DNA of 64,000 nucleotides from a virus: positions 1 to 64,000 of IMG/VR virus record IMGVR_UViG_3300036945_000368. One strand, written 5' to 3'. Within the stretch, counting starts at the first letter, position 1, and each line of letters opens with the position of its first letter. Both the position numbers and the translations under genes were made by a program. Under the pieces are notes generated by a model. That model saw nothing but the letters and a program-made list of their open reading frames with translations, had not been told where the DNA came from and ran no database searches. Of the stretch, positions 1-64,000 are shown in pieces.

Positions 1-150
1 CGCCTGTCGCTCTGTTGGTCGCTGTCGCCTGTCGCTCTGTTGGTCGCTGTCGCCTGTCGCTCTGTTGGTCGCTGTCGCCTGTCGCTCTGTTGGTCGCTGT
101 CGCCTGTCGCTCTGTTGGTCGCTGTCGCCTGTCGCTCTGTTGGTCGCTGT
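1..150. repeat. 25-bp perfect tandem repeat, six copies
   Basis: Six identical 25-base units run from the first base of the window and break at 151. The unit is about 64% GC, far above the surrounding phage DNA. Because 25 is not a multiple of three and the unit lacks stops, all three rightward frames stay open, which makes spurious ORFs. The array starts at the window edge, so its true copy number is unknown. It could be a terminal or packaging repeat, or an array that stopped the assembly. Confidence 0.95.
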
Positions 151-227
151 CGTGGCCGATATTTTTGGTTGGCATGTTTCCTGCTATTGGCAAATCCCGT
201 TCCAACTCAATTTGGTTACATTTATAA

Positions 228-299
228 TTCTGACTATATTTCGGATTCTGATAACATTAATCATTCTGACAATATTTTGCTTTCTGATAAATTTATTCC
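228..299 (+). repeat. 18-bp degenerate tandem repeat, four copies
   Basis: TTCTGA recurs at 228, 246, 264 and 282, exactly every 18 bases, within AT-rich units. Read rightward in the frame that stops at 315 it encodes a six-residue repeat of the form S-D-(N/Y/K)-(I/F)-x-x. It may be the 3' end of a broken rightward gene or an iteron-like array. Bases 151-464 hold no gene I can support. Confidence 0.75.
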
Positions 300-332
300 A
301 AAACTTACATTCTAAGCGTTTTCAAACTGCCA

Positions 333-352
333 TAACCCATATGGGTTTTTTG
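333..352 (+). terminator. Rightward intrinsic terminator
   Basis: A perfect AACCCATATGGGTT palindrome is followed by a T-rich run on the plus strand. It lies just downstream of the frame ending at 315. This fits an end of rightward transcription entering from the left of the window. Confidence 0.55.
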
Positions 353-416
353 TTTAAAAACTTTCACAAGTTCAGTGGAAAATTAGAAACCAAAACGGCT
401 TTTTGAAATGACTAAA

Positions 417-448
417 ACCCCTAACGGATTTTTAATTCCGAAAGGGGT
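417..448 (-). terminator. Hairpin ending the leftward early operon
   Basis: ACCCCTaaCGGA pairs with TCCGaaAGGGGT around an 8-base loop, followed by TTTT on the minus strand. It sits just past the last leftward gene (465-623), so it probably ends the early transcript. Confidence 0.6.
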
Positions 449-464
449 CGTAGATTTTTAGATT

Positions 465-623
465 TTAAACTTGATCGTAGCCTTTGCCAAATCCAAGATA
501 GAAATGCCAGAATGCCAGATTGATATGCACACTCAATGCATGTTCACCCTTAGGTACAACCTGCAAACCTAATGCAAAGAAGCTATAGTCGCTGTAGTAA
601 CGAAATTTAGAACCTGAACCCAT
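465..623 (-). CDS. Hypothetical protein (52 aa)
   Basis: This is the last gene of the leftward array. Its ATG follows a very strong Shine-Dalgarno (GGAGGAG) that lies in the end of the preceding gene. The protein is aromatic-rich with a conserved-looking H-x-N-L-A-F-W-H-F-Y core. I do not recognise it. Confidence 0.7.
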   Translation of the reverse strand: MGSGSKFRYYSDYSFFALGLQVVPKGEHALSVHINLAFWHFYLGFGKGYDQV

Positions 624-624
624 A

Positions 625-867
625 TTATCTCCTCCCTTTTTCTGTCCAATGTTTGCTACATATTAAGCAACGCATATTGCTATAGAATTCTGGTGATGCA
701 CCATAATCATCGACACGTTTATGTTCTATGTTTACGTGCCTATGCTCACATCGCTCTTGTGCATTGTACTTCGTCTGCTGTAATTCTTCGATTTGAGCGT
801 TAGCGTTACTAATAAGGTAACGAGTAATCAACTCTTCATCTGTATACTGTACCAGATTCTCCCTCAT
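625..867 (-). CDS. Small putative zinc-binding protein (80 aa)
   Basis: The N-terminal half is helical and polar. C40, H42/H44 and a C67-x2-C70-x2-H73 cluster could bind one zinc ion. Its ATG overlaps the stop of the upstream gene (ATGA), so the two are probably translationally coupled. The function is unknown. Confidence 0.7.
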   Translation of the reverse strand: MRENLVQYTDEELITRYLISNANAQIEELQQTKYNAQERCEHRHVNIEHKRVDDYGASPEFYSNMRCLICSKHWTEKGRR

Positions 868-1040
868 GATTTACTACTTTCCTTTGGTTGCCACAACCCA
901 CATAGATTTTTGAGAACTCCAATAGGTGTAGGCTTACCCCAATTCTTACTGCACTCTTGCCACATCCACTTAGTACCGTTGGCAGTTACTGCACCGATAC
1001 CTTGTGAATGAAACTTACAGTTTTGACAGTTCTTTTCCAT
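864..1040 (-). CDS. Small cysteine-rich hypothetical protein (58 aa)
   Basis: C5-x2-C8 plus C30 and C47 suggest a small metal-binding fold. The ATG at 1040 overlaps the stop of the upstream gene by a few bases, and the stop overlaps the next start by four. This tight packing supports a real gene. I do not recognise a family. Confidence 0.65.
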   Translation of the reverse strand: MEKNCQNCKFHSQGIGAVTANGTKWMWQECSKNWGKPTPIGVLKNLCGLWQPKESSKS

Positions 1041-1180
1041 TATACAAGCACAGCCATAGCAAAGGCTGCAAAGTTGAATACTAAAGATAAAGCATTCAAC
1101 CAGAATAATGCGCGAATATCTTTAAATTCTGCCATGAAATACACAGCTAAGAAACAGAAAAACAAATTAATCAAATACAT
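1040..1180 (-). CDS. Small membrane protein (46 aa)
   Basis: Two hydrophobic segments (about residues 2-17 and 26-45) are joined by a short charged loop (EFKDIR). An AAGGGAATATT leader precedes the ATG. It probably sits in the inner membrane. The role is unknown. Confidence 0.65.
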   Translation of the reverse strand: MYLINLFFCFLAVYFMAEFKDIRALFWLNALSLVFNFAAFAMAVLV

Positions 1181-1189
1181 AATATTCCC

Positions 1190-1612
1190 TTAGTTATTCA
1201 CTTCGAATGGTTTGTCCCATGCACCAATATTGATATGCATGTAGTAAGCACAGTTAAAGTAATCAGATTGAATATCTGACTTATCCCAATGGTCTACTGA
1301 CATGATAGCCTTAACCTTCTCAAGATACTCTAAAGCTAAACCATTGTAATGTGAATCTAACCAATAATGATTAACTTGCACATAACGATTACGTTGCATG
1401 TACTTAACAACTTCTTCGTAATCACGCATAACGTTAGCAGCATTTACTGTATCGATATAGTTCTGAATCAAATCAATCTTACCTGAAATGATACGAACAT
1501 TGAGCGAAGAGCTATTCGTACCAGATACGCTAGTCTTCATGCCGTACTCTTTATTCAAGAGCTTTAAACCATTGCGAACCTTCGTAACTGTATCTTTGTG
1601 AACCCAAGCCAT
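1190..1612 (-). CDS. Conserved phage protein, possible LPD29-like domain (140 aa)
   Basis: The N-terminal part has a helix and then a strand region (SVSGTNSSSLNVRI, about residues 28-41) that resembles the large polyvalent protein-associated domain 29 of phages. The assignment is from memory of the pattern only. The C-terminal half is rich in Tyr, His and Asp. An AAAAGGAG Shine-Dalgarno and an extended -10 promoter lie just upstream, so this gene starts a transcription unit. Confidence 0.7.
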   Translation of the reverse strand: MAWVHKDTVTKVRNGLKLLNKEYGMKTSVSGTNSSSLNVRIISGKIDLIQNYIDTVNAANVMRDYEEVVKYMQRNRYVQVNHYWLDSHYNGLALEYLEKVKAIMSVDHWDKSDIQSDYFNCAYYMHINIGAWDKPFEVNN

Positions 1613-1638
1613 TTAGAACTCCTTTTGTTGATGCTGCA

Positions 1639-1650
1639 AGTATAGCACAG
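1639..1650 (-). promoter_or_regulatory. Extended -10 promoter (TGCTATACT)
   Basis: On the minus strand AAAATCTGTGCTATACTTGC precedes the 1190-1612 gene. The -10 is TATACT at 1639-1644 with an upstream TGC, and there is no good -35. The same sequence and a similar leader recur at 1864 and 7735. Confidence 0.7.
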
Positions 1651-1658
1651 ATTTTTGA

Positions 1659-1838
1659 TTATGATTGAACTGTCTCTACTTCAATGTCAAATTCTGGTCG
1701 GTCATAGATAGACTTGTACTCAGCTTGTCGCTCTGCAATATAAGCCTTAGCTGCTTCCATTGTAGAGAATGTACAGCAAATGTCCCACTGAGTATGACTA
1801 CTATAAATTGATTCAATCGTTACGATAAAAACTTGCAT
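1659..1838 (-). CDS. Hypothetical protein (59 aa)
   Basis: An amphipathic protein with a central helix (AAKAYIAERQAEYK) and an acidic C-terminus. The ATG at 1838 follows a GGAG Shine-Dalgarno, and an extended -10 promoter lies at 1864-1869. Its own promoter and terminal position suggest an independently expressed small early protein. The family is unknown. Confidence 0.65.
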   Translation of the reverse strand: MQVFIVTIESIYSSHTQWDICCTFSTMEAAKAYIAERQAEYKSIYDRPEFDIEVETVQS

Positions 1839-1863
1839 TTAGACTCCTTGTTAAGTTGACGCA

Positions 1864-1875
1864 AGTATAGCACGG
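1864..1875 (-). promoter_or_regulatory. Extended -10 promoter (TGCTATACT)
   Basis: On the minus strand AAAATCCGTGCTATACTTGC is nearly identical to the element at 1639. It is followed by a leader ending in AACAAGGAG before the 1659-1838 gene. Confidence 0.7.
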
Positions 1876-1879
1876 ATTT

Positions 1880-2044
1880 TTAGTCCTTATCTTTACCTGA
1901 GTAAATCTTACGGTTATTAAAGTAGTCAACCATTCCACCAACCATTAGCATTAAACCAAAGAATGCCCATCCAGCTGCAGCGCCAACTACACTACCATAA
2001 GCAAACGAAAAGATAATAACACCTGTCCAAAATGTATCGTTCAT
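1880..2044 (-). CDS. Small membrane protein (54 aa)
   Basis: Two Gly/Ala-rich hydrophobic stretches (about residues 6-23 and 24-39) precede a basic, charged tail (NNRKIYSGKDKD). It is presumably an inner-membrane hairpin. The start is one base beyond the stop of the upstream gene. The function is unknown. Confidence 0.65.
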   Translation of the reverse strand: MNDTFWTGVIIFSFAYGSVVGAAAGWAFFGLMLMVGGMVDYFNNRKIYSGKDKD

Positions 2045-2045
2045 A

Positions 2046-2228
2046 TTAGTCCTTTGAAAGAGGTAATGCTACCAGTACACAATATTCCTTGCGTGGAATG
2101 TTTTGCTCACACTCTACCTTAGCTTTACGTGCATTATCAATCCAATTAGGTTCTAACCAAGATTGAATAATAAGTGCAAATACGGCAGACACTAAGCATA
2201 GAATAAAAATAAGACTGTCATTTTTCAT
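2046..2228 (-). CDS. Membrane-anchored hypothetical protein with paired cysteines (60 aa)
   Basis: An N-terminal membrane segment or uncleaved signal (about residues 5-22) is followed by a short domain with C39 and C49 in a CEQNIPRKEYC pattern. Small proteins of this pattern are frequent in phages of Gram-negative bacteria. A periplasmic domain with a disulfide is plausible but unproven. Confidence 0.7.
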   Translation of the reverse strand: MKNDSLIFILCLVSAVFALIIQSWLEPNWIDNARKAKVECEQNIPRKEYCVLVALPLSKD

Positions 2229-2419
2229 TTAAAATCCTTCCAAAAATCTTCAGCTGTTTGAGAATCGGGTGATTTAAGTAGTTTATTGTACAACTCTTTT
2301 AATTCATAAATTGAATCTTGTAGCATATCTAGTTGAGCTACTGGATGCATTTCTTTAAATGTATCTGTGATTTTCATAGTCGTTTCACCCATTACAGGCT
2401 TCCATGTAAATTTAATCAT
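2225..2419 (-). CDS. Hypothetical helical protein (64 aa)
   Basis: Predicted to be mostly helical (LDMLQDSIYELKELYNKLL) with no cysteine. An AAAGGAGAG Shine-Dalgarno precedes the ATG at 2419, which overlaps the upstream gene by eight bases. A start at M15 is possible. I recognise no family. Confidence 0.6.
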   Translation of the reverse strand: MIKFTWKPVMGETTMKITDTFKEMHPVAQLDMLQDSIYELKELYNKLLKSPDSQTAEDFWKDFK

Positions 2420-2675
2420 TTAACTCTCCTTTTTGAGCACAACTAACATCTTGTTCTTTAACTAAGAAGATTGTACCACTATTACGTAGCTCTTCTCCAA
2501 TAAAAGTAGGTGAATCGGAAAATACTGTGTGCTGCACTGAACCGCCTAGTTTGACTCTACTTTCTGTTACTACACCAGTAACCCAAGCTTCATCTAAGTA
2601 CTTAGCAACTACCCACTGGTTGACTCGATCAAAATTCGAACCTGCATTAAATTTACACTTAGCTTCAACGATCAT
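2412..2675 (-). CDS. Hypothetical protein (87 aa)
   Basis: A mixed alpha/beta-looking protein with a VVAKYLDEAWVTGVV core. The ATG at 2675 follows a GAAAGG Shine-Dalgarno and an extended -10 at 2701-2706. No family is recognised. Confidence 0.65.
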   Translation of the reverse strand: MIVEAKCKFNAGSNFDRVNQWVVAKYLDEAWVTGVVTESRVKLGGSVQHTVFSDSPTFIGEELRNSGTIFLVKEQDVSCAQKGELND

Positions 2676-2700
2676 AGGTGCCTTTCAGTTGTTTATAGAG

Positions 2701-2712
2701 AGTATATCACAG
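2701..2712 (-). promoter_or_regulatory. Extended -10 promoter (TGATATACT)
   Basis: The minus strand reads CTGTGATATACTC upstream of the 2412-2675 gene. It has a good extended -10 and no clear -35. It belongs to the same promoter class as 1639, 1864, 5960 and 7735. Confidence 0.6.
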
Positions 2713-2727
2713 TTAACTATGACCCTA

Positions 2728-3063
2728 TCAGTCTCTGTAATTCTTTTCTTTCAGTTTGGCTTCGATGGCTCTAGTGATGCTTTCTCCAGTTCTTTTTTGA
2801 TCAGACCAAATATCGTTCATTTCCTCATCCGTCAGCCCAACCCATGTGCGTTGTTGTTGCAGTTGAATCGCCAAAGTTTTGTAATCGGGCTCACCCTGCT
2901 CTTGCTTGGCTAGTGCTTCTTTGATGGTGGTGACGGTTTCTCTTGAGGTGGTAATTGCCATACCCCGCCACAACGAATTTTTTTCTGGAAACGGTCCATA
3001 AGACCCGTGCCAGTCTGCTATTTTTTCCAACGCATCAAGCGCCAGCTTCAATACTTCTTTCAT
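2728..3063 (-). CDS. Mosaic phage protein with RTWVGLTDEE motif (111 aa)
   Basis: Opens with a short leucine-rich helix (KLALDALEKIADW), has an IKEALAKQEQGEP linker and a QQQRTWVGLTDEE motif before a charged tail. This layout is shared with 3787-4176, so the two are paralogs. Proteins with this motif are common in phages of Betaproteobacteria, to my knowledge without a known function. GC content here is visibly higher than in neighbouring genes, a sign of transfer as a cassette. Confidence 0.75.
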   Translation of the reverse strand: MKEVLKLALDALEKIADWHGSYGPFPEKNSLWRGMAITTSRETVTTIKEALAKQEQGEPDYKTLAIQLQQQRTWVGLTDEEMNDIWSDQKRTGESITRAIEAKLKEKNYRD

Positions 3064-3527
3064 GGCTGTCCTCCGTTATCTGCCTTGACTGCAAGGTTGT
3101 ACAAGTCTTCGTCTGAATTATCTTTTCCAAGATAACTTTGGATAATTTGCTGTGACGCTTCAAACGCTTCTTCTGCACGTCGAATACGGTCTTGTCGGTC
3201 ACAGTACGCTTCAAGCGCTCTTGTGTACGCTACTTGGCTTATGTAGTCTGATTCGATTGGTCGTTTCATTTGCGAGCCTCTTGCTCGGATTGCTCTAATG
3301 CAGTCGTTAGGGTCAGGGTAATTAACATCCTCATCGCTTTCGCAAACCCATTTGGTGTAAACCTCATGGCACACCTTTGCACAGGCTTCACGTTCGGCTG
3401 CTGCTACCAGTTTGGCAAAAACTTTAAGCTCAAACTCGCATGACGTTGGCGCATAGATTGCATTGGTCACAGAACCAATTTCAAAACCAGCCTGTCTAGC
3501 CATCTCAATGATTTCATCTTGTGTCAT
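3060..3527 (-). CDS. Conserved phage protein with EREACAKVC motif (155 aa)
   Basis: Starts MTQDEIIEMARQAGFE and carries an AAEREACAKVC helix near the middle, followed by an AIRARG segment and a helical C-terminal region. It overlaps both neighbours by four bases. It shares the EREACAKVC signature with 3524-3790. The family is widespread in phages, with no function known to me. Confidence 0.75.
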   Translation of the reverse strand: MTQDEIIEMARQAGFEIGSVTNAIYAPTSCEFELKVFAKLVAAAEREACAKVCHEVYTKWVCESDEDVNYPDPNDCIRAIRARGSQMKRPIESDYISQVAYTRALEAYCDRQDRIRRAEEAFEASQQIIQSYLGKDNSDEDLYNLAVKADNGGQP

Positions 3528-3790
3528 GCTTCACCTCGGTTTCTGATTGCTTTGGCGCATTGTTCTGCTTCGTCACAACTGTCGTCATCAAGGTCAAAAA
3601 GCCCTTCACACACCTTTGCACACGCCTCACGCTCTAGCTTCACAGCCTGCGTAAAACCAGCCACACCCTTTTCATAGCCAGCTTGGAACGCTTCAGCTGC
3701 TCCAAGCTCGTAAGCGTTCTCCATCGCTGTGATCGTGTTCTCGTTGACTCCTACGCTGCGTAAGAGGGTTGTCATCTCTTGTTTAGTCAT
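3524..3790 (-). CDS. Conserved phage protein with EREACAKVC motif (88 aa)
   Basis: A short relative of the preceding type, with an acidic insert (DLDDDSCDEAEQCAKAIRNRG). It overlaps the genes on both sides (ATGA), so the four genes from 2728 to 4176 form one translationally coupled cassette. Its GC content matches the cassette, not the flanks. Confidence 0.75.
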   Translation of the reverse strand: MTKQEMTTLLRSVGVNENTITAMENAYELGAAEAFQAGYEKGVAGFTQAVKLEREACAKVCEGLFDLDDDSCDEAEQCAKAIRNRGEA

Positions 3791-4176
3791 GTGTTCTTCT
3801 CCTTGAGTTTGGCTTCAGTGGCTCTGGAAAATTGCTGTATTGGCCCGCCATTTCTTAGGTGTGTGGTGTACATCGCGCCATATTCCTCATCCGTCAGCCC
3901 AACCCATGTGCGTTGTTGTTGTGTGATGTAGAGCTTTTTGTTTTCCAAAAGTTGGGCCATTTGCAATTGCTCTGTGCTTCCGTTCCATAAGCAATTCATC
4001 GTGTCGGCAACTTCTTGGTAAGTGACGCTTGCAGGCTCACCCTGCTCTTGCTGTTCCAAGGTTTCTTTGATAGCGGTGATGGCTTTTCTTGCCTCATCAA
4101 ACTCAGGCTTTCCATTGTCCCAATACATCAGGTCATCCAACGCCTCCAGCGCCAGCTTCAATGCTTCTTTAGTCAT
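3787..4176 (-). CDS. Mosaic phage protein with RTWVGLTDEE motif (129 aa)
   Basis: A paralog of the 2728-3063 product: the same EALKLALEALDDL opening, IKETLEQQEQGEP linker and QQQRTWVGLTDEE motif, with an insert of about 40 residues between. The start at 4176 is chosen because AAAGGTG precedes it. It overlaps the end of the glycosyltransferase gene by eight bases. Confidence 0.75.
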   Translation of the reverse strand: MTKEALKLALEALDDLMYWDNGKPEFDEARKAITAIKETLEQQEQGEPASVTYQEVADTMNCLWNGSTEQLQMAQLLENKKLYITQQQRTWVGLTDEEYGAMYTTHLRNGGPIQQFSRATEAKLKEKNT

Positions 4177-5044
4177 ACGAACACCTTTCAATTAGTTGCA
4201 TTCCGTAGTTGTTGATTGTATCAGCAATCTCTAGACCATTGCGCTTAATTAGAAGATTATTTTTAAAGGGTCTATAGTCCACAGAATGATGCCAACGGTT
4301 AAACTTCCACACTAGCTTAGTTACATCAGGGTGCAAATCTACAAGCATTTGTGATTTGTTTTTAGTACCTTCATGGCGGTAGAATTCTTCGGTGTTGCCA
4401 CCCTTCATACGCTGTGTAGTTACCTTACCCTGCAAGAATGCATTGAACTGAATTGTACACCAACCATCCTTCAACATACGTAAGGATAAGTCAGTATCTT
4501 CATTGTATCTACCACGCCACTGATACTGTGCATTATTGTCGATAAGCAAACAAGAATAGATTCGTGTGTTTGTAATAAAAGGTGCTACTCTATCTGTTGC
4601 CTTTGCAAACGAATAATAATTAAAACCAGCTAACGGTACATTGGTATAGCGGTCAACAAAATCCTCGGCTGCGGCGAAGCAAGCACCAGTTTCTACTACT
4701 ACTTTCATGTTATGGTTTAGGCGATGGAATGCGTCTAGGTTATCGTCCATTACCCAATGCCGTTTGAAACCTCGGTGTTTTGCATGCCACCAGCAGAAGT
4801 TCCGCGCTGCACCGGGTCCCTTACTCAGCGTATTGCCTAAGCTATCACACGTATCATACTCGTCCAGCCAACTCTGAGGTAATACGAGGATTTTTGAAGG
4901 GTCAATCACCTTGGAGTACTCTAGGTATTCCTGCTCTTCAATAACGATGCTGTAGGGCACTCTCATGCGTTCTAGAGCCTTGCTAGTCAGTCGAGTATGT
5001 GCCCTACCCTTAGATACAATATAAATAGGATATTTAGGATTCAC
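4169..5044 (-). CDS. TET-associated-type glycosyltransferase (291 aa)
   Basis: A GT-A-like fold is suggested by the opening PIYIVSKGRAHTRLTSKAL, the WVMDDN strand end (residues 97-102, a DXD-like site) and RGRYNEDTDLSLRMLKDG (177-194). This pattern matches the TET-associated glycosyltransferases (TAGT) of phages, which add sugars to hydroxymethylated pyrimidines in phage DNA. The protein is near full length. No TET/JBP dioxygenase or obvious hydroxymethylase is seen in the window, so the acceptor base is unknown. The next upstream gene (5034-5279) overlaps its start and is probably a partner. The family call is fairly secure. The DNA substrate is inference. Confidence 0.8.
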   Translation of the reverse strand: MNPKYPIYIVSKGRAHTRLTSKALERMRVPYSIVIEEQEYLEYSKVIDPSKILVLPQSWLDEYDTCDSLGNTLSKGPGAARNFCWWHAKHRGFKRHWVMDDNLDAFHRLNHNMKVVVETGACFAAAEDFVDRYTNVPLAGFNYYSFAKATDRVAPFITNTRIYSCLLIDNNAQYQWRGRYNEDTDLSLRMLKDGWCTIQFNAFLQGKVTTQRMKGGNTEEFYRHEGTKNKSQMLVDLHPDVTKLVWKFNRWHHSVDYRPFKNNLLIKRNGLEIADTINNYGMQLIERCSYD

Positions 5045-5279
5045 TTACGTGTCCCTCCGTGTCATCTACATACCTCTTATTTGCGTTGATACCTCGCTCT
5101 AAGAACGGATGCCAGATACTCTTAGTCTTAGCTGTAAGCTTTTGATTCACTAGGTTAGCAAACTCATCTAGGTCTTCTTGGTTACGAAAGCGAATGATAA
5201 TCTTAGCATAGGGTTCTTGCTTGTCTTGTACAAACTCAGGCATGCCTTTCCATTCGGTTTCTGCTAGTTCATGACTCAT
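5034..5279 (-). CDS. Conserved partner of TAGT glycosyltransferase (81 aa)
   Basis: A short protein with a central strand-helix region (AKIIIRFRNQEDLDEFANLV) and a TKSIWHPFLERGINANKRY segment. Genes with this pattern often lie next to TAGT genes in phages, as here where it overlaps the glycosyltransferase start. It may act in the same modification pathway. The biochemical role is unknown. Confidence 0.7.
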   Translation of the reverse strand: MSHELAETEWKGMPEFVQDKQEPYAKIIIRFRNQEDLDEFANLVNQKLTAKTKSIWHPFLERGINANKRYVDDTEGHVSES

Positions 5280-5631
5280 ATACAGCTCCTTGTTCTTCAG
5301 CCATTAAAGCCGCCCATTTTAACCAAAAATAACGATCTTGTTGAGACTGAATATTAATATAGTCGCCCTTAATCTTAGACGATGGGAATAAGTTTGTAGA
5401 ACCTACATCACAACCCATTGCCTCTAAGCCTTCGTTAATAAATCCAAGAGACTCTTCATAAACAAACCAAGATTCTTCTACATCGATTAATTCTTCTAGT
5501 GCATTACTAATAGCACAGCAAGAATACTTTTCACCATTATATCCAAAATTATTGAACCAGTAATGAATATCATCAACAGCTAGGCATTTATCAGCTGCAA
5601 GATGCAATACTTCAGCAATATTAATTTTCAT
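5269..5631 (-). CDS. Hypothetical acidic protein (120 aa)
   Basis: The start at 5631 is chosen because AAAGGAATGTAAT precedes it and the longer frame would run through the upstream gene. The protein is acidic with CLAVDDIHYWF and YSCCAISNALEEL segments. It looks like a small globular phage protein of unknown function. Confidence 0.65.
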   Translation of the reverse strand: MKINIAEVLHLAADKCLAVDDIHYWFNNFGYNGEKYSCCAISNALEELIDVEESWFVYEESLGFINEGLEAMGCDVGSTNLFPSSKIKGDYINIQSQQDRYFWLKWAALMAEEQGAVYES

Positions 5632-5632
5632 A

Positions 5633-5923
5633 TTACATTCCTTTGTAGTTACGGACTTGAGAGGGAAAGCGTTGATAGCTTCGAATAGGGCTAACATCAC
5701 CAACGTTATTATAAACATAATCTGGCTTTTTACCATACTTTGCTTCGTAAGCTTTTGAGAATAAGTACATGTCGTAATCCTCTTCAAGATACGTAGTTTG
5801 ACCCTTAACGTAGCTATACAAGGTGATATCGTTGTAGATATCAAGATCGTACAATTCTGCAGTCTTAACTGCCAGCCAACCGTGACCAGCATCTGCGTAG
5901 AACTTGTAAGTTTTGTTTTGCAT
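5633..5923 (-). CDS. Conserved phage protein (96 aa)
   Basis: Begins MQNKTYKFYADAGHGWLAVK and has a YVKGQTTYLEEDYDMYLF segment, a pattern I know from many phage small proteins without an assigned role. The start at 5923 follows AAAGGATTTC. An extended -10 promoter at 5960 makes it the first gene of a unit after the terminator at 5981-6007. Confidence 0.7.
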   Translation of the reverse strand: MQNKTYKFYADAGHGWLAVKTAELYDLDIYNDITLYSYVKGQTTYLEEDYDMYLFSKAYEAKYGKKPDYVYNNVGDVSPIRSYQRFPSQVRNYKGM

Positions 5924-5959
5924 GTTTGAAATCCTTTGAGTAGTTAATGTCTGGAGTGA

Positions 5960-5971
5960 AGTATACAGCAA
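5960..5971 (-). promoter_or_regulatory. Extended -10 promoter (TGTATACT)
   Basis: The minus strand reads TTTGCTGTATACTTC upstream of 5633-5923. It lies directly after the HNH gene's terminator, so it restarts transcription. Confidence 0.6.
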
Positions 5972-5980
5972 ATTTTGGAC

Positions 5981-6007
5981 AAAAAAATACCCTAGGAAAA
6001 CCTAGGG
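5981..6007 (-). terminator. Leftward intrinsic terminator
   Basis: A perfect CCCTAGG / CCTAGGG stem with a four-base loop is followed on the minus strand by TATTTTTTT. It ends the transcript of the HNH gene at 6014-6535. Confidence 0.9.
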
Positions 6008-6013
6008 ATATTC

Positions 6014-6535
6014 TTAAATCAGTTTGTTGGACTTACTTATGTTTTCTTTTGCTGTAAGTATCTGAAGATTCCAAGGCACATGTAATCCGCATACTTTGTC
6101 ACTCTGCAGAGGAGAGATGTGGTCTACTTGATACTCTTGCCCAGTATATAGCTTAAAAGCTGCTGCGATTATATAAAAGTCTTCTATTTCTTGTAGCTGC
6201 TCTTTAGTTAACCATTTAGGTGTCGCATTTAACTTAGCTGCTCTGCGTTTAGAGGAAATAGCACAAATTTTAGCTTTATTCCTTTGCTGATAGTCTTTTT
6301 GATAGATAGCTAATCGGGATTTATTCTTTTTATTATAGTCTCTGCATCTAGCGTTTTCTTTTTCTTTATTAGTTTCTCTGTATATTTTACTTTTAACTAC
6401 TAACTTTTCTTTATTTTGAATCCTATACAAGTTTTTACAATTTTTACACTGACTTACATAACCAGAAGGTCTGTTTATTCTTTTAGTAAAGCATATAAAA
6501 TCTTTTTCTTGTTTACACTTAGTACATATTTTCAT
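6014..6535 (-). CDS. HNH endonuclease, free-standing homing type (173 aa)
   Basis: The N-terminus has a zinc ribbon (CTKCKQ...CKNCK), then a long basic linker, then an HNH nuclease core with VDHISPL and CGLHVPWNLQILTAKENISK. The core and ribbon match the 15997-16710 protein, which has two ribbons. The start at 6535 is chosen for its GGAAAAG Shine-Dalgarno. It has its own sigma-70 promoter (6633-6661) and terminator, as expected for a mobile intergenic homing gene. Confidence 0.85.
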   Translation of the reverse strand: MKICTKCKQEKDFICFTKRINRPSGYVSQCKNCKNLYRIQNKEKLVVKSKIYRETNKEKENARCRDYNKKNKSRLAIYQKDYQQRNKAKICAISSKRRAAKLNATPKWLTKEQLQEIEDFYIIAAAFKLYTGQEYQVDHISPLQSDKVCGLHVPWNLQILTAKENISKSNKLI

Positions 6536-6632
6536 AACTTTTCCGTTAACCCGTATAATTAAACGTAGAAGGCTCACACGGAAAATGAGCTTTTTCGAAT
6601 AAGGTAATTATGCTTACTCTATCTACAATTTA

Positions 6633-6661
6633 ATTATACTATTAGGTTAACGGTAAGTCAA
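6633..6661 (-). promoter_or_regulatory. Sigma-70 promoter for the HNH gene
   Basis: On the minus strand TTGACT (6656-6661), a 17-base spacer and TATAAT (6633-6638) lie about 100 bases upstream of the HNH start. The match is near consensus. Confidence 0.85.
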
Positions 6662-6689
6662 TACCTATAATAGTCAGTTTACCTTACTA

Positions 6690-6914
6690 TCAAGGTTCCA
6701 TTGGTTCCTTCTTTACGCGAGTACCACAATCGTCACAATACGACCACAACCAGTGCGGTTGCGTGTATAGAGGACCACCGCAAGAATTGCAAGTCCAATC
6801 TTCGTCTTCATCTATCTCTGGTTTACAAATGATAGCTTCTAGATTCTTTGTGTAATTATCCTGAGAAATACTAAATGGGCGTGGTTTACCACCCTTACCT
6901 GCATCATGTGCCAT
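6690..6914 (-). CDS. Zinc-ribbon protein (74 aa)
   Basis: Starts MAHDAGKGGKPRPFSISQ, a conserved opening in small phage proteins, and ends with a zinc ribbon made of C-x2-C (CNSC) and C-x2-C (CDDC). It overlaps the upstream gene by one base. A nucleic-acid or protein adaptor role is plausible. No specific function is known to me. Confidence 0.75.
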   Translation of the reverse strand: MAHDAGKGGKPRPFSISQDNYTKNLEAIICKPEIDEDEDWTCNSCGGPLYTQPHWLWSYCDDCGTRVKKEPMEP

Positions 6915-7264
6915 TACATACCTTTCGATTTAAAATGCAAGATCATATCATCTAGCCAAAGCTGTCGAGTTAATTGTAACTTAATCCAAGTTTGATTGTA
7001 GTCTTTTTGGAGTTCTTCATATGAAACTTTACCTTCTGCAACCAACCAACTTTTTAGACAAAATTTACCATCTAAAAGGGTATTGATGTGACTTGAAATA
7101 GTATTTTTTGTTTCATCGTTAATCTCTCCTTGCTGCCACAAGTCCTTGATATTATCACAGATATATGGGGAGTTACCAGATGCATCTGTTTTATAATTAT
7201 CAGGTAGGCGTTTTTTAACACGTTTCAAAGCTTGACTTGGTTTAAGACTTGGTTTAGCTTTCAT
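6914..7264 (-). CDS. Hypothetical basic protein (116 aa)
   Basis: The start at 7264 follows a GGAG Shine-Dalgarno in the end of the upstream gene. The N-terminus is very basic (KAKPSLKPSQALKRVKKRL) and the rest looks helical with LTRQLWLDDMILHFKSKGM at the end. I recognise no family. Confidence 0.65.
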   Translation of the reverse strand: MKAKPSLKPSQALKRVKKRLPDNYKTDASGNSPYICDNIKDLWQQGEINDETKNTISSHINTLLDGKFCLKSWLVAEGKVSYEELQKDYNQTWIKLQLTRQLWLDDMILHFKSKGM

Positions 7265-7265
7265 T

Positions 7266-7709
7266 TTATTCTCCAAAGTTAATACGTTTATAGACAGCAA
7301 CAACACGCTTACGAGCATTGTTATTGAAAGTATCGATAACCTTACCGTTAACGACTGCAACAGCATGACCTGTTACGTTGACAATATATTCGCCACAAGA
7401 AGGTAGTTGTTCTAACAATCGACCAAATGTAATGCCTTCAGCCCAAGGTGTATCATCTACTGTGCGAATAGCAAACCTTGCGCGTTTACCATCGCCGCAT
7501 ACTTTAGTCAAACGGAAACCACACTCTTCATACGCTGCATGCAAAGTTTTGAATGTAGCCCCACGACGGTCTTTACGACCATGCTTTTTCAGTACACGGT
7601 GAGCTGTATCATATGCAATATCAGCTGCATTGGCTAAAGCACGTACTGTGCAGTCGTTAGTTTCAGCAGAGGATGTAACGCCACGGTCAACGGAAAGAAC
7701 TGTCTTCAT
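7266..7709 (-). CDS. Putative papain-like cysteine peptidase-fold protein (147 aa)
   Basis: A conserved NDCTVRALA helix start carries C20, GHAVAVV carries H115, and VIDTFN carries D126. This order and spacing fit a papain/C39-like catalytic triad. Many phage proteins have this pattern. Whether it cleaves a peptide bond or is a transferase is unknown. It has its own extended -10 promoter and an AACAAGGAG leader. Confidence 0.65.
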   Translation of the reverse strand: MKTVLSVDRGVTSSAETNDCTVRALANAADIAYDTAHRVLKKHGRKDRRGATFKTLHAAYEECGFRLTKVCGDGKRARFAIRTVDDTPWAEGITFGRLLEQLPSCGEYIVNVTGHAVAVVNGKVIDTFNNNARKRVVAVYKRINFGE

Positions 7710-7734
7710 ATCAACTCCTTGTTAAGATGCGAGA

Positions 7735-7746
7735 AGTATAGCATAG
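7735..7746 (-). promoter_or_regulatory. Extended -10 promoter (TGCTATACT)
   Basis: The minus strand reads AAAATCTATGCTATACTTC and is followed by a leader ending TTAACAAGGAG before 7266-7709. The leader is shared with the element at 1864, so the whole promoter-leader looks duplicated. Confidence 0.7.
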
Positions 7747-7823
7747 ATTTTGACCTATGCTAATACCCCTACAGCTTAGTAGGAGTTATCTGAACTTTAT
7801 TAGCAGCACATACGATTCTTGAA

Positions 7824-8297
7824 TTATGCATGATTAGTTTCTAGGACTTTTTGGTGAAGAGCTGCTTTAGCTTTGTGAAAAGCTTCGATACTCTCAACAA
7901 AACTATTGAACTTGTCCTTTACTTTTTGAATGAAAGACTTCTGTTCAATTTCATTGATTTGTATGTCTTCAGCGTAATCATCTAAGGTACTGAAAAGATA
8001 GTCGGATAACAACAAGCACATGAATGCTCGTGGTTCCCACTCTTCGTAGCTATTGAAAGAAGTTAGCTCTGGCCCTTCGAAATATTTATCATCGTAAGTA
8101 TAACCAATCTCTATCATTAGGCGAGTCATTTTACTATATGCACTACGAACATTAGCAAAATTAGCCAGTTGAAAGCAAATACCTGCACGAATATTAATAC
8201 CATTGCCGTCATAGTACATACGTGCAATGTCAACTAAAGCGGGAATTAACTCTAGGCGTTGATCATAATCTAATGGTGTGTATAAATAGTCTTTCAC
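7824..8297 (-). CDS. Hypothetical protein (157 aa)
   Basis: I chose a GTG start at 8297 because AAGGAG lies at the right distance and an earlier ATG would overlap the upstream gene by more than 70 bases. The protein looks alpha-helical with KSFIQKVKDKFNSFVESIEA near the end. No family is recognised. Confidence 0.6.
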   Translation of the reverse strand: MKDYLYTPLDYDQRLELIPALVDIARMYYDGNGINIRAGICFQLANFANVRSAYSKMTRLMIEIGYTYDDKYFEGPELTSFNSYEEWEPRAFMCLLLSDYLFSTLDDYAEDIQINEIEQKSFIQKVKDKFNSFVESIEAFHKAKAALHQKVLETNHA

Positions 8298-8307
8298 TAT
8301 GTTCTCC

Positions 8308-8622
8308 TTAAATAAACTCTGAATGAATATCTGTATCTTCAATACGAACAAGAGCCGTATTGGAGTAATCGTGTTTTTCACCTAACTTTGGTACGTTAAA
8401 AGTATTAAGAACACGACCAAAACCTTCAATAAAAGAATCTTCACCGAAACGAGCCATCTGTTCTGCAGCATATAGGATAATGTCATCTATTGAATCAACT
8501 TTGTGAAAAGCTTCACTGAATTCTTTAACTTCATTAGCTACAAACTCTGGATTATCATATTCTCTGTGCATGATAATCTCAATATCTTTTTCAATTGTTA
8601 CTCGAACTTTACGTCTAATCAT
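8308..8622 (-). CDS. Hypothetical acidic protein (104 aa)
   Basis: A helical, acidic protein (NEVKEFSEAFHKV, DDIILYAAEQMARFG). The start at 8622 overlaps the stop of the SleB-type hydrolase gene by one base. The function is unknown. Confidence 0.65.
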   Translation of the reverse strand: MIRRKVRVTIEKDIEIIMHREYDNPEFVANEVKEFSEAFHKVDSIDDIILYAAEQMARFGEDSFIEGFGRVLNTFNVPKLGEKHDYSNTALVRIEDTDIHSEFI

Positions 8623-9164
8623 TAAATTTTCCCTTCTTTATCTGCATAAAAACGATGCTTGCCAATCTCAGCAACTATTCGCTTTTTCTTTGTCCACTTG
8701 TTGCTGACCTTCTTGGTAGTATACCACATTACTGAAGGGGCTAAGGTAGGCTTAAAACTCTCTTTAACCATACTATTAGCTAAGATAGATATCTCAGTAT
8801 AGATTTTACGTTCAGCGGCTGGAAGGACGTTTTTAATGTCTTGACCGAACGGTTTATTCTCTAAAGTATAACTGAATTGTTTATACTGATTAGTTATACC
8901 ACAGAAACTGTCCGGAAAGTAAGGGTGATTCTTACGATTGTATATCACAGAAGCTACGGCATGAAGTCCTTTTGTACCTTCACTACGGGCCTCATGATAT
9001 AAAGCAGTAACTAAGCAGTCTTCCTCTGCTTTCTGGTACTCTTCTATGACTTCTGCTTGGCGTAACTGTTCATTATGGATTGAAAGTACTTGAACCAGAA
9101 GCAGTGAAATTAAGGCACCTAAAATGCACAGAGAAGAGAATAAAAGCTTATCCTTAAATCGCAT
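8622..9164 (-). CDS. Membrane-anchored SleB-type cell wall hydrolase (180 aa)
   Basis: An N-terminal membrane segment (about residues 6-27) precedes a coiled stretch and a SleB/Hydrolase_2 core: CLVTALYHEARSEG with probable catalytic E58, then AVASVIYNRKNHP and ITNQYKQFSY. Such enzymes cleave peptidoglycan glycan strands. The single N-terminal hydrophobic segment suggests signal-anchor export. The start at 9164 follows GTGGAGAA. It lies in the early array, far from the holin cassette, so it may act in entry, superinfection or lysis. Confidence 0.8.
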   Translation of the reverse strand: MRFKDKLLFSSLCILGALISLLLVQVLSIHNEQLRQAEVIEEYQKAEEDCLVTALYHEARSEGTKGLHAVASVIYNRKNHPYFPDSFCGITNQYKQFSYTLENKPFGQDIKNVLPAAERKIYTEISILANSMVKESFKPTLAPSVMWYTTKKVSNKWTKKKRIVAEIGKHRFYADKEGKI

Positions 9165-9306
9165 TATTTTCTCCACGCTTAGTTTGACGTTGCTGAGAGA
9201 AGTCTTTCTTTTTGCGCTTTTTGTTGCGGTTTTGATAGTCTTCATACTCAGTATGATCGTACTGTTTTTTCTTGCCTTTGTTGGTTTGAAGGTAAGAGCT
9301 TTGCAT
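9154..9306 (-). CDS. Highly basic small protein (50 aa)
   Basis: About 30% Lys/Arg (NKKRKKKD) with several Gln, Tyr and Asn residues, and probably unfolded or nucleic-acid binding. Its end overlaps the start of the SleB-type gene by 11 bases. An AACCTAAA leader precedes the ATG. The function is unknown. Confidence 0.6.
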   Translation of the reverse strand: MQSSYLQTNKGKKKQYDHTEYEDYQNRNKKRKKKDFSQQRQTKRGENNAI

Positions 9307-9324
9307 TTTAGGTTCCTTGGTTAG

Positions 9325-9489
9325 TTAAGCAGCTTGTAGTGTATCACACAAATCAAGAATTTTCTGCGCTTCTTCGAAATCTACAGCTTTTGCCATAAAA
9401 TCTACGGTTTCTGATTCGTAATCAACACAAACTACATCATACAATGATTTAACTTCTGGATTACGGACGATGACGAATTCTTTTTCCAT
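9325..9489 (-). CDS. Hypothetical acidic protein (54 aa)
   Basis: Strand-helix-like: EFVIVRNPEVKSLYDVVCV then FEEAQKILDLCDTL. The ATG at 9489 follows a GGAG Shine-Dalgarno. It is not recognised. Confidence 0.65.
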   Translation of the reverse strand: MEKEFVIVRNPEVKSLYDVVCVDYESETVDFMAKAVDFEEAQKILDLCDTLQAA

Positions 9490-9504
9490 ATGATACTCCT
9501 TGAT

Positions 9505-9633
9505 TTACTTACCGTTTAAACGAGCTACGTTAGCTTCTGCTTCGGTCTTTAGGCGATGTAATGCTACATCCGTAAATTGAACCGTGTCAAAAGCTTTCCA
9601 GTAACCGTTGTTCCACTTGACAGTATAACGCAT
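9505..9633 (-). CDS. Hypothetical protein (42 aa)
   Basis: Starts MRYTVKWNNGYWKAFD, a strand-rich opening, with a helical end (ALHRLKTEAEANVARLNG). The ATG overlaps the upstream stop (TAATG), and a GAAAGG lies in the end of that gene. This coupling supports expression. Confidence 0.6.
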   Translation of the reverse strand: MRYTVKWNNGYWKAFDTVQFTDVALHRLKTEAEANVARLNGK

Positions 9634-9800
9634 TATTTGAACCTTTCTTTATAAGCTTGTTCGATTGATAATCTTAGCAATGTTTCCAGAATCAATGACT
9701 GACCATGCACTGCACGATACAAGTCATCGATTGGAATTTCTGCAGCATTAGCTTCATGAATCAGTTGTTGCAACCGATACTCAAAGTTAGCTGCATTCAT
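9633..9800 (-). CDS. Hypothetical helical protein (55 aa)
   Basis: Mainly helical (YRLQQLIHEANAAEIPI, LILETLLRLSIEQAYKERF). It is coupled on both sides by TAATG overlaps. No family is recognised. Confidence 0.6.
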   Translation of the reverse strand: MNAANFEYRLQQLIHEANAAEIPIDDLYRAVHGQSLILETLLRLSIEQAYKERFK

Positions 9801-10087
9801 TAATCAGCCTTTGGAGCTTCGTCTGATGGAACTAGTGCTAATTTAGCCTTAGCTTCATCGTTAGCAGCTTGTTGTGCTTCTAATTGACGTGCAGCCTCTT
9901 GTGCAATAGCTTGCTGTTGACGCATGCGTTCTAAGTACTGCACTACATTGGTATCGTACACCACTTCAACAAACTGTTTGCTAACAGTAAGTTGACCATA
10001 TACAACCGCAACATCTAAAGAGTTTAGACCTACTGTTACCAATTGGTCTAAAGCCTGCTTAAATTCTTGCTCAGTGATTTTGCTCAT
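9800..10087 (-). CDS. Hypothetical protein with coiled-coil tail (95 aa)
   Basis: The start at 10087 follows AAAGGGAATATT. The first half has an EFKQALDQLVTVGLNSLD region, and the second half is an Ala/Gln-rich coiled coil (QQAIAQEAARQLEAQQAAN). Probably a small oligomeric protein of unknown role. Confidence 0.65.
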   Translation of the reverse strand: MSKITEQEFKQALDQLVTVGLNSLDVAVVYGQLTVSKQFVEVVYDTNVVQYLERMRQQQAIAQEAARQLEAQQAANDEAKAKLALVPSDEAPKAD

Positions 10088-10253
10088 AATATTCCCTTTC
10101 TTGGTTAAAAAATTCTTTCTCCTGAGAGTATCGCATAGCTGCAATAACTTCTCGTTCATCTCGTTCAGTTACAAACTCTAAGTTACTCTCAGAAAACCGT
10201 GAGTATACATCAATTTCCTGAGTCTGTCTAGCCTTTTTAGCTTTATTTTTCAA
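10071..10253 (-). CDS. Hypothetical basic protein, TTG start (60 aa)
   Basis: There is no ATG at the head of this frame. A TTG at 10253 lies ten bases after GGAGG, and an alternative TTG at 10262 is too close to it. The N-terminus is basic (KNKAKKARQ) and the rest polar with EREVIAAMRYSQEKEFF. The gene exactly bridges its neighbours with short overlaps. The start is uncertain. Confidence 0.5.
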   Translation of the reverse strand: MKNKAKKARQTQEIDVYSRFSESNLEFVTERDEREVIAAMRYSQEKEFFNQEREYYEQNH

Positions 10254-10506
10254 CTTCTTCAAACCTCCATACTTTAAACTCTAAGTCTTCAATGATACCT
10301 TGCTTTTCATGCAACTCTTGAGATAAGTCTGAAATTTCATCAAACAGTCCGTTTCTCTCTTCTTCAAGTTGGTCTACACGTTTTTCTAGAAGTTTGATCT
10401 CAATCTCACTTTCTTCTAGTAAGACCTCAAATTGAGCCATAATGTCTGTAGTTGTAACAGCACCAGCCAAATAAGCCTGCACTTCAAGTTCCTTTAGGTT
10501 TGTCAT
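10243..10506 (-). CDS. Coiled-coil protein (87 aa)
   Basis: Almost entirely a heptad-rich acidic coiled coil (EIEIKLLEKRVDQLEEE). The start at 10506 follows GAAAGGTAAG in the end of the upstream gene. It could be an oligomerisation or inhibitor protein. The function is unknown. Confidence 0.65.
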   Translation of the reverse strand: MTNLKELEVQAYLAGAVTTTDIMAQFEVLLEESEIEIKLLEKRVDQLEEERNGLFDEISDLSQELHEKQGIIEDLEFKVWRFEEVEK

Positions 10507-10975
10507 TCTTACCTTTCTTAAGTACTCTAGCAATAGGTTTAAAACTCTCTAGTACTGAGTAGTTTTCCCTGAACACTTGAACTTCACCACGCCTGTACAT
10601 ATTCTCCACGGAAATAAGCAGGAACAATGCTTGCATAGATTCGTGAAGAAAGTCAGGACTTAGCTCAACAACACCTTCACCTAGCGCCAGCACAAAGCAT
10701 AGTAATGACAAGTGATAGAGATTCTTTCCAGCTTCATCGTTATCAACAATATACTGCTTAAAATCATCTGTACGAATTGTACTCATAAGTACACCTAAGT
10801 GCAATACTTCTACATCGTCTAACTTTTCAAAGAATTCACCAGCAGTTAGATAACTACTTTCTCGCAACTCCTTACCTGCCCGTACAATGTACTCAGGTAA
10901 ATCTGTCGCGTTAATAATTTTATCTAACTGAAGATAATAACCTTGAGGTTTTACATCAGTGAATTCAAAAGACAT
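10484..10975 (-). CDS. Hypothetical protein (163 aa)
   Basis: A globular protein with an acidic middle and a hydrophobic helix (FLHESMQALFLLISVENMY), ending in a basic tail (RVLKKGKNDKPKG). It overlaps the upstream gene by one base and the downstream gene by 23. I do not recognise the family. Confidence 0.65.
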   Translation of the reverse strand: MSFEFTDVKPQGYYLQLDKIINATDLPEYIVRAGKELRESSYLTAGEFFEKLDDVEVLHLGVLMSTIRTDDFKQYIVDNDEAGKNLYHLSLLCFVLALGEGVVELSPDFLHESMQALFLLISVENMYRRGEVQVFRENYSVLESFKPIARVLKKGKNDKPKGT

Positions 10976-11130
10976 TACATCGTTGCCTCTGGTACGTCAG
11001 ATAAGTCATCCTTAGTTTTAGTATGACGTTTCTGGTCTAGTAAAGCTTGACTCTGAGGTGTGCGTACACCGTTATCAGTCGGAAAGGGCCAAACCTTGCG
11101 ATTGTCGTTGTTCTCTGAGGTTTTCTTCAT
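10975..11130 (-). CDS. Hypothetical small polar protein (51 aa)
   Basis: Starts MKKTSENNDNRKVWPFP and contains GVRTPQSQALLDQKRHTKTKDD. It is probably disordered. It begins inside the 3' end of the HU-like gene (56-base overlap), which makes it less certain than its neighbours. Confidence 0.55.
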   Translation of the reverse strand: MKKTSENNDNRKVWPFPTDNGVRTPQSQALLDQKRHTKTKDDLSDVPEATM

Positions 11131-11413
11131 TTGATTCCTTTAGTGTTCTACGAAATGACTCATCTACTCTTAGCGATAGACCAGCCATATTATATACCAT
11201 AACTGGTTCTCGTCCCTTGATTTCAACAATTCTTGGCTTATATTTTTTCGTGCTGATAGTACCTAAACCATTTAACTTAATTTCATCACCGTCTACCAAG
11301 ATAAGTTGAATATTTGCAATTAGGTGCTCGAAGATATCCTCAACTTCGTATACCTTATAGCCGCTAGTTTTAGCTACTTTTTTAAGTAGAGTCTTTGTGT
11401 TTATTTTAGCCAT
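11075..11413 (-). CDS. HU/IHF-family DNA-binding protein (112 aa)
   Basis: The first 90 residues have the HU fold order: two N-terminal helices (TLLKKVAKTSGYKVYEVEDIFEHLI), strands with DGDEIKLNGLGTISTKKYKP, a beta-arm, and the final helix (LRVDESFRRTLKES). A polar tail of about 20 residues is added. HU-like proteins bend DNA non-specifically. In a phage this could compact or organise replicating DNA or aid transcription. The R-x-P-x-V-like arm tip is changed to GREPVMVY. Confidence 0.8.
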   Translation of the reverse strand: MAKINTKTLLKKVAKTSGYKVYEVEDIFEHLIANIQLILVDGDEIKLNGLGTISTKKYKPRIVEIKGREPVMVYNMAGLSLRVDESFRRTLKESNEENLREQRQSQGLALSD

Positions 11414-11631
11414 TTGACAATCTCCATGAATGAAGGTAATACATAATTCTTCACATCTTGCAAATCATCGTGAATAGTTTGCACAACAGAGTCACCAAAA
11501 CAATTCTTAGAGATAAATCTAAACTTTGTTGGTGAGCTGGCAAATGTAAACACATCGTAGGTATTTAATTCACCTACAGGTTGTGTAAAATCCTCTGGTT
11601 TCCAGTCTTGTAAATCAATATCTGAAAGCAT
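11401..11631 (-). CDS. Hypothetical protein (76 aa)
   Basis: A small, acidic, strand-rich protein (TYDVFTFASSPTKFRFISKNCFGDSV). It lies between thyX and the HU-like gene with one-base and short overlaps. The function is unknown. Confidence 0.65.
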   Translation of the reverse strand: MLSDIDLQDWKPEDFTQPVGELNTYDVFTFASSPTKFRFISKNCFGDSVVQTIHDDLQDVKNYVLPSFMEIVKWLK

Positions 11632-11632
11632 A

Positions 11633-12532
11633 TTAACCTTCCTTTACGTTGTTAGGGATTAGTTGACGAAATTGAATCCAACCGCGTAGGTTACCGCTGT
11701 ACGGGACACCTTTTGTATCGACATGTGTTATACCTTTAATATTTAGATAAGTTGGAATATCCTCAGGGAATATCAGCGTAGCGATATGCTCAACTGGTGA
11801 TGCATGTACTGGCACTGAGTTAATCAATCGATCAAACACCATAGAAGCCTTCTCTAAGCTGCCATCGTTTTTACGATAACTGACTTGAGCGCAACAGCTG
11901 GCACTAATCATACGAGCCTCTTCCATAGTGATGTACTTGTCATGTTCATCCAAATAGAAGCGTTCATTAGTATGTGCATCACGATATGTTTTTACATAAG
12001 GTACGTGCCATTCACCAACAGATAAACTCTCTGGAATATTTGCAGTATATTCAATGCACATCACAGCTGCAAGTTCTGCAATTTCTGGTTGTGCATCTTC
12101 ATGGTCACGTAACCAGAACCAGTTATTGTAGTCTGTAGCAGTTACGATTGTCTTCATTAGTTGATATGGCTCAAGTATGCGGTTTACAATTTGTTTATGT
12201 AATCCTACATCCTTCATAGCCTTAGCATACTTTACTGCGCTATCACGAGAAGCTAACCATAATGTCTTTGCGCGTTCAATTTCAGATACTTCAGTCTTAG
12301 CTTGCATACCTGCTTGGTTAGCACCCCAATGCACAGGCATAGCTGGCGTAGTCTCAACCAGTTCAATAACCTTGTCAATTGGAATAGCCCGAGAACTAGC
12401 AGCATTACGACTAAACATGCGATGCGTCATCAGCTCACCATGAATAAAACGTGGATAGACTAATTCAAACGTAGTGAGACGCGAATTGAGAAATGGGTTA
12501 TAACTGTCTGCAATAATTTTAGCTGTAATCAA
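11633..12532 (-). CDS. thyX: Flavin-dependent thymidylate synthase-like protein ThyX (299 aa)
   Basis: ThyX makes dTMP from dUMP using methylene-tetrahydrofolate and FAD. The signature RHR-x7-S appears as THRMFSRNAASSR (residues 36-48), with Thr in place of the first Arg, the expected His37 and Arg38, and Ser46. The C-terminal half has the usual HASPVEHIAT and SGNLRGWIQFRQ elements. At 299 residues it is longer than typical bacterial ThyX (about 220-250). Together with the dCMP deaminase at 16704 it would give a route from dCMP to dTMP. An altered specificity is possible given the TAGT-type gene. Confidence 0.85.
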   Translation of the reverse strand: MITAKIIADSYNPFLNSRLTTFELVYPRFIHGELMTHRMFSRNAASSRAIPIDKVIELVETTPAMPVHWGANQAGMQAKTEVSEIERAKTLWLASRDSAVKYAKAMKDVGLHKQIVNRILEPYQLMKTIVTATDYNNWFWLRDHEDAQPEIAELAAVMCIEYTANIPESLSVGEWHVPYVKTYRDAHTNERFYLDEHDKYITMEEARMISASCCAQVSYRKNDGSLEKASMVFDRLINSVPVHASPVEHIATLIFPEDIPTYLNIKGITHVDTKGVPYSGNLRGWIQFRQLIPNNVKEG

Positions 12533-13023
12533 GCTGGTTCCTTTCGTAAAATTTTATTTGTTGGGAATGCTACTAATGTAACTGACCCACCCTTAGCTTT
12601 AACAGCATCTGCAAAGCCCTGTAGCATGCCTAGAATTCGCTCTCTATTACCGCCAGCTAGTCCCATACCAATATACGGAAAACCGAAGTCACGGTGACCA
12701 TGTTCTTTAACCAAACGGTCTAGGATTTTCTGGAAAGCTTCGTACTCAAAGTAATCACCCTTGCTGTCATAACCCTTAGCAAAATCATATTGAGTATAGG
12801 CGTTGATAACGGTAATAGGTCCATACATGATACTGTAAGTCCCAAGTTTACTACGTTCTCCATAATAAGTCAAGCAATCTGCTGCATAAGCTGCAGGAAA
12901 CTCTGCCTTAATCTGTTTAGCAATGCCCTTGCCCATAGTACAAAAGCAATTACAGCCATGCACAATATAGTTGAAATGCCCTTGACGAGCTAATTCAATC
13001 AAATCACCTTCTAAGTGTTTCAT
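12529..13023 (-). CDS. Macro-domain ADP-ribose-binding protein (164 aa)
   Basis: The whole protein is a macro domain: GDLIELARQGHFNYIVHGCNC at the start, GKGIAKQIKAEFP, and FGFPYIGMGLAGG near the end. Macro domains bind ADP-ribose and may hydrolyse ADP-ribosyl-phosphate or ADP-ribosylated targets. The stop overlaps thyX and the start abuts the RNA ligase gene, so it belongs with the RNA-repair genes. It could clear ADP-ribose 1''-phosphate-type repair products or reverse host ADP-ribosylation defence. Neither is proven. Confidence 0.85.
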   Translation of the reverse strand: MKHLEGDLIELARQGHFNYIVHGCNCFCTMGKGIAKQIKAEFPAAYAADCLTYYGERSKLGTYSIMYGPITVINAYTQYDFAKGYDSKGDYFEYEAFQKILDRLVKEHGHRDFGFPYIGMGLAGGNRERILGMLQGFADAVKAKGGSVTLVAFPTNKILRKEPA

Positions 13024-13893
13024 TTATTTCCCTTCTATCTCTTCTAAAACTGCTCTGCGCTCTTGGTCATTGAAGCTTAACCAATCGTCTTTGGTAACTG
13101 CCCTCCATATTTCAAGTGGAAAGTTATACCAACCTCTCGGCAAAATTTTTGCAATATCGGTTGGATTGTTAAACATTATTTCAATATTCTTCGCTGACAT
13201 ACGCATAAGCTTTTTCTTACCTACATAATATGGTGTCTTAAGTTTGCATGCTGCAGTCTTCTCTGCACAATCTACACGGTAAATCATAAAACCTTCACCA
13301 CGGTCTGTTTCAGCTAAGGCAATAGCTTCTGCAAGTGTCATAACACCGATCAGGTTGTGTGGTGAAAATGTGCCGCTTGCCTTGTCACGAAACCCTAACA
13401 GATGTAAACCCATACTTTCGGCAACAATGTGTGGATCTTGTGGTACTACGACCTCAAACAATGTAGTGGATTCCTTCTCAATATTTGGTGCATGTTTCCA
13501 CCATTCATTAAGAATTAATTCCTTGGCCCACTGAGCATATTCAGAAGTTGTTGAGCCAGTAGTTGACACTACCAATTCATTATTATGCAAAGTAGCACAA
13601 GCCATGTAACCGTTAATTTTTTTATACACTTCAACTGGTGTATCTAAGTCTGTAGCAGCCCACCAGAGGTCATTCTCTTTGTAATTGAAGGACTTGCGTG
13701 GTGCAGCTTGTACTAGTTCTTTGGTTACTGAGTCGTAAACATGTCCCCTGCATTCGTGGAGGTCATACTCATTAAACCAGAGGTATTCGTACATAGCTCG
13801 GCGGTGGTACTTAAACGTAGTATATTTACCATCATTCTTCATGATAGCTAGACCACGGTTAACTAAGTTCATTTGTTCGTCAAAGTTTAACAC
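13024..13893 (-). CDS. T4 Rnl1-like RNA ligase (289 aa)
   Basis: ATP-dependent RNA ligases seal 5'-phosphate and 3'-OH RNA ends through an enzyme-AMP. Nucleotidyltransferase motif I is KINGYMA with adenylated Lys92. Motif III is around TTLFEVVVP, motif IV around GEGFMIYRV, and motif V KLKTPYYV. T4 Rnl1 is 374 residues, so the tRNA-specific C-terminal domain is reduced here. It overlaps the P-loop kinase gene (13880), as expected for an end-healing and sealing pair that repairs broken tRNA. Confidence 0.85.
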   Translation of the reverse strand: MLNFDEQMNLVNRGLAIMKNDGKYTTFKYHRRAMYEYLWFNEYDLHECRGHVYDSVTKELVQAAPRKSFNYKENDLWWAATDLDTPVEVYKKINGYMACATLHNNELVVSTTGSTTSEYAQWAKELILNEWWKHAPNIEKESTTLFEVVVPQDPHIVAESMGLHLLGFRDKASGTFSPHNLIGVMTLAEAIALAETDRGEGFMIYRVDCAEKTAACKLKTPYYVGKKKLMRMSAKNIEIMFNNPTDIAKILPRGWYNFPLEIWRAVTKDDWLSFNDQERRAVLEEIEGK

Positions 13894-14278
13894 TGAAACG
13901 CTCCTTCATTTGTCTGATTTTATCTTCTGGTACGTTGTGGATGTTAACACCATTATGACGATTTTCAACGATGATACTAACAAAATTTGCACCGCATTCG
14001 TCAGCAATTGCTTTGTATACTTCGACTTCACGTTCAGTAGTACTTGTATTCGATACAGCTACAGACTTACCCTTCTCAAGTACATACTTAGTGTTTAACT
14101 GACAGTATCGATGTGCCTCTGATAATCTGGCAGGATTGAACCGATAGAGACCATCGTGATAAAAGAAGTCATCAGCTTCAAAAATCCGTTCAACAATACC
14201 TGCCGACCATAATTGCATGGCAAAAGTAGACTTACCTGCGCCAGATACTCCACGGACTAGGTATAAGGTTGGTTTCAT
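13880..14278 (-). CDS. P-loop polynucleotide kinase-like protein (132 aa)
   Basis: The Walker A is GVSGAGKST (residues 10-18) at the N-terminus, with FEADDFF (33-39) as a likely substrate-binding Asp pair and SNTSTTEREV following. It resembles the kinase domain of T4 PseT and NEDD4-binding-protein-2-like kinases. It has only the kinase half, so it would phosphorylate 5'-OH ends but lacks a 3'-phosphatase domain. It precedes the RNA ligase gene with a 14-base overlap. Confidence 0.8.
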   Translation of the reverse strand: MKPTLYLVRGVSGAGKSTFAMQLWSAGIVERIFEADDFFYHDGLYRFNPARLSEAHRYCQLNTKYVLEKGKSVAVSNTSTTEREVEVYKAIADECGANFVSIIVENRHNGVNIHNVPEDKIRQMKERFSVKL

Positions 14279-14454
14279 TTCTTTCCTTTCAGTTTTAAAT
14301 ACTGTTCATCATCCAAATCACGAGCGCCAGCACAAGGCTTATTGATAGCTTTCTCCGTTGCTCGGTTACCTAAGCGTATTAGACCACACTTTCCGCAGTA
14401 AATGAACATACCCTTAGCATTTAATGTACGATTGAAATTATGACCTTGAATCAT
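14275..14454 (-). CDS. Small zinc-ribbon-like protein (59 aa)
   Basis: The start at 14454 is chosen for its GGGAGAG Shine-Dalgarno. An upstream frame extension is rejected because it overlaps the next gene. C-x2-C (YCGKCG) plus a later Cys suggest a metal site. It overlaps the kinase gene start by four bases. Confidence 0.65.
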   Translation of the reverse strand: MIQGHNFNRTLNAKGMFIYCGKCGLIRLGNRATEKAINKPCAGARDLDDEQYLKLKGKK

Positions 14455-14647
14455 TGTCTCTCCCGTAATTCCAACCACCCTTATCCCACGTATCAAACGT
14501 AGCTTTAGACATGCGGATATTGTGCTTAGGTAGTACTCTAGAAGTGCCAGAGAACCACTCAGATTCAAACGCACAAGACATAGATGCTAACTCATGTTCA
14601 TGACTTAATTCATAAAGCCACCAAGGTAAGGCATTATTCCAACTCAT
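14438..14647 (-). CDS. Hypothetical Trp-rich protein (69 aa)
   Basis: Six or so Trp residues (MSWNNALPWWLYEL, FDTWDKGGWNYGRD). The ATG at 14647 directly follows the aldolase gene's stop. The function is unknown. Confidence 0.65.
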   Translation of the reverse strand: MSWNNALPWWLYELSHEHELASMSCAFESEWFSGTSRVLPKHNIRMSKATFDTWDKGGWNYGRDNDSRS

Positions 14648-15304
14648 TTAATACCTACCGCTTGCAAGAACTATACGAGAGATATGCTCAAGTCGTTCAA
14701 TATGCTCATACGCTCTCCAAGGGCTAGTATCAATGGCGACAACACCGTGACCCTTGATACCTACAATATCATAGTAAATGTTGCCAGAGCGATCTAACCC
14801 TAAATTTTCAAAGCATTTATCTGCCAATTCTTGACTAATTGGAGGAACATCCCCTACACTAGGTGCTACCTTAGTATAGCGATTAAGCTCTGGAAATGAT
14901 TCACTGATAGTACTCAGGTCAATACCAGCATGCATAGCGGCAATACAATAAGTAGGATGAACATGCACAACTACGCGAACATCGCCGCTATGTTGTCCCA
15001 TATTTTTCTGTAGGCCAAAGTGCAGAGGAATCTCTCCACTTGGTACTAAGTTTTTACTGATATCAGTATAGGGCAAATCTTGCCAAGTGTAGTTAAAAAT
15101 CGCAGAACCATTTCCACTATTAATCGTTCTATCAATACTGATTTTCTTAAACTGATCTGGTTGAAGCGTCTGCTTACGTGTACCACTAGGTGTGATATAA
15201 AAATGATCGCGGTCATGATGACGAATACTTACATTACCATCGCGGCTGGTAATCCAGTTACGCTTATAAGCATCTTGCAATACTTCGCAAATTGTCTCTA
15301 ACAT
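14648..15304 (-). CDS. Class II aldolase/adducin-family protein (218 aa)
   Basis: Family members cleave or epimerise sugar phosphates such as fuculose-1-phosphate or ribulose-5-phosphate using a divalent metal. Here GNVSIR (23-28), the SGE loop (89-91) with Glu91, the metal histidines of HVHPTY (H114, H116) and KGHG (H186) are all present, so it should be active. Such genes are uncommon in phages. Possible roles are supply of a sugar for modification or a shift in host carbon metabolism. Both are speculative. Confidence 0.85.
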   Translation of the reverse strand: MLETICEVLQDAYKRNWITSRDGNVSIRHHDRDHFYITPSGTRKQTLQPDQFKKISIDRTINSGNGSAIFNYTWQDLPYTDISKNLVPSGEIPLHFGLQKNMGQHSGDVRVVVHVHPTYCIAAMHAGIDLSTISESFPELNRYTKVAPSVGDVPPISQELADKCFENLGLDRSGNIYYDIVGIKGHGVVAIDTSPWRAYEHIERLEHISRIVLASGRY

Positions 15305-15319
15305 AATTTCTCCTTAATA

Positions 15320-15478
15320 TTACCAATGTCTAATAACGCCTGCTACAATAAAACAGTTTGTCAATATATATGACAGAACAATCATAGTACGAATAACTGC
15401 TATGTAATCAGACTCTCTATCTGTAGCTCCTGATTTTTCACCTAAAGCCTTAGCCCATAGGCGCCAGAATTTTTTCAT
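15320..15478 (-). CDS. Conserved small phage membrane protein (52 aa)
   Basis: Opens MKKFWRLWAKALGEKSGATDRESD and ends with one membrane helix (VIRTMIVLSYILTNCFIVAGVI). I recognise this as a small protein widespread in phages of Gram-negative bacteria, with no assigned function. The N-terminus would face the cytoplasm. It overlaps the upstream gene by 29 bases. Confidence 0.75.
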   Translation of the reverse strand: MKKFWRLWAKALGEKSGATDRESDYIAVIRTMIVLSYILTNCFIVAGVIRHW

Positions 15479-15773
15479 TTGTTTCCTTTGCATATTGAGC
15501 TAAATGTTCTTCACGTTCTGCTTCATGTTTCAAATCAATATAGGCACTATCCATCAGCACTTCATAAGCCAGACGTTCTAGATTATTAGGTCCAGCACCC
15601 ATAGCAGATCGAATTGGCATACGCTCCAGTTCATCAAGACATTTATCTACAAATTCCTTATTGAACATAGCACAACATTTTAGTCGCAATTGAACTAAAG
15701 GGGCGGTTCCTTGTGGTTGTAAATTATTTCGTAATCGTTCGATTAAAGACATATCTTTAACTTGTCTGTTCAT
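15450..15773 (-). CDS. Hypothetical helical protein (107 aa)
   Basis: I chose the ATG at 15773, which overlaps the upstream stop (ATGA) and follows GGAG. The protein is helical (MSLIERLRNNLQPQG, VDKCLDELERMPIRSAMGAG, REEHLAQYAKETNEK). The function is unknown. Confidence 0.65.
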   Translation of the reverse strand: MNRQVKDMSLIERLRNNLQPQGTAPLVQLRLKCCAMFNKEFVDKCLDELERMPIRSAMGAGPNNLERLAYEVLMDSAYIDLKHEAEREEHLAQYAKETNEKILAPMG

Positions 15774-16003
15774 TTTATACTCCAATGTACTAGTCCGACC
15801 AAGTATATCATAGCAGAAGCCATTTCAACCAAGATTAGGGGTTTATCTTTAGCAATAAAGCCAGCAATGCACCAAAGTGTACCACCGATTGCACTGAAGA
15901 TTAAGTTTAACGGAAATATGTTAAACGCAGTTAATGCCATACCAATTAAGTAGGTTAAAGTTGCCACCCATTTCAATTTTTCTATGTTTGATATATTTAC
16001 CAT
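15770..16003 (-). CDS. Small integral membrane protein (77 aa)
   Basis: Three hydrophobic segments (about residues 10-28, 30-49 and 56-73) separated by short polar turns (AKDKPLI). The layout resembles small phage membrane proteins whose role is unknown. Confidence 0.65.
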   Translation of the reverse strand: MVNISNIEKLKWVATLTYLIGMALTAFNIFPLNLIFSAIGGTLWCIAGFIAKDKPLILVEMASAMIYLVGLVHWSIK

Positions 16004-16710
16004 GCATACTCCTTCGGTATGTGATTATGCTTACTTATGTTTTCAAATGCAGTTAATATTTGCAAATTCCAAGGGACATGTAAGCCGCAAACTGTTTCAC
16101 CTCTGAGAGGTATGATGTGGTCTACATGATGCATTATACCTGTATCCAGAGTCAGTTGTTCGCAACGTTCGTAAATTAATCTAATTTGCTCTAAATGTTC
16201 TACAGTCAACCAAGAAGGAGTTGCTTTAAGTTTGGAAGCCCTGTATTTAGCATGATTAGCATTACACCTATCTTTATTTTTCTTTTTCCATGTAGAAGCT
16301 TGTTCCTTAACTTTAGTAGGATTATTTTGCCGATATTTTGCCGAACTTTGTTTATAATCTTCTGTAAAAATTGCATACTTAAGTTCATTCAATGCTCTTA
16401 GTATTTCTTTATTTTTCTCGTTATACTCATGCCGCGATTTTGCTCTACAAACTTTACAACAACTTCTGTACCCATCCGCACTGACCGATTCTTTAGAAAA
16501 TTCAAAAATAGGCTTCTCTGTTAAACAATCATTACAAATCTTATATGTCAAAACAGGGTAATTTTTTTGTGATAGTTTTGCAGTAATCTTTGATTGAGAT
16601 AGTCTACAAGACTTGCAGACATGTCGGTAACCAGTCTTACAGGAAGAACTTTTCGCAAATTGATTCAAAGGTTTTGTAAGATTACATTTTTTACAAATTT
16701 GTTCTAACAT
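15997..16710 (-). CDS. HNH endonuclease with two zinc ribbons (237 aa)
   Basis: Two CxxC...CxxC ribbons (residues about 6-35 and 58-88) precede a basic linker and an HNH core: HHVDHIIPLRG and CGLHVPWNLQILTAFENISK. The core is closely similar to that of 6014-6535, which carries one ribbon, so one probably derives from the other or both came from a common homing gene. It sits between dCMP deaminase and a membrane protein gene with short overlaps. Confidence 0.85.
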   Translation of the reverse strand: MLEQICKKCNLTKPLNQFAKSSSCKTGYRHVCKSCRLSQSKITAKLSQKNYPVLTYKICNDCLTEKPIFEFSKESVSADGYRSCCKVCRAKSRHEYNEKNKEILRALNELKYAIFTEDYKQSSAKYRQNNPTKVKEQASTWKKKNKDRCNANHAKYRASKLKATPSWLTVEHLEQIRLIYERCEQLTLDTGIMHHVDHIIPLRGETVCGLHVPWNLQILTAFENISKHNHIPKEYAW

Positions 16711-17156
16711 AGTTGTGTCTCACTGTACTGTTGAATTCTTACACCAGAACCTTCTAGCAAATCTAAGCCAGATGCATCACGGTAAGGTGTCTTGTAGACT
16801 ATGCGTTTAACGCCAGCTTGAACCATCATAGCGCTGCATTGTACGCAAGGTGCAAGTGTAACATACACAGTTGAATCAACACAGCTTACACCCTCTCGTG
16901 CAGCTTTCAAAATACAGTTCAACTCTGCATGAATTACTTCTGGTTTTGTAACTCGTGTAACAAACCAATCCTTATCGATAAGTTCTTCTTCACAGCAGTT
17001 ATCACGCCCTTTAGCAGTGCCATTATAGCCAGTGAGGGTTACCCCGTGACTAGTGACTAAAACAGCTCCTACCTGCGCTCTAACAGCCTTTGAGAGCATT
17101 GCATGAGTTAGTGCTGTCTGCATGTAGACGCTATCAAGTTCTTTTTGACTAGCCAT
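16704..17156 (-). CDS. Deoxycytidylate deaminase (150 aa)
   Basis: Converts dCMP to dUMP, the ThyX substrate. The zinc site is complete: HAE (76-78) and PCVQC (103-107). The length matches the family, and the C-C-E-E-E insert after residue 53 resembles the allosteric, dCTP-regulated phage enzymes. The start at 17156 follows AAAGGTG. It is separated from thyX by about 4 kb in the same array. Confidence 0.85.
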   Translation of the reverse strand: MASQKELDSVYMQTALTHAMLSKAVRAQVGAVLVTSHGVTLTGYNGTAKGRDNCCEEELIDKDWFVTRVTKPEVIHAELNCILKAAREGVSCVDSTVYVTLAPCVQCSAMMVQAGVKRIVYKTPYRDASGLDLLEGSGVRIQQYSETQLC

Positions 17157-17418
17157 GATACACCTTTACAATCGTTTTAGGTGTTAATTTATCTGGAGGT
17201 TGTTTCTCCATAACTTCAACAGCTCTTTCAAAAGTGTTTACCTTAGCATTGTCAATATAAGCGATAGTCCACCACATGATATCTTCAAAGAATCCACCCA
17301 ACCATGCAGCGCGGTCCTTATATACCCACATTAGACCACACCAGCCACGCTTACGTACAGCAAAATTACCATCGGCAAATTCCACAATATGTGGTTTAAA
17401 AATGTTATAGAACTTCAT
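17149..17418 (-). CDS. Conserved hypothetical protein (89 aa)
   Basis: The start at 17418 follows GAAGGAATTAAAG within the end of the upstream deaminase gene. The protein starts MKFYNIFKPHIVEFADG and has a Trp-rich middle (RGWCGLMWVYKD, WWTIAYID). Similar short proteins occur in other phages. The function is unknown. Confidence 0.65.
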   Translation of the reverse strand: MKFYNIFKPHIVEFADGNFAVRKRGWCGLMWVYKDRAAWLGGFFEDIMWWTIAYIDNAKVNTFERAVEVMEKQPPDKLTPKTIVKVYHG

Positions 17419-17752
17419 ATTCTTTAATTCCTTCTTCAGATGTATAACGAACAAACTTAACACCAAAACCTTTCAGCATTGCTTGACAAGTTGGACAAGG
17501 TTTGGCAATAGCCATATCACCATTGTCATGAAAACGCTGCACTAGAATGCTATGGATATCTTTACGTCCAGATTGTAGCACAGCTGATAACTCAGCATGC
17601 TGGTAAATCTTTTCATTAGACTCTCCAGCCTTAACTGCAAAGTGCTGCATCAAAGGATGAGACTTATTGTAGTTGTTAGTACCAGTTCCTAGTACCTTTC
17701 CTTTGCGATCAAAGCATGTAGCTACAATAGTGTAGCGTTTTCGTACTGACAT
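17405..17752 (-). CDS. Second cytidine/deoxycytidylate deaminase-fold protein (115 aa)
   Basis: HAELS (H52, E54) and PCPTCQ (C86, C89) give a full deaminase zinc site, but the protein is shorter than the dCMP deaminase at 16704 and quite different in sequence. It may act on a free nucleoside, a nucleotide or another base. The ATG at 17752 overlaps the upstream stop. Confidence 0.8.
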   Translation of the reverse strand: MSVRKRYTIVATCFDRKGKVLGTGTNNYNKSHPLMQHFAVKAGESNEKIYQHAELSAVLQSGRKDIHSILVQRFHDNGDMAIAKPCPTCQAMLKGFGVKFVRYTSEEGIKEYEVL

Positions 17753-18201
17753 TAGCAACTGCCCTTAGCTTTCTTGAGTTTGCGTTGAATAGACGAGAGT
17801 TTGTTACTTTGAATTTTAAGTTTACGCTTCCAACTCTTGAGTTGATTCAGATACGCAAAATCTTCTAAAGTATTTGGATTATCAGGGTCACACAACAACC
17901 AGTGAACTTGGATATCACGGTTGATTAGTTTCTTGACCTCTTCCACCCTAGTTAGTGCAACACGGTTGATGCTGACAAGAAAATCAATGTCTTCGTTAGT
18001 AAGGGTTTCGATATTGTGCAAGATGACAGTGTTGCGTACCTCAAAGTTCACTGGTTCACCACCCAACAGTAAAGCCTCTTGCGTAGGTTTGCCTTGTACT
18101 GATTTCTCAGCACGTTTCCAGAAGATTTCGGCCAGTGTACGTTCATCTTCACCAAGACCCATACGCTCAACCAAGCTATCGAACTCAGATTTCATTTGCA
18201 T
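17752..18201 (-). CDS. Hypothetical protein, first gene of the leftward array (149 aa)
   Basis: A helical protein with a polar middle and a basic coiled end (KSWKRKLKIQSNKLSSIQRKL is its core, without the last residues). It follows AAGGAG and the promoter at 18231-18259. Being first after the divergent promoters, it is probably expressed immediately after infection. The family is unknown. Confidence 0.65.
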   Translation of the reverse strand: MQMKSEFDSLVERMGLGEDERTLAEIFWKRAEKSVQGKPTQEALLLGGEPVNFEVRNTVILHNIETLTNEDIDFLVSINRVALTRVEEVKKLINRDIQVHWLLCDPDNPNTLEDFAYLNQLKSWKRKLKIQSNKLSSIQRKLKKAKGSC

Positions 18202-18230
18202 TGCAGCTCCTTTAAGTTATTGAAGCCTCT

Positions 18231-18259
18231 ACTTTACCACAACTTTTTGCTGTTTGCAA
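18231..18259 (-). promoter_or_regulatory. Leftward promoter of the early array
   Basis: On the minus strand TTGCAA (18254-18259), a 17-base spacer and TAAAGT (18231-18236) lie 30 bases upstream of the first leftward gene. It is back to back with the rightward promoter at 18292. Confidence 0.65.
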
Positions 18260-18291
18260 CACTTATTTTGAAAATATTTCTAACATTGTGC

Positions 18292-18320
18292 TTGCCTTCT
18301 AACAAGAACTATGCTATAGT
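18292..18320 (+). promoter_or_regulatory. Rightward promoter of the replication arm
   Basis: TTGCCT (18292-18297), a 17-base spacer ending in TGC and TATAGT (18315-18320) lie 30 bases before the first rightward gene. Together with 18231 it defines the divergent control region. Confidence 0.8.
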
Positions 18321-18349
18321 GTAGTTTTCAACGTTACAAGGAGAACCCT

Positions 18350-18652
18350 ATGAATGACCCGTATAATCAGTTATCTGTAGCATCAGGTGTTACAGATGGT
18401 AGTACTAACAAACCAGAAGTTTACTATGAAGGTGAACCTAGGTTTTGGTTTTGGTACGATACTGTTCAAGAAGTAGCTAGTTTAGAAAGAGTGTGGAACC
18501 ACCCTGTACTAGGTTTCTGTCGTGATGTACGTACAAGCGCAGTCCTTCGAAAGTTTGATGGTGGTTTTGAGACACGTAACACCATCTACAAAGAACTTAC
18601 ACCACAGATTCGTGCAACTTTTGCACCTAAATTTTTAACAGAGGTAGAATAA
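18350..18652 (+). CDS. Hypothetical protein (100 aa)
   Basis: First gene of the rightward arm, after an AAGGAG Shine-Dalgarno. It has an aromatic core (YYEGEPRFWFWYDTVQEV). It overlaps the next gene by one base (TAATG). The function is unknown. Confidence 0.7.
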   Translation: MNDPYNQLSVASGVTDGSTNKPEVYYEGEPRFWFWYDTVQEVASLERVWNHPVLGFCRDVRTSAVLRKFDGGFETRNTIYKELTPQIRATFAPKFLTEVE

Positions 18653-19233
18653 TGTCACAGATTATTTATAATGCTATTCGTACACCCGATGGTACAGTTC
18701 TGCACAGTCGTCATCGTCATGACTACAAAGAACACTTAGATGCTATTACTGGTGAACTGTATATCAATGACGGTGGCAATGATTACCAGCGCCGTAGTGT
18801 AAATACAACACCAGCTGAAGAACTTTCTATCACAATGGATGATTCTCATAGTGTCAAACGACAGTTTATTACATGGAAGACTTACGGTAAGGACGGAGAA
18901 TTTCCAGAAGGTAAGTTGCTCAAATTGTGTGATATGGAGGTTGACCATATTCGTGCTATACTTGATACTCAACACCACATTCATGGTACGTATATTGAAC
19001 AGTTGTTTGCAGATGAGTTAGAATGGAGAGAGGACAACTCTGTAGGCACTTTAGGTGATTTTTCTGAATGGCTTATGGCGGCTCAATCCGGTACAATCGG
19101 ACCTTTCGGTAAACCTATGCCATTGATTACAGAAATTCTTTATGGAGTTTGTAAGAACAACGAAGAACAATTTAAGCAAGTTTGTGATATGATGCAGGTT
19201 GCTTTCGAAGCAGGTCAAAAATTTAAGGAGTAA
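18652..19233 (+). CDS. Conserved phage hypothetical protein (193 aa)
   Basis: Carries TVLHSRHRHDYKEHLD and GNDYQRRSV near the start, a pattern I have seen in many phage proteins of unknown role, then a helical C-terminal half with EDNSVGTLGDFSEWLMAAQSG. Histidines in the first motif could bind metal. It is in the early replication operon. Confidence 0.7.
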   Translation: MSQIIYNAIRTPDGTVLHSRHRHDYKEHLDAITGELYINDGGNDYQRRSVNTTPAEELSITMDDSHSVKRQFITWKTYGKDGEFPEGKLLKLCDMEVDHIRAILDTQHHIHGTYIEQLFADELEWREDNSVGTLGDFSEWLMAAQSGTIGPFGKPMPLITEILYGVCKNNEEQFKQVCDMMQVAFEAGQKFKE

Positions 19234-19235
19234 CT

Positions 19236-19373
19236 ATGTCAGAAACTGAAAAATTTTGGGTTGCAGTTGCAGCTAAGTTTGGTGATAACCGTCAGTGGCA
19301 TCAATTGCAACCGCAGGAGCAACATCAGGTTATCATGGGTATCAACATGATTTTATCGGTGGTAGCGCGATGA
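19236..19373 (+). CDS. Small hypothetical protein (45 aa)
   Basis: Starts MSETEKFWVAVAAKFGDNRQW after an AAGGAG and ends with a hydrophobic stretch (IMGINMILSVVAR). It overlaps the next start by four bases. The small size leaves some doubt. Confidence 0.6.
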   Translation: MSETEKFWVAVAAKFGDNRQWHQLQPQEQHQVIMGINMILSVVAR

Positions 19374-19654
19374 AATTCCAAAAGAAACCAGTAATCATTG
19401 ATGCATATCAGTGGGATGGTAGTAGAGGCTGTGCTGAGGATATCTCTGCGCTATTTCCAAAGTTAGTTACTAACTCGTTTGAATATTATATGAATCTAGA
19501 TGACAAACACCCTAACAGTTGGACCATCTATACTCTTGAAGGTTTAATCACAGCAAAGCCAAACGATTGGATTATTAAAGGTGTACAAGGAGAGTTTTAT
19601 CCTTGTAAGCCAGATATTTTTGAACAAACTTATACCCACTGGATTGAAGTATGA
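19370..19654 (+). CDS. Conserved phage protein, PGDWIIKGVQGEFYP-type (94 aa)
   Basis: Has the familiar MKFQKKPVIIDAYQWDG opening and a DWIIKGVQGEFYPCKPDIF segment (about residues 65-83). This small protein family is very common in phages of Gram-negative bacteria. No function is known to me. The start at 19370 is chosen because the longer frame overlaps the upstream gene. Confidence 0.8.
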   Translation: MKFQKKPVIIDAYQWDGSRGCAEDISALFPKLVTNSFEYYMNLDDKHPNSWTIYTLEGLITAKPNDWIIKGVQGEFYPCKPDIFEQTYTHWIEV

Positions 19655-19761
19655 CATTTCCTAAGCTAATTTGGATGAGTCCAAAGATTTTTTATTACGC
19701 AGGTTTGTATCTTAAACTTGGTAACAAACGTTACCGCATATTGAAAGTAGGTCCACGATGA
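19651..19761 (+). CDS. Very small hypothetical protein (36 aa)
   Basis: A basic, aromatic peptide (LIWMSPKIFYYAGLYLKLG) with ATGA overlaps to both neighbours. The coupling suggests it is translated, but its size makes this uncertain. Confidence 0.5.
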   Translation: MTFPKLIWMSPKIFYYAGLYLKLGNKRYRILKVGPR

Positions 19762-20660
19762 TTCCAGAAGGTTTTAAGCCAAGTCTCGCAATTGAACAAG
19801 CTAAGGTTAAGACACAACCAGCACTACGCTATCTCAGTGAAAAGCTTGACGGTATTCGTTGTGTAATCTTTGGTGGTGTTGCGTATAGTCGCAGTCTTAA
19901 AAAGATTCCTAACCTATCAATTCAAGCATATGTAGCGCATCACGCTACAGTACTCGAAGGTATGGATTGTGAAATTATTGTTGGTGACAAGAATGCACCA
20001 GATGTATTCACACAATCAACTTCTGGCGTTATGCGTATTGAAGGTGAACCTGATTTTACTTTGTGGGTGTTCGACTATTACCATCCAGATAAAGTGTGGT
20101 TGGAGCGTTACAATCAGTTGCAAGATATGTATGACCGTGGACGTTTCCCACAACGTGCCCAATTGCTTAAGCATACGTACATGCTTGATGATGAAGATAT
20201 CGATGCAGCTGAAGCCTATTTCCTAGACTTAGGTGCTGAAGGTGTTATGTTGCGCGATGCACATGCTAAATATAAGTGTGGTCGCTCTGGTACAAAGAAT
20301 CCAGAACTACAGAAGGTTAAGCGTTTCGTAGACAAGGAATTTGAAATCATTGGTTGGGAGCCAAAGTACCACAATACTAATGAAGCAAAGACCAATGAGT
20401 TAGGACGCACAGAACGCTCTACAGCTAAAGATGGTATGGTAGCCCTAGATACTATGGGAACGCTCCTTCTACGTACCTCTGAGGGCTTAGAATTCGGTTG
20501 TGGTAGTGGATTCACTGACGCTTTACGTGCAGAGCTGTGGGAGATTCGTGATACACTAGCAGGTCAGCTTGCAAAGGTAAAATATTTCGATGTAGGAACT
20601 GGTTATAGCGTACCTCGCTTTCCAGTGTTTCAAGGTATTCGTCATAAAGACGACATGTAA
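19758..20660 (+). CDS. ATP-dependent DNA ligase (300 aa)
   Basis: Joins nicks in phage DNA during replication. Motif I EKLDGIR places the adenylated lysine at K29. The EGVMLRD (motif IV) and LQKVKRF (motif V) elements and a C-terminal OB-fold follow. Length and layout resemble the minimal T7 ligase. It starts the core replication block with an ATGA overlap. Confidence 0.88.
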   Translation: MIPEGFKPSLAIEQAKVKTQPALRYLSEKLDGIRCVIFGGVAYSRSLKKIPNLSIQAYVAHHATVLEGMDCEIIVGDKNAPDVFTQSTSGVMRIEGEPDFTLWVFDYYHPDKVWLERYNQLQDMYDRGRFPQRAQLLKHTYMLDDEDIDAAEAYFLDLGAEGVMLRDAHAKYKCGRSGTKNPELQKVKRFVDKEFEIIGWEPKYHNTNEAKTNELGRTERSTAKDGMVALDTMGTLLLRTSEGLEFGCGSGFTDALRAELWEIRDTLAGQLAKVKYFDVGTGYSVPRFPVFQGIRHKDDM

Positions 20661-20669
20661 GGAGTAAAT

Positions 20670-21704
20670 ATGTCAGAACGTCAATTAGCAACAATCCGTA
20701 AAATCGCTGCATTAGAACCTATTGAAGGCGCAGATGCAATCGAAGTAGCCGTAGTCGATGGTTGGAAAGTGGTAGTAAAAAAGGGGGAGTTTGCTGTAAA
20801 TCAGTTAGCGGTATATTTCGAATTGGATGCGTGGATTCCAACAGAACTAGCGCCGTTCTTATCCAAAGGTAAAGAACCTCGTGCTTTCGAAGGTATCCGT
20901 GGTGAACGCCTACGTACAGTTAAACTACGTGGTCAAATCAGCCAAGGCTTGTTACTGCCTTATATTGAAACCTTAACTGTTGAACATGAAGGTAATACAG
21001 GCATTGGCGATTGGAAAGAAGGTGATGACGTTACAGAAGCCTTAGGTATTAAAAAGTGGGAGCGTCCTATGAATGCTCAACTTGCAGGTATGGCACGAGG
21101 CAATTTCCCTGCATTAGTACCAAAGACTGACCAAGCACGTATTCAAAACCTTACTCGTGATTTTGAGAAGTTGCAGGAAGATACGTGGTCCATTACCGAA
21201 AAGCTTGATGGTTCGTCTTGCACTTTCTATTTGGATTCAGAAGGTGAATTTCACGTATGCAGTCGCAATCTAGACTTGAAACCTGACGAGGTAAATACCT
21301 TTTGGAAACTTGCCTTGCAATTGGATATCGAAGCTGTTATGCGCCGACATAGCCTATTAGGTATGGCTATTCAAGGTGAAATGATCGGTGAAGGTATTCA
21401 AGGTAATCAGTACAAGACAAGGCTTGACTTTTACGTTTACGACATGTACAATACAAGTACTGGCGAGTACATCTTGCCAATTCAGCTTGAAGCTGCATGT
21501 AAACGTTTAGGTTTAAAGCACGTACCTATTATTGCATCCAACACCGATATCAAAGAACAGACAATTGAATCTATTTTGCAATTTGCAGAAGGTAAGTCTC
21601 AATTGAATGGTAGTGAGAGGGAAGGTTTGGTCTTTAAGAGTAGTACTGTACATTACTTAAGTTTTAAAGCTGTGAGTAATCGTTGGCTCATGAAATATGA
21701 ATAA
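20670..21704 (+). CDS. Rnl5/DraRnl-like RNA ligase (344 aa)
   Basis: A second RNA ligase, of the type with an N-terminal OB-like domain (about residues 1-130) before the nucleotidyltransferase domain. Motif I is TEKLDGSSCT with Lys178, motif III is in LDFYVYDMY, and motif IV EGLVFKS. Deinococcus Rnl5 seals nicks with a 3'-OH RNA end, and phage relatives are common. It lies directly after the DNA ligase gene. Confidence 0.85.
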   Translation: MSERQLATIRKIAALEPIEGADAIEVAVVDGWKVVVKKGEFAVNQLAVYFELDAWIPTELAPFLSKGKEPRAFEGIRGERLRTVKLRGQISQGLLLPYIETLTVEHEGNTGIGDWKEGDDVTEALGIKKWERPMNAQLAGMARGNFPALVPKTDQARIQNLTRDFEKLQEDTWSITEKLDGSSCTFYLDSEGEFHVCSRNLDLKPDEVNTFWKLALQLDIEAVMRRHSLLGMAIQGEMIGEGIQGNQYKTRLDFYVYDMYNTSTGEYILPIQLEAACKRLGLKHVPIIASNTDIKEQTIESILQFAEGKSQLNGSEREGLVFKSSTVHYLSFKAVSNRWLMKYE

Positions 21705-21712
21705 GGAGTAGA

Positions 21713-23446
21713 ATGGCATTATTCGTTAAGCATACGAATTGCGAAAAATGTGGAAGTTCTAATGGCAATGCTATCTATAACGATGGCAGTCATTATTGTT
21801 GGGTATGTCAAGATAAAACACTAAGCGAAGATTATAAGGCCCAACTTGATTCTAAAAAGCGCAAGGGTAAAGTTAAAAAAGTAAAGGAAGTTGAAGATAT
21901 GGAAGTTAAACCTAGCACTAAACCTGCTCTGACTAAAGAAGAAAACCAAGAGTTCAAATCAGAAACCTCTGCAACAGGCAAGGGTTTTAGAGGCATTCGT
22001 GACGAGTTTAATAAGCAGTTCGGTGTACGCTATTCCTTTTCAGAAGAGACAGGCGAAGTAGTTGAACAAGCTTACCCATGTACTCAAGCTGGTGAATTAG
22101 TTGGTTACAAGATTCGTGAAGTGCCAAAGAATTTTTACTCTAAGGCTCGTACTGGTGCTGACTGTGATTTATTCATGCAGTTCAAGTTTAACCGTGGTGG
22201 GCGTTATGTTATTATTACTGAAGGTGAAGTAGATGCGTTATCTGCGTATCAAATGCTTTCTGATTATAATAAAGAACGTAAGAGTGAATATGAAATTGCC
22301 GTAGTAAGTCCAACGACAGGTGCTAGTTCACACAAGCAAATCGCAGGACAGTATAAGTTCTTTGATACGTTTGAACAGATTGTTGTTTCATACGACAATG
22401 ACAAAGCTGGTCAAGCTGCTATTGAGAATATCGTCAAGGTTTTACCTAAGGGTAAAGTCAAGATTATGTCTATGCGTTTTAAGGATGCAAACGAGTACTT
22501 AGAGAAGGGTGAAGAGAAGGCTTTTATTAGTGACTTCTACAACGCTAAGACCTACGTACCAGTTGGTGTATTACCTTCTAGCGGTTTGTATGATCGTATC
22601 TTGAATCAATCTTCAATAGCTAAAATTCCATTCCCACCTTTTATGGGGCAATTGAATGAGCTGTTTATTGGTGGTATGCCATTAGGACATATTATCAACA
22701 TTGCTGCAGATACTGGCATCGGTAAAACTACTCTGGTAAATGAAATGATTTACTATTGGGTATTTAATTCTCCACACATGATTGGTATTGTTTCTATGGA
22801 ACTTGATGCTGGTCAATATGGTGAAGCTTTATTATCTCGACATATTGAAAAGAAGTTAGCTCTTATTCCGACACAGGAAGAGAAATTAGCGTTCTTACAA
22901 TCTGACCGAGTTAGAGCGCAAGCTGACGAATTAATGCTCGATTCCAGTGGTAATTCACGCTTCTATTTGCTAGATAACCGTGATGGTTCAGTGGACGATA
23001 TTAAAGATACTATCGAAGAGTTAGTTGTAGGTTGTGGTGCTAAGGTTATTGTCTTAGACCCGTTACAAGATATCTTAGATGGTTTAGGTAATGAAGAGCA
23101 AGCTGAGTTCATGAAGTGGGCTAAGGGCTTTATGAAAAGCCATAGCGTTACGTTCGTATTCATTAACCACATGCGTAAAACACCTGCTGGTCAAAATGGA
23201 GCCGATAGCGAACAAAACATTATGGGTTCAAGTACCATTATCAAATCTGCATCTGCTAACATCTTGTTGAAACGAGACAAAATGGCAGAAGACGAGTTGA
23301 CACGTAATAGCACAGAAATCAGTGTAACTAAGAACCGTGTATGCGGTTTGACAGGTCCAGCTGGTTCTATCTACTACGACAACAACACGCATACATTGCA
23401 CAACCTGAAAGATTGGATGCAAGCAAACGTAAGCGATGTCAGGTAA
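21713..23446 (+). CDS. T7 gp4-like primase-helicase (577 aa)
   Basis: Unwinds DNA at the fork and makes primers. The zinc-binding domain (CEKCG and CWVC, residues 10-34), the TOPRIM fold (YVIITEGEVDALS, then VVSYDNDKAG) and the RecA-like helicase with Walker A TGIGKTT (K338) occur in the usual order. The length is close to T7 gp4 (566). A short AT-poor spacer follows before the polymerase. Confidence 0.92.
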   Translation: MALFVKHTNCEKCGSSNGNAIYNDGSHYCWVCQDKTLSEDYKAQLDSKKRKGKVKKVKEVEDMEVKPSTKPALTKEENQEFKSETSATGKGFRGIRDEFNKQFGVRYSFSEETGEVVEQAYPCTQAGELVGYKIREVPKNFYSKARTGADCDLFMQFKFNRGGRYVIITEGEVDALSAYQMLSDYNKERKSEYEIAVVSPTTGASSHKQIAGQYKFFDTFEQIVVSYDNDKAGQAAIENIVKVLPKGKVKIMSMRFKDANEYLEKGEEKAFISDFYNAKTYVPVGVLPSSGLYDRILNQSSIAKIPFPPFMGQLNELFIGGMPLGHIINIAADTGIGKTTLVNEMIYYWVFNSPHMIGIVSMELDAGQYGEALLSRHIEKKLALIPTQEEKLAFLQSDRVRAQADELMLDSSGNSRFYLLDNRDGSVDDIKDTIEELVVGCGAKVIVLDPLQDILDGLGNEEQAEFMKWAKGFMKSHSVTFVFINHMRKTPAGQNGADSEQNIMGSSTIIKSASANILLKRDKMAEDELTRNSTEISVTKNRVCGLTGPAGSIYYDNNTHTLHNLKDWMQANVSDVR

Positions 23447-23449
23447 CAG

Positions 23450-23478
23450 TTGACGTAAGCCCTAAGTTGTGATAGACT
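23450..23478 (+). promoter_or_regulatory. Sigma-70 promoter upstream of DNA polymerase
   Basis: TTGACG (23450-23455), a 17-base spacer and TAGACT (23473-23478) lie just after the helicase stop. It overlaps the hairpin at 23457-23486. Confidence 0.65.
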
Positions 23479-23486
23479 TGGGGCTT
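23457..23486 (+). terminator. Hairpin between helicase and polymerase genes
   Basis: AAGCCCTAAG pairs with CTTGGGGCTT (one G-U) around ten bases, followed by ATTGCATTTTG. It is terminator-like but has a poor T-run, and it overlaps the promoter at 23450. It could act as an attenuator. Confidence 0.45.
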
Positions 23487-23507
23487 ATTGCATTTTGAAA
23501 GGAAGTT

Positions 23508-25799
23508 ATGCGTTTTATTATCGACATTGAGAGTACAAATCTTTTACAAAACGGTTTAGATTACTCTGTAATGCCTTATGCACTGAAGCCTGATTACAAG
23601 GTATGGTGTGTTGTCATCCGTAACCTAGATACTAAGGCCGTGATTTCATTGGTTAAAGAAGAGATCACTAAGGAACGTATTCAGCATATCCTACGCGACT
23701 GCACCGAAATTATCGGTCATAACATTGTGGCCTTCGACTTGCCAGTGCTTAAGCTGTATGGTGTTATGGAGTATCGTGTAGGTTATCCAGATCAACCATC
23801 TACAGTGTTCGGCATCCCTTGTAAGATTACCGACACGCTATTATGGTCAAAATTGCTCAGTCCTGATCGTTTTGGTGGACATAGCCTTGATGCATGGGGT
23901 AAGCGTTTAGGTAACCACAAAACTCACTTTGAAGAATGGGACCGTTTTTCTCAGGAGATGCTGGATTACTGTATTCAAGATACAAGCGTCAACGAGACTG
24001 TGCATTATGAGTTGATTGAAGAGCAAGGCGATCATCCTTGGGACCGCGCATACTCTGTTGAAGTTAAACTCACAGATTTAACACTACGTCAAGAGTTATT
24101 CGGCTTTGATTTTAACGTACAACTGGCAGAGCAAAACCTTGCAGAGCTTAACAAGATGATGCAAGATATCGCTGTAAAAGTTGACCCACTGTTGCCAAAG
24201 AAGCGCATGTCTAAGGTAGCTGCAAGCTTCTACGAGTTACCTAAGATTAGATTTAAAAAGAACGGTGATGTATCATCTAACTTGCTCAAGTTCTGTGAAA
24301 AGACCGGCGCTGTATTATCTGAGAATAAGGAAACGATTGTTCTCGAAGGGAAAACATTTCCGCTGAATACTGACGAACCATTAAAGACACACGTAGATGC
24401 TGACATTGAAGATATAGATGTAGTAAAGGGTTACTTGATTTCATTAGGTTGGGAACCAACAGAAGTTAAAGAACGTGACATTGTTAAGAAGACAGATAAA
24501 TCAATTCGTACCTATGCGGAAATCTTAGTTGCTATTGAACGCTACGTTGCACAAACCGAAACGTCTGTATTCCGTGAGTTGCGCTTAGACTTGATTGGCT
24601 GCAGTATGAACAATCTAAAACGTTATTTAGAAGGTAAGATTGATGGTAGCAAGCCAATCTATCTACCCACTACACCGAAGCTGACAGTAGGCGTTGAAAA
24701 AGAAATCTGTCCTGCACTAATTCAGTTAGGTGAGAAAGCCGACTTCGTGAAAGATGTTGTGCATTACTACACGTACCGTCACCGCCGCAATTCAATTGCT
24801 GGTGGTGTACTGGATGAAGATGGCGACCCTGTAACTGGTTTCTTAAGTAACGTCCGTGAAGATGGTCGTATTCCTACGCCTGCAGATACTTTAGGCGCTA
24901 ATACTGGTAGGTATCGTCACAAGATTGTATGTAATGTTCCTCGTGTAACTTCGTTATATGGTGAGCAAATGCGTAACTTATTCGGCGCTGGTAAAGGGTT
25001 GTGGCAACTAGGCTATGACTTTGCATCACTAGAAGCTCGTGTAATGGGTCACTACGTATTGCCATACACTGATGGGGAAGCATTGGCTATTTCATTGATT
25101 GCAGAGAAGCCCAACGATATTCATAGTATCAACGCACGTAAATTAGGTATTGACCGTAACTCAGCGAAGTCATTTAGCTACGCTGCTATTTACGGTGCTC
25201 AACCTAAGAAGCTTGCAAAGATGCTAGGTATTTCATTAGACGAAGCTAAGGTACTATTCAACAACTATTGGGATGCTGTACCTGCATTGAAGCAGTTAAA
25301 AGAAGACTTAGAGAAAGCATGGGTATCACGCGATAAGAAGCACATTAAAGGGTTGGATGGTCGTCTACTATCAACACGTAGTAAACACAGCCTTATTAAC
25401 GTTCTATTTCAATCTGGCGGTGCTATTGCTGCTAAGTGGTCTGCTGTTCGTTTAGCTCAAGCTATGGAAGAGCGTGGTATCTTGGGTGACCCGTTTGTTA
25501 ACGATAAAACCGAAGCTAAGGTGTGGTGGTTGATTCACATGCATGACGAACAACAAATGGCTTGTCACCCTTCATTGATGCAAGTTAAGAGTTTTGCTAC
25601 CGATGATGAAGCTAAGGCTGCACTATGCGAAGGTTCTAGTGCAATTGGTCACGGTTCTAAGGGGGCATATGTTGGTTTTAAGACACAGCCAGTTGAGTGC
25701 ATTGATATCGGTATCAAGCAAGCGGTTAAGGAGTTAGGTTTAAGAGTTGAGTTAGGCTTTGAGTGGATACCCGGTATGTCTTGGGGACAATGCCATTGA
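23508..25799 (+). CDS. T7-like family A DNA polymerase (763 aa)
   Basis: Replicative polymerase with 3'-5' exonuclease. The exonuclease has D6/E8 (IIDIEST) and a later HNIVAFD. The polymerase has motif A YDFASLEAR (D504), motif B KSFSYAAIYG and motif C MHDEQ (D680). Tyr558 stands at the ddNTP-selecting position (E. coli 762), as in T7, where Tyr goes with high processivity and lytic growth. At 763 residues it is longer than T7 gp5 (704), with an insert around residues 250-340. The thioredoxin at 37533 could be a partner, but this is speculative. Confidence 0.92.
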   Translation: MRFIIDIESTNLLQNGLDYSVMPYALKPDYKVWCVVIRNLDTKAVISLVKEEITKERIQHILRDCTEIIGHNIVAFDLPVLKLYGVMEYRVGYPDQPSTVFGIPCKITDTLLWSKLLSPDRFGGHSLDAWGKRLGNHKTHFEEWDRFSQEMLDYCIQDTSVNETVHYELIEEQGDHPWDRAYSVEVKLTDLTLRQELFGFDFNVQLAEQNLAELNKMMQDIAVKVDPLLPKKRMSKVAASFYELPKIRFKKNGDVSSNLLKFCEKTGAVLSENKETIVLEGKTFPLNTDEPLKTHVDADIEDIDVVKGYLISLGWEPTEVKERDIVKKTDKSIRTYAEILVAIERYVAQTETSVFRELRLDLIGCSMNNLKRYLEGKIDGSKPIYLPTTPKLTVGVEKEICPALIQLGEKADFVKDVVHYYTYRHRRNSIAGGVLDEDGDPVTGFLSNVREDGRIPTPADTLGANTGRYRHKIVCNVPRVTSLYGEQMRNLFGAGKGLWQLGYDFASLEARVMGHYVLPYTDGEALAISLIAEKPNDIHSINARKLGIDRNSAKSFSYAAIYGAQPKKLAKMLGISLDEAKVLFNNYWDAVPALKQLKEDLEKAWVSRDKKHIKGLDGRLLSTRSKHSLINVLFQSGGAIAAKWSAVRLAQAMEERGILGDPFVNDKTEAKVWWLIHMHDEQQMACHPSLMQVKSFATDDEAKAALCEGSSAIGHGSKGAYVGFKTQPVECIDIGIKQAVKELGLRVELGFEWIPGMSWGQCH

Positions 25800-25802
25800 T
25801 TG

Positions 25803-25830
25803 TTGCAAATGCTAATTTGTATGCTATACT
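25803..25830 (+). promoter_or_regulatory. Sigma-70 promoter with extended -10
   Basis: TTGCAA (25803-25808), a 16-base spacer and TGCTATACT (-10 at 25825-25830) lie 25 bases before the gene at 25855. Confidence 0.7.
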
Positions 25831-25854
25831 GCATGCATCTTGAAAGGATTAGAA

Positions 25855-26058
25855 ATGTTGCGAGGAATATCACTTGACTATGAAACTGCAGACAGAATCA
25901 CTGTGCTGGTTCTTAAAGAACAACTGAGCTTTATGCAAGAATCATTAAGAGCAAAACTGGAAGATGACAAGTACCTACACCCAACTGACTCAGAACTGTA
26001 TACAGAAAAGTATATTCCATCAATAAAAATGTTATTAGAATATTTTGGAGAACAGTGA
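25855..26058 (+). CDS. Conserved phage protein (67 aa)
   Basis: Starts MLRGISLDYETADRITVLVL and contains YLHPTD. This short helical family recurs in many phages with no assigned function. GAAAGGATT lies just before the ATG, and a promoter is directly upstream. Confidence 0.75.
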   Translation: MLRGISLDYETADRITVLVLKEQLSFMQESLRAKLEDDKYLHPTDSELYTEKYIPSIKMLLEYFGEQ

Positions 26059-26073
26059 ATTCTATGTTATAAT
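26045..26073 (+). promoter_or_regulatory. Sigma-70 promoter of tRNA-Arg
   Basis: TTGGAG (26045-26050), a 17-base spacer and TATAAT (26068-26073). The start point would fall within a few bases of the tRNA 5' end, so little 5' processing would be needed. Confidence 0.8.
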
Positions 26074-26081
26074 GCAATTAA

Positions 26082-26156
26082 GCGTTTGTAGTACAATGGA
26101 AAGTACAACAGGTTTCTACCCTGTGAATGGTGGTTCGATTCCATCCAGACGCACCA
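26082..26156 (+). tRNA. tRNA-Arg (anticodon TCT)
   Basis: A full 75-base cloverleaf: a 7-bp acceptor (GCGTTTG / CAGACGC, one G-U), D-stem GTAC/GTAC, anticodon stem ACAGG/CCTGT with loop TTTCTAC, T-arm GGTGG-TTCGATT-CCATC and an encoded ACCA. It reads AGA (and perhaps AGG) codons. Phages often carry this tRNA to match their codon use or to resist host anticodon nucleases. Confidence 0.92.
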
Positions 26157-26472
26157 GATAAGCCCCGCTATGCTTGTTACTCGTATCCCTAGAGCCAGCA
26201 GCACACTTCAGCGCCATATGAGCATAAATCTTGCCGCATATGGGTAAAATACATGTTACAATTGGTCGTGTAACAGTACGGACCTCCAGACCTGCGGATT
26301 GTCGTCCAATAGGAAAAGACACTACAACAACTGTTTAGGGACAGAGGTTATAGTTCAGTATATTTCAGGTTGGGTAAGTTAACGTGACTTACTATTTGGA
26401 TATAATAGGCTAGATAATTACTAGTGCTTATATTAAGATACGGAATATGCTGAACTATAACTAAGGAGGGAT
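26157..26472 (+). ncRNA. Structured non-coding block after tRNA-Arg
   Basis: No credible gene is found in 316 bases. On the rightward strand the block offers (a) a 7-bp stem CCATATG/CATATGG at 26214-26243, (b) a hairpin GTTACA/TGTAAC at 26255-26274 whose 8-base loop is complementary, but for one T-T, to 26303-26310, making a possible pseudoknot, and (c) a large three-way-junction-like fold at 26347-26461. It would be co-transcribed with the tRNA. It could be a phage structured RNA, a leader that controls the next gene, or an origin region. Confidence 0.5.
26347..26461 (+). promoter_or_regulatory. Long imperfect inverted repeat enclosing two hairpins
   Basis: Arms at 26347-26366 and 26442-26461 pair over 20 positions with two G-U or mismatched pairs. 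They enclose a perfect 6-bp hairpin (26374-26392) and a second stem ATATAA/TTATAT plus CTAG/CTAG (26400-26433). The right arm ends two bases before the AAGGAGG of the 26473 gene, so folding may control its translation. A possible promoter (TTAACG-16-TATAAT, 26379-26406) also lies inside the loop region. Confidence 0.7.
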
Positions 26473-27276
26473 ATGAAAAATCTTTTGATTGGTTCACGAG
26501 CGTTAGCTAATTGGAAACCTGTGCCAATTAAACTAACAACCGATTGGGACATTATTAGTGCTGCTGATATTTCAACAGACAATATTGAGTGGCATGACAG
26601 ATCATTCTTGAATAACTATGCCTTCGATAGTTTTGCTTCAGATGTAACTGGTGAAATTGATGGTGTAAAATTTCATGTAATGAATCCAGTTGGTTTGACG
26701 ATTATTAAGCGTAGTCATTTATGGCGTGACTTATCTTTTGGTAAGCATATTACGCACTACCACAAGTATTTAGCCACTTGGCGACAAACTTTTCATGCAA
26801 GCACTGAGCATTTATTGCAAGAGCGTACTAAGTTAACTATGGAAGCATACCCACAAGGTAATCCAAACTTAATGCAATCTGTTGAGGGTTTCTTTGATGA
26901 CGCTGTAACTAAGAAATATAGTCATGATTGGTTGCATGAATTAGTTGCTTATCAATCAAAACCGATGTATACTCGGATGCAGCACAATCCAGATATGGCT
27001 TGGTGTGAAAAAGTACTATGGGATAAATTGTCCTACGAAGAACAGTTACAATGCGTAGCTGAAGAAACATATGTAATCGCTATGGAAAGATTTCTTGTAC
27101 CTAAGCAATGGGATTTCCCATATCGATTAGCTTACACTAAATCTTTGGATAAAGTATGTACAACATTATGCTCAGGTTGGTTTAGAGATTTTGCTATCGA
27201 TAATTACCCTAGTATTCTCGGTCTGTTTAATGCAGACAAAATTAACGCTGTAAAAGCAATCATTGAAAAGGAGTGA
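26473..27276 (+). CDS. Nucleotidyltransferase-fold phage protein (267 aa)
   Basis: The N-terminus has the Pol-beta-type nucleotidyltransferase signature: GSRAL (7-11) followed by TTDWDII with D24 and D26. The remaining 200 residues are mostly helical with many His and Trp residues. Proteins of this sort are found in many large phages without a defined target. The position after a tRNA and a structured leader suggests an RNA substrate, but it may modify protein or nucleotide. The Shine-Dalgarno AAGGAGG is very strong. Confidence 0.65.
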   Translation: MKNLLIGSRALANWKPVPIKLTTDWDIISAADISTDNIEWHDRSFLNNYAFDSFASDVTGEIDGVKFHVMNPVGLTIIKRSHLWRDLSFGKHITHYHKYLATWRQTFHASTEHLLQERTKLTMEAYPQGNPNLMQSVEGFFDDAVTKKYSHDWLHELVAYQSKPMYTRMQHNPDMAWCEKVLWDKLSYEEQLQCVAEETYVIAMERFLVPKQWDFPYRLAYTKSLDKVCTTLCSGWFRDFAIDNYPSILGLFNADKINAVKAIIEKE

Positions 27277-27279
27277 GTT

Positions 27280-27633
27280 ATGAGTTTACAAGATACAATC
27301 AAAGCTTTGTTTGATGAAACAAGCGATAGAATTTTAGAGGAAGGTTTTTTCCACGAGGAAATTAGTCCTGATTATGAAGGCTATGAAGAAGACGAAGATT
27401 CTGTAGACGGTTTATCAAAAGCATTAACTATTGCTCAGGTATCCTTTGAATGCGTAGAACAACACGGTGGCGAAGGTGAAGGTGAAGACTTTTATACTGT
27501 CTACAAATTCACTAAGGGCGATGAAACAGTATTCGTTAAGTTTCAGGGTTGGTATCAGTCCTACAACGGGTCAGAAATGACTGGTTGGGCTTTCGTTACA
27601 CCTAAGCAAGTAATGGTGACTGTATATGGTTAA
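27280..27633 (+). CDS. Conserved phage protein, paralog A (117 aa)
   Basis: An acidic N-terminal helix is followed by a strand-rich domain with VFVKFQGWYQSYNGSEMTGW and a PKQVMVTVYG end. The same C-terminal pattern occurs in 27626-28066, so the two genes are tandem paralogs. Similar small proteins exist in other phages. The role is unknown. Confidence 0.7.
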   Translation: MSLQDTIKALFDETSDRILEEGFFHEEISPDYEGYEEDEDSVDGLSKALTIAQVSFECVEQHGGEGEGEDFYTVYKFTKGDETVFVKFQGWYQSYNGSEMTGWAFVTPKQVMVTVYG

Positions 27634-28066
27634 AAAGACTTTACGTACTCAACTAAAAGAAGAGACTAAAACTCTTAAAGAACAAATTGCAGCCCTAATT
27701 GCTGAGAAGGAAGCAGAGCTAATTAAGAATGCTTCTTTAGCAGATAAGGTTATCTACTTTTTTGAGGACATGCCTCGCTCTGAGGTAGAGGAAGCCATGT
27801 TTCGCGGTTATGGGACTTTACTTATTAACAACATTAAGGCCCGTTTAAAACCACATAACATTGATTATCATCTAGTTGAAGAACTTGGCGGTGATGAAGT
27901 GGAAAGTGGAAATGAATACTGGAAGGTATATTCATTCTATGATGGTGTAGAGGACTGTCTTATCAAGTTTGATGGGCACTATTCTTCATATGATGGTGCT
28001 GAAATGCGAAACTTTTTCGTCGTCAAGTCAACAACAAAACAAATCATAGTATTTGAAAAAGTTTAA
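27626..28066 (+). CDS. Conserved phage protein, paralog B (146 aa)
   Basis: A coiled N-terminal helix (LKEETKTLKEQIAALIAEKEAEL) precedes a domain with CLIKFDGHYSSYDGAEMRNF and TTKQIIVFEKV, matching paralog A. It overlaps paralog A by eight bases. The added coiled coil suggests a different partner. Confidence 0.7.
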   Translation: MVKKTLRTQLKEETKTLKEQIAALIAEKEAELIKNASLADKVIYFFEDMPRSEVEEAMFRGYGTLLINNIKARLKPHNIDYHLVEELGGDEVESGNEYWKVYSFYDGVEDCLIKFDGHYSSYDGAEMRNFFVVKSTTKQIIVFEKV

Positions 28067-28073
28067 TCTATAA

Positions 28074-28148
28074 GTGAGTGAAGCCGAGAAGTCAGGCAGC
28101 GACCTCATAAGTCGTTGGAAGCAGGAGCGTTACCTGTCGCTCACACCA
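28074..28148 (+). tRNA. Atypical tRNA-like gene (anticodon CAT, Met/Ile2)
   Basis: A 75-base cloverleaf can be drawn: acceptor GTGAGTG/CGCTCAC (one G-U), D-stem GCC/GGC, anticodon stem GCGAC/GTCGT with loop CTCATAA, T-stem GCAGG/CCTGT and an encoded ACCA. Canonical residues are missing: position 8 is A, the D-loop has no GG, and the T-loop is AGCGTTA instead of TTCRANN, so normal elbow contacts cannot form. It is either a very divergent tRNA or a tRNA mimic. Confidence 0.65.
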
Positions 28149-28149
28149 G

Positions 28150-28178
28150 TTGACAAGTTGTACCAAATCTGGTATAAT
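28150..28178 (+). promoter_or_regulatory. Perfect-consensus sigma-70 promoter
   Basis: TTGACA (28150-28155), a 17-base spacer and TATAAT (28173-28178). It begins two bases after the CCA of the tRNA-like gene and drives the SSB gene, consistent with a need for high SSB levels. Confidence 0.92.
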
Positions 28179-28255
28179 TTGTGCTTAGGTTGGCAGACCT
28201 TAAAACTGCCACACAATAGTCAATCCTAAAGTCAACCCTAAAGTAAGGAGTTTAT

Positions 28256-28909
28256 ATGAGTTTCAACAGAGAAAAAATTTCTGGTATGTTAGTTTACGTT
28301 TCCGTTAATGAGGCTAAGAAAGCACTGCAAAAAGCTGGCGCTCCAAAGAAGCCAGATGAATGGAAAGCAAGCGTAGTAATTACCGATGAAGATTATGCAG
28401 ATGATTTAGAAGCATATGCAAAAGAACTAGATACGATGATTTCCCTCAAGAAAGTCAAACGTACTGAGTTCGAAAATATCTACAAGGTAGCACCTCCTGA
28501 AGGTGATGGAAAGAACGTATGGGTCTTTACATTACGCAAGAGTACTGAGCTTGGTAAAACTGGTAAACCAGTACCTGAACTCTATCAACCAAAAGCATTC
28601 GAAAAAGTCGGTAAAACACTAGTCGATATTACGCATTCTAAATTAGTCGGTAATGGTTCATACGGTTCTATTAGCGTAGATAAGTTTGAACGTCAAACTG
28701 GTGGTGCATCATTGTTCTTAAAGAACGTTTTAGTAACAGACTTAGTTGAGTACACTCAAGCTGAGAGTAATTACCAAGCTGGTTCTGAGTTTGATGATGA
28801 AGCTGATGGTGACGATACCCCTGCAGAGAAGCCAGCTAAAGCAGCTGCTAAACCTGCTAAGGCTAAAGTCGCTAAAGAAGCTGCAGAGGATGATGACACA
28901 CCATTCTAA
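28256..28909 (+). CDS. Single-stranded DNA-binding protein, T7 gp2.5-like (217 aa)
   Basis: Coats ssDNA and coordinates the replisome. It has an OB-fold-like core of about 170 residues (KNVWVFTLRKS, YGSISVDKFE) and an Ala/Lys linker leading to an acidic tail ending EDDDTPF, with a terminal Phe as in gp2.5. It has its own consensus promoter and is followed by a hairpin terminator. Confidence 0.85.
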   Translation: MSFNREKISGMLVYVSVNEAKKALQKAGAPKKPDEWKASVVITDEDYADDLEAYAKELDTMISLKKVKRTEFENIYKVAPPEGDGKNVWVFTLRKSTELGKTGKPVPELYQPKAFEKVGKTLVDITHSKLVGNGSYGSISVDKFERQTGGASLFLKNVLVTDLVEYTQAESNYQAGSEFDDEADGDDTPAEKPAKAAAKPAKAKVAKEAAEDDDTPF

Positions 28910-28913
28910 GGTT

Positions 28914-28932
28914 AAGGGCTTCGGCCCTTTTC
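28914..28932 (+). terminator. Hairpin after SSB gene
   Basis: AAGGGC-TTCG-GCCCTT with the stable UUCG tetraloop is followed by TTTCC. The T-run is short, so termination is probably partial. Confidence 0.65.
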
Positions 28933-28954
28933 CATAGATTACTAAAAGGAATTT

Positions 28955-29152
28955 ATGACAAAAGATATTATTACCATTATTACTATTTTTGTACTTGCTG
29001 TACTAGTTGTAATTTTTGCCCCTCTTGCTACACTATGGGCAGTCAATGCACTGTTTCCAATGTTAGCTATTCCCTACAACTTTTACAGCTGGTTAGCTGT
29101 GATAGTTTTGAATCTAACATTACGCTCAAGCGTTTCATTTAAGAAGGATTAA
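28955..29152 (+). CDS. Small membrane protein (65 aa)
   Basis: Two hydrophobic helices (about residues 5-24 and 30-55) with ATLWAVNALF between them, a pattern shared by small phage membrane proteins. AAAAGGAATTT precedes the ATG. The function is unknown. Confidence 0.7.
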   Translation: MTKDIITIITIFVLAVLVVIFAPLATLWAVNALFPMLAIPYNFYSWLAVIVLNLTLRSSVSFKKD

Positions 29153-29153
29153 T

Positions 29154-29372
29154 ATGCAAAGTAAAGAAGCAATCGCAAAGCTGGTACGCTTATATACAGA
29201 AGAACAATCGCTTGCCGAAGACGTTAAAGCCGTTAAGGATGAAGCAAAAGATTCAGGCTTAGACCCTGCAATCTTAAGCGCAGTAGCCAAGGCTATTGTC
29301 AAGAATAAAGTAGACGACTTAATTGCCAAGTCTAACGAAGTTCTAAAAGCTATCGATATTTCACGTAGCTAA
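29154..29372 (+). CDS. GapR/DUF2312-like small helical protein (72 aa)
   Basis: The sequence EEQSLAEDVKAVKDEAKDSGLD resembles the helical core of GapR-type DNA-binding proteins (LxEDIKxVxxEAKxxGxD), followed by a helix AILSAVAKAIVKNKVDDL. The similarity is clear in the first half only. GapR proteins clamp overtwisted DNA. A role at the phage fork is possible. Confidence 0.55.
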   Translation: MQSKEAIAKLVRLYTEEQSLAEDVKAVKDEAKDSGLDPAILSAVAKAIVKNKVDDLIAKSNEVLKAIDISRS

Positions 29373-29378
29373 TATGAT

Positions 29379-29407
29379 ACCCGAAGGATAAAACCTTCGG
29401 GTTTTTT
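29379..29407 (+). terminator. Strong rightward intrinsic terminator
   Basis: ACCCGAAGG / CCTTCGGGT forms a 9-bp stem with a six-base loop and a following T6 run. It ends the SSB operon. The exonuclease gene begins 17 bases later with no evident promoter between. Confidence 0.92.
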
Positions 29408-29423
29408 GTTAGAAAGGAAGATA

Positions 29424-30404
29424 ATGACAGAGAGAGTTTTAATCATTGATGGCGACTTAATCGCTTACCGCTTTGCTGCAGCGGGTGAACAACGCAGTGT
29501 TTCAGTAAAACACATTAAATCAAATAAAGAACGTATCTTCAAGAATCGTACGACCTTTAAAGAATTTCTAGTTGAAAAGAAGTATGAGTATAAACCTGAA
29601 GACTATCTGATTGAAGATATTCAGACAGTGGGTAGTAAAGATTTTACATTAGGCACTATTGAGAAATTCCTAACACGGATGAAAGAAGAGACTTGGGCTG
29701 ACCGTATGGAAATCTATATCGGCTCTGGTGATACCTTCAGACATAGATTAGCCTTACCTGTAGGGTACAAGAGTAATCGTGCTGATAACTTACGACCTTT
29801 ACTTTTAGATGATACTCGCCACTACCTTAAAGTAAAATATCGTGCTCATGTAGTGCCTGCCTCTGGATTAGAAGTTGATGATGTTATCACCATTCGTTCA
29901 TACGAAGAGCTTGCCAAAGGTAATGACCCTATTCTTGTCAGTAATGATAAAGACGCACAACAAAGCTCAGGTATTCAAGTACTAAATTGGCAGAAGGACC
30001 CTTGGGAATTAAAGATGATTCCAACTGTCGGTTCGTTGTACAAGGAAAAAGCTGCGGTAAAAGGTGAAGGACTAATGTTCTTAGCTTTACAAACGTTGTC
30101 TGGCGATACAGCTGACTGCTACTGTGGCTACGATTTGTCTCAAGTTAAGTACGGACCTACAAAAGCAATGAAAGCTCTAGAAGGCGCTAAAACAGAGCAG
30201 GAAGTACTGGAGATACTAATCAGTGAATTCAAGCGGTTATATCCTGCCGAATTTACATATACTGATTGTCACGGTGTAGAACATGCAGATGCAGATTGGC
30301 GTGATATGCTTCAGATGTATTGGGAGTGTGCTTACATGAAACGTAGTTGGGATGATGGAAGTAGTTTCGTACAATTTGCTGGTGAACGAGGTGTTTACTT
30401 ATGA
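29424..30404 (+). CDS. T7 gp6-like 5'-3' exonuclease (326 aa)
   Basis: A flap-endonuclease-family nuclease that removes primers and degrades duplex 5' ends. The acidic metal ligands are recognisable: IIDGD (D9, D11), GLEVDD around residue 150, SNDKDA, and LSGDTAD near residue 230. The length is close to T7 gp6 (300). The ATG at 29424 follows GAAAGGAAG. Confidence 0.85.
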   Translation: MTERVLIIDGDLIAYRFAAAGEQRSVSVKHIKSNKERIFKNRTTFKEFLVEKKYEYKPEDYLIEDIQTVGSKDFTLGTIEKFLTRMKEETWADRMEIYIGSGDTFRHRLALPVGYKSNRADNLRPLLLDDTRHYLKVKYRAHVVPASGLEVDDVITIRSYEELAKGNDPILVSNDKDAQQSSGIQVLNWQKDPWELKMIPTVGSLYKEKAAVKGEGLMFLALQTLSGDTADCYCGYDLSQVKYGPTKAMKALEGAKTEQEVLEILISEFKRLYPAEFTYTDCHGVEHADADWRDMLQMYWECAYMKRSWDDGSSFVQFAGERGVYL

Positions 30405-30898
30405 CGATTGACCTTTACAACACAGCAGATGTTAAGAAGGTAAGAGAGGCATTGACAGAAGAGCAGAACAATATTGATGCTCTTACTGGCTTGCCTATCC
30501 AATCTAAACAACACTGCCTCGACCACAATCATTCTACAATGAAAGTAAGGGCAGTACTTTCCAGACAATCTAACGCAGCCTTAGGTAAGATTGAAAATAT
30601 TTGGACTAGGTACTTAAGTTATTGGTATCCTCATGACTTACCTACATTCTTAGAACAATCTGCTGAATACTTACGTAGACCAGATGATGATAGATACCAT
30701 CACCCACATTGGATAAAGAAGGCTAATACAGCTTTTAATAAGTTAAATGAATCTAATAAGGATAAGGTACTTACTGCATTGGGTTGTGATAAATGCAAGA
30801 ATGGTGCAGAACGTAAAAAAGCATTTCAGAAGGCTATATTGACAAAACAGTTTAGTTATGATACACTGTGTGACTTTATTGACAATGCAAAGGAGTAA
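30401..30898 (+). CDS. Endonuclease VII-like nuclease with degenerate zinc site (165 aa)
   Basis: The core DALTGLPIQSKQHCLDHNHSTMKVRAVL and SNAALGKIENIW matches T4 gp49-type recombination endonuclease VII, which resolves Holliday junctions before packaging. The DHNH catalytic segment is intact, but the paired zinc cysteines usual before and after it are replaced (ALTG, SRQSN). A later C-x2-C (CDKCK) might substitute. It overlaps the exonuclease gene by four bases. Confidence 0.75.
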   Translation: MTIDLYNTADVKKVREALTEEQNNIDALTGLPIQSKQHCLDHNHSTMKVRAVLSRQSNAALGKIENIWTRYLSYWYPHDLPTFLEQSAEYLRRPDDDRYHHPHWIKKANTAFNKLNESNKDKVLTALGCDKCKNGAERKKAFQKAILTKQFSYDTLCDFIDNAKE

Positions 30899-30899
30899 T

Positions 30900-31073
30900 A
30901 TGTTTATTAAAGTAGTAAAATGCCATGATAAGATGCTATGGTACTCTAAGCATGTTGGTGAAATATTTGAAGTTCTACGTGAAGAGGAAGCTATCTATTG
31001 GGCTAGGGAACGAAACTTATGGAACTGTTTAAATTGGATTCGTAAACTAGATTGTGAGGTAGTAGATGGCTGA
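30900..31073 (+). CDS. Conserved small phage protein (57 aa)
   Basis: The pattern KVVKCHDKMLWYSKHVGEIFEV then NLWNCLNWIRK is shared by short proteins in other phages. It may form a small SH3-like barrel. The start at 30900 follows AAAGGAG. Confidence 0.7.
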   Translation: MFIKVVKCHDKMLWYSKHVGEIFEVLREEEAIYWARERNLWNCLNWIRKLDCEVVDG

Positions 31074-31596
31074 AGTGTTTTTAACTAGTGACACTCATTG
31101 GGGTCATGTTGGGGTTTGTAAGTTTCTTGCCGATGATGGCACAAAATGCAGACCTTGGGATGACCCTGAAAAGATGAATGAAGATATGATTGACATGTGG
31201 AATAAAACTGTCGGACCTAAGGATAAAGTTTATCATTTAGGTGACGTAGTTATTAACCGCAGATTTTTATCATTGCTTTCACGGTTAAACGGAAGTCAAG
31301 TTCTAATCAAAGGCAACCACGATATCTTTCGATTAGAAGAGTACTTACCATACTATCGTGATATTCGAGCTTATCACTACCTTGACAAGTACATGTTGAC
31401 GCATATGCCTATTCATGAGGAATCATTAGGGCGATACGCTGGTAACATTCATGGACACTTGCATCAAAACAGAGTAATGAAGGATGGCAAAATTGACCCT
31501 CGTTACTTGTGTGTAAGTGTAGAACACACAGAATTTAAGCCTATTAACTTTGAAGAAGTTAAAAAGCGTTTTATAGCCCAACAGGAGAACGAATGA
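31066..31596 (+). CDS. Calcineurin-like metallophosphoesterase (176 aa)
   Basis: All the metal-binding motifs are present in order: SDTHWGH, GDVV, GNHD, LTHMP and GHLH. Members hydrolyse phosphoesters, including nucleotides and nucleic acid ends. The target here is unknown, but its place among nucleases suggests DNA or nucleotide processing. It overlaps both neighbours. Confidence 0.85.
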   Translation: MAEVFLTSDTHWGHVGVCKFLADDGTKCRPWDDPEKMNEDMIDMWNKTVGPKDKVYHLGDVVINRRFLSLLSRLNGSQVLIKGNHDIFRLEEYLPYYRDIRAYHYLDKYMLTHMPIHEESLGRYAGNIHGHLHQNRVMKDGKIDPRYLCVSVEHTEFKPINFEEVKKRFIAQQENE

Positions 31597-32540
31597 AATA
31601 TACAGAAGAAGTAGTTAAAACAATCTTAGACTTGCACTATGATGGTATGGCTTCACGACAAATTGCTAAACTTTTAGAGATTAGTAAGAGCGGTGTTAAT
31701 TATGTTGTTCAACGTAATAATGAATTGCAGTATGACCCTAAAGATGCAGCTTTTAAGAAAGATGGGCCTCGTGTTTTAATCTTTGACACTGAAACAGCTG
31801 CAGCCACTGCCCTTACATTTGGACGATTCAAAGTTAACTTATCTCAAGACAATATCTTAGATAATGGTGGCTGGATTATTTGTGCATGCTGGCGCTGGTT
31901 GGGTGAACAGAAAGTCCATAAGATTTATCTCACACCAGAAGAGGTAGCAAATAAAGACGATAGCAGAATCGTAGCTCAATTGTTTGAGTTGTATGAAGAA
32001 GCTGATGCAGTACTAGCACATAACTCTCAAGGCTTTGACCATAAGGTTGTGCAAACTCGTGCGGTCTACAATGGATTTCCTCCATTACCACAAGTTAAAG
32101 TTTTAGATACATTATTACTCGTTAAGAAGTATTTAAAATTGCCTAGCAATCGTTTAGATGCAATCGGTGAATTCTTTAACTTAGGCCGCAAGATTTCAAC
32201 TGGTGGAATTATGCTCTGGAGACGAGTACAAGAAGGCGATGTAAAAGCTATGGAAGACATGGTTACTTATTGTGCCCAAGACGTTGACCTACTTTATGAG
32301 GTATACTTGCGTACTCGACAGTTAGGCCGAGCTGGTTCAGACTTTAATGCTGCTTTATATTACAACGATGATAAAGTTCGTTGTCGTGTTTGTGGTAGTG
32401 ACGATGTTGAAGCCACTGGTCGTACTACAGAAACCTCTTTAAATAAGTTTGAAGAAATTCGTTGTAATAGTTGTGGTGCTGTCCACCGTGACCGTAAACC
32501 TATTACTACAAAAGAAAAGCGCAAATCGCTCTTGGCGTAA
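31593..32540 (+). CDS. DnaQ-like 3'-5' exonuclease with HTH and zinc ribbon (315 aa)
   Basis: Three parts are seen: an N-terminal helix-turn-helix (residues 5-40, MASRQIAKLLEISKSGVNYV), an RNase H-fold exonuclease (FDTETA with D65 and E67, AHNSQGFDHKV, CAQDVDLL) and a C-terminal zinc ribbon (CRVCG, CNSCG). The combination suggests a nuclease directed to specific DNA or RNA structures. The polymerase already has its own proofreading domain. Confidence 0.8.
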   Translation: MKYTEEVVKTILDLHYDGMASRQIAKLLEISKSGVNYVVQRNNELQYDPKDAAFKKDGPRVLIFDTETAAATALTFGRFKVNLSQDNILDNGGWIICACWRWLGEQKVHKIYLTPEEVANKDDSRIVAQLFELYEEADAVLAHNSQGFDHKVVQTRAVYNGFPPLPQVKVLDTLLLVKKYLKLPSNRLDAIGEFFNLGRKISTGGIMLWRRVQEGDVKAMEDMVTYCAQDVDLLYEVYLRTRQLGRAGSDFNAALYYNDDKVRCRVCGSDDVEATGRTTETSLNKFEEIRCNSCGAVHRDRKPITTKEKRKSLLA

Positions 32541-32560
32541 TGTTCATTATGTGATATAAT
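32532..32560 (+). promoter_or_regulatory. Sigma-70 promoter directly before a terminator
   Basis: TTGGCG (32532-32537), a 17-base spacer and TATAAT (32555-32560). The start point would be about 15 bases before the terminator hairpin, so transcripts must pass it to reach the next gene. Confidence 0.7.
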
Positions 32561-32582
32561 GCTTTAACAATTTGAAGTAACA

Positions 32583-32608
32583 CCCCGCCTAAACAGCGGG
32601 GATTTTTT
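32583..32608 (+). terminator. Rightward intrinsic terminator
   Basis: CCCCGC / GCGGGG with a seven-base loop is followed by A and T6. It closes the nuclease operon and may attenuate the promoter at 32532. Confidence 0.88.
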
Positions 32609-32629
32609 GTCTCTTGAAAGGAGTCTTAT

Positions 32630-32791
32630 ATGCGTAGTTGGGTTAAATGGTGTATTAATCACCGAGTAAAGTTTCTTGTATACATGGTATGGTTTATTGT
32701 CTTACCTCTTTACTGGATTGTGTATTTTCAAAATGCAGTAGAAGATGCAGTTTACGATTTAAAAGATATTAACAAAATGAAAGGTGAATAA
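32630..32791 (+). CDS. Small membrane protein (53 aa)
   Basis: One hydrophobic helix (about residues 12-32) between a basic N-terminus and an acidic C-terminus (VEDAVYDLKDINKMKGE). GAAAGGAG precedes the ATG. The function is unknown. Confidence 0.65.
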   Translation: MRSWVKWCINHRVKFLVYMVWFIVLPLYWIVYFQNAVEDAVYDLKDINKMKGE

Positions 32792-32792
32792 G

Positions 32793-33302
32793 ATGCCACA
32801 TAACGGTTACACATTTGACGACTTTAAGATTGACGTATATGCTTTCAATGAAATTGCAGGTAAAGATAAGGCTGCTACACATTTAGACTTGTGTAAACAG
32901 TTTGCACTAATTACAGAAGAACTAAAAGAACTAGCTGACGGTCTTAGCGAGAATAATCCAGTTGAAGTACTGGACGGTGTAGTAGATGTGCTAGTTACAG
33001 GTTTAGGTTTACTACAGAAATTGGAAGCTTTAGGTTTTAATTCTCAGAAGGCTTTATTCGACACTGCAGAAAATAATCTAAGTAAGTACCCAACGGATGA
33101 AGCTGTAGCTATTGAATCAGCTAAGACGCTTGAAGGAAAAGGTGAAACTGTCAATGTTACTTATAATTCTACTTACGAAATGTTTGTAATCAAAGACTTA
33201 CAAGACAAAGTTCGTAAACCTTTTAACTTTGTATCTAATGATTTATCTAACTGCATTCCGATGTATGTATTGAGTAATGGATTTGAAGGATATCCAAAAT
33301 GA
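32793..33302 (+). CDS. MazG-like nucleotide pyrophosphohydrolase (169 aa)
   Basis: Helices with LITEELKELADGL (the EExxE metal site) and VEVLDGVVDVLV (the ExxD site) mark the all-alpha NTP pyrophosphatase fold, within the first 90 residues. The rest is strand-rich (TVNVTYNSTYEMFVIKD). Such enzymes clear (d)NTPs or ppGpp. It lies before the RNR genes, consistent with nucleotide pool control. Confidence 0.75.
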   Translation: MPHNGYTFDDFKIDVYAFNEIAGKDKAATHLDLCKQFALITEELKELADGLSENNPVEVLDGVVDVLVTGLGLLQKLEALGFNSQKALFDTAENNLSKYPTDEAVAIESAKTLEGKGETVNVTYNSTYEMFVIKDLQDKVRKPFNFVSNDLSNCIPMYVLSNGFEGYPK

Positions 33303-33679
33303 TAATTAAAAATGAGGTTAATGATTGGTATTTGGCAGGTATGCCTTCAGGTAGTGAAGAATCTGCTCAAATTGCAGGTACTAAATATGATGCTGGTAAA
33401 GTTCAATATACATTAGTACCTCCGTATGCATTACAGGAAGTTGCACGTAATTTAACCGAAGGGTTAAAGAAGTACAAAGAACGTAATAACTGGCAAAAAG
33501 TAGAAGGTGCAGAACAGCGTTACATGGATGCGCTTATGAGGCATTTTGAGGCCATTAGAAGGGGTGAATTGTATGACCCCGATAGCTCCGTACCAGATAT
33601 GCCCCACATGGCAGCAGTAGCCGTTAATGCGATGTTCCTGTTGGAGTTTATGCTCAATCCCGAATTGAAGAAAGGTTAA
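33299..33679 (+). CDS. dATP/dGTP diphosphohydrolase-like protein, DUF5664 type (126 aa)
   Basis: The stretch KYDAGKVQYTLVPPYALQEV followed by GLKKYKERNNW, RYMDALMRHFEAI and PHMAAVAVNAMFLLEF is typical of the MazG-like dATP/dGTP diphosphohydrolase N-terminal family. In cyanophage S-2L a relative serves 2-aminoadenine DNA synthesis. No PurZ-like gene is seen here, so a general dNTP role is more likely. Confidence 0.8.
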   Translation: MIIKNEVNDWYLAGMPSGSEESAQIAGTKYDAGKVQYTLVPPYALQEVARNLTEGLKKYKERNNWQKVEGAEQRYMDALMRHFEAIRRGELYDPDSSVPDMPHMAAVAVNAMFLLEFMLNPELKKG

Positions 33680-33680
33680 T

Positions 33681-33818
33681 ATGGAAGTATTAGTTTATTT
33701 AGCATTGGGCATATTAACTGCTCCATATATTCTCATGGGCATAGCTGCACTAAAACTGCACTTAGCTGAGATTAAGAATCAAGGTGAAACAGCCCTTGAT
33801 TTAACTAAATCTACATGA
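33681..33818 (+). CDS. Small membrane protein (45 aa)
   Basis: A single N-terminal hydrophobic helix (VLVYLALGILTAPYILMGIA) and a short polar tail. AAAGGTTAAT precedes the ATG. The promoter at 33796 overlaps its end. Confidence 0.6.
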   Translation: MEVLVYLALGILTAPYILMGIAALKLHLAEIKNQGETALDLTKST

Positions 33819-33824
33819 TATAAT
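33796..33824 (+). promoter_or_regulatory. Sigma-70 promoter upstream of RNR operon
   Basis: TTGATT (33796-33801), a 17-base spacer ending in TGA and TATAAT (33819-33824). It lies 28 bases before the 33852 gene and should drive it together with nrdB and nrdA. Confidence 0.85.
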
Positions 33825-33851
33825 CATTTCTCTCTCAATAAAGGGTAAACC

Positions 33852-34274
33852 ATGAATAAAAAATTAAAATTTCCACCCCGTCCTTCAGCCATTGTAGCCT
33901 TATGTATTGTGTCTGAATCAGAGATTGTAAGAGTAATGCCAAATTACTCGTTTGACTTTGAAAATAATACAGAAGCTTTTAATAAGTTTTTGCATTCATT
34001 AGGTATGGATATCGATAAACCTGTACTACGACAAGATGGGTTACAGCACCGTAATCGCTTGAATGAAGTGGTCGTATGCAGTCGGTGGGTTGGAGAAGAG
34101 AGATTAGATGAAGCTTGGCTATATAGCGGTTACGCTAGTAGGGAAGCGCTCGATAAAGCCAGTGGCTCGAAGATTCTAGAAGACTTGTACCGTAGTCGTT
34201 ATCTAACGCAAGACGCTCAAGATTCTTTAGAGGCTCGTGACCGCTACAATGTAGTAAAAGACGAAGAGGAATAA
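33852..34274 (+). CDS. Hypothetical protein (140 aa)
   Basis: First gene after the RNR promoter. It contains VCSRWVGEERLDEAWLYSGYAS and an acidic C-terminal helix. It ends one base before nrdB. The function is unknown. A link to the RNR is suggested only by position. Confidence 0.65.
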   Translation: MNKKLKFPPRPSAIVALCIVSESEIVRVMPNYSFDFENNTEAFNKFLHSLGMDIDKPVLRQDGLQHRNRLNEVVVCSRWVGEERLDEAWLYSGYASREALDKASGSKILEDLYRSRYLTQDAQDSLEARDRYNVVKDEEE

Positions 34275-34275
34275 A

Positions 34276-35259
34276 ATGCTAGAAAAATACCTGCTACCGA
34301 TCAATGAACGACCAGAACCTGTCGAGTTTGCAGACCAACAATTAAAAGTATTCTGGTTACCTGACGAAATTAAGGTCGAAAAGGATGTCCAGGATGTGTT
34401 AGTTAACTTTACTGAAGCTGAAAAGCATGCAGTTATTACCACCCTTAAATTATTCAGTATCTATGAAACCCACGCAGGTTCTGAATATTGGGGTGGTCGC
34501 TTTAAGGATATGTTTGATAGTGCGGAATTTCACCGCATGGGGTCCGTATTCTCTATGTTTGAATTGGCAGTGCATGCACCGTTCTATAATAAGATTAATC
34601 AACTATTGCATATTGATACTCCAGAGTTCTATATGTCGTATTTGGATAATGAAGTATTGAAAAGCCGTGTAGCACATATCGGTGAGATTATTGACCATCC
34701 TGATGATTTAATTTCGTTAGCTGCGTTTTCAATGGTAGAGGGTGTTATTCTGTACAGTTCATTTGCTTTCTTAAAGCATTACCAATCACAAGGTAAGAAT
34801 AAGTTAATGAATATTGTACGTGGTATTAACTTCTCTGTACGTGATGAGAATATGCATTCACAAGGTGGTGCATGGGCTTTCAAATATAAACTTGAACAGT
34901 TAAAGCAAGAGTTAACACCTGAAGCTTTTGAATTGCATAAATTAGCTATTGAATCTCAAGTTCGTGAAGTAGCTAAGAAAATTTATGAGCATGAGTGCCA
35001 GATTATCGCCATGCTATTTGAGAAGGGTGAAATTAAAGGTATTACTGCTCACCAACTAGAGAACTTCGTGCAGTCTCGTGTAAATGAATGCTTGAAGACT
35101 TTAGGTTTTGCTAAAGAGTACGATGTAAAATACAATCCGATTTCTGAGTGGTTCTACAAAGGAATTAACGATTATACCTTCAACGACTTTTTCTCAGGGA
35201 TGGGCAACCAGTATCACCGTAGTTGGGACAGTTCAGCGTTCGTATGGAATAAGGAATAA
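34276..35259 (+). CDS. nrdB: Ribonucleotide reductase small subunit NrdB (327 aa)
   Basis: The class I beta subunit holds the metal-radical cofactor. Candidate ligands are E64, E96, H100, E155, E191 and H194, with radical Tyr104 four residues after H100 as in E. coli (H118, Y122). The E96-x3-H100 spacing is one longer than the usual ExxH. The order nrdB-nrdA-thioredoxin is a self-sufficient dNTP module. Confidence 0.88.
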   Translation: MLEKYLLPINERPEPVEFADQQLKVFWLPDEIKVEKDVQDVLVNFTEAEKHAVITTLKLFSIYETHAGSEYWGGRFKDMFDSAEFHRMGSVFSMFELAVHAPFYNKINQLLHIDTPEFYMSYLDNEVLKSRVAHIGEIIDHPDDLISLAAFSMVEGVILYSSFAFLKHYQSQGKNKLMNIVRGINFSVRDENMHSQGGAWAFKYKLEQLKQELTPEAFELHKLAIESQVREVAKKIYEHECQIIAMLFEKGEIKGITAHQLENFVQSRVNECLKTLGFAKEYDVKYNPISEWFYKGINDYTFNDFFSGMGNQYHRSWDSSAFVWNKE

Positions 35260-35260
35260 A

Positions 35261-36964
35261 ATGACAGATAATATTTATAAGAAGTTGAGTGAAGAGCGTA
35301 AGGAGTTACAAGAACAGGGCTTAGTCCCTGAATGGTACACTACAGCTGGTTATCAGATGTTCAAAGATAAGTACGAGTACCAAACTGAAGGCCGATCTGT
35401 TCGTGGTCAGTTTTTACGAATCGCTAAGACTGCGGCTAAACACCTACCTGAAGATTTTAAAGTTAAGGCTGAAAATGAATTCTTTGATTTGTTTTGGAAC
35501 GGATGGTTGAGTCCTTCTACACCCGTACTTGCTAATATGGGTACTACTCGTGGTATGCCAGTATCTTGTTCCGGTACAGTCGTAGGTGATTCGGTAGATG
35601 GTTTCTATACTAACCTACATGAAGTAGCTACGTTAACTAAGCACGGTTTTGGTACTGCTAGTGATTTTTCTCATGTTCGCCCTCGCGGTTCTAAGATCAG
35701 TGTAGGTGGTAAAGCTTCTGGCGTTATTCCTGTAATTAAAGAACACGTTAATGCTATGCGTAATATCGCACAAGGTACTGCACGTAGAGGCGCATGGGCT
35801 TGTTACCTTGATATTGAACATGGTGATTTCCAAGAGGTAGTTGACCTGATTTCTTCAGAACCAGACGACTTAAATATCGGCTGGACCATTCGACAATCCT
35901 TTATTGATCGTTTAGATGCTGGCGATGCAGAAGCGTTAAATCGTTTCCAAGCTGCCATGAAGGTTAAGATGGTTACTGGTAAGGGTTACTTTTTCTTCAT
36001 CGATAAGGCCAATGCTAAACGTCCAGTAATGTACAAAGATTTAGGCTTGATGATTAATAACTCTCAGCTTTGCTCTGAGATTATGTTGTTCAATGATCTA
36101 GAGCATACTTACACTTGCGTATTATCTTCTATGAATGCTTCTAAATGGTATGAATGGAAAGACACTCAAGCTGTATATTGGGCTACAGTATTCTTAGATT
36201 GCGTAGCTAGTGAGTTCATTACTCGTGCTAAGGATGTAAAAGGATTAGAAAAAGCTGTAAGATTTACTGAAAAGAGTCGAGCCTTAGGTTTAGGTTTATG
36301 CGGCATCCATACTTTGTTTATGCAGAATATGTTGCCCTTTGAATCATTCGATGCCCATATGCTAAGTCAAGAGATTCAAGCACACATTGATGTTGAATCA
36401 TTACGTGCAAGTAAAGATTTAGCTGGAATCTTAGGTGAACCAGAGTGGTGCAAAGGTTATGGTTTACGTAATACCCACCGTATTGCTATTGCACCTACAA
36501 AGTCTACAGCATTACTAATGGGTGGTATCTCCGAAGGTATTAACCCTGACCCCGCTATGAGTTACAATCAAATGACAGCAGCTGGTGAGATTGATCGTTT
36601 GAACCCTGTTTTACTTGATATCATGAAAGCTAAAGGTGTTTACACTAAGAAGCATGTGCAAGAGATTACAGATAAACAAGGCTCAGTACAGCATGTCGAA
36701 TGGTTAACTGACGATGAAAAGCAAGTCTTTAAAACAGCTTTTGAGATTAATCAGAAGGCTGTGCTAAGGTTGGCTTCTGCGCGTAGCAAGTACATCGATC
36801 AATGGCAATCATTGAACCTGTTCTTTGCTGCTGATGAAGACCCTGCATGGATCGCTGAAGTTCACAAAGAGGCTTTCCACGATGAAAACATTTTAGCGTT
36901 ATACTACATTTACACTCAGGCTGGCGTACAAGCTGCTAAAGGTGAATGTGAAGCTTGTCAATAA
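35261..36964 (+). CDS. nrdA: Ribonucleotide reductase large subunit NrdA (567 aa)
   Basis: Catalytic alpha subunit that reduces NDPs to dNDPs. PSTPVLANMG, MPVSCSGTVV (an active-site Cys), NNSQLCSEI (the N-x-C-x-E region) and APTKSTALLMGGISEG mark the ten-strand barrel, and a C-terminal C-x2-C (CEACQ) is the shuttle pair. It is about 200 residues shorter than E. coli NrdA and lacks the N-terminal ATP-cone, so dATP feedback inhibition is probably absent. Confidence 0.9.
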   Translation: MTDNIYKKLSEERKELQEQGLVPEWYTTAGYQMFKDKYEYQTEGRSVRGQFLRIAKTAAKHLPEDFKVKAENEFFDLFWNGWLSPSTPVLANMGTTRGMPVSCSGTVVGDSVDGFYTNLHEVATLTKHGFGTASDFSHVRPRGSKISVGGKASGVIPVIKEHVNAMRNIAQGTARRGAWACYLDIEHGDFQEVVDLISSEPDDLNIGWTIRQSFIDRLDAGDAEALNRFQAAMKVKMVTGKGYFFFIDKANAKRPVMYKDLGLMINNSQLCSEIMLFNDLEHTYTCVLSSMNASKWYEWKDTQAVYWATVFLDCVASEFITRAKDVKGLEKAVRFTEKSRALGLGLCGIHTLFMQNMLPFESFDAHMLSQEIQAHIDVESLRASKDLAGILGEPEWCKGYGLRNTHRIAIAPTKSTALLMGGISEGINPDPAMSYNQMTAAGEIDRLNPVLLDIMKAKGVYTKKHVQEITDKQGSVQHVEWLTDDEKQVFKTAFEINQKAVLRLASARSKYIDQWQSLNLFFAADEDPAWIAEVHKEAFHDENILALYYIYTQAGVQAAKGECEACQ

Positions 36965-36975
36965 AGGAGAAGGTG

Positions 36976-37536
36976 ATGAATTGGGAGAATATTTTTTATT
37001 ACGATGAAACATCTCCTACTTTTCTAAAGTGGAAATATACGCGCAGAAATTTTAAGTTTAATAATATTATTGTGCTGAAAGATGAGGTAGCAGGTTGTCT
37101 TAGATTTTATAAGAATGGTTTACCTAAAAATTCAGCTGTTAGCTTGAATAATTGTTCATACTATATTCACAGAATTATATACGAGATGGCTTTCATGGTT
37201 AATTTAAAACAGTACGAGATAGTAGACCATCTAGATGGTAATCCTCATAATAATAAATTGGAAAACTTGCGTTTAGTTTCCCTTAAGGATAATGCCCACA
37301 ATGTTAAAAAAATGTCTCATAATACAACAGGAATAACTGGTGTTGTTTATTCAAAATCTATAAATTCTTGGAGGGCAGTATGGTACAATGGAAATGGTAA
37401 GCAGTTGAGTAAAAGCTTCTCAGTTAACAAGTATGGTTTTGATAAAGCTAAACAACTTGCTATAGAGCTGAGAGCCTTATCAATATCTAAACTAATTCAA
37501 AATGGTAATCTATACACAGAAAGGCACGGTAAATGA
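36976..37536 (+). CDS. HNH/AP2-domain homing endonuclease (186 aa)
   Basis: An HNH_3-type core (YEIVDHLDGNPHNNKLENLR, about residues 77-96) is followed by an AP2-like DNA-binding domain (GITGVVYSKSINSWRAVWY). Free-standing genes of this type spread by homing. It splits nrdA from its thioredoxin. The start at 36976 follows AAAGGAGAAGG, and it is more AT-rich than its neighbours. Confidence 0.85.
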   Translation: MNWENIFYYDETSPTFLKWKYTRRNFKFNNIIVLKDEVAGCLRFYKNGLPKNSAVSLNNCSYYIHRIIYEMAFMVNLKQYEIVDHLDGNPHNNKLENLRLVSLKDNAHNVKKMSHNTTGITGVVYSKSINSWRAVWYNGNGKQLSKSFSVNKYGFDKAKQLAIELRALSISKLIQNGNLYTERHGK

Positions 37537-37778
37537 AAAAGCTAGTTGTATTTTCAGCAGAGGGATGGTGTAGTAACTGTAAAGTACTTCATAAAAGTAT
37601 TGAAGCAGCAAAATTAGAAATTCCTGTAAATATTATCGATGTAGATAAAGACCCGCTTGCCGCTAAGGAGTTTTTAGTCCGTGGTGTACCTACGGTATTA
37701 CTCATGGAAGATAATCAAGTTATCAAGCGTTCTAGTGGCTCTATGACAGCTTCTCAACTTGTAGAGTTCTGCCAATGA
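37533..37778 (+). CDS. Thioredoxin-like protein (81 aa)
   Basis: A short thioredoxin fold with active site WCSNC (C13, C16) and the cis-Pro in GVPTVLL. It would re-reduce NrdA after each turnover, which fits its place behind nrdBA. It is shorter than E. coli thioredoxin (109) and similar in size to T4 NrdC-type proteins. Confidence 0.85.
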   Translation: MKKLVVFSAEGWCSNCKVLHKSIEAAKLEIPVNIIDVDKDPLAAKEFLVRGVPTVLLMEDNQVIKRSSGSMTASQLVEFCQ

Positions 37779-38038
37779 AAGAAAACCAAAGAATTGACGA
37801 GAAATTTGAAGAATGGTTTTGGGAAACAGAGGACGGTTTCCAGTTTAGAGCCGAACGTTGTTTTCAATGGGCTCAACTGGCAGCTGAGAAACCTGAGTCA
37901 CTTAACCGCTTCTTAACTGATTGGATTAAGGGCGCTTATGAAGCCGCATATAAGCAAGGTTACCGTGATGCACTCTCTAGTTTGCATTACAAACCTGAAA
38001 ACAGTTCAGGTAATCCTGCAGTGATTCATTTACAATAG
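37775..38038 (+). CDS. Hypothetical protein (87 aa)
   Basis: The last rightward gene. The protein is helical (FEEWFWETEDGF, KGAYEAAYKQGYRDALSSL). It overlaps the thioredoxin gene by four bases and is followed by the bidirectional terminator. The function is unknown. Confidence 0.65.
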   Translation: MKENQRIDEKFEEWFWETEDGFQFRAERCFQWAQLAAEKPESLNRFLTDWIKGAYEAAYKQGYRDALSSLHYKPENSSGNPAVIHLQ

Positions 38039-38044
38039 TTTAGA

Positions 38045-38090
38045 CGAAAAAATACCCCGTAGTACCTTAGTTGGTATTACGGGGTTTTTC
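38045..38090. terminator. Bidirectional terminator between convergent arms
   Basis: A 12-bp stem (38055-38066 with 38073-38084, one G-U) carries a T-run on both sides: TTTTTC to the right and TTTTTT to the left on the minus strand. It separates the rightward replication arm from the leftward structural arm. Confidence 0.93.
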
Positions 38091-38091
38091 T

Positions 38092-38583
38092 TTATGGTTT
38101 CCAAGCTGCGTATTCAGCAGCAGTTAAGACACCAGCAACATACATTTTATGTGAATTAGCTGGACGCATAACAGTTAAGTTTTGACGCTTTAAGGCAGGG
38201 TCAAATGAAATATGTACCCAACCTTTATCAGGTGTCATACTATACTCATGGATTAGTTGGTCATATTTAATACCGGATGCAGCGATTGCTTTACAGATAT
38301 CGTGTGGTGAACCAAAGCCATTACAACGAAAATCGATAGCAAAACCATCCATATGTGCTGACTTTTCTGAACCGCCTACCGCTACATTAACTTTTGGTAA
38401 ACGTAGCCAAGACTGTACGCTAATGGGTTTGCCAAGTAGTGCGCGTACTTGTTCCATACCTTGTGCTGCAATTTGCATATTTGCAAGCTGGAGAGTAGAT
38501 GGTGTATTGTCTACACCTAGCTCAATTGCTTTAGCTGAGTACGTACCCTCTTTGTACGTAAAATGCTCTGATAAATTTGTCAT
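38092..38583 (-). CDS. M15-family peptidase, probable endolysin (163 aa)
   Basis: The zinc site of D-Ala-D-Ala/M15A peptidases is present: H77 and D84 in SAHMDGFAIDFRC, and H124 in GWVHISF. Such enzymes cut the peptide part of peptidoglycan for lysis. It is the last gene of the late operon and overlaps the holin gene by one base. A second wall enzyme of another class is at 8622. Confidence 0.88.
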   Translation of the reverse strand: MTNLSEHFTYKEGTYSAKAIELGVDNTPSTLQLANMQIAAQGMEQVRALLGKPISVQSWLRLPKVNVAVGGSEKSAHMDGFAIDFRCNGFGSPHDICKAIAASGIKYDQLIHEYSMTPDKGWVHISFDPALKRQNLTVMRPANSHKMYVAGVLTAAEYAAWKP

Positions 38584-39071
38584 TATTTAATACCTTTAAT
38601 CATTGCTTGGGTTTTATCTGCACTTGACTTAGAAGAGCCATAGAAGAAATTAAAAATTGAAGCAATCGCTGTACCTAATAGGAAACCTAAAATAATATTA
38701 GCGAAGTCTCTTGAACCTTCTGGCATAGTAAGAAAAGTTACACAAAAGAAGTATAGTGCTGAGACTACGGACCAAAACCATGCGAAGCGATACACGAAAT
38801 TTTTACTTTCAGAATCACCTTGAGCTAATGCAGCTTGTTGCATCTCTCTAGCGCTTGACCTGTCTTTTACTTCTTGCTCAAACATAAACTCGTCATGTTT
38901 CATTGCAGCTTCTTGTACAGCTGCTAATTTTTCAGGTGACATATTAGGTTCTAATTTAACACCTAATTTATCCTCCACATAGTCTAAACCTTTTGAGGTA
39001 ACAGCTTCTGCAACTTTACCTAAACCGTTTGAGACTAGCGAACTTATAATTCCTGCTAATAATGGTAACAT
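38583..39071 (-). CDS. Holin-like protein, 3TM/GTA-holin type (162 aa)
   Basis: A long N-terminal amphipathic/cytosolic part precedes two clear membrane helices (about residues 98-116 and 122-144) and a charged end (SSADKTQAMIKG). The layout matches the holin family of gene-transfer agents and phages. It should make holes that free the M15 peptidase. Confidence 0.78.
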   Translation of the reverse strand: MLPLLAGIISSLVSNGLGKVAEAVTSKGLDYVEDKLGVKLEPNMSPEKLAAVQEAAMKHDEFMFEQEVKDRSSAREMQQAALAQGDSESKNFVYRFAWFWSVVSALYFFCVTFLTMPEGSRDFANIILGFLLGTAIASIFNFFYGSSKSSADKTQAMIKGIK

Positions 39072-39086
39072 AATATTCCTTAAGAA

Positions 39087-39104
39087 GTCCCGCCGAAGCG
39101 GGAC
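39087..39104 (-). terminator. UUCG-loop hairpin upstream of holin gene
   Basis: GTCCCGC-TTCG-GCGGGAC on the minus strand is followed by TTCTT. It is a stable hairpin with a weak T-run between the XhlA-like and holin genes. Confidence 0.55.
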
Positions 39105-39109
39105 ATTGT

Positions 39110-39337
39110 TTACATACCTACAACTAATTTAAGCACATTTGTAATTCCAATCGATTGAGAGAGAATGACAAGTACTGCACCAGTAGCTAAATACTTAATC
39201 TGATTAAGAGTCTTTTCAATACTTGATAATGAAGCACTTAATACTGAAGAAATATCTTGTAACTTCTTTAATTCATTTGCATGGTCATCAACTTTTAACT
39301 CAAGTTTAATAACTCTATGTTCAATTTGTTCTTGCAC
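39110..39337 (-). CDS. XhlA-like coiled-coil membrane protein (75 aa)
   Basis: A coiled N-terminal part (VIKLELKVDDHANELKKLQ) and one C-terminal membrane helix (about residues 50-73) match the XhlA-type proteins that assist holins. Its position beside the holin and endolysin supports a lysis role. Confidence 0.7.
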   Translation of the reverse strand: MQEQIEHRVIKLELKVDDHANELKKLQDISSVLSASLSSIEKTLNQIKYLATGAVLVILSQSIGITNVLKLVVGM

Positions 39338-39338
39338 G

Positions 39339-40574
39339 TTACTCTCCGATTAATTTTGCTATTAGTCTCTCTAATTGAGAAATTCGTTTATCTTGCTCTA
39401 CAACTCTTTCGGCTAACTTAACAGCAGATACCATAGCAGCATTACCATAAGCAACAGATAATTTGCCATCAGCTCCCTCGATAATGGCATTCGGCAGAAA
39501 AGTTCGTAAGGATTGAGCCCCAACTCCAACCTGTGTTTTATTTTCACAGTCTAGCCGATCATAAATTCCATGCTTTACTTTAGCTAGTTGCTCAATATAA
39601 TCTACTGGAAGTTCACGCCAATTAGTTTTTAAAGTCTCGTCTGAGAATGCTGTAATGTCACCACCTGATATAAAGTTAGCATTATTATATGTCCTAACAT
39701 TACCAGCTTCAGTTGCATGAATACCTACGGCATAAGTTTCATTATACCAGCCAGTATCACCTGTTGATCTGTGCCAGTTAGGGCAACTAAAGGAACCTGC
39801 ATATAACCAGTCAGAAGATGGGTTACAGTAAATTCCTCCTGTAGCATATACACCATTACCAGAGCCCCAAAGCATTTGGTAAGTGCTATTAGAGTCATTA
39901 CTATAGTTGATAACTACGCTACCAGCCGTGCCACTAATAGAGCCTTGAATCTGATTATTAAAAGTTTTAGTGCCTCCAATAGTTTGATCACCGGATGTGT
40001 ACACTCCATTAGTAACGCTACCAGCGTTACCTGAAATACTACCTGTAATTTGATTACTAAAAGTTTTAGTGCCTCCAATAGTTTGATCACCAACTGTGTA
40101 GACACCGTTAGTAACACTACCAGCATTACCTGAAATAGTACCGGTAATTTGACTACTAAAAGTTTTTGCACCTCCAATAGTCTGAGTACCTGTAGTATAT
40201 ACACCATTAGTGACAGTACCAGCATTACCTGAAATATCCCCACTAATCTGGCTACTGAAGGTTTTTACACCTCCAATAGTTTGAGTACCAGTGGTATATA
40301 CACCATTGGTTACAGTTGCAGCATTACCTGAAATGTTAATACCGTATAAGTCATTTGTAACTAAGTCAACCCAAGTTGAACCGTTCCATTTACGCCACTT
40401 ATTATTTTGGCTACTCCACCCAATAGAATCTACCGGAAGGTTACTAATAGTTGGGTCGCCTGATGGAGATTTAGCAGGGTCCAAACCTCTTGCTAAATCA
40501 TCAAAGCGATTATCCAACTCTTGTACGAAATTTATATACCCACTCGTTTGAGTAGGTAAACTATGATTTGCCAT
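39339..40574 (-). CDS. Tail fibre with S74 chaperone domain (411 aa)
   Basis: The middle is a tandem repeat of about 28 residues (see 39908-40334). The C-terminal 100 residues are an intramolecular chaperone of the peptidase S74 type: SDETLKTNWRELP, GIYDRLDC, QVGVGAQSL, then a coiled coil. The chaperone helps a trimer fold and then cuts itself off at the serine. It is closely related to the C-terminus of the 58183-61293 fibre. Confidence 0.85.
   Translation of the reverse strand: MANHSLPTQTSGYINFVQELDNRFDDLARGLDPAKSPSGDPTISNLPVDSIGWSSQNNKWRKWNGSTWVDLVTNDLYGINISGNAATVTNGVYTTGTQTIGGVKTFSSQISGDISGNAGTVTNGVYTTGTQTIGGAKTFSSQITGTISGNAGSVTNGVYTVGDQTIGGTKTFSNQITGSISGNAGSVTNGVYTSGDQTIGGTKTFNNQIQGSISGTAGSVVINYSNDSNSTYQMLWGSGNGVYATGGIYCNPSSDWLYAGSFSCPNWHRSTGDTGWYNETYAVGIHATEAGNVRTYNNANFISGGDITAFSDETLKTNWRELPVDYIEQLAKVKHGIYDRLDCENKTQVGVGAQSLRTFLPNAIIEGADGKLSVAYGNAAMVSAVKLAERVVEQDKRISQLERLIAKLIGE
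39908..40334 (-). repeat. About 84-bp coding repeat in fibre gene, five copies
   Basis: Five copies of an ISGNAGxVTNGVYTxGxQTIGGxKTF unit of about 28 residues form the shaft of the fibre. Copy differences are small, so the copy number could change by slippage or recombination. Confidence 0.9.
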
Positions 40575-40576
40575 TA

Positions 40577-43500
40577 TTAATATCCTTTAATAGACCAACC
40601 GACTCGGGCATCTTGCCTTACACCGGACGTTGAGTTAAAAACATAAACTCGCATTGATTGCGCATATGTGACTACAGCACCAGATGTACTAGATTGACCA
40701 GTAGCTACAGCCGTATATTGGTTATCATTTATCTTAGTTATTATATATACACCACTAGTGCCTGAACCACTAGAAAATGCTAGTCTAACTGCTTGACCTG
40801 TAATCAAACCGTGCGCAGTAGCGTTAACTGTAATAGTACCTGAACTAATTGCATAGGTACCTGAGATAGTTTCCTCATTAAAATCATAAACAGCTGTTAA
40901 TGGGGTAGTACCAGCAGCTGTTAGATTGATACTTTGAACCGCGATAAACTCTTTATTAAAGTTTACAATAGTTCCTAAACTGTCTGCAAGTAAACAAGTA
41001 GCACTATCAGAATCTGATATCTGCTTATTATCTAAACGAACTATTAATTTATCTAACTTATATAAATCTGCAGTTGTATTAGCTAATGCATTAATAGTAA
41101 CCCTAATATATTGAAAGTTAGTTGCAAATATGGCATCAAGTTTTTGAGGAGGTGTCCATGTTGTACCGTTAAGGCTAGTTTCAATTTCTGTATAAACAGA
41201 AGGTGTACCACTTACTACAGAACCTGTAAACTCTACGGTAATACTGCTACTAGCTAATAACTGATTATAATTAAACACTTCTTGATAATACGCAGGAGCA
41301 GTATTGGGTTGTGAGTAAATAGGGTAGTTTGCAGCAACTTGATCTTCAGGTGTATTCCATGACCTATTAGAAAAATGCTGTGCCCAAGTCTCAGAGTTAT
41401 TTACTAACATCAACAGTGATGTTGAGTTTGTAATATTACTTACATTGCTTTTTGTAGCTTGTAATGTACTAATGTATTCAGCATTAAATACGAAGTCAGG
41501 TGGTTGAGAAACTGTTAGTGCAATAGGAATAGGTGTAGATTCTCTATCATCAGTATCAACTACTGCTAACCAATAAGTATAGTTACCACCAGCTAATTCA
41601 AAGATAGAAGTAAAAGTACCACTCTTTTCACCAATAATCTTATCTGCATCTTCCCAAGATACTCCACGCTTAATTAAGATATGTGAAATTGGTAAGCTAG
41701 TCTTATTAGGTAAAACCCAACGAAGCAATACGTTATTATCCACAACGTCTGCATTGAAAGATACAATAGGTGCTGGAACATACTTAGGTACAGTTAGTGT
41801 AGCCGCTGGACTTACGTTACCGCTGATATCTATTACTTCGATTGAAATAACGGCATTACCTACCCAATCAGCATTACTGATGTACTTAGTGCTTGCAGTT
41901 GTTAAAACTTCTGTAGGTTTATCTGGCTTAGTAATAGTCAGTTTATATTCTCTAATAGTAAAGTTAATCTGGCTAGGAGGTTCCCAACTAAATGTAACTG
42001 TAGAATGAGTATTACTAGAGCTACCATACACATATGATAAGTTTGTAGGCTTATCAGGTAATGGGGCAGTGTAAATAATACTTGCACTAGTTGCACTATA
42101 ATTATTTCCATAGTCATAGGCTCTAATATAGTATGTTGTACTGTGGGCTGAATCTTCTGCTAAGGTAGAGCAGGTATTAGTTGAACCACTAAACACTCTA
42201 TTTGCAGATGTACCCCAACCAGTATTTGCAGTTCTTACTTCATAACCTTTAATATCAATCTCGGAATTATTATCCCAACTTAATCTTAAACGTCCAGTGT
42301 TGAGTTCTGCTTCATAATTAAAGTTAGTGACTTGACTAGGTAGAGATGTTTTACCAACAATAGTATTGTTAGCCCATTCAGTCCATTTACCAAAGCGTCC
42401 GTCTGAAGTTACATAACGTAATCTTACCTTATAAGTTTCACCTTCAACAACATTAGGCACTAGAATAGAACCAGAAGTATAATCTGTGCTGTTAATATTA
42501 TAATTTAAACTATCAGTAGAAGCTGCATAATCATATTGAATTTGAACAGATGCTATAGTAGCTGGAAGTTTAATATCATTAGTGTAAGATACTTTTAAGT
42601 TATATTTGAAAGCACCATCAGAGATTTTCTCCATTACTGACTCATCGCTGACAAGTTTAGTAATAGTTGGAATACTATCACCAAGACCTGCTAATGTTAA
42701 CTTAGGAGGTAAAGTAATTTGAGATTCAAAAACTGTACTTGCTGTTAATGTTAAATAATCAGTAAAGATGTTATAGGTATCTGTTACACCATAATCAACT
42801 AAAGTAATTCTAGCTGATTTATTAGTTGTAGGTTCAATACTCAGTACAATTAAATCCTGAGCTTCAGAATCAAGTTCACCAAACATAAATAAATCAGATG
42901 CATTAACTTCAGTACTTGTTGTAGAACTTGTAAGAGTTATCTGAGAGTAGTATCCATCGATACCTACGCTTTGAACATTTCGTACAACTGAGCTACCATT
43001 AGAAGAACGAACTCGAATAGTATAATTCAGACCGGACTGCATAGGAACTTCTTCGTCAAGTTCAAATACTGTGCTAGAGATTCTATTCTTAATCCTACCT
43101 GATGCTAAACCCCACATAGGGATATCATGAGATACTTTTACACGGTCACCGCGATTACAAACAAGGTATTCAATATCTACGTTAAGAGTATAAATCTCTG
43201 GTCTTAGTTTAGATTGCGCCATATGCCACTTAGCATGATCGATTACGCTGGACTTTTTAGTAACACCGGGGAGTTGAATCGCTTCAAACAATTCAGCATT
43301 ATTTTCATTTTTACCAATTGCATATACAATAATTTCACTCTCTTGATAGTTATTATCTTCATCAAAGTATGTTACTCTTAAACCATCTGGTAATTTAGGT
43401 AATGCTTTTGTTGATTCAAATCCCCAACTATTGTGTGGTGTAAAATGCTGAATAATATTTTCTTTAGCTTCATCAATAGTAACTGTCCACTTACCATCGA

Positions 43501-45496
43501 TTAAAGCAGGACTTGCTCTACCTGCAGCACAAATATCTCTTAATACTTCTAGTACGCTGCGTTGTGAACCAAGTACTGCGTTATATTGGAAACCTTTTGT
43601 ATTGCAGTATGTAGCCCAATGTTGTAATTGAACAAGATCAAACTTAGCAGAAGGGTTTGTAATCTTTTGTGAATTAGCAGGATGCTCTAAAACATATCTG
43701 AATAAATCTGCAGGGTTACTTGTTGATGCATCCACCCAAGCAGAACCATTCCAAGATTTACAGTATGTTTGTACGATTGCATTTAAGCCTTCAATAGAAC
43801 CGTTAAGTTGATCTGTAGCTTTAATCTTAAAAGCTGATTTCGCAATCTTAGCTCCAACAGGGTCTAAAGCCGGTGTTGAATTTCTAAAGAATGTTACTGC
43901 ATGTAAAATGCTTGTATGGTAATATCTGTACTCAGGATTATCTTCTACATTATCACCAGTTGTACGTCTAATGCGTATAGAGATGCCATTATTAACTGGA
44001 ATAATACTATCGTAGATAGAAAAAGTCTTAGTATAAGTAAATGCATCCTTCTTAGGAGCATCATCACCAATAGTAATTGAGCCTAATGAAATCCAACTTG
44101 TATTATAAAACTCAATATCAAAACTTACAGGAGCAGTTGAACTATCACCAGCGCCACTACCTTTGGCTTTAATCTTACGCAAGCCTTGAGGGAAGTGTAA
44201 AGCTATTGTTACACTATCTACTGCTTCAGTTGAAATAGATGTAGCCCAAGGTCCAGCTGTTACAACAGTCTCTGGATTACCATCACAACCTAATTCAAGA
44301 TTAGGGTTAGTTGGTGTAACATCCTTACCATAAATCGCATTGAACTTATCTAATTGTAATTGAGTAGGTTCTGTTTTTCTATCTAATGTTTCTAAAACAT
44401 AATCTGTGTAGTTACTGATCGGTTGTTCACCAATTTTTAAAGTGGCCTGATCAATTGTTAAAGGTCCATAACCCCAAGTTAAGAGCATAGATAAATAACT
44501 ATCTCTATCATTCTCATAGGTTAAATAGTTATATGAACCTAAAGGAGGTGTCATTTTAACTTTACCTAAGACTACAGGAATAGCCCCATAAGGTGTAGCT
44601 TGATTTGATGCACCATCTACCATTAACTGCCGTTCACTGCTACCGGCATCCCTTGGCCCTGCAGGGACTCTGATTGGGGCGATGTAATTTACTAATGCCA
44701 TACCAACCATACTAACTGCTACACTACCCATTGCAGCAGCGCCAGCAGACCATCCAGCACCTGTTGCACCACCCGCTGTTGCTGCTACTTCAGGTGCAGC
44801 TAAGTATGCTCCAGTTTGTACAGCAATATACATTACAGCTAAAGATAGTACAAGTCTAGTTGTATCACCACCAGTAGGTACTGAACGGTACTCTACCTTA
44901 TCATTGTCATTTAAGGTAACCTCTGACCAATTAGCTTGATCAATAATCTTACCGTTAACAATAATATTGACCTTACTTTGAATCTCTTCAGGTACGGCAT
45001 ACTCTTTTAAAATCCAGTTAGCTAATACATCCAGTTTTGTACCATTAGGTACTGGCATAGTGTAGCGCTCAGTTCGAAGGGGATGAGGAACTACGTTTAA
45101 GGTTGTACTATTAGCATTATATTTAAAGTAACCAACAATGCGTTTTTTCCAGTAAGGAGAAGCAAAAGCTTCGATAGCTGAATCATAACCATCTCGTGCA
45201 TGAATAAAATGCGTAGCTGATACTGCAACACCGATATGTGAAGCAGACCCCATGATCTTAAATAATACTAGATCACCTTCAGAAGGTACTTCAGTGGATT
45301 CCCAACCTTCTTTATATTGAGCGATCAGATCAGAAATTCTTTCGATATCGCTGTCTTCATACTCTGAGCTAAAGGATGGAAGCGTAATGGCATACTCATT
45401 CTTATAGACTAGTCGGGCTAATCCCCAACAGTCTACGCCTTCTTCAGTTCTACCTTTGTATTTAAAAGGAATACCGATATAATTATTTGACCACAT
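40577..45496 (-). CDS. Tail tip protein, fused NlpC/P60-gpI-gpJ type (1639 aa)
   Basis: The first 135 residues are an NlpC/P60 peptidase (C23 in DCWG, H87 in SHIGV, H99). Next comes a ubiquitin-like part resembling lambda gpI (about 145-210), a Gly/Ala-rich stretch and then a gpJ-like central fibre with fibronectin III repeats (about 1000-1300). In lambda K, I and J are separate genes. The protein makes the tail tip, opens the wall and contacts the receptor. Confidence 0.88.
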   Translation of the reverse strand: MWSNNYIGIPFKYKGRTEEGVDCWGLARLVYKNEYAITLPSFSSEYEDSDIERISDLIAQYKEGWESTEVPSEGDLVLFKIMGSASHIGVAVSATHFIHARDGYDSAIEAFASPYWKKRIVGYFKYNANSTTLNVVPHPLRTERYTMPVPNGTKLDVLANWILKEYAVPEEIQSKVNIIVNGKIIDQANWSEVTLNDNDKVEYRSVPTGGDTTRLVLSLAVMYIAVQTGAYLAAPEVAATAGGATGAGWSAGAAAMGSVAVSMVGMALVNYIAPIRVPAGPRDAGSSERQLMVDGASNQATPYGAIPVVLGKVKMTPPLGSYNYLTYENDRDSYLSMLLTWGYGPLTIDQATLKIGEQPISNYTDYVLETLDRKTEPTQLQLDKFNAIYGKDVTPTNPNLELGCDGNPETVVTAGPWATSISTEAVDSVTIALHFPQGLRKIKAKGSGAGDSSTAPVSFDIEFYNTSWISLGSITIGDDAPKKDAFTYTKTFSIYDSIIPVNNGISIRIRRTTGDNVEDNPEYRYYHTSILHAVTFFRNSTPALDPVGAKIAKSAFKIKATDQLNGSIEGLNAIVQTYCKSWNGSAWVDASTSNPADLFRYVLEHPANSQKITNPSAKFDLVQLQHWATYCNTKGFQYNAVLGSQRSVLEVLRDICAAGRASPALIDGKWTVTIDEAKENIIQHFTPHNSWGFESTKALPKLPDGLRVTYFDEDNNYQESEIIVYAIGKNENNAELFEAIQLPGVTKKSSVIDHAKWHMAQSKLRPEIYTLNVDIEYLVCNRGDRVKVSHDIPMWGLASGRIKNRISSTVFELDEEVPMQSGLNYTIRVRSSNGSSVVRNVQSVGIDGYYSQITLTSSTTSTEVNASDLFMFGELDSEAQDLIVLSIEPTTNKSARITLVDYGVTDTYNIFTDYLTLTASTVFESQITLPPKLTLAGLGDSIPTITKLVSDESVMEKISDGAFKYNLKVSYTNDIKLPATIASVQIQYDYAASTDSLNYNINSTDYTSGSILVPNVVEGETYKVRLRYVTSDGRFGKWTEWANNTIVGKTSLPSQVTNFNYEAELNTGRLRLSWDNNSEIDIKGYEVRTANTGWGTSANRVFSGSTNTCSTLAEDSAHSTTYYIRAYDYGNNYSATSASIIYTAPLPDKPTNLSYVYGSSSNTHSTVTFSWEPPSQINFTIREYKLTITKPDKPTEVLTTASTKYISNADWVGNAVISIEVIDISGNVSPAATLTVPKYVPAPIVSFNADVVDNNVLLRWVLPNKTSLPISHILIKRGVSWEDADKIIGEKSGTFTSIFELAGGNYTYWLAVVDTDDRESTPIPIALTVSQPPDFVFNAEYISTLQATKSNVSNITNSTSLLMLVNNSETWAQHFSNRSWNTPEDQVAANYPIYSQPNTAPAYYQEVFNYNQLLASSSITVEFTGSVVSGTPSVYTEIETSLNGTTWTPPQKLDAIFATNFQYIRVTINALANTTADLYKLDKLIVRLDNKQISDSDSATCLLADSLGTIVNFNKEFIAVQSINLTAAGTTPLTAVYDFNEETISGTYAISSGTITVNATAHGLITGQAVRLAFSSGSGTSGVYIITKINDNQYTAVATGQSSTSGAVVTYAQSMRVYVFNSTSGVRQDARVGWSIKGY

Positions 45497-45539
45497 TAAA
45501 ATACCTCATAAGAATAGGTTGCTATTAAATTATGCTTAC

Positions 45540-46061
45540 TCAGAACATACCGGGGAAATATCTCGGACTGAATGAATGCATTGGAAAAGGTTCTCGTTCT
45601 AAATCTACCATTGCTAAATTAGTCGTAACCGTATTTGCATTATATGTAAAACTGTTAATATAAAAACCTTCAAAAGATACTTCCACTACGTTAGGTGTCT
45701 TAGATAAAACTAGTTCCATCTTAATAGAAGGTGGAGATGTAATTGACCTAATAATAGGTGTAATTAATCTCGTCACATCGTGCAATGTAATTGAGCATCT
45801 AGGAGCTTGTGCTTCATCTTCACTAGGCAGACCAATTTCCATAGGTAAGAATATATAATCCTGCCCATTACTTTTTACACCGTATACAATCTCAGTATCT
45901 GTTTCACTAAGCCGTTGAGTATATCCGTCAGCTAATCTTGCAATTACATTTGACGGATTTTCAGGGTCATAGATAGTTAGTAAAAAGATTAAATCAGAGT
46001 CAGCTTCTGGAGAGAAAACTGCTCTGAGTGCTTCTGGTGACATGGTAGTTAAACGACTCAT
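45540..46061 (-). CDS. Minor tail protein, DUF1833-like (173 aa)
   Basis: Starts MSRLTTMSPEALRAVFSPEA and contains the RCSITLHDVTRLI and FYINSFTYNANTV segments typical of DUF1833 tail proteins, the counterpart of lambda gpL. It sits between the gpM-like and tip genes as in lambda. Confidence 0.82.
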   Translation of the reverse strand: MSRLTTMSPEALRAVFSPEADSDLIFLLTIYDPENPSNVIARLADGYTQRLSETDTEIVYGVKSNGQDYIFLPMEIGLPSEDEAQAPRCSITLHDVTRLITPIIRSITSPPSIKMELVLSKTPNVVEVSFEGFYINSFTYNANTVTTNLAMVDLEREPFPMHSFSPRYFPGMF

Positions 46062-46423
46062 GGTAGAATCTCTAGCTGCAATGAAACTGAGTAAAGTTCG
46101 GGCATAATATAACTAGTTGAATATAATGCGCCATCGCCTTGAGCTACTACTCTTACTTCTACTGTTTGATTAGTCCTCGGATGTACAAAACCAAATCTAG
46201 CTGTACCTTGCAAAGTATCCTTTAGGAATGTTTCAAGGGTTGCTACTTGAGTAGTTGATAGATCGTATGATACTTGCATAGTATCTGGTCTTGTACCTCT
46301 TCTGCGTATCTTCGCAGGTCCAGCATCCATAGGAGTTCTAAGTAATAAAACTCCACTGGACTCTGAATAGTTTGTTTTAGGTTTCTGCGGTAATGTTAAA
46401 GGCCAGATAAAACTGTAAGCCAT
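46058..46423 (-). CDS. Minor tail protein, gpM-like (121 aa)
   Basis: A beta-rich protein with FIWPLTLPQKP at the start and GTARFGFVHPRTNQTVEV in the middle, typical of distal tail proteins next to the tape measure. It overlaps the gpL-like gene by four bases. Confidence 0.78.
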   Translation of the reverse strand: MAYSFIWPLTLPQKPKTNYSESSGVLLLRTPMDAGPAKIRRRGTRPDTMQVSYDLSTTQVATLETFLKDTLQGTARFGFVHPRTNQTVEVRVVAQGDGALYSTSYIMPELYSVSLQLEILP

Positions 46424-46425
46424 AA

Positions 46426-49400
46426 TTATCTCCTAATAAGAGCTGGTTGAATACCATATGTTGATTTCATAGCTTTCTGTGAAGAGCTACCACTGCGAGT
46501 TACTTCGCCAGCTGTCATATCGCCAATAATAACTTCTACCTTTCTATTTCCTCTTGAGTCCGTAGTCTCTTGGGTTGTAGCTTGTGCATTTGTGTTATTG
46601 ATAATACTGACAGAAACATTACTGCCGCCACCTTGTGATTGAACACCTAAGGAACCATCCGGACCTCTACGTAGTGGCATAATAGCTTCTGGACCAGCTT
46701 CACCCATTAAACCAGTGCCCTTAGCAAACTTAAATAAAGTAGGACTATCTACGATTGAATTCGTGAATGAACCACCTTTAGCGAAGGCTTGTACTCCGTT
46801 GTTCCATGCACCACCTAATGCTTGTGGCATTGGGCCTACAAAGTTCTCAGAGCCCGGTGTGTACTGTCCACCAGTCATTCCACTATAAACCCCTTTGATT
46901 GTATTTAATATACCTAAGGAGCCACCTGTAGTTTGATACAATGAAGACATTTGTGCTTGCAACTCAAAACGAATTAAGTTACTAAGCATAGAATCAATCA
47001 AACCTTTAAAACTAAATTCACCTGTTTTAACAAAGTTTAGAATTGCATCTCCCATACCTTGAAACACATTTGAAAAAGCATCGTTATAAGCATTTAAACG
47101 CTTTAAGGACATATCATTATATCTAGCTTCAGCATCATCAGCAGCTTTAGCAGCAGCTATTTTAGCAGCAGCTAAAGTGTTAGTTGAATCAAGTCTAGTC
47201 TGATCTAAAGCCTTTTGCGCTAATGCAGCTTGCTCAGTATCTTTAGGAGAACCTTCTAAGTTTTTCTCAGCTTGTTTAATGCGCTGTTCAGCAGCGGTAA
47301 TAGCTGGAATCAACTTATTATACTCATCACGATAAGCTTTAATACGTTCAGCTGAAGCGCCATAAGCACCAGCCAATTCCTTCTCAGCTTCGTATGAAGC
47401 ACTACGTTGATTAGCAGAAGATGCAACAGTTTTACTAAAATCTATGTAAGCATCCTTGGATTGTTTAATAACTTCTCCAATAGCTCTCATGTTTTCAATA
47501 GAGCGGGTAGTAACAGTGTCGGCAATACCTTTTTTAGTGTTCTCTAAGCTTTTATTTAACTCTTCAAAAGTAGCAGTTAAGTTCTTTACGTCCTGAGAAC
47601 CAGCACCAGATTTGGCAGATAATGCCTTATACTGAATAGCATAAGCGTCTGCGAATTGCTTCTGAAACTTTTCAACAACAGCCAATTGAGAAGATTCAGA
47701 CTGTTCTAAGAGTTTAGTATCTTCAGTTACATATTCTGAGCGATCTTTCAAACCGATATCATAGTAGAACTTAAGAACTTTGCGCTTATTATCGTTCATA
47801 GATTGAGCCATTTTTAACTCTTCACTATAACCTTTTTGAGCGATCTCTAAATTGTTTGGTAATGCAGCTTCACCGAAGATTTCTTTACGAATTCCAGCTA
47901 ATATTTTAGCTTGTTCAGCTTCACCTATACCAGCCTTAAGAGCAGCCTCCTGAAGTTTCAATCTTTCAGCTTCAAATCTTGCTTGTTTAGATAAGGATGC
48001 TTCAGCATATTTTCCGTATTTAATTCCAAATTCAGCAAAAGCGTTAGATTTATCTTTTGCTTGAGCTACTTTTTCTTCGTTCTCAACCTGTGCTTTCAAA
48101 CCATCTACAATTGCTTGTTGCTTAGTTAACTCTGCTGCTATGAGAGGTCTATCTTTATTACTGGCAAATTGTAATTTATTTAGTTCATCGGTTGCAGCAT
48201 TTAATTGGCTTGTTAAATCTCCCTTTCGACCTGCATTCGCAATTCGGTCCCACATTGAAGAAGCAGCCCTACCTACAGTGTCGAAAAAGGATTCTAAATA
48301 ACTCATGTCTTTTTGAATATCAGAAGAAGCTTTTTTCATGGCATCAGAATAAGAATTAATAGCCAATGTCGCGGCTTCTGTTTTCTTACCTTGTTTTTCT
48401 AAGCCATCCACGGCTTTCATAATCTCTGGCGAAATTAAACCAGTGCTTTTAGCTAATTCACGAATAGCTTCAGTTGGTTTCTCGCCTAATTTACTAAATT
48501 GCTTAATTGTATCTTCAATTGGTATACCAGCTGCCTTATTTAAATCGATAGCAGCAGAAGTTACAGCCTGCAAATTATCTGCAGAAATATTTCCAGCTTT
48601 AGCTGATGCGGCAATAGCTTGAGCAAACGCTCCAACGTTGCCTTTAGCTCCTGCATATGTCTTAGATAGAGCTATTGCTTGATCATTGGTAATACCTAAA
48701 GCACCTCCTGAAAGGGTTACAGCTCTAGACAGTTCACCTTCTTGCTTAATTACTTCTTTTAGACTTACTGCCATTGCAATAAGCGTAGCAATAGCAGCTA
48801 CAACTATACCACCAGTAAAAACCTGAATAGCTACACTGATGCCATTTAACACCGAAGATAATCCAGTTTTACCTGTAATAGCTTCCTTAAAAATTAAAGA
48901 TTCTTTAAGTTTATCAAGAATAAAAGTAGCTCCAGTAATATCGGAACCAAATTTAATAACAGCTTTACCAGCACTAGCTAAGGAGTTGACAACTAAGCCA
49001 CCAACAGCGATGCCTACGTCTTTTACACTACCTACCATACCTGCAGCAGCGTCTTGAAGTGCTTTACCCATGTCCTTACCTGCGATACCAGCTAAAGCAA
49101 GCTGATCTCTTAACTGACCACCCTGTTGTAGAAGAACAGTCAAAGGGTTTTGACCTGTCATTAAGCCAACACCAATATCGGTAATCTGTGGTCCTAATGC
49201 ACGAGCTAAGTAATCTACTTGACGGTTACCACTCTGTTTATTTGTTTCAGCTAATTTCTTTTTAAATTCGTCTAATTTAACGGTCTGCTCTGCTAAGGTC
49301 ATACCTGATTGTTTCAAAGCATTCTCAAAACGAATTAGAGCGTTAACAGAACCAGAACCTAAATCTTTATTAGTTTCTTGTAAAGCCGTATCTAAACGAT

Positions 49401-50127
49401 ACATTTCTTTTTCAAGATAAGCATTAGCTTTAGCTGTTTGGTTAATCCACTTCTCTTGGTCCTTGACACTATTAGTAACAGAATTAATAGTAGTAGCTGT
49501 CTGTGAAGCAACCTTAACTAATTTCTCGTATTCGATATTAGCAGCGCCTACACCCTTATCTTTAAACAGTTCATTTAGGCGTAGCTTATCACGCGCTAAC
49601 TCTTCCATCTGACCTTTAGTTAAACCAAGATTACGGTTATAAAGGTTTTGTACTTCGTTAGCAACTTTTAATCTGTTAGTCCATGCTTCTAATGTACCAA
49701 TGCTTTTGTCAAAGGGGTCTGTACCCATTAGAGTACGTTGAGTCTTTAGGGTAGCACCAATGAGGGTTAATTCATCGTTTAAAGCACCAGAGGCTTTAGC
49801 GTAAGCTAATACAGAAGATTGACCTTTAGAATAACCTTCAGTCATGAAAGCTAAGATATCTTGCTGGCGCTGAAGTACAGATACACTTTCCTTGAGTGGC
49901 TTATTACTGTCTTCCTGAGCCTTGGCTAATTTAATAGTAGCCATCTCTGCTTTAGCATTAGCTGTAGTAGTTTTAGCTTGTGACTGTGCTAACTTCTCAG
50001 AAGCAACAGCTGCATCGGAGACTGGTTTGTTAAGCTTAGAAACCTCTGTAGTAAGGTTCTTAATAGCTGTTACAGCAGAGACTAATTCACTAGTCTCTAC
50101 TTTAAATTTTAGCGTTTGTAAGTCCAT
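46426..50127 (-). CDS. Tail tape measure protein (1233 aa)
   Basis: Sets tail length and helps DNA ejection. It has long coiled coils, the TMP_2-type segment ALGPQITDIGVGLMTGQNP (about residue 310) and two hydrophobic regions (about 370-390 and 430-455). The C-terminal part has Gly-rich stretches and GLMGEAGPEAIMPL. Using about 1.5 angstrom per residue the tail would be about 185 nm, an estimate only. Confidence 0.92.
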   Translation of the reverse strand: MDLQTLKFKVETSELVSAVTAIKNLTTEVSKLNKPVSDAAVASEKLAQSQAKTTTANAKAEMATIKLAKAQEDSNKPLKESVSVLQRQQDILAFMTEGYSKGQSSVLAYAKASGALNDELTLIGATLKTQRTLMGTDPFDKSIGTLEAWTNRLKVANEVQNLYNRNLGLTKGQMEELARDKLRLNELFKDKGVGAANIEYEKLVKVASQTATTINSVTNSVKDQEKWINQTAKANAYLEKEMYRLDTALQETNKDLGSGSVNALIRFENALKQSGMTLAEQTVKLDEFKKKLAETNKQSGNRQVDYLARALGPQITDIGVGLMTGQNPLTVLLQQGGQLRDQLALAGIAGKDMGKALQDAAAGMVGSVKDVGIAVGGLVVNSLASAGKAVIKFGSDITGATFILDKLKESLIFKEAITGKTGLSSVLNGISVAIQVFTGGIVVAAIATLIAMAVSLKEVIKQEGELSRAVTLSGGALGITNDQAIALSKTYAGAKGNVGAFAQAIAASAKAGNISADNLQAVTSAAIDLNKAAGIPIEDTIKQFSKLGEKPTEAIRELAKSTGLISPEIMKAVDGLEKQGKKTEAATLAINSYSDAMKKASSDIQKDMSYLESFFDTVGRAASSMWDRIANAGRKGDLTSQLNAATDELNKLQFASNKDRPLIAAELTKQQAIVDGLKAQVENEEKVAQAKDKSNAFAEFGIKYGKYAEASLSKQARFEAERLKLQEAALKAGIGEAEQAKILAGIRKEIFGEAALPNNLEIAQKGYSEELKMAQSMNDNKRKVLKFYYDIGLKDRSEYVTEDTKLLEQSESSQLAVVEKFQKQFADAYAIQYKALSAKSGAGSQDVKNLTATFEELNKSLENTKKGIADTVTTRSIENMRAIGEVIKQSKDAYIDFSKTVASSANQRSASYEAEKELAGAYGASAERIKAYRDEYNKLIPAITAAEQRIKQAEKNLEGSPKDTEQAALAQKALDQTRLDSTNTLAAAKIAAAKAADDAEARYNDMSLKRLNAYNDAFSNVFQGMGDAILNFVKTGEFSFKGLIDSMLSNLIRFELQAQMSSLYQTTGGSLGILNTIKGVYSGMTGGQYTPGSENFVGPMPQALGGAWNNGVQAFAKGGSFTNSIVDSPTLFKFAKGTGLMGEAGPEAIMPLRRGPDGSLGVQSQGGGSNVSVSIINNTNAQATTQETTDSRGNRKVEVIIGDMTAGEVTRSGSSSQKAMKSTYGIQPALIRR

Positions 50128-50182
50128 GATTTTTCCTATCTATTTGGAATTTTATCTTTAATAACTATGTAATTACTAAAGA

Positions 50183-50203
50183 TAAAAGCCCTCGTTAGAG
50201 GGC
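50183..50203 (-). terminator. Hairpin upstream of the tape measure gene
   Basis: GCCCTC-TAAC-GAGGGC on the minus strand with TTTTATC after it. It lies between the tail chaperone pair and the tape measure gene and may lower expression of the latter. Confidence 0.7.
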
Positions 50204-50208
50204 AGTTA

Positions 50209-50589
50209 TTATTTACCTTTAGAGTTCTTTTCCTGAGCTTTAGCAAATGTATCTAAGGCTAGGTTATCAAATTTGCGTAGTAAAGTCAGTTCCCATTCTT
50301 CGGGGTCTACTTGCAACAAATCGAAATAAGCTTTCATTTCAGTGAATGTAATAGGTGAAGCACCAAAACCGTTTCCAGTTCTGGTTGTATGTAAGTCTTT
50401 AAAGTAACCCCATACATATAAACAACTATCAGGGATAGTAAGAAGATCAGACAATTCTTTAGGCTTATGCCCTGTCTGTCTCCATACACTTTCCAGATGT
50501 TGTTTTACTGTAGCCCCATTCTTATCCTGAGTATTAAGCTTGAACTCTTGTTCGGCAAAAGCTAGAGCTTGTTCAATTTCCTGTGGGTC
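50209..50589 (-). CDS. Tail assembly chaperone, frameshift extension (T-like part)
   Basis: This frame has no ATG and no usable Shine-Dalgarno, but is open from inside the end of the 50573-50992 gene. A +1 slip at TTT-C (50588-50593) or CCC-A (50584-50587) would fuse it to the upstream chaperone, giving a G-T-like product of about 260 residues. It reads FDPQEIEQALAFAEQEF and ends KAQEKNSKGK. If no shift occurs, only a weak TTG at 50454 is available (81 aa). Confidence 0.65.
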   Translation of the reverse strand, partial: DPQEIEQALAFAEQEFKLNTQDKNGATVKQHLESVWRQTGHKPKELSDLLTIPDSCLYVWGYFKDLHTTRTGNGFGASPITFTEMKAYFDLLQVDPEEWELTLLRKFDNLALDTFAKAQEKNSKGK

Positions 50590-50992
50590 GAAAATTGAGA
50601 ATCTGTGAAGATTCCTCCATCACTTGTTCACGAATCCATGAGTGTTCTTTAAAGATTTTAGCTGCAGTTTCTGGAGAGAATTTAACTTCTTCACCGTTAT
50701 CTGTAATGCCTCGCCAACCTAATACTCGAACAACAGCGGTTTCAATAGAAAGTTCTTCGGCATCTTCTAAGGTCATATCCTCTACGTCCTTACCTCTGCG
50801 TTTAGCTTGTGTTTGCTTCTGTTGAAATTCCTTGAACTTGTTTCTACCGAAAGCTTTTACAGTCTTTGATTCTTCACCACGTACTGTAATAAAAGCTCCT
50901 GTACCTTCACTCGTAGTTGGTAACCGTACTTCAAATTCAAAACCAATATCAGCAGCTACGCTTAAGTTATTCTTTGCTAAATCTAATGCCAT
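50573..50992 (-). CDS. Tail assembly chaperone (gpG-like, 139 aa)
   Basis: Small protein directly upstream of the tape measure gene with the acidic and basic segments usual for this class (KEFQQKQTQAKRRGKDVEDM). It carries a strong promoter at 51046-51074 and a Shine-Dalgarno GAAAGG. The 3' end overlaps the frame of the 50209-50589 extension by about 45 bases. Confidence 0.8.
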   Translation of the reverse strand: MALDLAKNNLSVAADIGFEFEVRLPTTSEGTGAFITVRGEESKTVKAFGRNKFKEFQQKQTQAKRRGKDVEDMTLEDAEELSIETAVVRVLGWRGITDNGEEVKFSPETAAKIFKEHSWIREQVMEESSQILNFRPTGN

Positions 50993-51045
50993 ATATGTCC
51001 TTTCAAGACGTTGATAAGATGAGATAATCTCGCTATACAGATAAG

Positions 51046-51074
51046 ATTATAGCATAATTTTACTTGAAAAGCAA
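51046..51074 (-). promoter_or_regulatory. Late sigma-70 promoter before tail chaperone gene
   Basis: On the minus strand TTGCTT (51069-51074), a 17-base spacer ending in TGC and TATAAT (51046-51051). It follows directly after the terminator at 51086-51118, so it restarts transcription of the tail genes. Confidence 0.88.
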
Positions 51075-51085
51075 GATGCAGACGT

Positions 51086-51118
51086 AAAAAAACCCCAAGG
51101 CTGTTACACCAAGGGGTT
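51086..51118 (-). terminator. Leftward terminator after tail tube gene
   Basis: ACCCC/GGGGT and inner GG/CC pairs form an interrupted stem, followed on the minus strand by T7. It separates the abundant tail tube message from the genes behind it. Confidence 0.7.
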
Positions 51119-51145
51119 TAATTATGTGGCCTCTAAGGGCAACTA

Positions 51146-52354
51146 TTAGGCTGCAGAATCTTGTACAGCGATTGTAGTAGCTGGAAGACCTGCGCTGATA
51201 TCAGCATTAGATAAAGCTTGGAAGCTCGTAGCAGCTACAATACCAAGTTCACCGTCATCCTTTGTAAAGCTACCTAATTTTACCTTAGGGATAGTAAAGG
51301 TAATAAAATCAGAGTTCTTGTTTGAGTCACTAGTTAATACTAAGACTAAGGAGACAGGTACTTCGTCATTGAAATATGTACGGAAGGCAGCATCTTGGAA
51401 GTAAACACTTAAGTTACCGCTAACACGAATACGACCTGTGAAAATATCTGCAACAGAATTAGAACCGACTGTTGTAGCATTTTCTGTAGCACGATCAATA
51501 GTAAAATCTGCAGAAGTAACTAAAGCTACTGGAGCGCCATCAACTAACATTACACCGTTTACAGCAGCAAAAATACCGTTAGTACCTTGAGCAGTCGGGT
51601 TTGAGAAATACTGAGTAGTACCAGTTTGTGCCATATCCTTACCAGCAAAACCTACGTCAATAGTAGTTAAACCAGTTGCAGGTAATTGAACAGCAACACT
51701 GTTTACTTTCATACCTGTGAATACTTCAGACTGTGCAATATCGCTGTACCATTCTTCAATATTGTAAGACTGGTCAGTATGGCCTGTTGCGGGAACAAAA
51801 GTTGTCTTACCAACTGTTGCAATATCTACACTAGCGATTGGACCTTGTGGTACAAGAGTAGAACCATTAATTGTAGTAACAGTTAAAACTGTATCAGTTA
51901 CATTAGTGATTAGTAAGTTATTATCTACGTTAGCAGCGTTCAAATTAACGCCTGTCAAACGAACAACAGTACCTACCTTGTAACCTTGAGTTAAGTAGTC
52001 ACCAGCTGCGCGGGTTACTGTAAAAACATTACCAGATGCGGCGATTGTAACTGAAACACTAGTGGATGTAACACCAGCGCTGAAATCACGAGCAACAACT
52101 GAACCGATAAAATCGGAGTATGAAGCTGGAGATAACTCACCATTTAAGCTACCTGTTGCGCTACGGACACCGTGGCGAAAGTCAGCAATTTGACGGTCTG
52201 TACGAATCTCACCGGATTCATAAGTTTCTTTTGTTAGGTTAAAGTTAGCAGTAACACGGCGTAATAGTTTAGCACCTGTTGCGCCAGCTAGTGTACCAAA
52301 GGCGCTTTCCTTTTTGTAGCCGACTTGTTTAGCCGTACCTTTTGCGATTGTCAT
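51146..52354 (-). CDS. Major tail tube protein (402 aa)
   Basis: Beta-rich protein with AKQVGYKKESAFGT at the start and an IGxxVARDF element near residue 85, matching phage tail tube family 2. An Ig-like insertion (about 95-160, with many Val and Thr) makes it longer than lambda gpV (246). It forms the tube stacked along the tape measure. Confidence 0.85.
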   Translation of the reverse strand: MTIAKGTAKQVGYKKESAFGTLAGATGAKLLRRVTANFNLTKETYESGEIRTDRQIADFRHGVRSATGSLNGELSPASYSDFIGSVVARDFSAGVTSTSVSVTIAASGNVFTVTRAAGDYLTQGYKVGTVVRLTGVNLNAANVDNNLLITNVTDTVLTVTTINGSTLVPQGPIASVDIATVGKTTFVPATGHTDQSYNIEEWYSDIAQSEVFTGMKVNSVAVQLPATGLTTIDVGFAGKDMAQTGTTQYFSNPTAQGTNGIFAAVNGVMLVDGAPVALVTSADFTIDRATENATTVGSNSVADIFTGRIRVSGNLSVYFQDAAFRTYFNDEVPVSLVLVLTSDSNKNSDFITFTIPKVKLGSFTKDDGELGIVAATSFQALSNADISAGLPATTIAVQDSAA

Positions 52355-52374
52355 ATTATTTTCTCCAATTAAAT

Positions 52375-52390
52375 TTCATTTGCAAATGAA
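52375..52390. promoter_or_regulatory. 16-bp perfect palindrome upstream of tail tube gene
   Basis: TTCATTTGCAAATGAA is fully self-complementary and lies about 20 bases before the tail tube start. It has no loop, so it would act as DNA (operator-like) or weak RNA hairpin. No promoter of good quality adjoins it. Confidence 0.5.
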
Positions 52391-52417
52391 CTGATTTTAG
52401 GGTATCAGCAAACCAGA

Positions 52418-52825
52418 TTAGTACGAATATACTTCAGCTACCAATTCGATTAAAACAGGGCAGATTACCTTGTCTGATACTGTAGATGTTCCAGCTACCT
52501 GAGGGGTAGAAAGTACATGAATTTTTACATTACCTTCTACAAATACGGTACCTTTTTTAAAGTGGTTTCTGACAAGTTCAGCACGAGCTAAAACTTCAGA
52601 TGTACCCTTATTGGTTGACCCTAAACAGAATACTTGCATAGTTAGGCGTTCTCTATGAAAGCCGGTTCCAAGTACAGGGTCTTCTGGAGGTTGTATTGTA
52701 AATTGAACTCTTTCGTATAGCCCAACTGGAGGAGTAAAACTAACACCCTCCCAAGCGATTGGGACTGTAGGTGTTAATGTATTAAGATGCCTTTCAGCAG
52801 CTTTTTTAATTTCGATTATTGCCAT
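52418..52825 (-). CDS. Tail terminator protein (135 aa)
   Basis: By size, place (between the neck proteins and tail tube) and pattern (RERLTMQVFCLG, VICPVLIELVAEVYSY) it matches the DUF4128/gpU-type tail terminator that caps the tube. The start at 52825 follows GGAG. Confidence 0.75.
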   Translation of the reverse strand: MAIIEIKKAAERHLNTLTPTVPIAWEGVSFTPPVGLYERVQFTIQPPEDPVLGTGFHRERLTMQVFCLGSTNKGTSEVLARAELVRNHFKKGTVFVEGNVKIHVLSTPQVAGTSTVSDKVICPVLIELVAEVYSY

Positions 52826-53343
52826 GATGTTGTGCTCCAATCATTATCTGAATTATAGTAATCATCAAGCTTAAGTTGGTAAAAGGCCATAACCTTCTCG
52901 GTAGTAGGTTTCATAATACCTTGTGGAGCCTTCTTAGAAGATGGTACTCCATCTAAACCTTCTAGATTACCGATGTAATGTGCAGGGTTACCAACTATAA
53001 TATCTTCGCCTAGTTTATAATTCATAAGATGAGTGTTAACAGCACCTAATGCAGTGTTACCAGAACTTGCTCCATATAAGGCTTGCTTTTCTAGAGTTCC
53101 ATCTAAAGCTATTTGCCATGAACCTCTTGCATAACCTTCTTCAGGATTTAATCCCCAAACTTGTTCACGCATCGCATATAATGCTGGATACTGATCTGCA
53201 TCGCCTAATGGGGTATAACCTATAGCTGCTTCAGCAACACCAACAGAAAATTTTCTAACCATTCTTGCTAGTCTTTGCTCAACATCTGTTGTTAGCTCTT
53301 CTAGTTGTTTAGTCAGTTCGTCAGCATTACAAGTTACTTTCAT
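52816..53343 (-). CDS. Neck/tail completion protein, gp10-like (175 aa)
   Basis: N-terminal helices (LTKQLEELTTDVEQRLARMV) are followed by YTPLGDAD and GNPAHYIGNLEG segments typical of HK97-gp10/lambda gpZ-type tail completion proteins. The start at 53343 overlaps the upstream stop region. Confidence 0.72.
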   Translation of the reverse strand: MKVTCNADELTKQLEELTTDVEQRLARMVRKFSVGVAEAAIGYTPLGDADQYPALYAMREQVWGLNPEEGYARGSWQIALDGTLEKQALYGASSGNTALGAVNTHLMNYKLGEDIIVGNPAHYIGNLEGLDGVPSSKKAPQGIMKPTTEKVMAFYQLKLDDYYNSDNDWSTTSWQ

Positions 53344-53344
53344 A

Positions 53345-53704
53345 TCAACCCTTTGTAGCAATAAGTTTGTACAAGGTTAATTCACCGTATGCTCTGTGTT
53401 CAATTAAGCTCTGCACTTCGAATGTTTCACTACCTACTGTAATCTTATCTCTAACCGCAGGTACAAAACTTAAGGCATGATTAGCTAGATAAAATACTGC
53501 AGCACTTCTTCCAATTAAATCTGGAAAATTGTACTGATCAGTTTTTAAATGCTTCTTATACATTGTTACAGTATGTTCTGTAGTAGTATTTACTGTAGAA
53601 CCAGTTTCAATATTATAAGTACCTTCGGTAACTTGAAAGTATTGCATGGATTGACCATGCGTTTTTATCATCTTAACACTTGAAAGTAGAAACGGATTTG
53701 CCAT
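53345..53704 (-). CDS. Head-tail joining protein (119 aa)
   Basis: A beta-rich small protein with RDKITVGSETFEVQSL and ELTLYKLIA, as in stopper/head-closure proteins. Its position between adaptor and tail completion genes supports this. The start at 53704 is after TGAGG. Confidence 0.65.
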   Translation of the reverse strand: MANPFLLSSVKMIKTHGQSMQYFQVTEGTYNIETGSTVNTTTEHTVTMYKKHLKTDQYNFPDLIGRSAAVFYLANHALSFVPAVRDKITVGSETFEVQSLIEHRAYGELTLYKLIATKG

Positions 53705-53712
53705 AATCAACC

Positions 53713-54117
53713 TCAAATATTAAATTGTAATGAAGGCAAACCTGTAGTGTCTTGTGAAGGAACTGCCACAATATTATTGTCAGCGTTAGCATCATTAGCT
53801 GCCATATCTGATTTACTAATACCACCAGCATAAGGCATAGCGTTAGTATAGATAGGGTTTAAATCTGGATTGCTAATATACATCTGCAAAGCTTGCATGA
53901 ATTGTTTAGCGGATGAACTACCCTTAATACTGAAGATATCTACAGTTTCATCTGGACGTAATGATAATTTCATTAACATGGATTTAGCAGCATCTAAAGA
54001 TGATCTGCGAATAGACCATTCGTTTTTATCCAGAAAATAGCGATATTCTTCGTCAGACATTATAGGGAAGTTTACATCGGTATCACCGAGTTCTATGCGT
54101 AATGCTCGAATTGTCAT
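53713..54117 (-). CDS. Head-tail adaptor-like protein (134 aa)
   Basis: The helical N-terminus (DEEYRYFLDKNEWSIRRSSL, about residues 20-40) fits the adaptor that docks onto the portal. An extended frame up to 54195 is rejected because it crosses the terminator hairpin, while AAAGGATAC precedes the ATG at 54117. Confidence 0.65.
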   Translation of the reverse strand: MTIRALRIELGDTDVNFPIMSDEEYRYFLDKNEWSIRRSSLDAAKSMLMKLSLRPDETVDIFSIKGSSSAKQFMQALQMYISNPDLNPIYTNAMPYAGGISKSDMAANDANADNNIVAVPSQDTTGLPSLQFNI

Positions 54118-54139
54118 GATGTATCCTTTATAATAATTT

Positions 54140-54173
54140 CTTCTAATAGCCCATGTAGAATGAACCATTAGAA
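54140..54173. repeat. Inverted repeat in capsid-adaptor intergenic region
   Basis: CTTCTAAT and ATTAGAAG form an 8-bp stem around 18 bases. Together with the hairpin at 54178 it could form the 3' end of the capsid message. Confidence 0.65.
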
Positions 54174-54193
54174 GAAAGCCTCCCGAAGGAGGC
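54172..54193 (-). terminator. UUCG-loop terminator after capsid gene
   Basis: GCCTCC-TTCG-GGAGGC on the minus strand with TTTCTT following, 17 bases past the capsid stop. It likely gives partial termination after the most abundant message. Confidence 0.75.
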
Positions 54194-54209
54194 AATCTCG
54201 TATCTAATT

Positions 54210-55223
54210 TTAGTTAGATGTAGTGACCTTAACCACAGCGGCAGGGCGGCGAATCAAGTTTAAGAAATTGCTCTCTGTTTGAATTTGAATTTCGACATCC
54301 TTTGGATCTCTATAGGTAAATGCGTATGCTTCTTCACCTAAGGTGTTAACGTGACTGAAACGGTTAGCAGGAGAGAAATATGTCTTGAACATATCGCTTG
54401 TACCTGTAGGTAACATTACGCCTTCGCCAGCAGGGATGAGGGCTGAACCGTTGTAAGAACCACGGTATTCAATGTAAGTTACACCACCGTGTACGAAACG
54501 GCGGTATAAACCTGAACCGAGGCGTTGACGTAATGGCTCTTGTGTGCTAGTGTAATACTTGTAAGCCTCTTTAACAGTAGCGTGAGCGATTAACTTAGCG
54601 AAGAATGCTGGTGAGCAAAGAACGATTACTTCATTTACGACTTCACCAGTTAAGATGTTGTCTTGAATGTGAGCAATACCTTCTTCTGACTTAACTAAGA
54701 GGTCAGTTGTAGTAGTACCTAATACGAAGTCGATAGACTTTTGTGTAACACCGAAGTCAGTGAAGAAGTTACCAGAAACTGTACCGTTAGGAGCGTAGAT
54801 AGCGCCAGTGGTAAGAGCATAGGCACGAGCAGCTTCAAGGGTGATAGCGTGGCTAGAACGGATACGCTCTAACTTACGTGCAGTAACAGCAGCTTCGGTT
54901 TCAGCAGCGTCTGCAGAACCGTAGGCACGTTTACCTTGGATATCTTGAGGCTTAATTGCGTCATCCAATGGGAAGTGAGGGATTGGGAATGAACGGAGGT
55001 TACGTGTGTCATCACTGTTCATAGTGTTACGGGCACCGCGAACTTGGTCAGTAACGATACCTAATGTACCTTGTGTAGATTCAACTGTAACAGAGTGTTG
55101 TGAAACTGGCTCTGAAGAGAAGATGCCTAATTCATTGATTAGACCCCATTTGTTAGGAACTAGTAAAAGTTCTTGCGTGTAGTCTACTAATTCAAATGGT
55201 TTGTCAAAACTGCGTACTTGCAT
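54210..55223 (-). CDS. Major capsid protein, lambda gpE family (337 aa)
   Basis: Matches the gpE family: VPNKWGLINELGIF near the start, the RSFPIPHFPLDDAI segment, and EVIVLCSPAFFAKLI in the centre, with length close to lambda gpE (341). It forms the head shell, with the decoration protein from the gene just upstream. Confidence 0.9.
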   Translation of the reverse strand: MQVRSFDKPFELVDYTQELLLVPNKWGLINELGIFSSEPVSQHSVTVESTQGTLGIVTDQVRGARNTMNSDDTRNLRSFPIPHFPLDDAIKPQDIQGKRAYGSADAAETEAAVTARKLERIRSSHAITLEAARAYALTTGAIYAPNGTVSGNFFTDFGVTQKSIDFVLGTTTTDLLVKSEEGIAHIQDNILTGEVVNEVIVLCSPAFFAKLIAHATVKEAYKYYTSTQEPLRQRLGSGLYRRFVHGGVTYIEYRGSYNGSALIPAGEGVMLPTGTSDMFKTYFSPANRFSHVNTLGEEAYAFTYRDPKDVEIQIQTESNFLNLIRRPAAVVKVTTSN

Positions 55224-55257
55224 GTTATATTTTCCTTATTATTTGTTAAGAGTTAGA

Positions 55258-55659
55258 TTAGATTGCATCGTTGCAATTGATACCTTTAACTTCGAGAGCA
55301 GCGTATACAGCGTTCTTCTCAGCAGTTAAATCGTATGAAGCATCTAATACTAAACCAGCCTTAGATACGATAGCTGGACCTTTGATAAGGACAAGTACTT
55401 TAGTATCTGTAGCAGCGGCGATTGATTGCTCATCAATTACAATAGCGTCAGCTACTTGTGAACCGTCTGTAGCAGTTTGTACAGCGATTTTGTACTTGCC
55501 ATCGGCAGTTACTTTACCGACTACGGTGCCGGGTACATATGACTTAGCAGCAGCTTCGTTAACAGTTACAACTGCACGAGTGTAACCAGTCTCTGCCCAT
55601 AATTCTTGCTTAACTACGTTTGATAGACGTTTAGCTTCTGTTGCGAATGGATTTGCCAT
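55258..55659 (-). CDS. Head decoration protein, gpD-like (133 aa)
   Basis: Contains the strand pattern KSYVPGTVVGKV and AIVIDEQSIAAATDTKVLVLIKG typical of phage decoration proteins. Placed next to the capsid gene as in lambda. It should stabilise the expanded head. Confidence 0.82.
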   Translation of the reverse strand: MANPFATEAKRLSNVVKQELWAETGYTRAVVTVNEAAAKSYVPGTVVGKVTADGKYKIAVQTATDGSQVADAIVIDEQSIAAATDTKVLVLIKGPAIVSKAGLVLDASYDLTAEKNAVYAALEVKGINCNDAI

Positions 55660-55680
55660 TTTATTTTTCCTTTAAATATA

Positions 55681-56898
55681 TTATTTAGTATTTAGCTTGG
55701 CTTTTAATACTTTCGCCACAGCAGATTCTTGAACTTTAGGTTCTTCTTCTTGAGTTGAAGCACCCTTTTCAACAAACATCTCAGAGGTTTCTACAGTGGT
55801 CATCATAGCTTGCATAGCAGCTAAGAAGGCTGTGAAATCATCTTCAGATTCTAATGATAGAGCAGCCTTAGCGATTGCCTCTACTTTGCTTTCGTCTTTA
55901 ACGATAGCTTTAACTTGTTCAGTCTTTGCTTTAGCGATAGCTTCTTTTTTAGCAGCTTCGTATTCAGCAATAACTTCTAAAGCTTTTTGTAACTCAACCT
56001 TTTGCTCTTCTAGGGCCTTCTGGATAAGTTCAAATTGAGCTTTTTCTACGGTTTCGATTTTTACATCTTCGTCCATCTTAGATTTCTCCAATTCTTCTTT
56101 GTTAACAGAGGTAGATACCTCTTCTTTAATAACCTCGCATGCGGGTGAGGTATCAGTACCAGCTGCAGAAGCAGTAGGTTCGGATTCTTGAGTTAGAGAC
56201 TTTTGTACTTTACTGAGAGTACCAGCTTTGTGACCAACGACTACATCAGTAGGTTCACCATCTCTATATAGCTTAATCATTACGGCAGGATTTTCTTCAG
56301 TGCCGTTTAGAATGAATTCTGTATCAGGAACAGACATAGTGCCGTTACTTACAATTTTAGTAACTTTGCCTGTAGCTTGACCACCGCTAGAATTCCATTT
56401 CACCATATCACCAACTTTAGGTTTATAGGCTTTCTCAAGATTAGCAAAAGCTTTCTCAAGAGATTCTTGGTCATTCAGCATGGCTAGATATTCGGTTTCA
56501 TCTAATTCTGCTAATACTGTAGCTAAACTTTCTGAATCATTGGCTGATTTTAAAATCTCAAATGCTTCGAGTTTAGATTGAATATAATCTTCATAATCTG
56601 CAGTCTTAGGTTCATCAGTAGCTTCTGGCTTTTCATAGCCCATCATACGGGCAAGAACTTCTGCATCTTCATAATATACGGAAAAGAACTTACGTAGAAA
56701 ATCTGGCAACTCCATAGTTACTCGAACTTGTTGCATCTTCTGGATAAATTCTTCGCTAAATTTATTTGCTTTTAGAACCAGAGCATAATCATGGTTATTA
56801 GCAGGACCACCTTGTGACTTAGCAGTAAGGGCTACGTGAGCGCCTTCTTTTTCAAAGCTAATGTCAGAAAGTTTACGCTTTGCTTTACGTTGTGTCAT
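55681..56898 (-). CDS. Scaffold-like protein with TUDOR-type domain (405 aa)
   Basis: Three parts: a globular N-terminus, a small beta domain (about residues 160-230, VGDMVKWNSSGGQATGKV, then VVVGHKAGTL) resembling the HVA1/DUF2945 TUDOR-like domain, and a long Glu/Lys-rich coiled coil (about 270-390). The position between protease and decoration genes and the coiled tail suggest a scaffold. The role of the beta domain is unknown. Confidence 0.68.
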   Translation of the reverse strand: MTQRKAKRKLSDISFEKEGAHVALTAKSQGGPANNHDYALVLKANKFSEEFIQKMQQVRVTMELPDFLRKFFSVYYEDAEVLARMMGYEKPEATDEPKTADYEDYIQSKLEAFEILKSANDSESLATVLAELDETEYLAMLNDQESLEKAFANLEKAYKPKVGDMVKWNSSGGQATGKVTKIVSNGTMSVPDTEFILNGTEENPAVMIKLYRDGEPTDVVVGHKAGTLSKVQKSLTQESEPTASAAGTDTSPACEVIKEEVSTSVNKEELEKSKMDEDVKIETVEKAQFELIQKALEEQKVELQKALEVIAEYEAAKKEAIAKAKTEQVKAIVKDESKVEAIAKAALSLESEDDFTAFLAAMQAMMTTVETSEMFVEKGASTQEEEPKVQESAVAKVLKAKLNTK

Positions 56899-57692
56899 TA
56901 TTCTTCCTCTTCAATTGTTTCGACTGATGCTAAAGCACCAATACTTAAACCGTTAATATCACCGGACTTGATTAATTCCCATAGACCATCATCAAGGGAT
57001 TGCACTGTAGCTAACCAAGTGCCTTTCTTAACGAATTTATCGCCAAGAACAAAATCAGTAGGACAGCAATAACTTTCACAGAACTCAAAAGTACTTGTCT
57101 CAACTAAGTGAAACAAATTAGCCTTCATAGAATATTTATTAAAGTTATGACAGGCTTTACGAACTTCCGCTTCTGTAGTGGTATCACCGTGGGCATCAAC
57201 CTCATCAGGAACCATGACAATAAAAGTTGCTTGTTTTAATTCTTCATCAACAGATTTAGTGATACTTAATTTTTCACCTAAGATTTCGTCTTCTGAATTT
57301 AATTCTGCTTCTGTAATTTCTTTAGTATAAGATTTTACAATCTCTTCCTTCTTCAGGATAGATCGTGCCCATGCTAAACCTGCAGAACCACCCCAAAGTA
57401 ACCAAGCGACAGTTCCAGCTGTAGGACCGCCATCAGGCATTTTCTTTTTAGGTGCATAGTTGTTCTCATGGCGACTAAAGAATGAATACATGCGTTTGAC
57501 GGATTCTAGCGAAAGATTACCATTGATAATATCTCTAGCTCTGGCTACACCAGAACCTACACCAGCATCACTAGCTTGAGAGGAACTTAATCCACCTCTG
57601 TTCCATTTTTCACGTAAGGCTAAACCTCTCCGTGCATTATTTCGCATTGCATCTGTGGGAGCAAAGCTTTTAGCTTTATTAATTGTTTCCAT
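56898..57692 (-). CDS. XkdF-type prohead protease, fused (264 aa)
   Basis: The C-terminal half (about residues 150-260) matches phage serine protease XkdF: ATFIVMVPDEVDAHGD, KANLFHLVET and KSGDINGLSIGA. The N-terminal half has VARARDIINGNLSLESVKRM and GTVAWLLWGGSAGLAWA, a separate domain I have seen in other phage proteases without a known role. ATG at 57692 is chosen over GTG at 57698. Confidence 0.78.
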   Translation of the reverse strand: METINKAKSFAPTDAMRNNARRGLALREKWNRGGLSSSQASDAGVGSGVARARDIINGNLSLESVKRMYSFFSRHENNYAPKKKMPDGGPTAGTVAWLLWGGSAGLAWARSILKKEEIVKSYTKEITEAELNSEDEILGEKLSITKSVDEELKQATFIVMVPDEVDAHGDTTTEAEVRKACHNFNKYSMKANLFHLVETSTFEFCESYCCPTDFVLGDKFVKKGTWLATVQSLDDGLWELIKSGDINGLSIGALASVETIEEEE

Positions 57693-57720
57693 GCTCACCT
57701 CTTATAAGTATATAAACATA

Positions 57721-57749
57721 ATTATATCACATTTTTATTAAAAAATCAA
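57721..57749 (-). promoter_or_regulatory. Late sigma-70 promoter of the head operon
   Basis: On the minus strand TTGATT (57744-57749), a 17-base spacer ending in TGTGA and TATAAT (57721-57726). The -35 overlaps the terminator arm and T-run of 57738-57776. Confidence 0.88.
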
Positions 57750-57776
57750 GAGGAATTTATTATAATACCTCCTGAT
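57738..57776 (-). terminator. Leftward terminator after the fibre operon
   Basis: ATCAGGAGG / CCTCTTGAT (one G-U) on the minus strand is followed by a run of five Ts. It ends the fibre transcript, and the head promoter begins inside it. Confidence 0.75.
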
Positions 57777-57790
57777 TTGATATAAAAGAG

Positions 57791-58186
57791 TTAAATAGTA
57801 CTTGCTTCAGCTTCAGGTTCTACTACAGGCTCTTCAACTGCCCAAGGCATCTTAGTAACTTCTAGATTAGCTTTAGCAACTTCTTTATCTAATACTAACT
57901 GAATATGAGCCTTAATACCTAAGATACGAGTATCAGTATTTTCAATCCAAGTTTGTACTTCAGTTTCTGTTAGAGAAGTGATAGGAATAAATAGCTTAGA
58001 TGTAGGGTCAGGTAATTGGGTAGTTTGAGGTAATTCAAAAGTCTGACCTTTTTCCTTACCTATCATAACCCACTCAACTTCTTTAACTACGTTAGTCTGT
58101 TTACCTAAGGTTGTAGTCCGTAATCCAGTTACTTTAACAGTAAAGTCTGCTGTAAAATCTGTAGGTTGTGCGGCTGCTTCAATCAT
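57791..58186 (-). CDS. Fibre-adjacent hypothetical protein (131 aa)
   Basis: A beta-rich first half (VKEVEWVMIGKEKGQTFEL) and a helical end with a Glu/Val/Pro tail. Overlaps the S74 fibre gene stop by four bases. It may be a fibre assembly protein, as its place directly after a fibre gene suggests. Similar small proteins occur beside fibre genes in other phages. Confidence 0.65.
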   Translation of the reverse strand: MIEAAAQPTDFTADFTVKVTGLRTTTLGKQTNVVKEVEWVMIGKEKGQTFELPQTTQLPDPTSKLFIPITSLTETEVQTWIENTDTRILGIKAHIQLVLDKEVAKANLEVTKMPWAVEEPVVEPEAEASTI

Positions 58187-61100
58187 TTGTTATCTCCAAT
58201 AAGGGTTTCAATAAGGGCTTCAAGTCTTTCAATTCGACTGCGAAGTTCTACGTTATCTTTAGCTAATTCTACGGTAGAAGCAAGAGCCGCACCGCCATAA
58301 TTAACCGCAAGTGTTTGCATATCATCTTTAGCAGTTGTAATTGCCTCAGGTAATAAGTTCTGGAAGGACTGTGCGCCTACACCAACTTGTGTAATTTGAT
58401 CACAATCAGTTCTATCATAAATACCTACCTTTACCTTAGCTAATCTGGCTACGTAATTTTTTGGCATATCTCGCCAATTAGTTTTTAAACGTTCGTCAGA
58501 ATATGCTGTGACGTTTCCAGATGCACGGATATCTGTCGATAAAGCGCACATGAATCCACCGTTTTGTAATAGGAGTAAACCGTGAGATGAGAGGTTTCCA
58601 GCAGCACCGCCAGCGTTAGGATGTGACCAAGCCATACCATATAGGTTACCAGTAGTAGTTCCATCTGCAGGAAGTTTGTAGCTATCACCCATTGCAAACA
58701 CGCCTTGGTAACGATACGAACTATATGCACCAACTACACCATTACCGTAGTTGTCGTCAATATACATGTTACCGTTAGCTCTTTGCGAACGAGCAGCATA
58801 TGCTACAGATTGAGAACTAATATTTTGACTTGAAATAGCATAAGCCCAAGATTGGAAGGTTCCACTACCTTGATAACTTCTAAACCATAAGTTGTTATCA
58901 TAATAGCTCATAGCTACTTGAAAACCGTGGTAGTTTCCTTGGTTACTATGTCGAACGTTAATTGAGTTGTACCAAGTAGCACTAGGCCAGTTTGACCCGC
59001 CGCCATCATTCTCATAGAAACCACTATTTTGCCAAGAGTTAGCGTTGTTGTGGCTCGCAATAAAACTGCCACCATTAAACCAAGATGGTCTGTCTGACAG
59101 TGTAGTCACACTCTGTGTATGGCTTGCAGAGGCAGCGTAGCTCGTGTAATTTCCTGCATGTAACACTTGGTTACCGTTGTCGTAAATTCCAACAGCACGT
59201 AAAGGTTTACTACCATTTGCTCCCGTGCCAATTCTCACTTCGGAACCTCTTACATAAACCAATTCAAGAGGGTCGTTAGCATCTCCGCTATTCAAGGTGT
59301 CAAAGTAACCGTTGTTACCCTGAATACCATATGCAGTATTGCCACTTGGGTAAAGATTGGTAAAGTTGAGGTTTCCGCTTAGCGTTCCTCCGCTCAAAGG
59401 CAGTGCATAAGAGCTGTAATTCTGGTTAGTTAGTACTCGGTTCCACGTTTGCCACGAAGCACCGTTCCAGCCACCACGGAAGATTAAATCATTGCCTGCA
59501 TGACTGATATAAACTTGCGCTTGCGCAGAAGATTGTGCTGAGAGATTTAATAATAGTCCGTACTGATAACCTGCCGCAGTAGGGCCACTAGTAGTAGAAG
59601 CAAAATTAGATGTATCTATCTGCTCGACTGTGTTTGGATATGAATTACCAAGACTATTCCAGTCAGCACTGCCAGAGGCATAACCAATGGAGCGCAGGTA
59701 CGTGTTATTTAAATAACCTGCGTAGTTGTCACTAGCAAGCAGCGTTTTCCAACCAGTCCAAGCATTTCCACTGGACACGTTGTAGTTACCAAATCTAACC
59801 TGTAAGCTGTCGCCACCGTTACTTGGGCCATAGGGGACATACATCTGCAAAGACCCGCCACCACCTGAGTAGGTACGCATAGTCATTACAGAACCGTAAT
59901 TCTGCCAAGCTCCTTCACCAGCCGCAGGTCCAACAAACGCAGCCTGAAGCCCCGCGCTGTAACTTGTCGGTAGTGTGCTTTGAGACCAGACGTAGCTACC
60001 CAATGCCGCAAGCAATGGAGTAGAAGTTGCAGTTGTAGCTGCTCCAGCAGTTAAACTAGCCGCTGTACCTGTAAGCCCTGTGCCGGGTCCAATGTGGTTA
60101 GTCGCTGTTATTGACCCGCTCAACGTGCCACCACTTAAAGGTAAGGCGTAGGAGCTGTAGTTGCCCGCGTGCAGAATTGCGTTACCGCCCAGCTCACCAG
60201 ATGAGCTACCCGTCAGCCTCAAACCGCCTTGGCTCGTGTAGCCTCCACGCCAAGTCAGGACAAAAGGAACTTTAGCCCCACCAGCAGCGTCTGACGTCAG
60301 TGGAGCTTCCCAGCTATTGATTGAGCTGTCTGAGAAAATCCAACCCGTGTTGTACGTTCCAGAACCAGCGCCTCTGAAGTTAATTGCCGACGCATTGTTA
60401 AGGCCGATATAACTGGCATTGCCGCCACTCAAAGGCAGGTAGCTAGATAAAGCAGCACTAGTAATATATCCATTAGGATTACCACTGCTATAAGGAGTAT
60501 AACCTAATGCTGTGGTAATCTGACTTGAAGTAATGCCAGTTAAATAAGTGCTAGTGTCTAATGTCCATGTATCAGCAGCTGTTTTCTTTAAGAAACCAGA
60601 AGTACCACCAAGACCTGCAATAGCAGTTAAATCGCCATCTTGAGGTTGGTAGCTAGTTGTATCTAAAGCCCAAGTATTTAAGGCTGTTTTCTTTAAGATA
60701 CCTGCTGTGCCACTTAGTCCAGCGATAGAAGTTAAGTCAGCGTCTACTGGTTGATAAGTAGATGCAGCATTTGTTGTAGTAAGATAAGTATTTGTATCTA
60801 AGGACCATGTATTAGCAGCTGTTTTAGTCAAGATACCAGACGTACCTGTAAGCCCACCAATGGCTGTTAAGTCAGCGTCAATAGGTTGGTAGCCACTTAG
60901 ATTAATAGCTCCCCATGAAGCCGTAGAACCATCTGTAGTGAGGTATTTACCTGTGTTACCTGTCTGATCTGGTAAACCGCTGGCGCTACCATTTGCAACG
61001 GATGTAATGCGACCATCAGCACCTACAGTAATGTTTGCATTAGTATAACTGCCTGCAGTAGCTCCTGTAGAGCTAAGAGTAGTCGTAATATTACCTGTAC

Positions 61101-61293
61101 CAGAACCAGTAATAGCTCCAGTCAGATTAATAGTTTGTAAACCTGATTGGAAATAATCAATAGTGTTATCTACTTTTTTGTAGAAGAGTTTACCATCGTT
61201 GTAGTTAAGCGCTAACTCACCGTAGTCAACATCACCCGCGACAGGAACCTTGCTAGGTACTGATGAGCGTTTTAGGGAAATCTTATTTGCCAT
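58183..61293 (-). CDS. Long tail fibre with S74 chaperone domain (1036 aa)
   Basis: N-terminal part ISLKRSSVPSKVPVAGDVDYGELALNYNDGK-like attachment (residues 4-35, shown here only in part), then a repeat region (60528-60890), a receptor-binding middle with WxSW-type and YALPLSGGTLSG repeats, and a C-terminal S74 chaperone (SDERLKTNWRDMP, GIYDRTDC, QVGVGAQS) close to that of 39339-40574. The middle third is clearly richer in GC. Confidence 0.85.
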   Translation of the reverse strand: MANKISLKRSSVPSKVPVAGDVDYGELALNYNDGKLFYKKVDNTIDYFQSGLQTINLTGAITGSGTGNITTTLSSTGATAGSYTNANITVGADGRITSVANGSASGLPDQTGNTGKYLTTDGSTASWGAINLSGYQPIDADLTAIGGLTGTSGILTKTAANTWSLDTNTYLTTTNAASTYQPVDADLTSIAGLSGTAGILKKTALNTWALDTTSYQPQDGDLTAIAGLGGTSGFLKKTAADTWTLDTSTYLTGITSSQITTALGYTPYSSGNPNGYITSAALSSYLPLSGGNASYIGLNNASAINFRGAGSGTYNTGWIFSDSSINSWEAPLTSDAAGGAKVPFVLTWRGGYTSQGGLRLTGSSSGELGGNAILHAGNYSSYALPLSGGTLSGSITATNHIGPGTGLTGTAASLTAGAATTATSTPLLAALGSYVWSQSTLPTSYSAGLQAAFVGPAAGEGAWQNYGSVMTMRTYSGGGGSLQMYVPYGPSNGGDSLQVRFGNYNVSSGNAWTGWKTLLASDNYAGYLNNTYLRSIGYASGSADWNSLGNSYPNTVEQIDTSNFASTTSGPTAAGYQYGLLLNLSAQSSAQAQVYISHAGNDLIFRGGWNGASWQTWNRVLTNQNYSSYALPLSGGTLSGNLNFTNLYPSGNTAYGIQGNNGYFDTLNSGDANDPLELVYVRGSEVRIGTGANGSKPLRAVGIYDNGNQVLHAGNYTSYAASASHTQSVTTLSDRPSWFNGGSFIASHNNANSWQNSGFYENDGGGSNWPSATWYNSINVRHSNQGNYHGFQVAMSYYDNNLWFRSYQGSGTFQSWAYAISSQNISSQSVAYAARSQRANGNMYIDDNYGNGVVGAYSSYRYQGVFAMGDSYKLPADGTTTGNLYGMAWSHPNAGGAAGNLSSHGLLLLQNGGFMCALSTDIRASGNVTAYSDERLKTNWRDMPKNYVARLAKVKVGIYDRTDCDQITQVGVGAQSFQNLLPEAITTAKDDMQTLAVNYGGAALASTVELAKDNVELRSRIERLEALIETLIGDNK
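60528..60890 (-). repeat. About 39-residue coding repeat in long fibre
   Basis: Three copies of a unit of the form DADLTAIxGLxGTxGxLxKTAxNTWxLDTxTY. This is a shaft repeat seen in many fibre proteins. Copies differ at several positions. Confidence 0.85.
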
Positions 61294-61316
61294 TTTGATC
61301 CTTAATAAAGGTAATA

Positions 61317-61336
61317 AGGGCGGTAAAAACCGCCCT
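61317..61336. terminator. Hairpin between the two fibre genes
   Basis: AGGGCGG / CCGCCCT with a six-base loop. On the minus strand it is followed by TTATTACC only, so termination is probably weak. Confidence 0.55.
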
Positions 61337-61342
61337 GTTTAA

Positions 61343-63706
61343 TTAGTATGTACCACCGTCTAAGTCTGCCCAAACTGGCAAACCACTTCCATTAATTTGC
61401 AGCACTTTACCATTTGTGCCTGCTGAAAGTTTTGCTAAAGTATTGCTACCTGAAGCATAGATTATATCACCAATCGAATAACTTGTCAACCCTGTACCGC
61501 CTTTAGCGGTTGCAATAGTATCAGCAGACCAAGTACCTGTAGTAACGACACCTAATGTAGTAATGCTTGTCTGACCTGCATAGTTACTGGCAATATCAAT
61601 TGCATCAGCTCCTACTGTGATTCTGTTAGCAGTACCAACCGCATTAATTACTCCACCAGTAAAGGTTAAACCGTTACCAGCAATGCCTGTATGCAATTGT
61701 AGTGCGTTAGCTCCTGAGAACTCTAATCCACCGCTTACAGCAAGCTTAGTTGAAAAGGTAGTACCTGTTAAATCTAGACCAGCACCAGCATTGTATGTAC
61801 CAGCACCAGAGAACTGAGTCCATACAAGAGGGTCTGTACCAATTACATCTACTGTAGCAGTTTGAACCCAACCTGTACTACCATTAGTTCCACCGCCAAC
61901 TACGAATACGAAATCACCGCCTTGAATGTCTAAATCAGAGTCGAAAAGTGAATCACGAGTGAGTACAGTACTACTAGTTAAAACATAAATACCATTATGA
62001 GCAGCGTTAGCTTGATTCTTAACTAAGACTCGTGCAACACCGTAACCTAAACCAGCACCTAATAGATCAACTCCGTCAAATGGATAGCCAGTTACATAAG
62101 AACCTGTAGTTGTTAATGTAGCGCCTACTCCAGAAGCTCCGTTATTATACGTAACAGTACCACCAGACATAATAGCCAAAGTATTTGTTGTGGCGGCATC
62201 TACACCGTCTTGTACATGCAAACCTTGAGCAGAAACAGTATCTACATAAAGCTTAGTTGCTGCATCTGTATCAGCCGTCGGTTCGGCAAGACCTGTAATG
62301 CGTTTATTGCTTACATCAACTGTACCTGTACCTGTTGGAGCTAATACTACGTTTCCGTTAGTATCTGTAGCACCAATAGTATTACCATTAATGTTAATAT
62401 TATCAACTTGTAATTCTGTTAAGCCAGCTAGACTTGTAATAGTGCTACCTAAGGTAACGCTGCTTGAGCCAATAGTAACACCAGAATAAACTAACTTATC
62501 ATTAGTAATACCTGCATCTTTAATGATTACGTCACCAGCAGTTACAGCAAAGTTTGCTGCGTTAAAAGTAGCAACACCTTTATTGGTAGTTGATGCATCT
62601 TCTGCAGAGATAGTAATACGGTTATTTACGCCGCTGATGATTGTGTCAATACCTTCACCACCGATGAAGCTTAATGTCTCACCGTTATTAAATACGTCCG
62701 GTGTGCCAGTATCAGCCGCTAATGTAAATGATGTTGAGATAGCTGCTGTAGCTACGTTAGTTACAAGACCTTTGGCATTTACTGTAACTACAGGTACATT
62801 AGTTGTTGAGCCAAATGTACCGACTGTACTATTAACAGTGTCTAAGACTACGGAAATACTTGTATTGCCTAAGTTAGTCATAGTAGCAGAACCGTCTGCA
62901 TCGCCAGTAATAGTGATTGTAGGACTATTGACTGCGAAATCTAACTTACCATTTGTGTCATCATAAGATACTGTAATACCAGCTTCGGTATTAGTAGACA
63001 CCATTGCGCCTACGATATCTTGGATTGATTCGTGATTTAAACTTACAGCACCAGCATTGATTGTGAAATCAGTACTGTCAAATGAAGCTGCACCTTTTTG
63101 TGTAGCAGTAGCATTCTTGATGGAAAGTGTTACAGTATCTGTAGTGATAGCTGTATCTAAGGCATCGACACCAACGAACGTTAATGTTGAACCTGTACTA
63201 AAAGATTCAGAACCAGTGTCACCAGCAATCGTAAAATCACTAGGTGGTAGACTAGACCATGAGGTTACACCTGCACCATCTGTTTTTAAATATTGTCCAT
63301 TAGTACCAGTAATATTAGGAAATGATTGACCACTTAAAAATACATGACCTGAACCATTTGGCACTAAATTCACATTACCATTAGCGTCTAAGGCTGAGAT
63401 AGTGTTACCATTGATATCGATATTATCGATTTTGATGTTATCTAGTCTACCATTGGAATCGGTAATTAAAGCTGAACTTACAGCTAACGTACCTTTCGTA
63501 TGATCTAACATATCGGTAAAATACTTACCACCGATAACTACGTGATTAACCGCATTACCGTTAGTTTCTGTACCCATACCAATATATAATCGGTCACCAC
63601 CGTTACTACCGTTATCTATTAAGGCTGAATATGCTAATTCACCTTGTGCAAGCACAGAAGGATTACCAGAAACCTCTGAGCGCTTAATTCTTACAATTGA
63701 TGCCAT
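61343..63706 (-). CDS. Long tail fibre protein (787 aa)
   Basis: Starts MASIVRIKRSEVSGNPSVLAQ and has GELAYS, the typical fibre N-terminus, then repeating beta units with INGNTI and GNVxLxPxGxG. The segment EPTADTDAATKLYVD is common in phage fibres. No S74 domain is present. It lies upstream of the second fibre and probably forms the proximal part or a different fibre. Confidence 0.85.
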   Translation of the reverse strand: MASIVRIKRSEVSGNPSVLAQGELAYSALIDNGSNGGDRLYIGMGTETNGNAVNHVVIGGKYFTDMLDHTKGTLAVSSALITDSNGRLDNIKIDNIDINGNTISALDANGNVNLVPNGSGHVFLSGQSFPNITGTNGQYLKTDGAGVTSWSSLPPSDFTIAGDTGSESFSTGSTLTFVGVDALDTAITTDTVTLSIKNATATQKGAASFDSTDFTINAGAVSLNHESIQDIVGAMVSTNTEAGITVSYDDTNGKLDFAVNSPTITITGDADGSATMTNLGNTSISVVLDTVNSTVGTFGSTTNVPVVTVNAKGLVTNVATAAISTSFTLAADTGTPDVFNNGETLSFIGGEGIDTIISGVNNRITISAEDASTTNKGVATFNAANFAVTAGDVIIKDAGITNDKLVYSGVTIGSSSVTLGSTITSLAGLTELQVDNININGNTIGATDTNGNVVLAPTGTGTVDVSNKRITGLAEPTADTDAATKLYVDTVSAQGLHVQDGVDAATTNTLAIMSGGTVTYNNGASGVGATLTTTGSYVTGYPFDGVDLLGAGLGYGVARVLVKNQANAAHNGIYVLTSSTVLTRDSLFDSDLDIQGGDFVFVVGGGTNGSTGWVQTATVDVIGTDPLVWTQFSGAGTYNAGAGLDLTGTTFSTKLAVSGGLEFSGANALQLHTGIAGNGLTFTGGVINAVGTANRITVGADAIDIASNYAGQTSITTLGVVTTGTWSADTIATAKGGTGLTSYSIGDIIYASGSNTLAKLSAGTNGKVLQINGSGLPVWADLDGGTY

Positions 63707-63716
63707 ATCTTATCCT

Positions 63717-64000
63717 TTAATAGTGGCCTGATTCTAGGCTCTGATTTGTTAGCTGAGTGTTGGCTACCCACTTCTGCTGCTGACTTGAAAAAATTAATAA
63801 CGAACCGTCTTGAAGGTATGAAACGTCCACATCAGGTGCAGCACTAATGCTCATTGACTCTCCAGTATCACCTTTTGGACCCGTAGGCCCAATCGGTCCT
63901 TGAGCGCCTTGAGTAATTACTTGTGTTTCTTGTTCAATTGTTAAAATTGTATCTACTTGACTATCATCTACAAGAATAGTCTCTGCTTCTGTAACGACTA
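63717..64000 (-). CDS. Collagen-like virion protein, partial (at least 93 aa)
   Basis: The 5' end lies outside the window. Visible sequence has a short collagen-like GxY run (QGAQGPIGPTGPKGDTGES) and then a strand-rich end with VSYLQDGSLLIFSSQQQKWV. Such proteins accompany tail fibres. Bases 63707-63716 hold the Shine-Dalgarno of the next gene. Confidence 0.75.
   Translation of the reverse strand, partial: VVTEAETILVDDSQVDTILTIEQETQVITQGAQGPIGPTGPKGDTGESMSISAAPDVDVSYLQDGSLLIFSSQQQKWVANTQLTNQSLESGHY

Follow-up and report, generated by a model that had tools for sequence, protein, structure and literature searches.

A kinase–ligase pair and a macrodomain gene in one operon of a freshwater phage: predicted RNA repair beside independent de-ADP-ribosylation

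The kinase, ligase and macrodomain genes described here from a freshwater phage are best understood as two adjacent counter-defence functions carried in one operon, RNA repair and an independent de-ADP-ribosylation, a reading to which we give a probability of roughly 0.6. The locus lies in the 64,000-nt stretch of DNA analysed (the window), itself part of an 80,030-base IMG/VR virus record. The isolate closest to it is Limnohabitans phage DC31 (76 kb), with 60% identity between the ligases. As proposed, the kinase would place a 5'-phosphate on RNA cut by host nucleases, most likely tRNA, and the Rnl1-type ligase would then seal it. The 3' end would be healed by a stand-alone metallophosphoesterase, encoded next door in most relatives; in the window phage this task probably falls to a divergent phosphoesterase gene at 31066-31596, or else to a host enzyme. 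The macro protein would work independently as an ADP-ribosyl hydrolase of the SCO6735/DarG/TARG1 class, undoing the ADP-ribose of a host defence enzyme, its target being ADP-ribose on nucleic-acid bases or a small ADP-ribose derivative or signal. A gene exchange in the window clade would have put its gene where the phosphoesterase otherwise stands; it would not be a substitute 3'-phosphatase. Gene identity, motifs, folds and neighbourhood statistics are what was observed; what the proteins catalyse, which RNA they target and what the macro protein acts on are inferred from these.

Operon, kinase and ligase

The three coupled reading frames that the first-pass annotation had assigned to a P-loop kinase, an Rnl1-like ligase and a macro domain were confirmed on the minus strand, where kinase (14278-13880), ligase (13893-13024, with a GTG start) and macro gene (13023-12529) follow one another in this order. 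The kinase start forms an ATGA with the end of the upstream reading frame (14275..14574, minus strand, same operon; weak match to phrog_7020), kinase and ligase overlap by 14 nt, the macro ATG comes directly after the ligase TAA, and the macro TGA overlaps the start of the following gene as TTGA. Each of the three is preceded by a Shine-Dalgarno-like stretch. The operon is longer than three genes, running on into thyX (flavin-dependent thymidylate synthase, 11633..12532, minus strand) and then into an HU-like gene; a promoter and terminator scan returned signal no better than that of shuffled sequences. Comparison of the window with three relatives (Nei-Gojobori) gave dN/dS ratios of about 0.18-0.27 for the kinase, 0.11-0.15 for the ligase and 0.06-0.09 for the macro gene, so that purifying selection is strongest on the last of these, and ratios this low identify all of them as real, constrained genes. 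Two genes upstream of the kinase, the window encodes a class II aldolase/adducin-like protein (14648-15304; PF00596, 1e-25), shared with the near-identical contig L003 and absent from the other clade members examined. A dCMP deaminase gene (16704-17156), thyX and a gene at 34276-35259, the last with 90% identity to the ribonucleotide reductase beta subunit of DC31, make up a nucleotide-supply set as in pakpunaviruses.

The kinase (132 aa) is a P-loop kinase of the polynucleotide-kinase type consisting of the kinase domain only (PF13671, 1.6e-7; phrog_2071, 5e-39; phrog_505, 'polynucleotide kinase', 1e-8), with the P-loop GVSGAGKST and the conserved motifs EADD and VENRH...HxxP. Searches of the PDB with single sequences were weak for the kinase and for the macro protein, and profile searches resolved both. 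The kinase profile, built from 36 sequences in which the Walker A Lys16 and D36 are invariant, matches T4 PNK, Pnkp1 and the kinase domain of Clostridium thermocellum Pnkp (CthPnkp). The predicted structure (pLDDT 85.5) is closest among solved structures to T4 PNK (1ly1; Z 14.3, rmsd 3.9, 130 residues aligned), followed by Pnkp1 (Z 13.1) and CthPnkp (Z 12.8). With its P-loop fold, Walker A motif, catalytic Asp and PNK as nearest relative, the protein falls among the T4 PNK-type kinases. Because O-phosphoseryl-tRNA kinase also scores Z 13.0, the fold alone leaves the substrate unfixed; profile and neighbourhood together point to RNA 5' ends. The observation that the 3'-phosphatase half of PseT is missing was upheld: the reading frame stops at residue 132, the C-terminal HAD 3'-phosphatase domain of T4 Pnkp (PseT) is absent from it, and PNK3P (PF08645) has no match in the 80-kb record.

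The ligase (289 aa; phrog_562, 3e-38) is of the Rnl1 type and has all nucleotidyltransferase motifs, comprising motif I KINGYM (K91), R48, E146, E199-G200 and K216/K218. Motifs I, III, IV and V are accompanied by similarity to T4 RNA ligase 1, the sole PDB match, and PF09511 (8e-9) is above its cut-off. Among 17 diverse phage ligases 27 residues are invariant, the nucleotidyltransferase motifs included; this alignment was too divergent for a pattern scan, for which closer alignments were taken. The T4 RnlA equivalog model TIGR02308 scores 30.8 bits against a cut-off of 242 over the whole protein and covers residues 22-179 only. The protein is accordingly described here as a predicted distant, shorter relative of Rnl1.

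The usual third partner of the pair

The kinase–ligase combination, predicted to serve RNA repair, is widespread among phages: by tblastn the ligase occurs in 601 phage records and the kinase in 613, with an almost identical spread over genera. Neighbourhoods were counted within 2.5 kb of 53 distinct ligase genes drawn from viral contigs and isolates. A kinase occurs in 50 of these loci, a phrog_547-type metallophosphoesterase in 39 and a macro gene in 7 (the window clade itself accounts for five), figures that are inflated because some loci were found via the kinase or the macro gene; in the subset of 35 loci found through the ligase only (counted by hand from the 53-locus table), the respective numbers are 33, 25 and 6. 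When whole records with the kinase–ligase pair are considered, 17 of 21 encode the phosphoesterase and the remaining four are fragments of 13-21 kb, and control loci with a macro gene and no ligase show no such phosphoesterase. Furthermore, kinase and phosphoesterase are paired in the absence of an Rnl1-type ligase (22/40 distinct loci). Their pairing with and without that enzyme suggests that the two heal ends as a pair whose ligase partner varies. Given 1,261 records across all phages, more than those of the kinase–ligase pair, the phosphoesterase is not exclusive to the pair. The stand-alone enzyme is the obvious candidate to supply the 3'-end healing that seems to be 'missing', and since a kinase without the PseT phosphatase usually has such a separate metallophosphoesterase, 3'-end healing need not fall to the macro protein. 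Within the kinase loci that have no Rnl1 (L105-L170), the phosphoesterase comes directly after the kinase, and 4 of 8 kinase–phosphoesterase loci inspected have an RNA ligase of the Rnl5/DRB0094 type no more than 7 kb away; kinase, phosphoesterase and Rnl5/DRB0094-type ligase apparently make up an alternative phage RNA-repair module.

In relatives of the window phage a metallophosphoesterase occupies the operon position of the macro gene, as in the DC31-like order kinase-ligase-(small ORFs)-phosphoesterase-[thyX]-HU. Occupation of this slot by the macro gene is confined to the window clade (L003-L007) and L026/L034, and with L040 there are three lineages that have it within 2.5 kb of the pair. 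G009 and G023 keep an operon-type phosphoesterase in the slot and carry a macro gene about 10 kb from the pair; the L034 clade combines a macro gene in the slot with an operon-type phosphoesterase elsewhere. A search of 15 related kinase–ligase records over their full length, fragments among them, turned up a macro gene in just two; five of the 13 without it are 74 kb or longer. The swap in the window clade is a probable gene exchange. On these neighbour statistics (7/53 loci; 13/15 records without a macro gene) we reject a fixed kinase-ligase-macro cassette. The first-pass annotation had called for a survey of conserved co-occurrence and had named beforehand a wide variation of the neighbours in related phages as the finding that would speak against a cassette; such variation is what was found, the pair standing mostly without an adjacent macro gene. 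What survives of its RNA-repair reading is that a 5'-polynucleotide kinase and an Rnl1-type ligase could mend cut RNA; the notion of one conserved three-gene unit does not.

The window phage itself retains a phrog_547 metallophosphoesterase (176 aa; 31066..31596, plus strand), flanked by endonuclease VII and DNA-polymerase exonuclease genes, as a candidate 3'-end healing enzyme. Its position is shared by contigs G002 and G005; in DC31 the site is taken by two small ORFs. Its metal-binding motifs are intact. Because it is divergent, with only 25-33% identity to the operon type, and is missing the operon-type C-terminal signature, its part in RNA repair is a putative one.

Class and possible roles of the macro protein

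The macro protein (164 aa; PF01661, 3e-6; phrog_335, 1e-42) is a macrodomain alone. Its predicted structure (pLDDT 85.7) has as best solved matches BT1257 (Z 18.3), DarG (17.6), TARG1 (17.0), Poa1p (16.6) and SCO6735 (15.1), and the profile search finds the same ALC1-like set. Gln78 stands at the position of DarG Lys80 and TARG1 Lys84, with H22, N25 and K32 kept; Q78 and N25 are invariant in the phage family, Q78 occupying the position of SCO6735 Gln85 in the profile alignment. ALC1-like nearest folds, Gln in place of the catalytic Lys and the supporting Asn assign the protein, by profile and modelled fold, to a predicted SCO6735/BT1257 subclass of the ALC1-like class. For SCO6735, the variant Q85A is inactive and N27S nearly so, and the enzyme strips thymidine-linked ADP-ribose from DNA and rescues Escherichia coli from DarT (PMC9411070). 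It also takes ADP-ribose off uracil in RNA (PMC13036486); accounts of its action on RNA phosphate ends are inconsistent inside PMC11833690. A DarG antitoxin was considered and rejected, given that Gln replaces Lys80 and that the C-terminal DarT-binding domain is missing; the DarG model NF048014 scores 23.3 bits against a cut-off of 250, and a PADLOC scan returned weak DarG and CARF matches alone. One phage contig (L051, 7417-9638) carries two genes of this macrodomain family about 1.2 kb apart.

The class membership is important in that a common phage family annotated as 'phosphatase' (phrog_335) is now placed among SCO6735/DarG-like hydrolases. The class predicts that the protein reverses thymidine or uracil ADP-ribosylation and may hence confer resistance to DarT-type or RNA-modifying defences. 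AdfA and AdfB, which also counteract DarT, are thought to do so by binding it (PMC11481870); enzymatic removal of ADP-ribose would be a different strategy.

Regarding the physiological substrate, a role in NAD+ metabolism is possible, if tentative. The protein would then act on cyclic or 1''-phosphorylated ADP-ribose and so supply free ADP-ribose to NAD+ reconstitution by NARP1 (Adps and NAMAT), or it would destroy a Thoeris-type signal; this is a narrower form of the macro half of the explanation that we favour. The macro family adjoins NAMAT more often than the ligase: of 38 distinct macro genes, 15 have NAMAT within 500 nt and 21 have it inside the locus, and the pakpunavirus gene order is ligase-kinase-Adps-NAMAT-macro. 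One of the closest folds belongs to Poa1p, which acts as an ADPR-1''-phosphate phosphatase, and the phage protein RyDEP turns cADPR signals into ADP-ribose for a NARP1 operon (PMC13232231). The sister contig G002 (L176, 26.2-29.8 kb) has a Prs-like gene (Adps) and NAMAT inserted and is otherwise syntenic with the window; the insertion adjoins the equivalent of window position about 25.8-26.2 kb, the site of tRNA-Arg(TCT), the window's only tRNA gene. However, neither Adps nor NAMAT was found in the 80,030-base window record, which may be incomplete, so that the macro gene stands here without the NAD+ genes that usually accompany its family. NAMAT was also not found in G005 or DC31, and the macro gene is kept in the window record and in G005, DC31 being without both. 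An ADP-ribosyl hydrolase able to work with or without NARP1 would fit the linkage to NAMAT together with the retention of the macro gene where NAMAT is missing.

Less likely is an integrated three-step repair, in which the macro protein would strip an ADP-ribose adduct from RNA, on a base such as uracil or on a terminal phosphate, before kinase and ligase restore the RNA, a scheme already put forward for the DRB0098-0100 operon of Deinococcus. The genes are contiguous and translationally coupled, the macro gene comes near the pair in the three lineages named above, a ligase, a macrodomain hydrolase of the PARG type and a kinase/HD-phosphatase come together in that Deinococcus operon (PMC11833690, PMC1997131), and SCO6735-class enzymes work on ADP-ribosylated uracil in RNA (PMC13036486). 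The macro gene stands beside the ligase throughout the window clade and a second clade, which runs counter to the two-function view; its strong selection and steady adjacency to the ligase could reflect a functional tie. Against this, 46 of the 53 loci with the pair have no adjacent macro gene, the near-relative records mostly have none at all, and the family is found more often beside NAMAT. Were the three-step process real, the operon would be the phage equivalent of the ligase-PARG-kinase operon of Deinococcus and would counter defences based on RNA-modifying ADP-ribosyltransferases, of which the mRNA-modifying system CmdTAC is an example (PMC11618068).

Direct healing of RNA 3' ends by the macro protein as a substitute 3'-phosphatase is very improbable. 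The gene occupies the exact operon slot of the relatives' metallophosphoesterase and its family bears the label 'phosphatase', but the active site retains ADP-ribosyl hydrolase residues, the genome still carries a phosphoesterase of phrog_547 whose metal site is intact, and in the L034 clade a macro gene fills the slot although an operon-type phosphoesterase is encoded elsewhere; on the strength of fold, residues and the phosphoesterase still in the genome we reject the proposal. The 3'-end processing considered in the first-pass annotation is thereby set aside, and its other suggestion, use against host ADP-ribose chemistry, stands as plausible. Least probable of all is that the macro protein degrades ADP-ribose phosphates arising from KptA removal of an RNA 2'-phosphate, a type of repair proposed for some jumbo phages (PMC7824862, PMC9503650): the 80-kb record, possibly incomplete, has no match to KptA (PF01885) or to a 2H phosphoesterase (PF13563), a KptA supplied by the host being still conceivable.

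Relation to known systems

RNA repair next to an independent ADP-ribosyl hydrolase, the reading preferred here, concerns a locus that is largely described already, and its novelty is modest. A kinase–ligase pair without the PseT phosphatase and with a macro gene nearby is on record for Pseudomonas phage Adele (Pakpunavirus), of which PaAdele_020, 022, 024, 025 and 026 were proposed as anti-defence genes (PMC12846349). What the present analysis adds is a locus count showing that the pair is usually accompanied by the phosphoesterase, the exchange of slot occupant within one clade, and an SCO6735-like subclass for the macro family. Adele likewise has a kinase without the 3'-phosphatase domain beside an RNA ligase and a macro gene a few genes away (PMC12846349); its macro gene follows NARP1 (Adps, NAMAT), whereas that of the window abuts the ligase and NARP1 was not found in the record. 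In the pakpunavirus K5 a phosphoesterase lies near the ligase, unlike in the window operon. The link to NARP1 NAD+ reconstitution operons is that relatives of the macro gene commonly adjoin NAMAT; in the window record Adps and NAMAT were not detected.

The analogy to tRNA repair by PseT (Pnkp) and Rnl1 of T4 consists in a 5' kinase of the same fold and an Rnl1-type ligase. The window kinase, however, is not fused to a HAD phosphatase, the ligase has 289 aa compared to about 374, and a macro gene follows the ligase. With bacterial Pnkp the phage would share the three expected activities, namely a CthPnkp-fold kinase, a metallophosphoesterase and a ligase, but it distributes them over separate polypeptides, uses an Rnl1-type ligase and, in its clade, keeps the phosphoesterase outside the operon. 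SCO6735 and BT1257 have in common with the macro protein the Gln at the catalytic Lys position, the active-site His and Asn, Lys32 and a longer loop after the Gln (PMC9411070); the macro protein differs in being phage-borne, in an identity of about 21-22% and in that its substrate is predicted. Lastly, DRB0098-DRB0099-DRB0100 of Deinococcus radiodurans resembles the phage locus in joining a ligase, a macrodomain ADP-ribosylhydrolase and a polynucleotide kinase in one operon (PMC1997131, PMC11833690). The ligase of that operon has been characterised as resembling ATP-dependent DNA/RNA ligases, and no sealing by it was detected (PMC1997131, PMC11833690), and the operon is distinct from the phage locus in its PARG-type macrodomain, in the fusion of its kinase to an HD phosphatase and in being bacterial.
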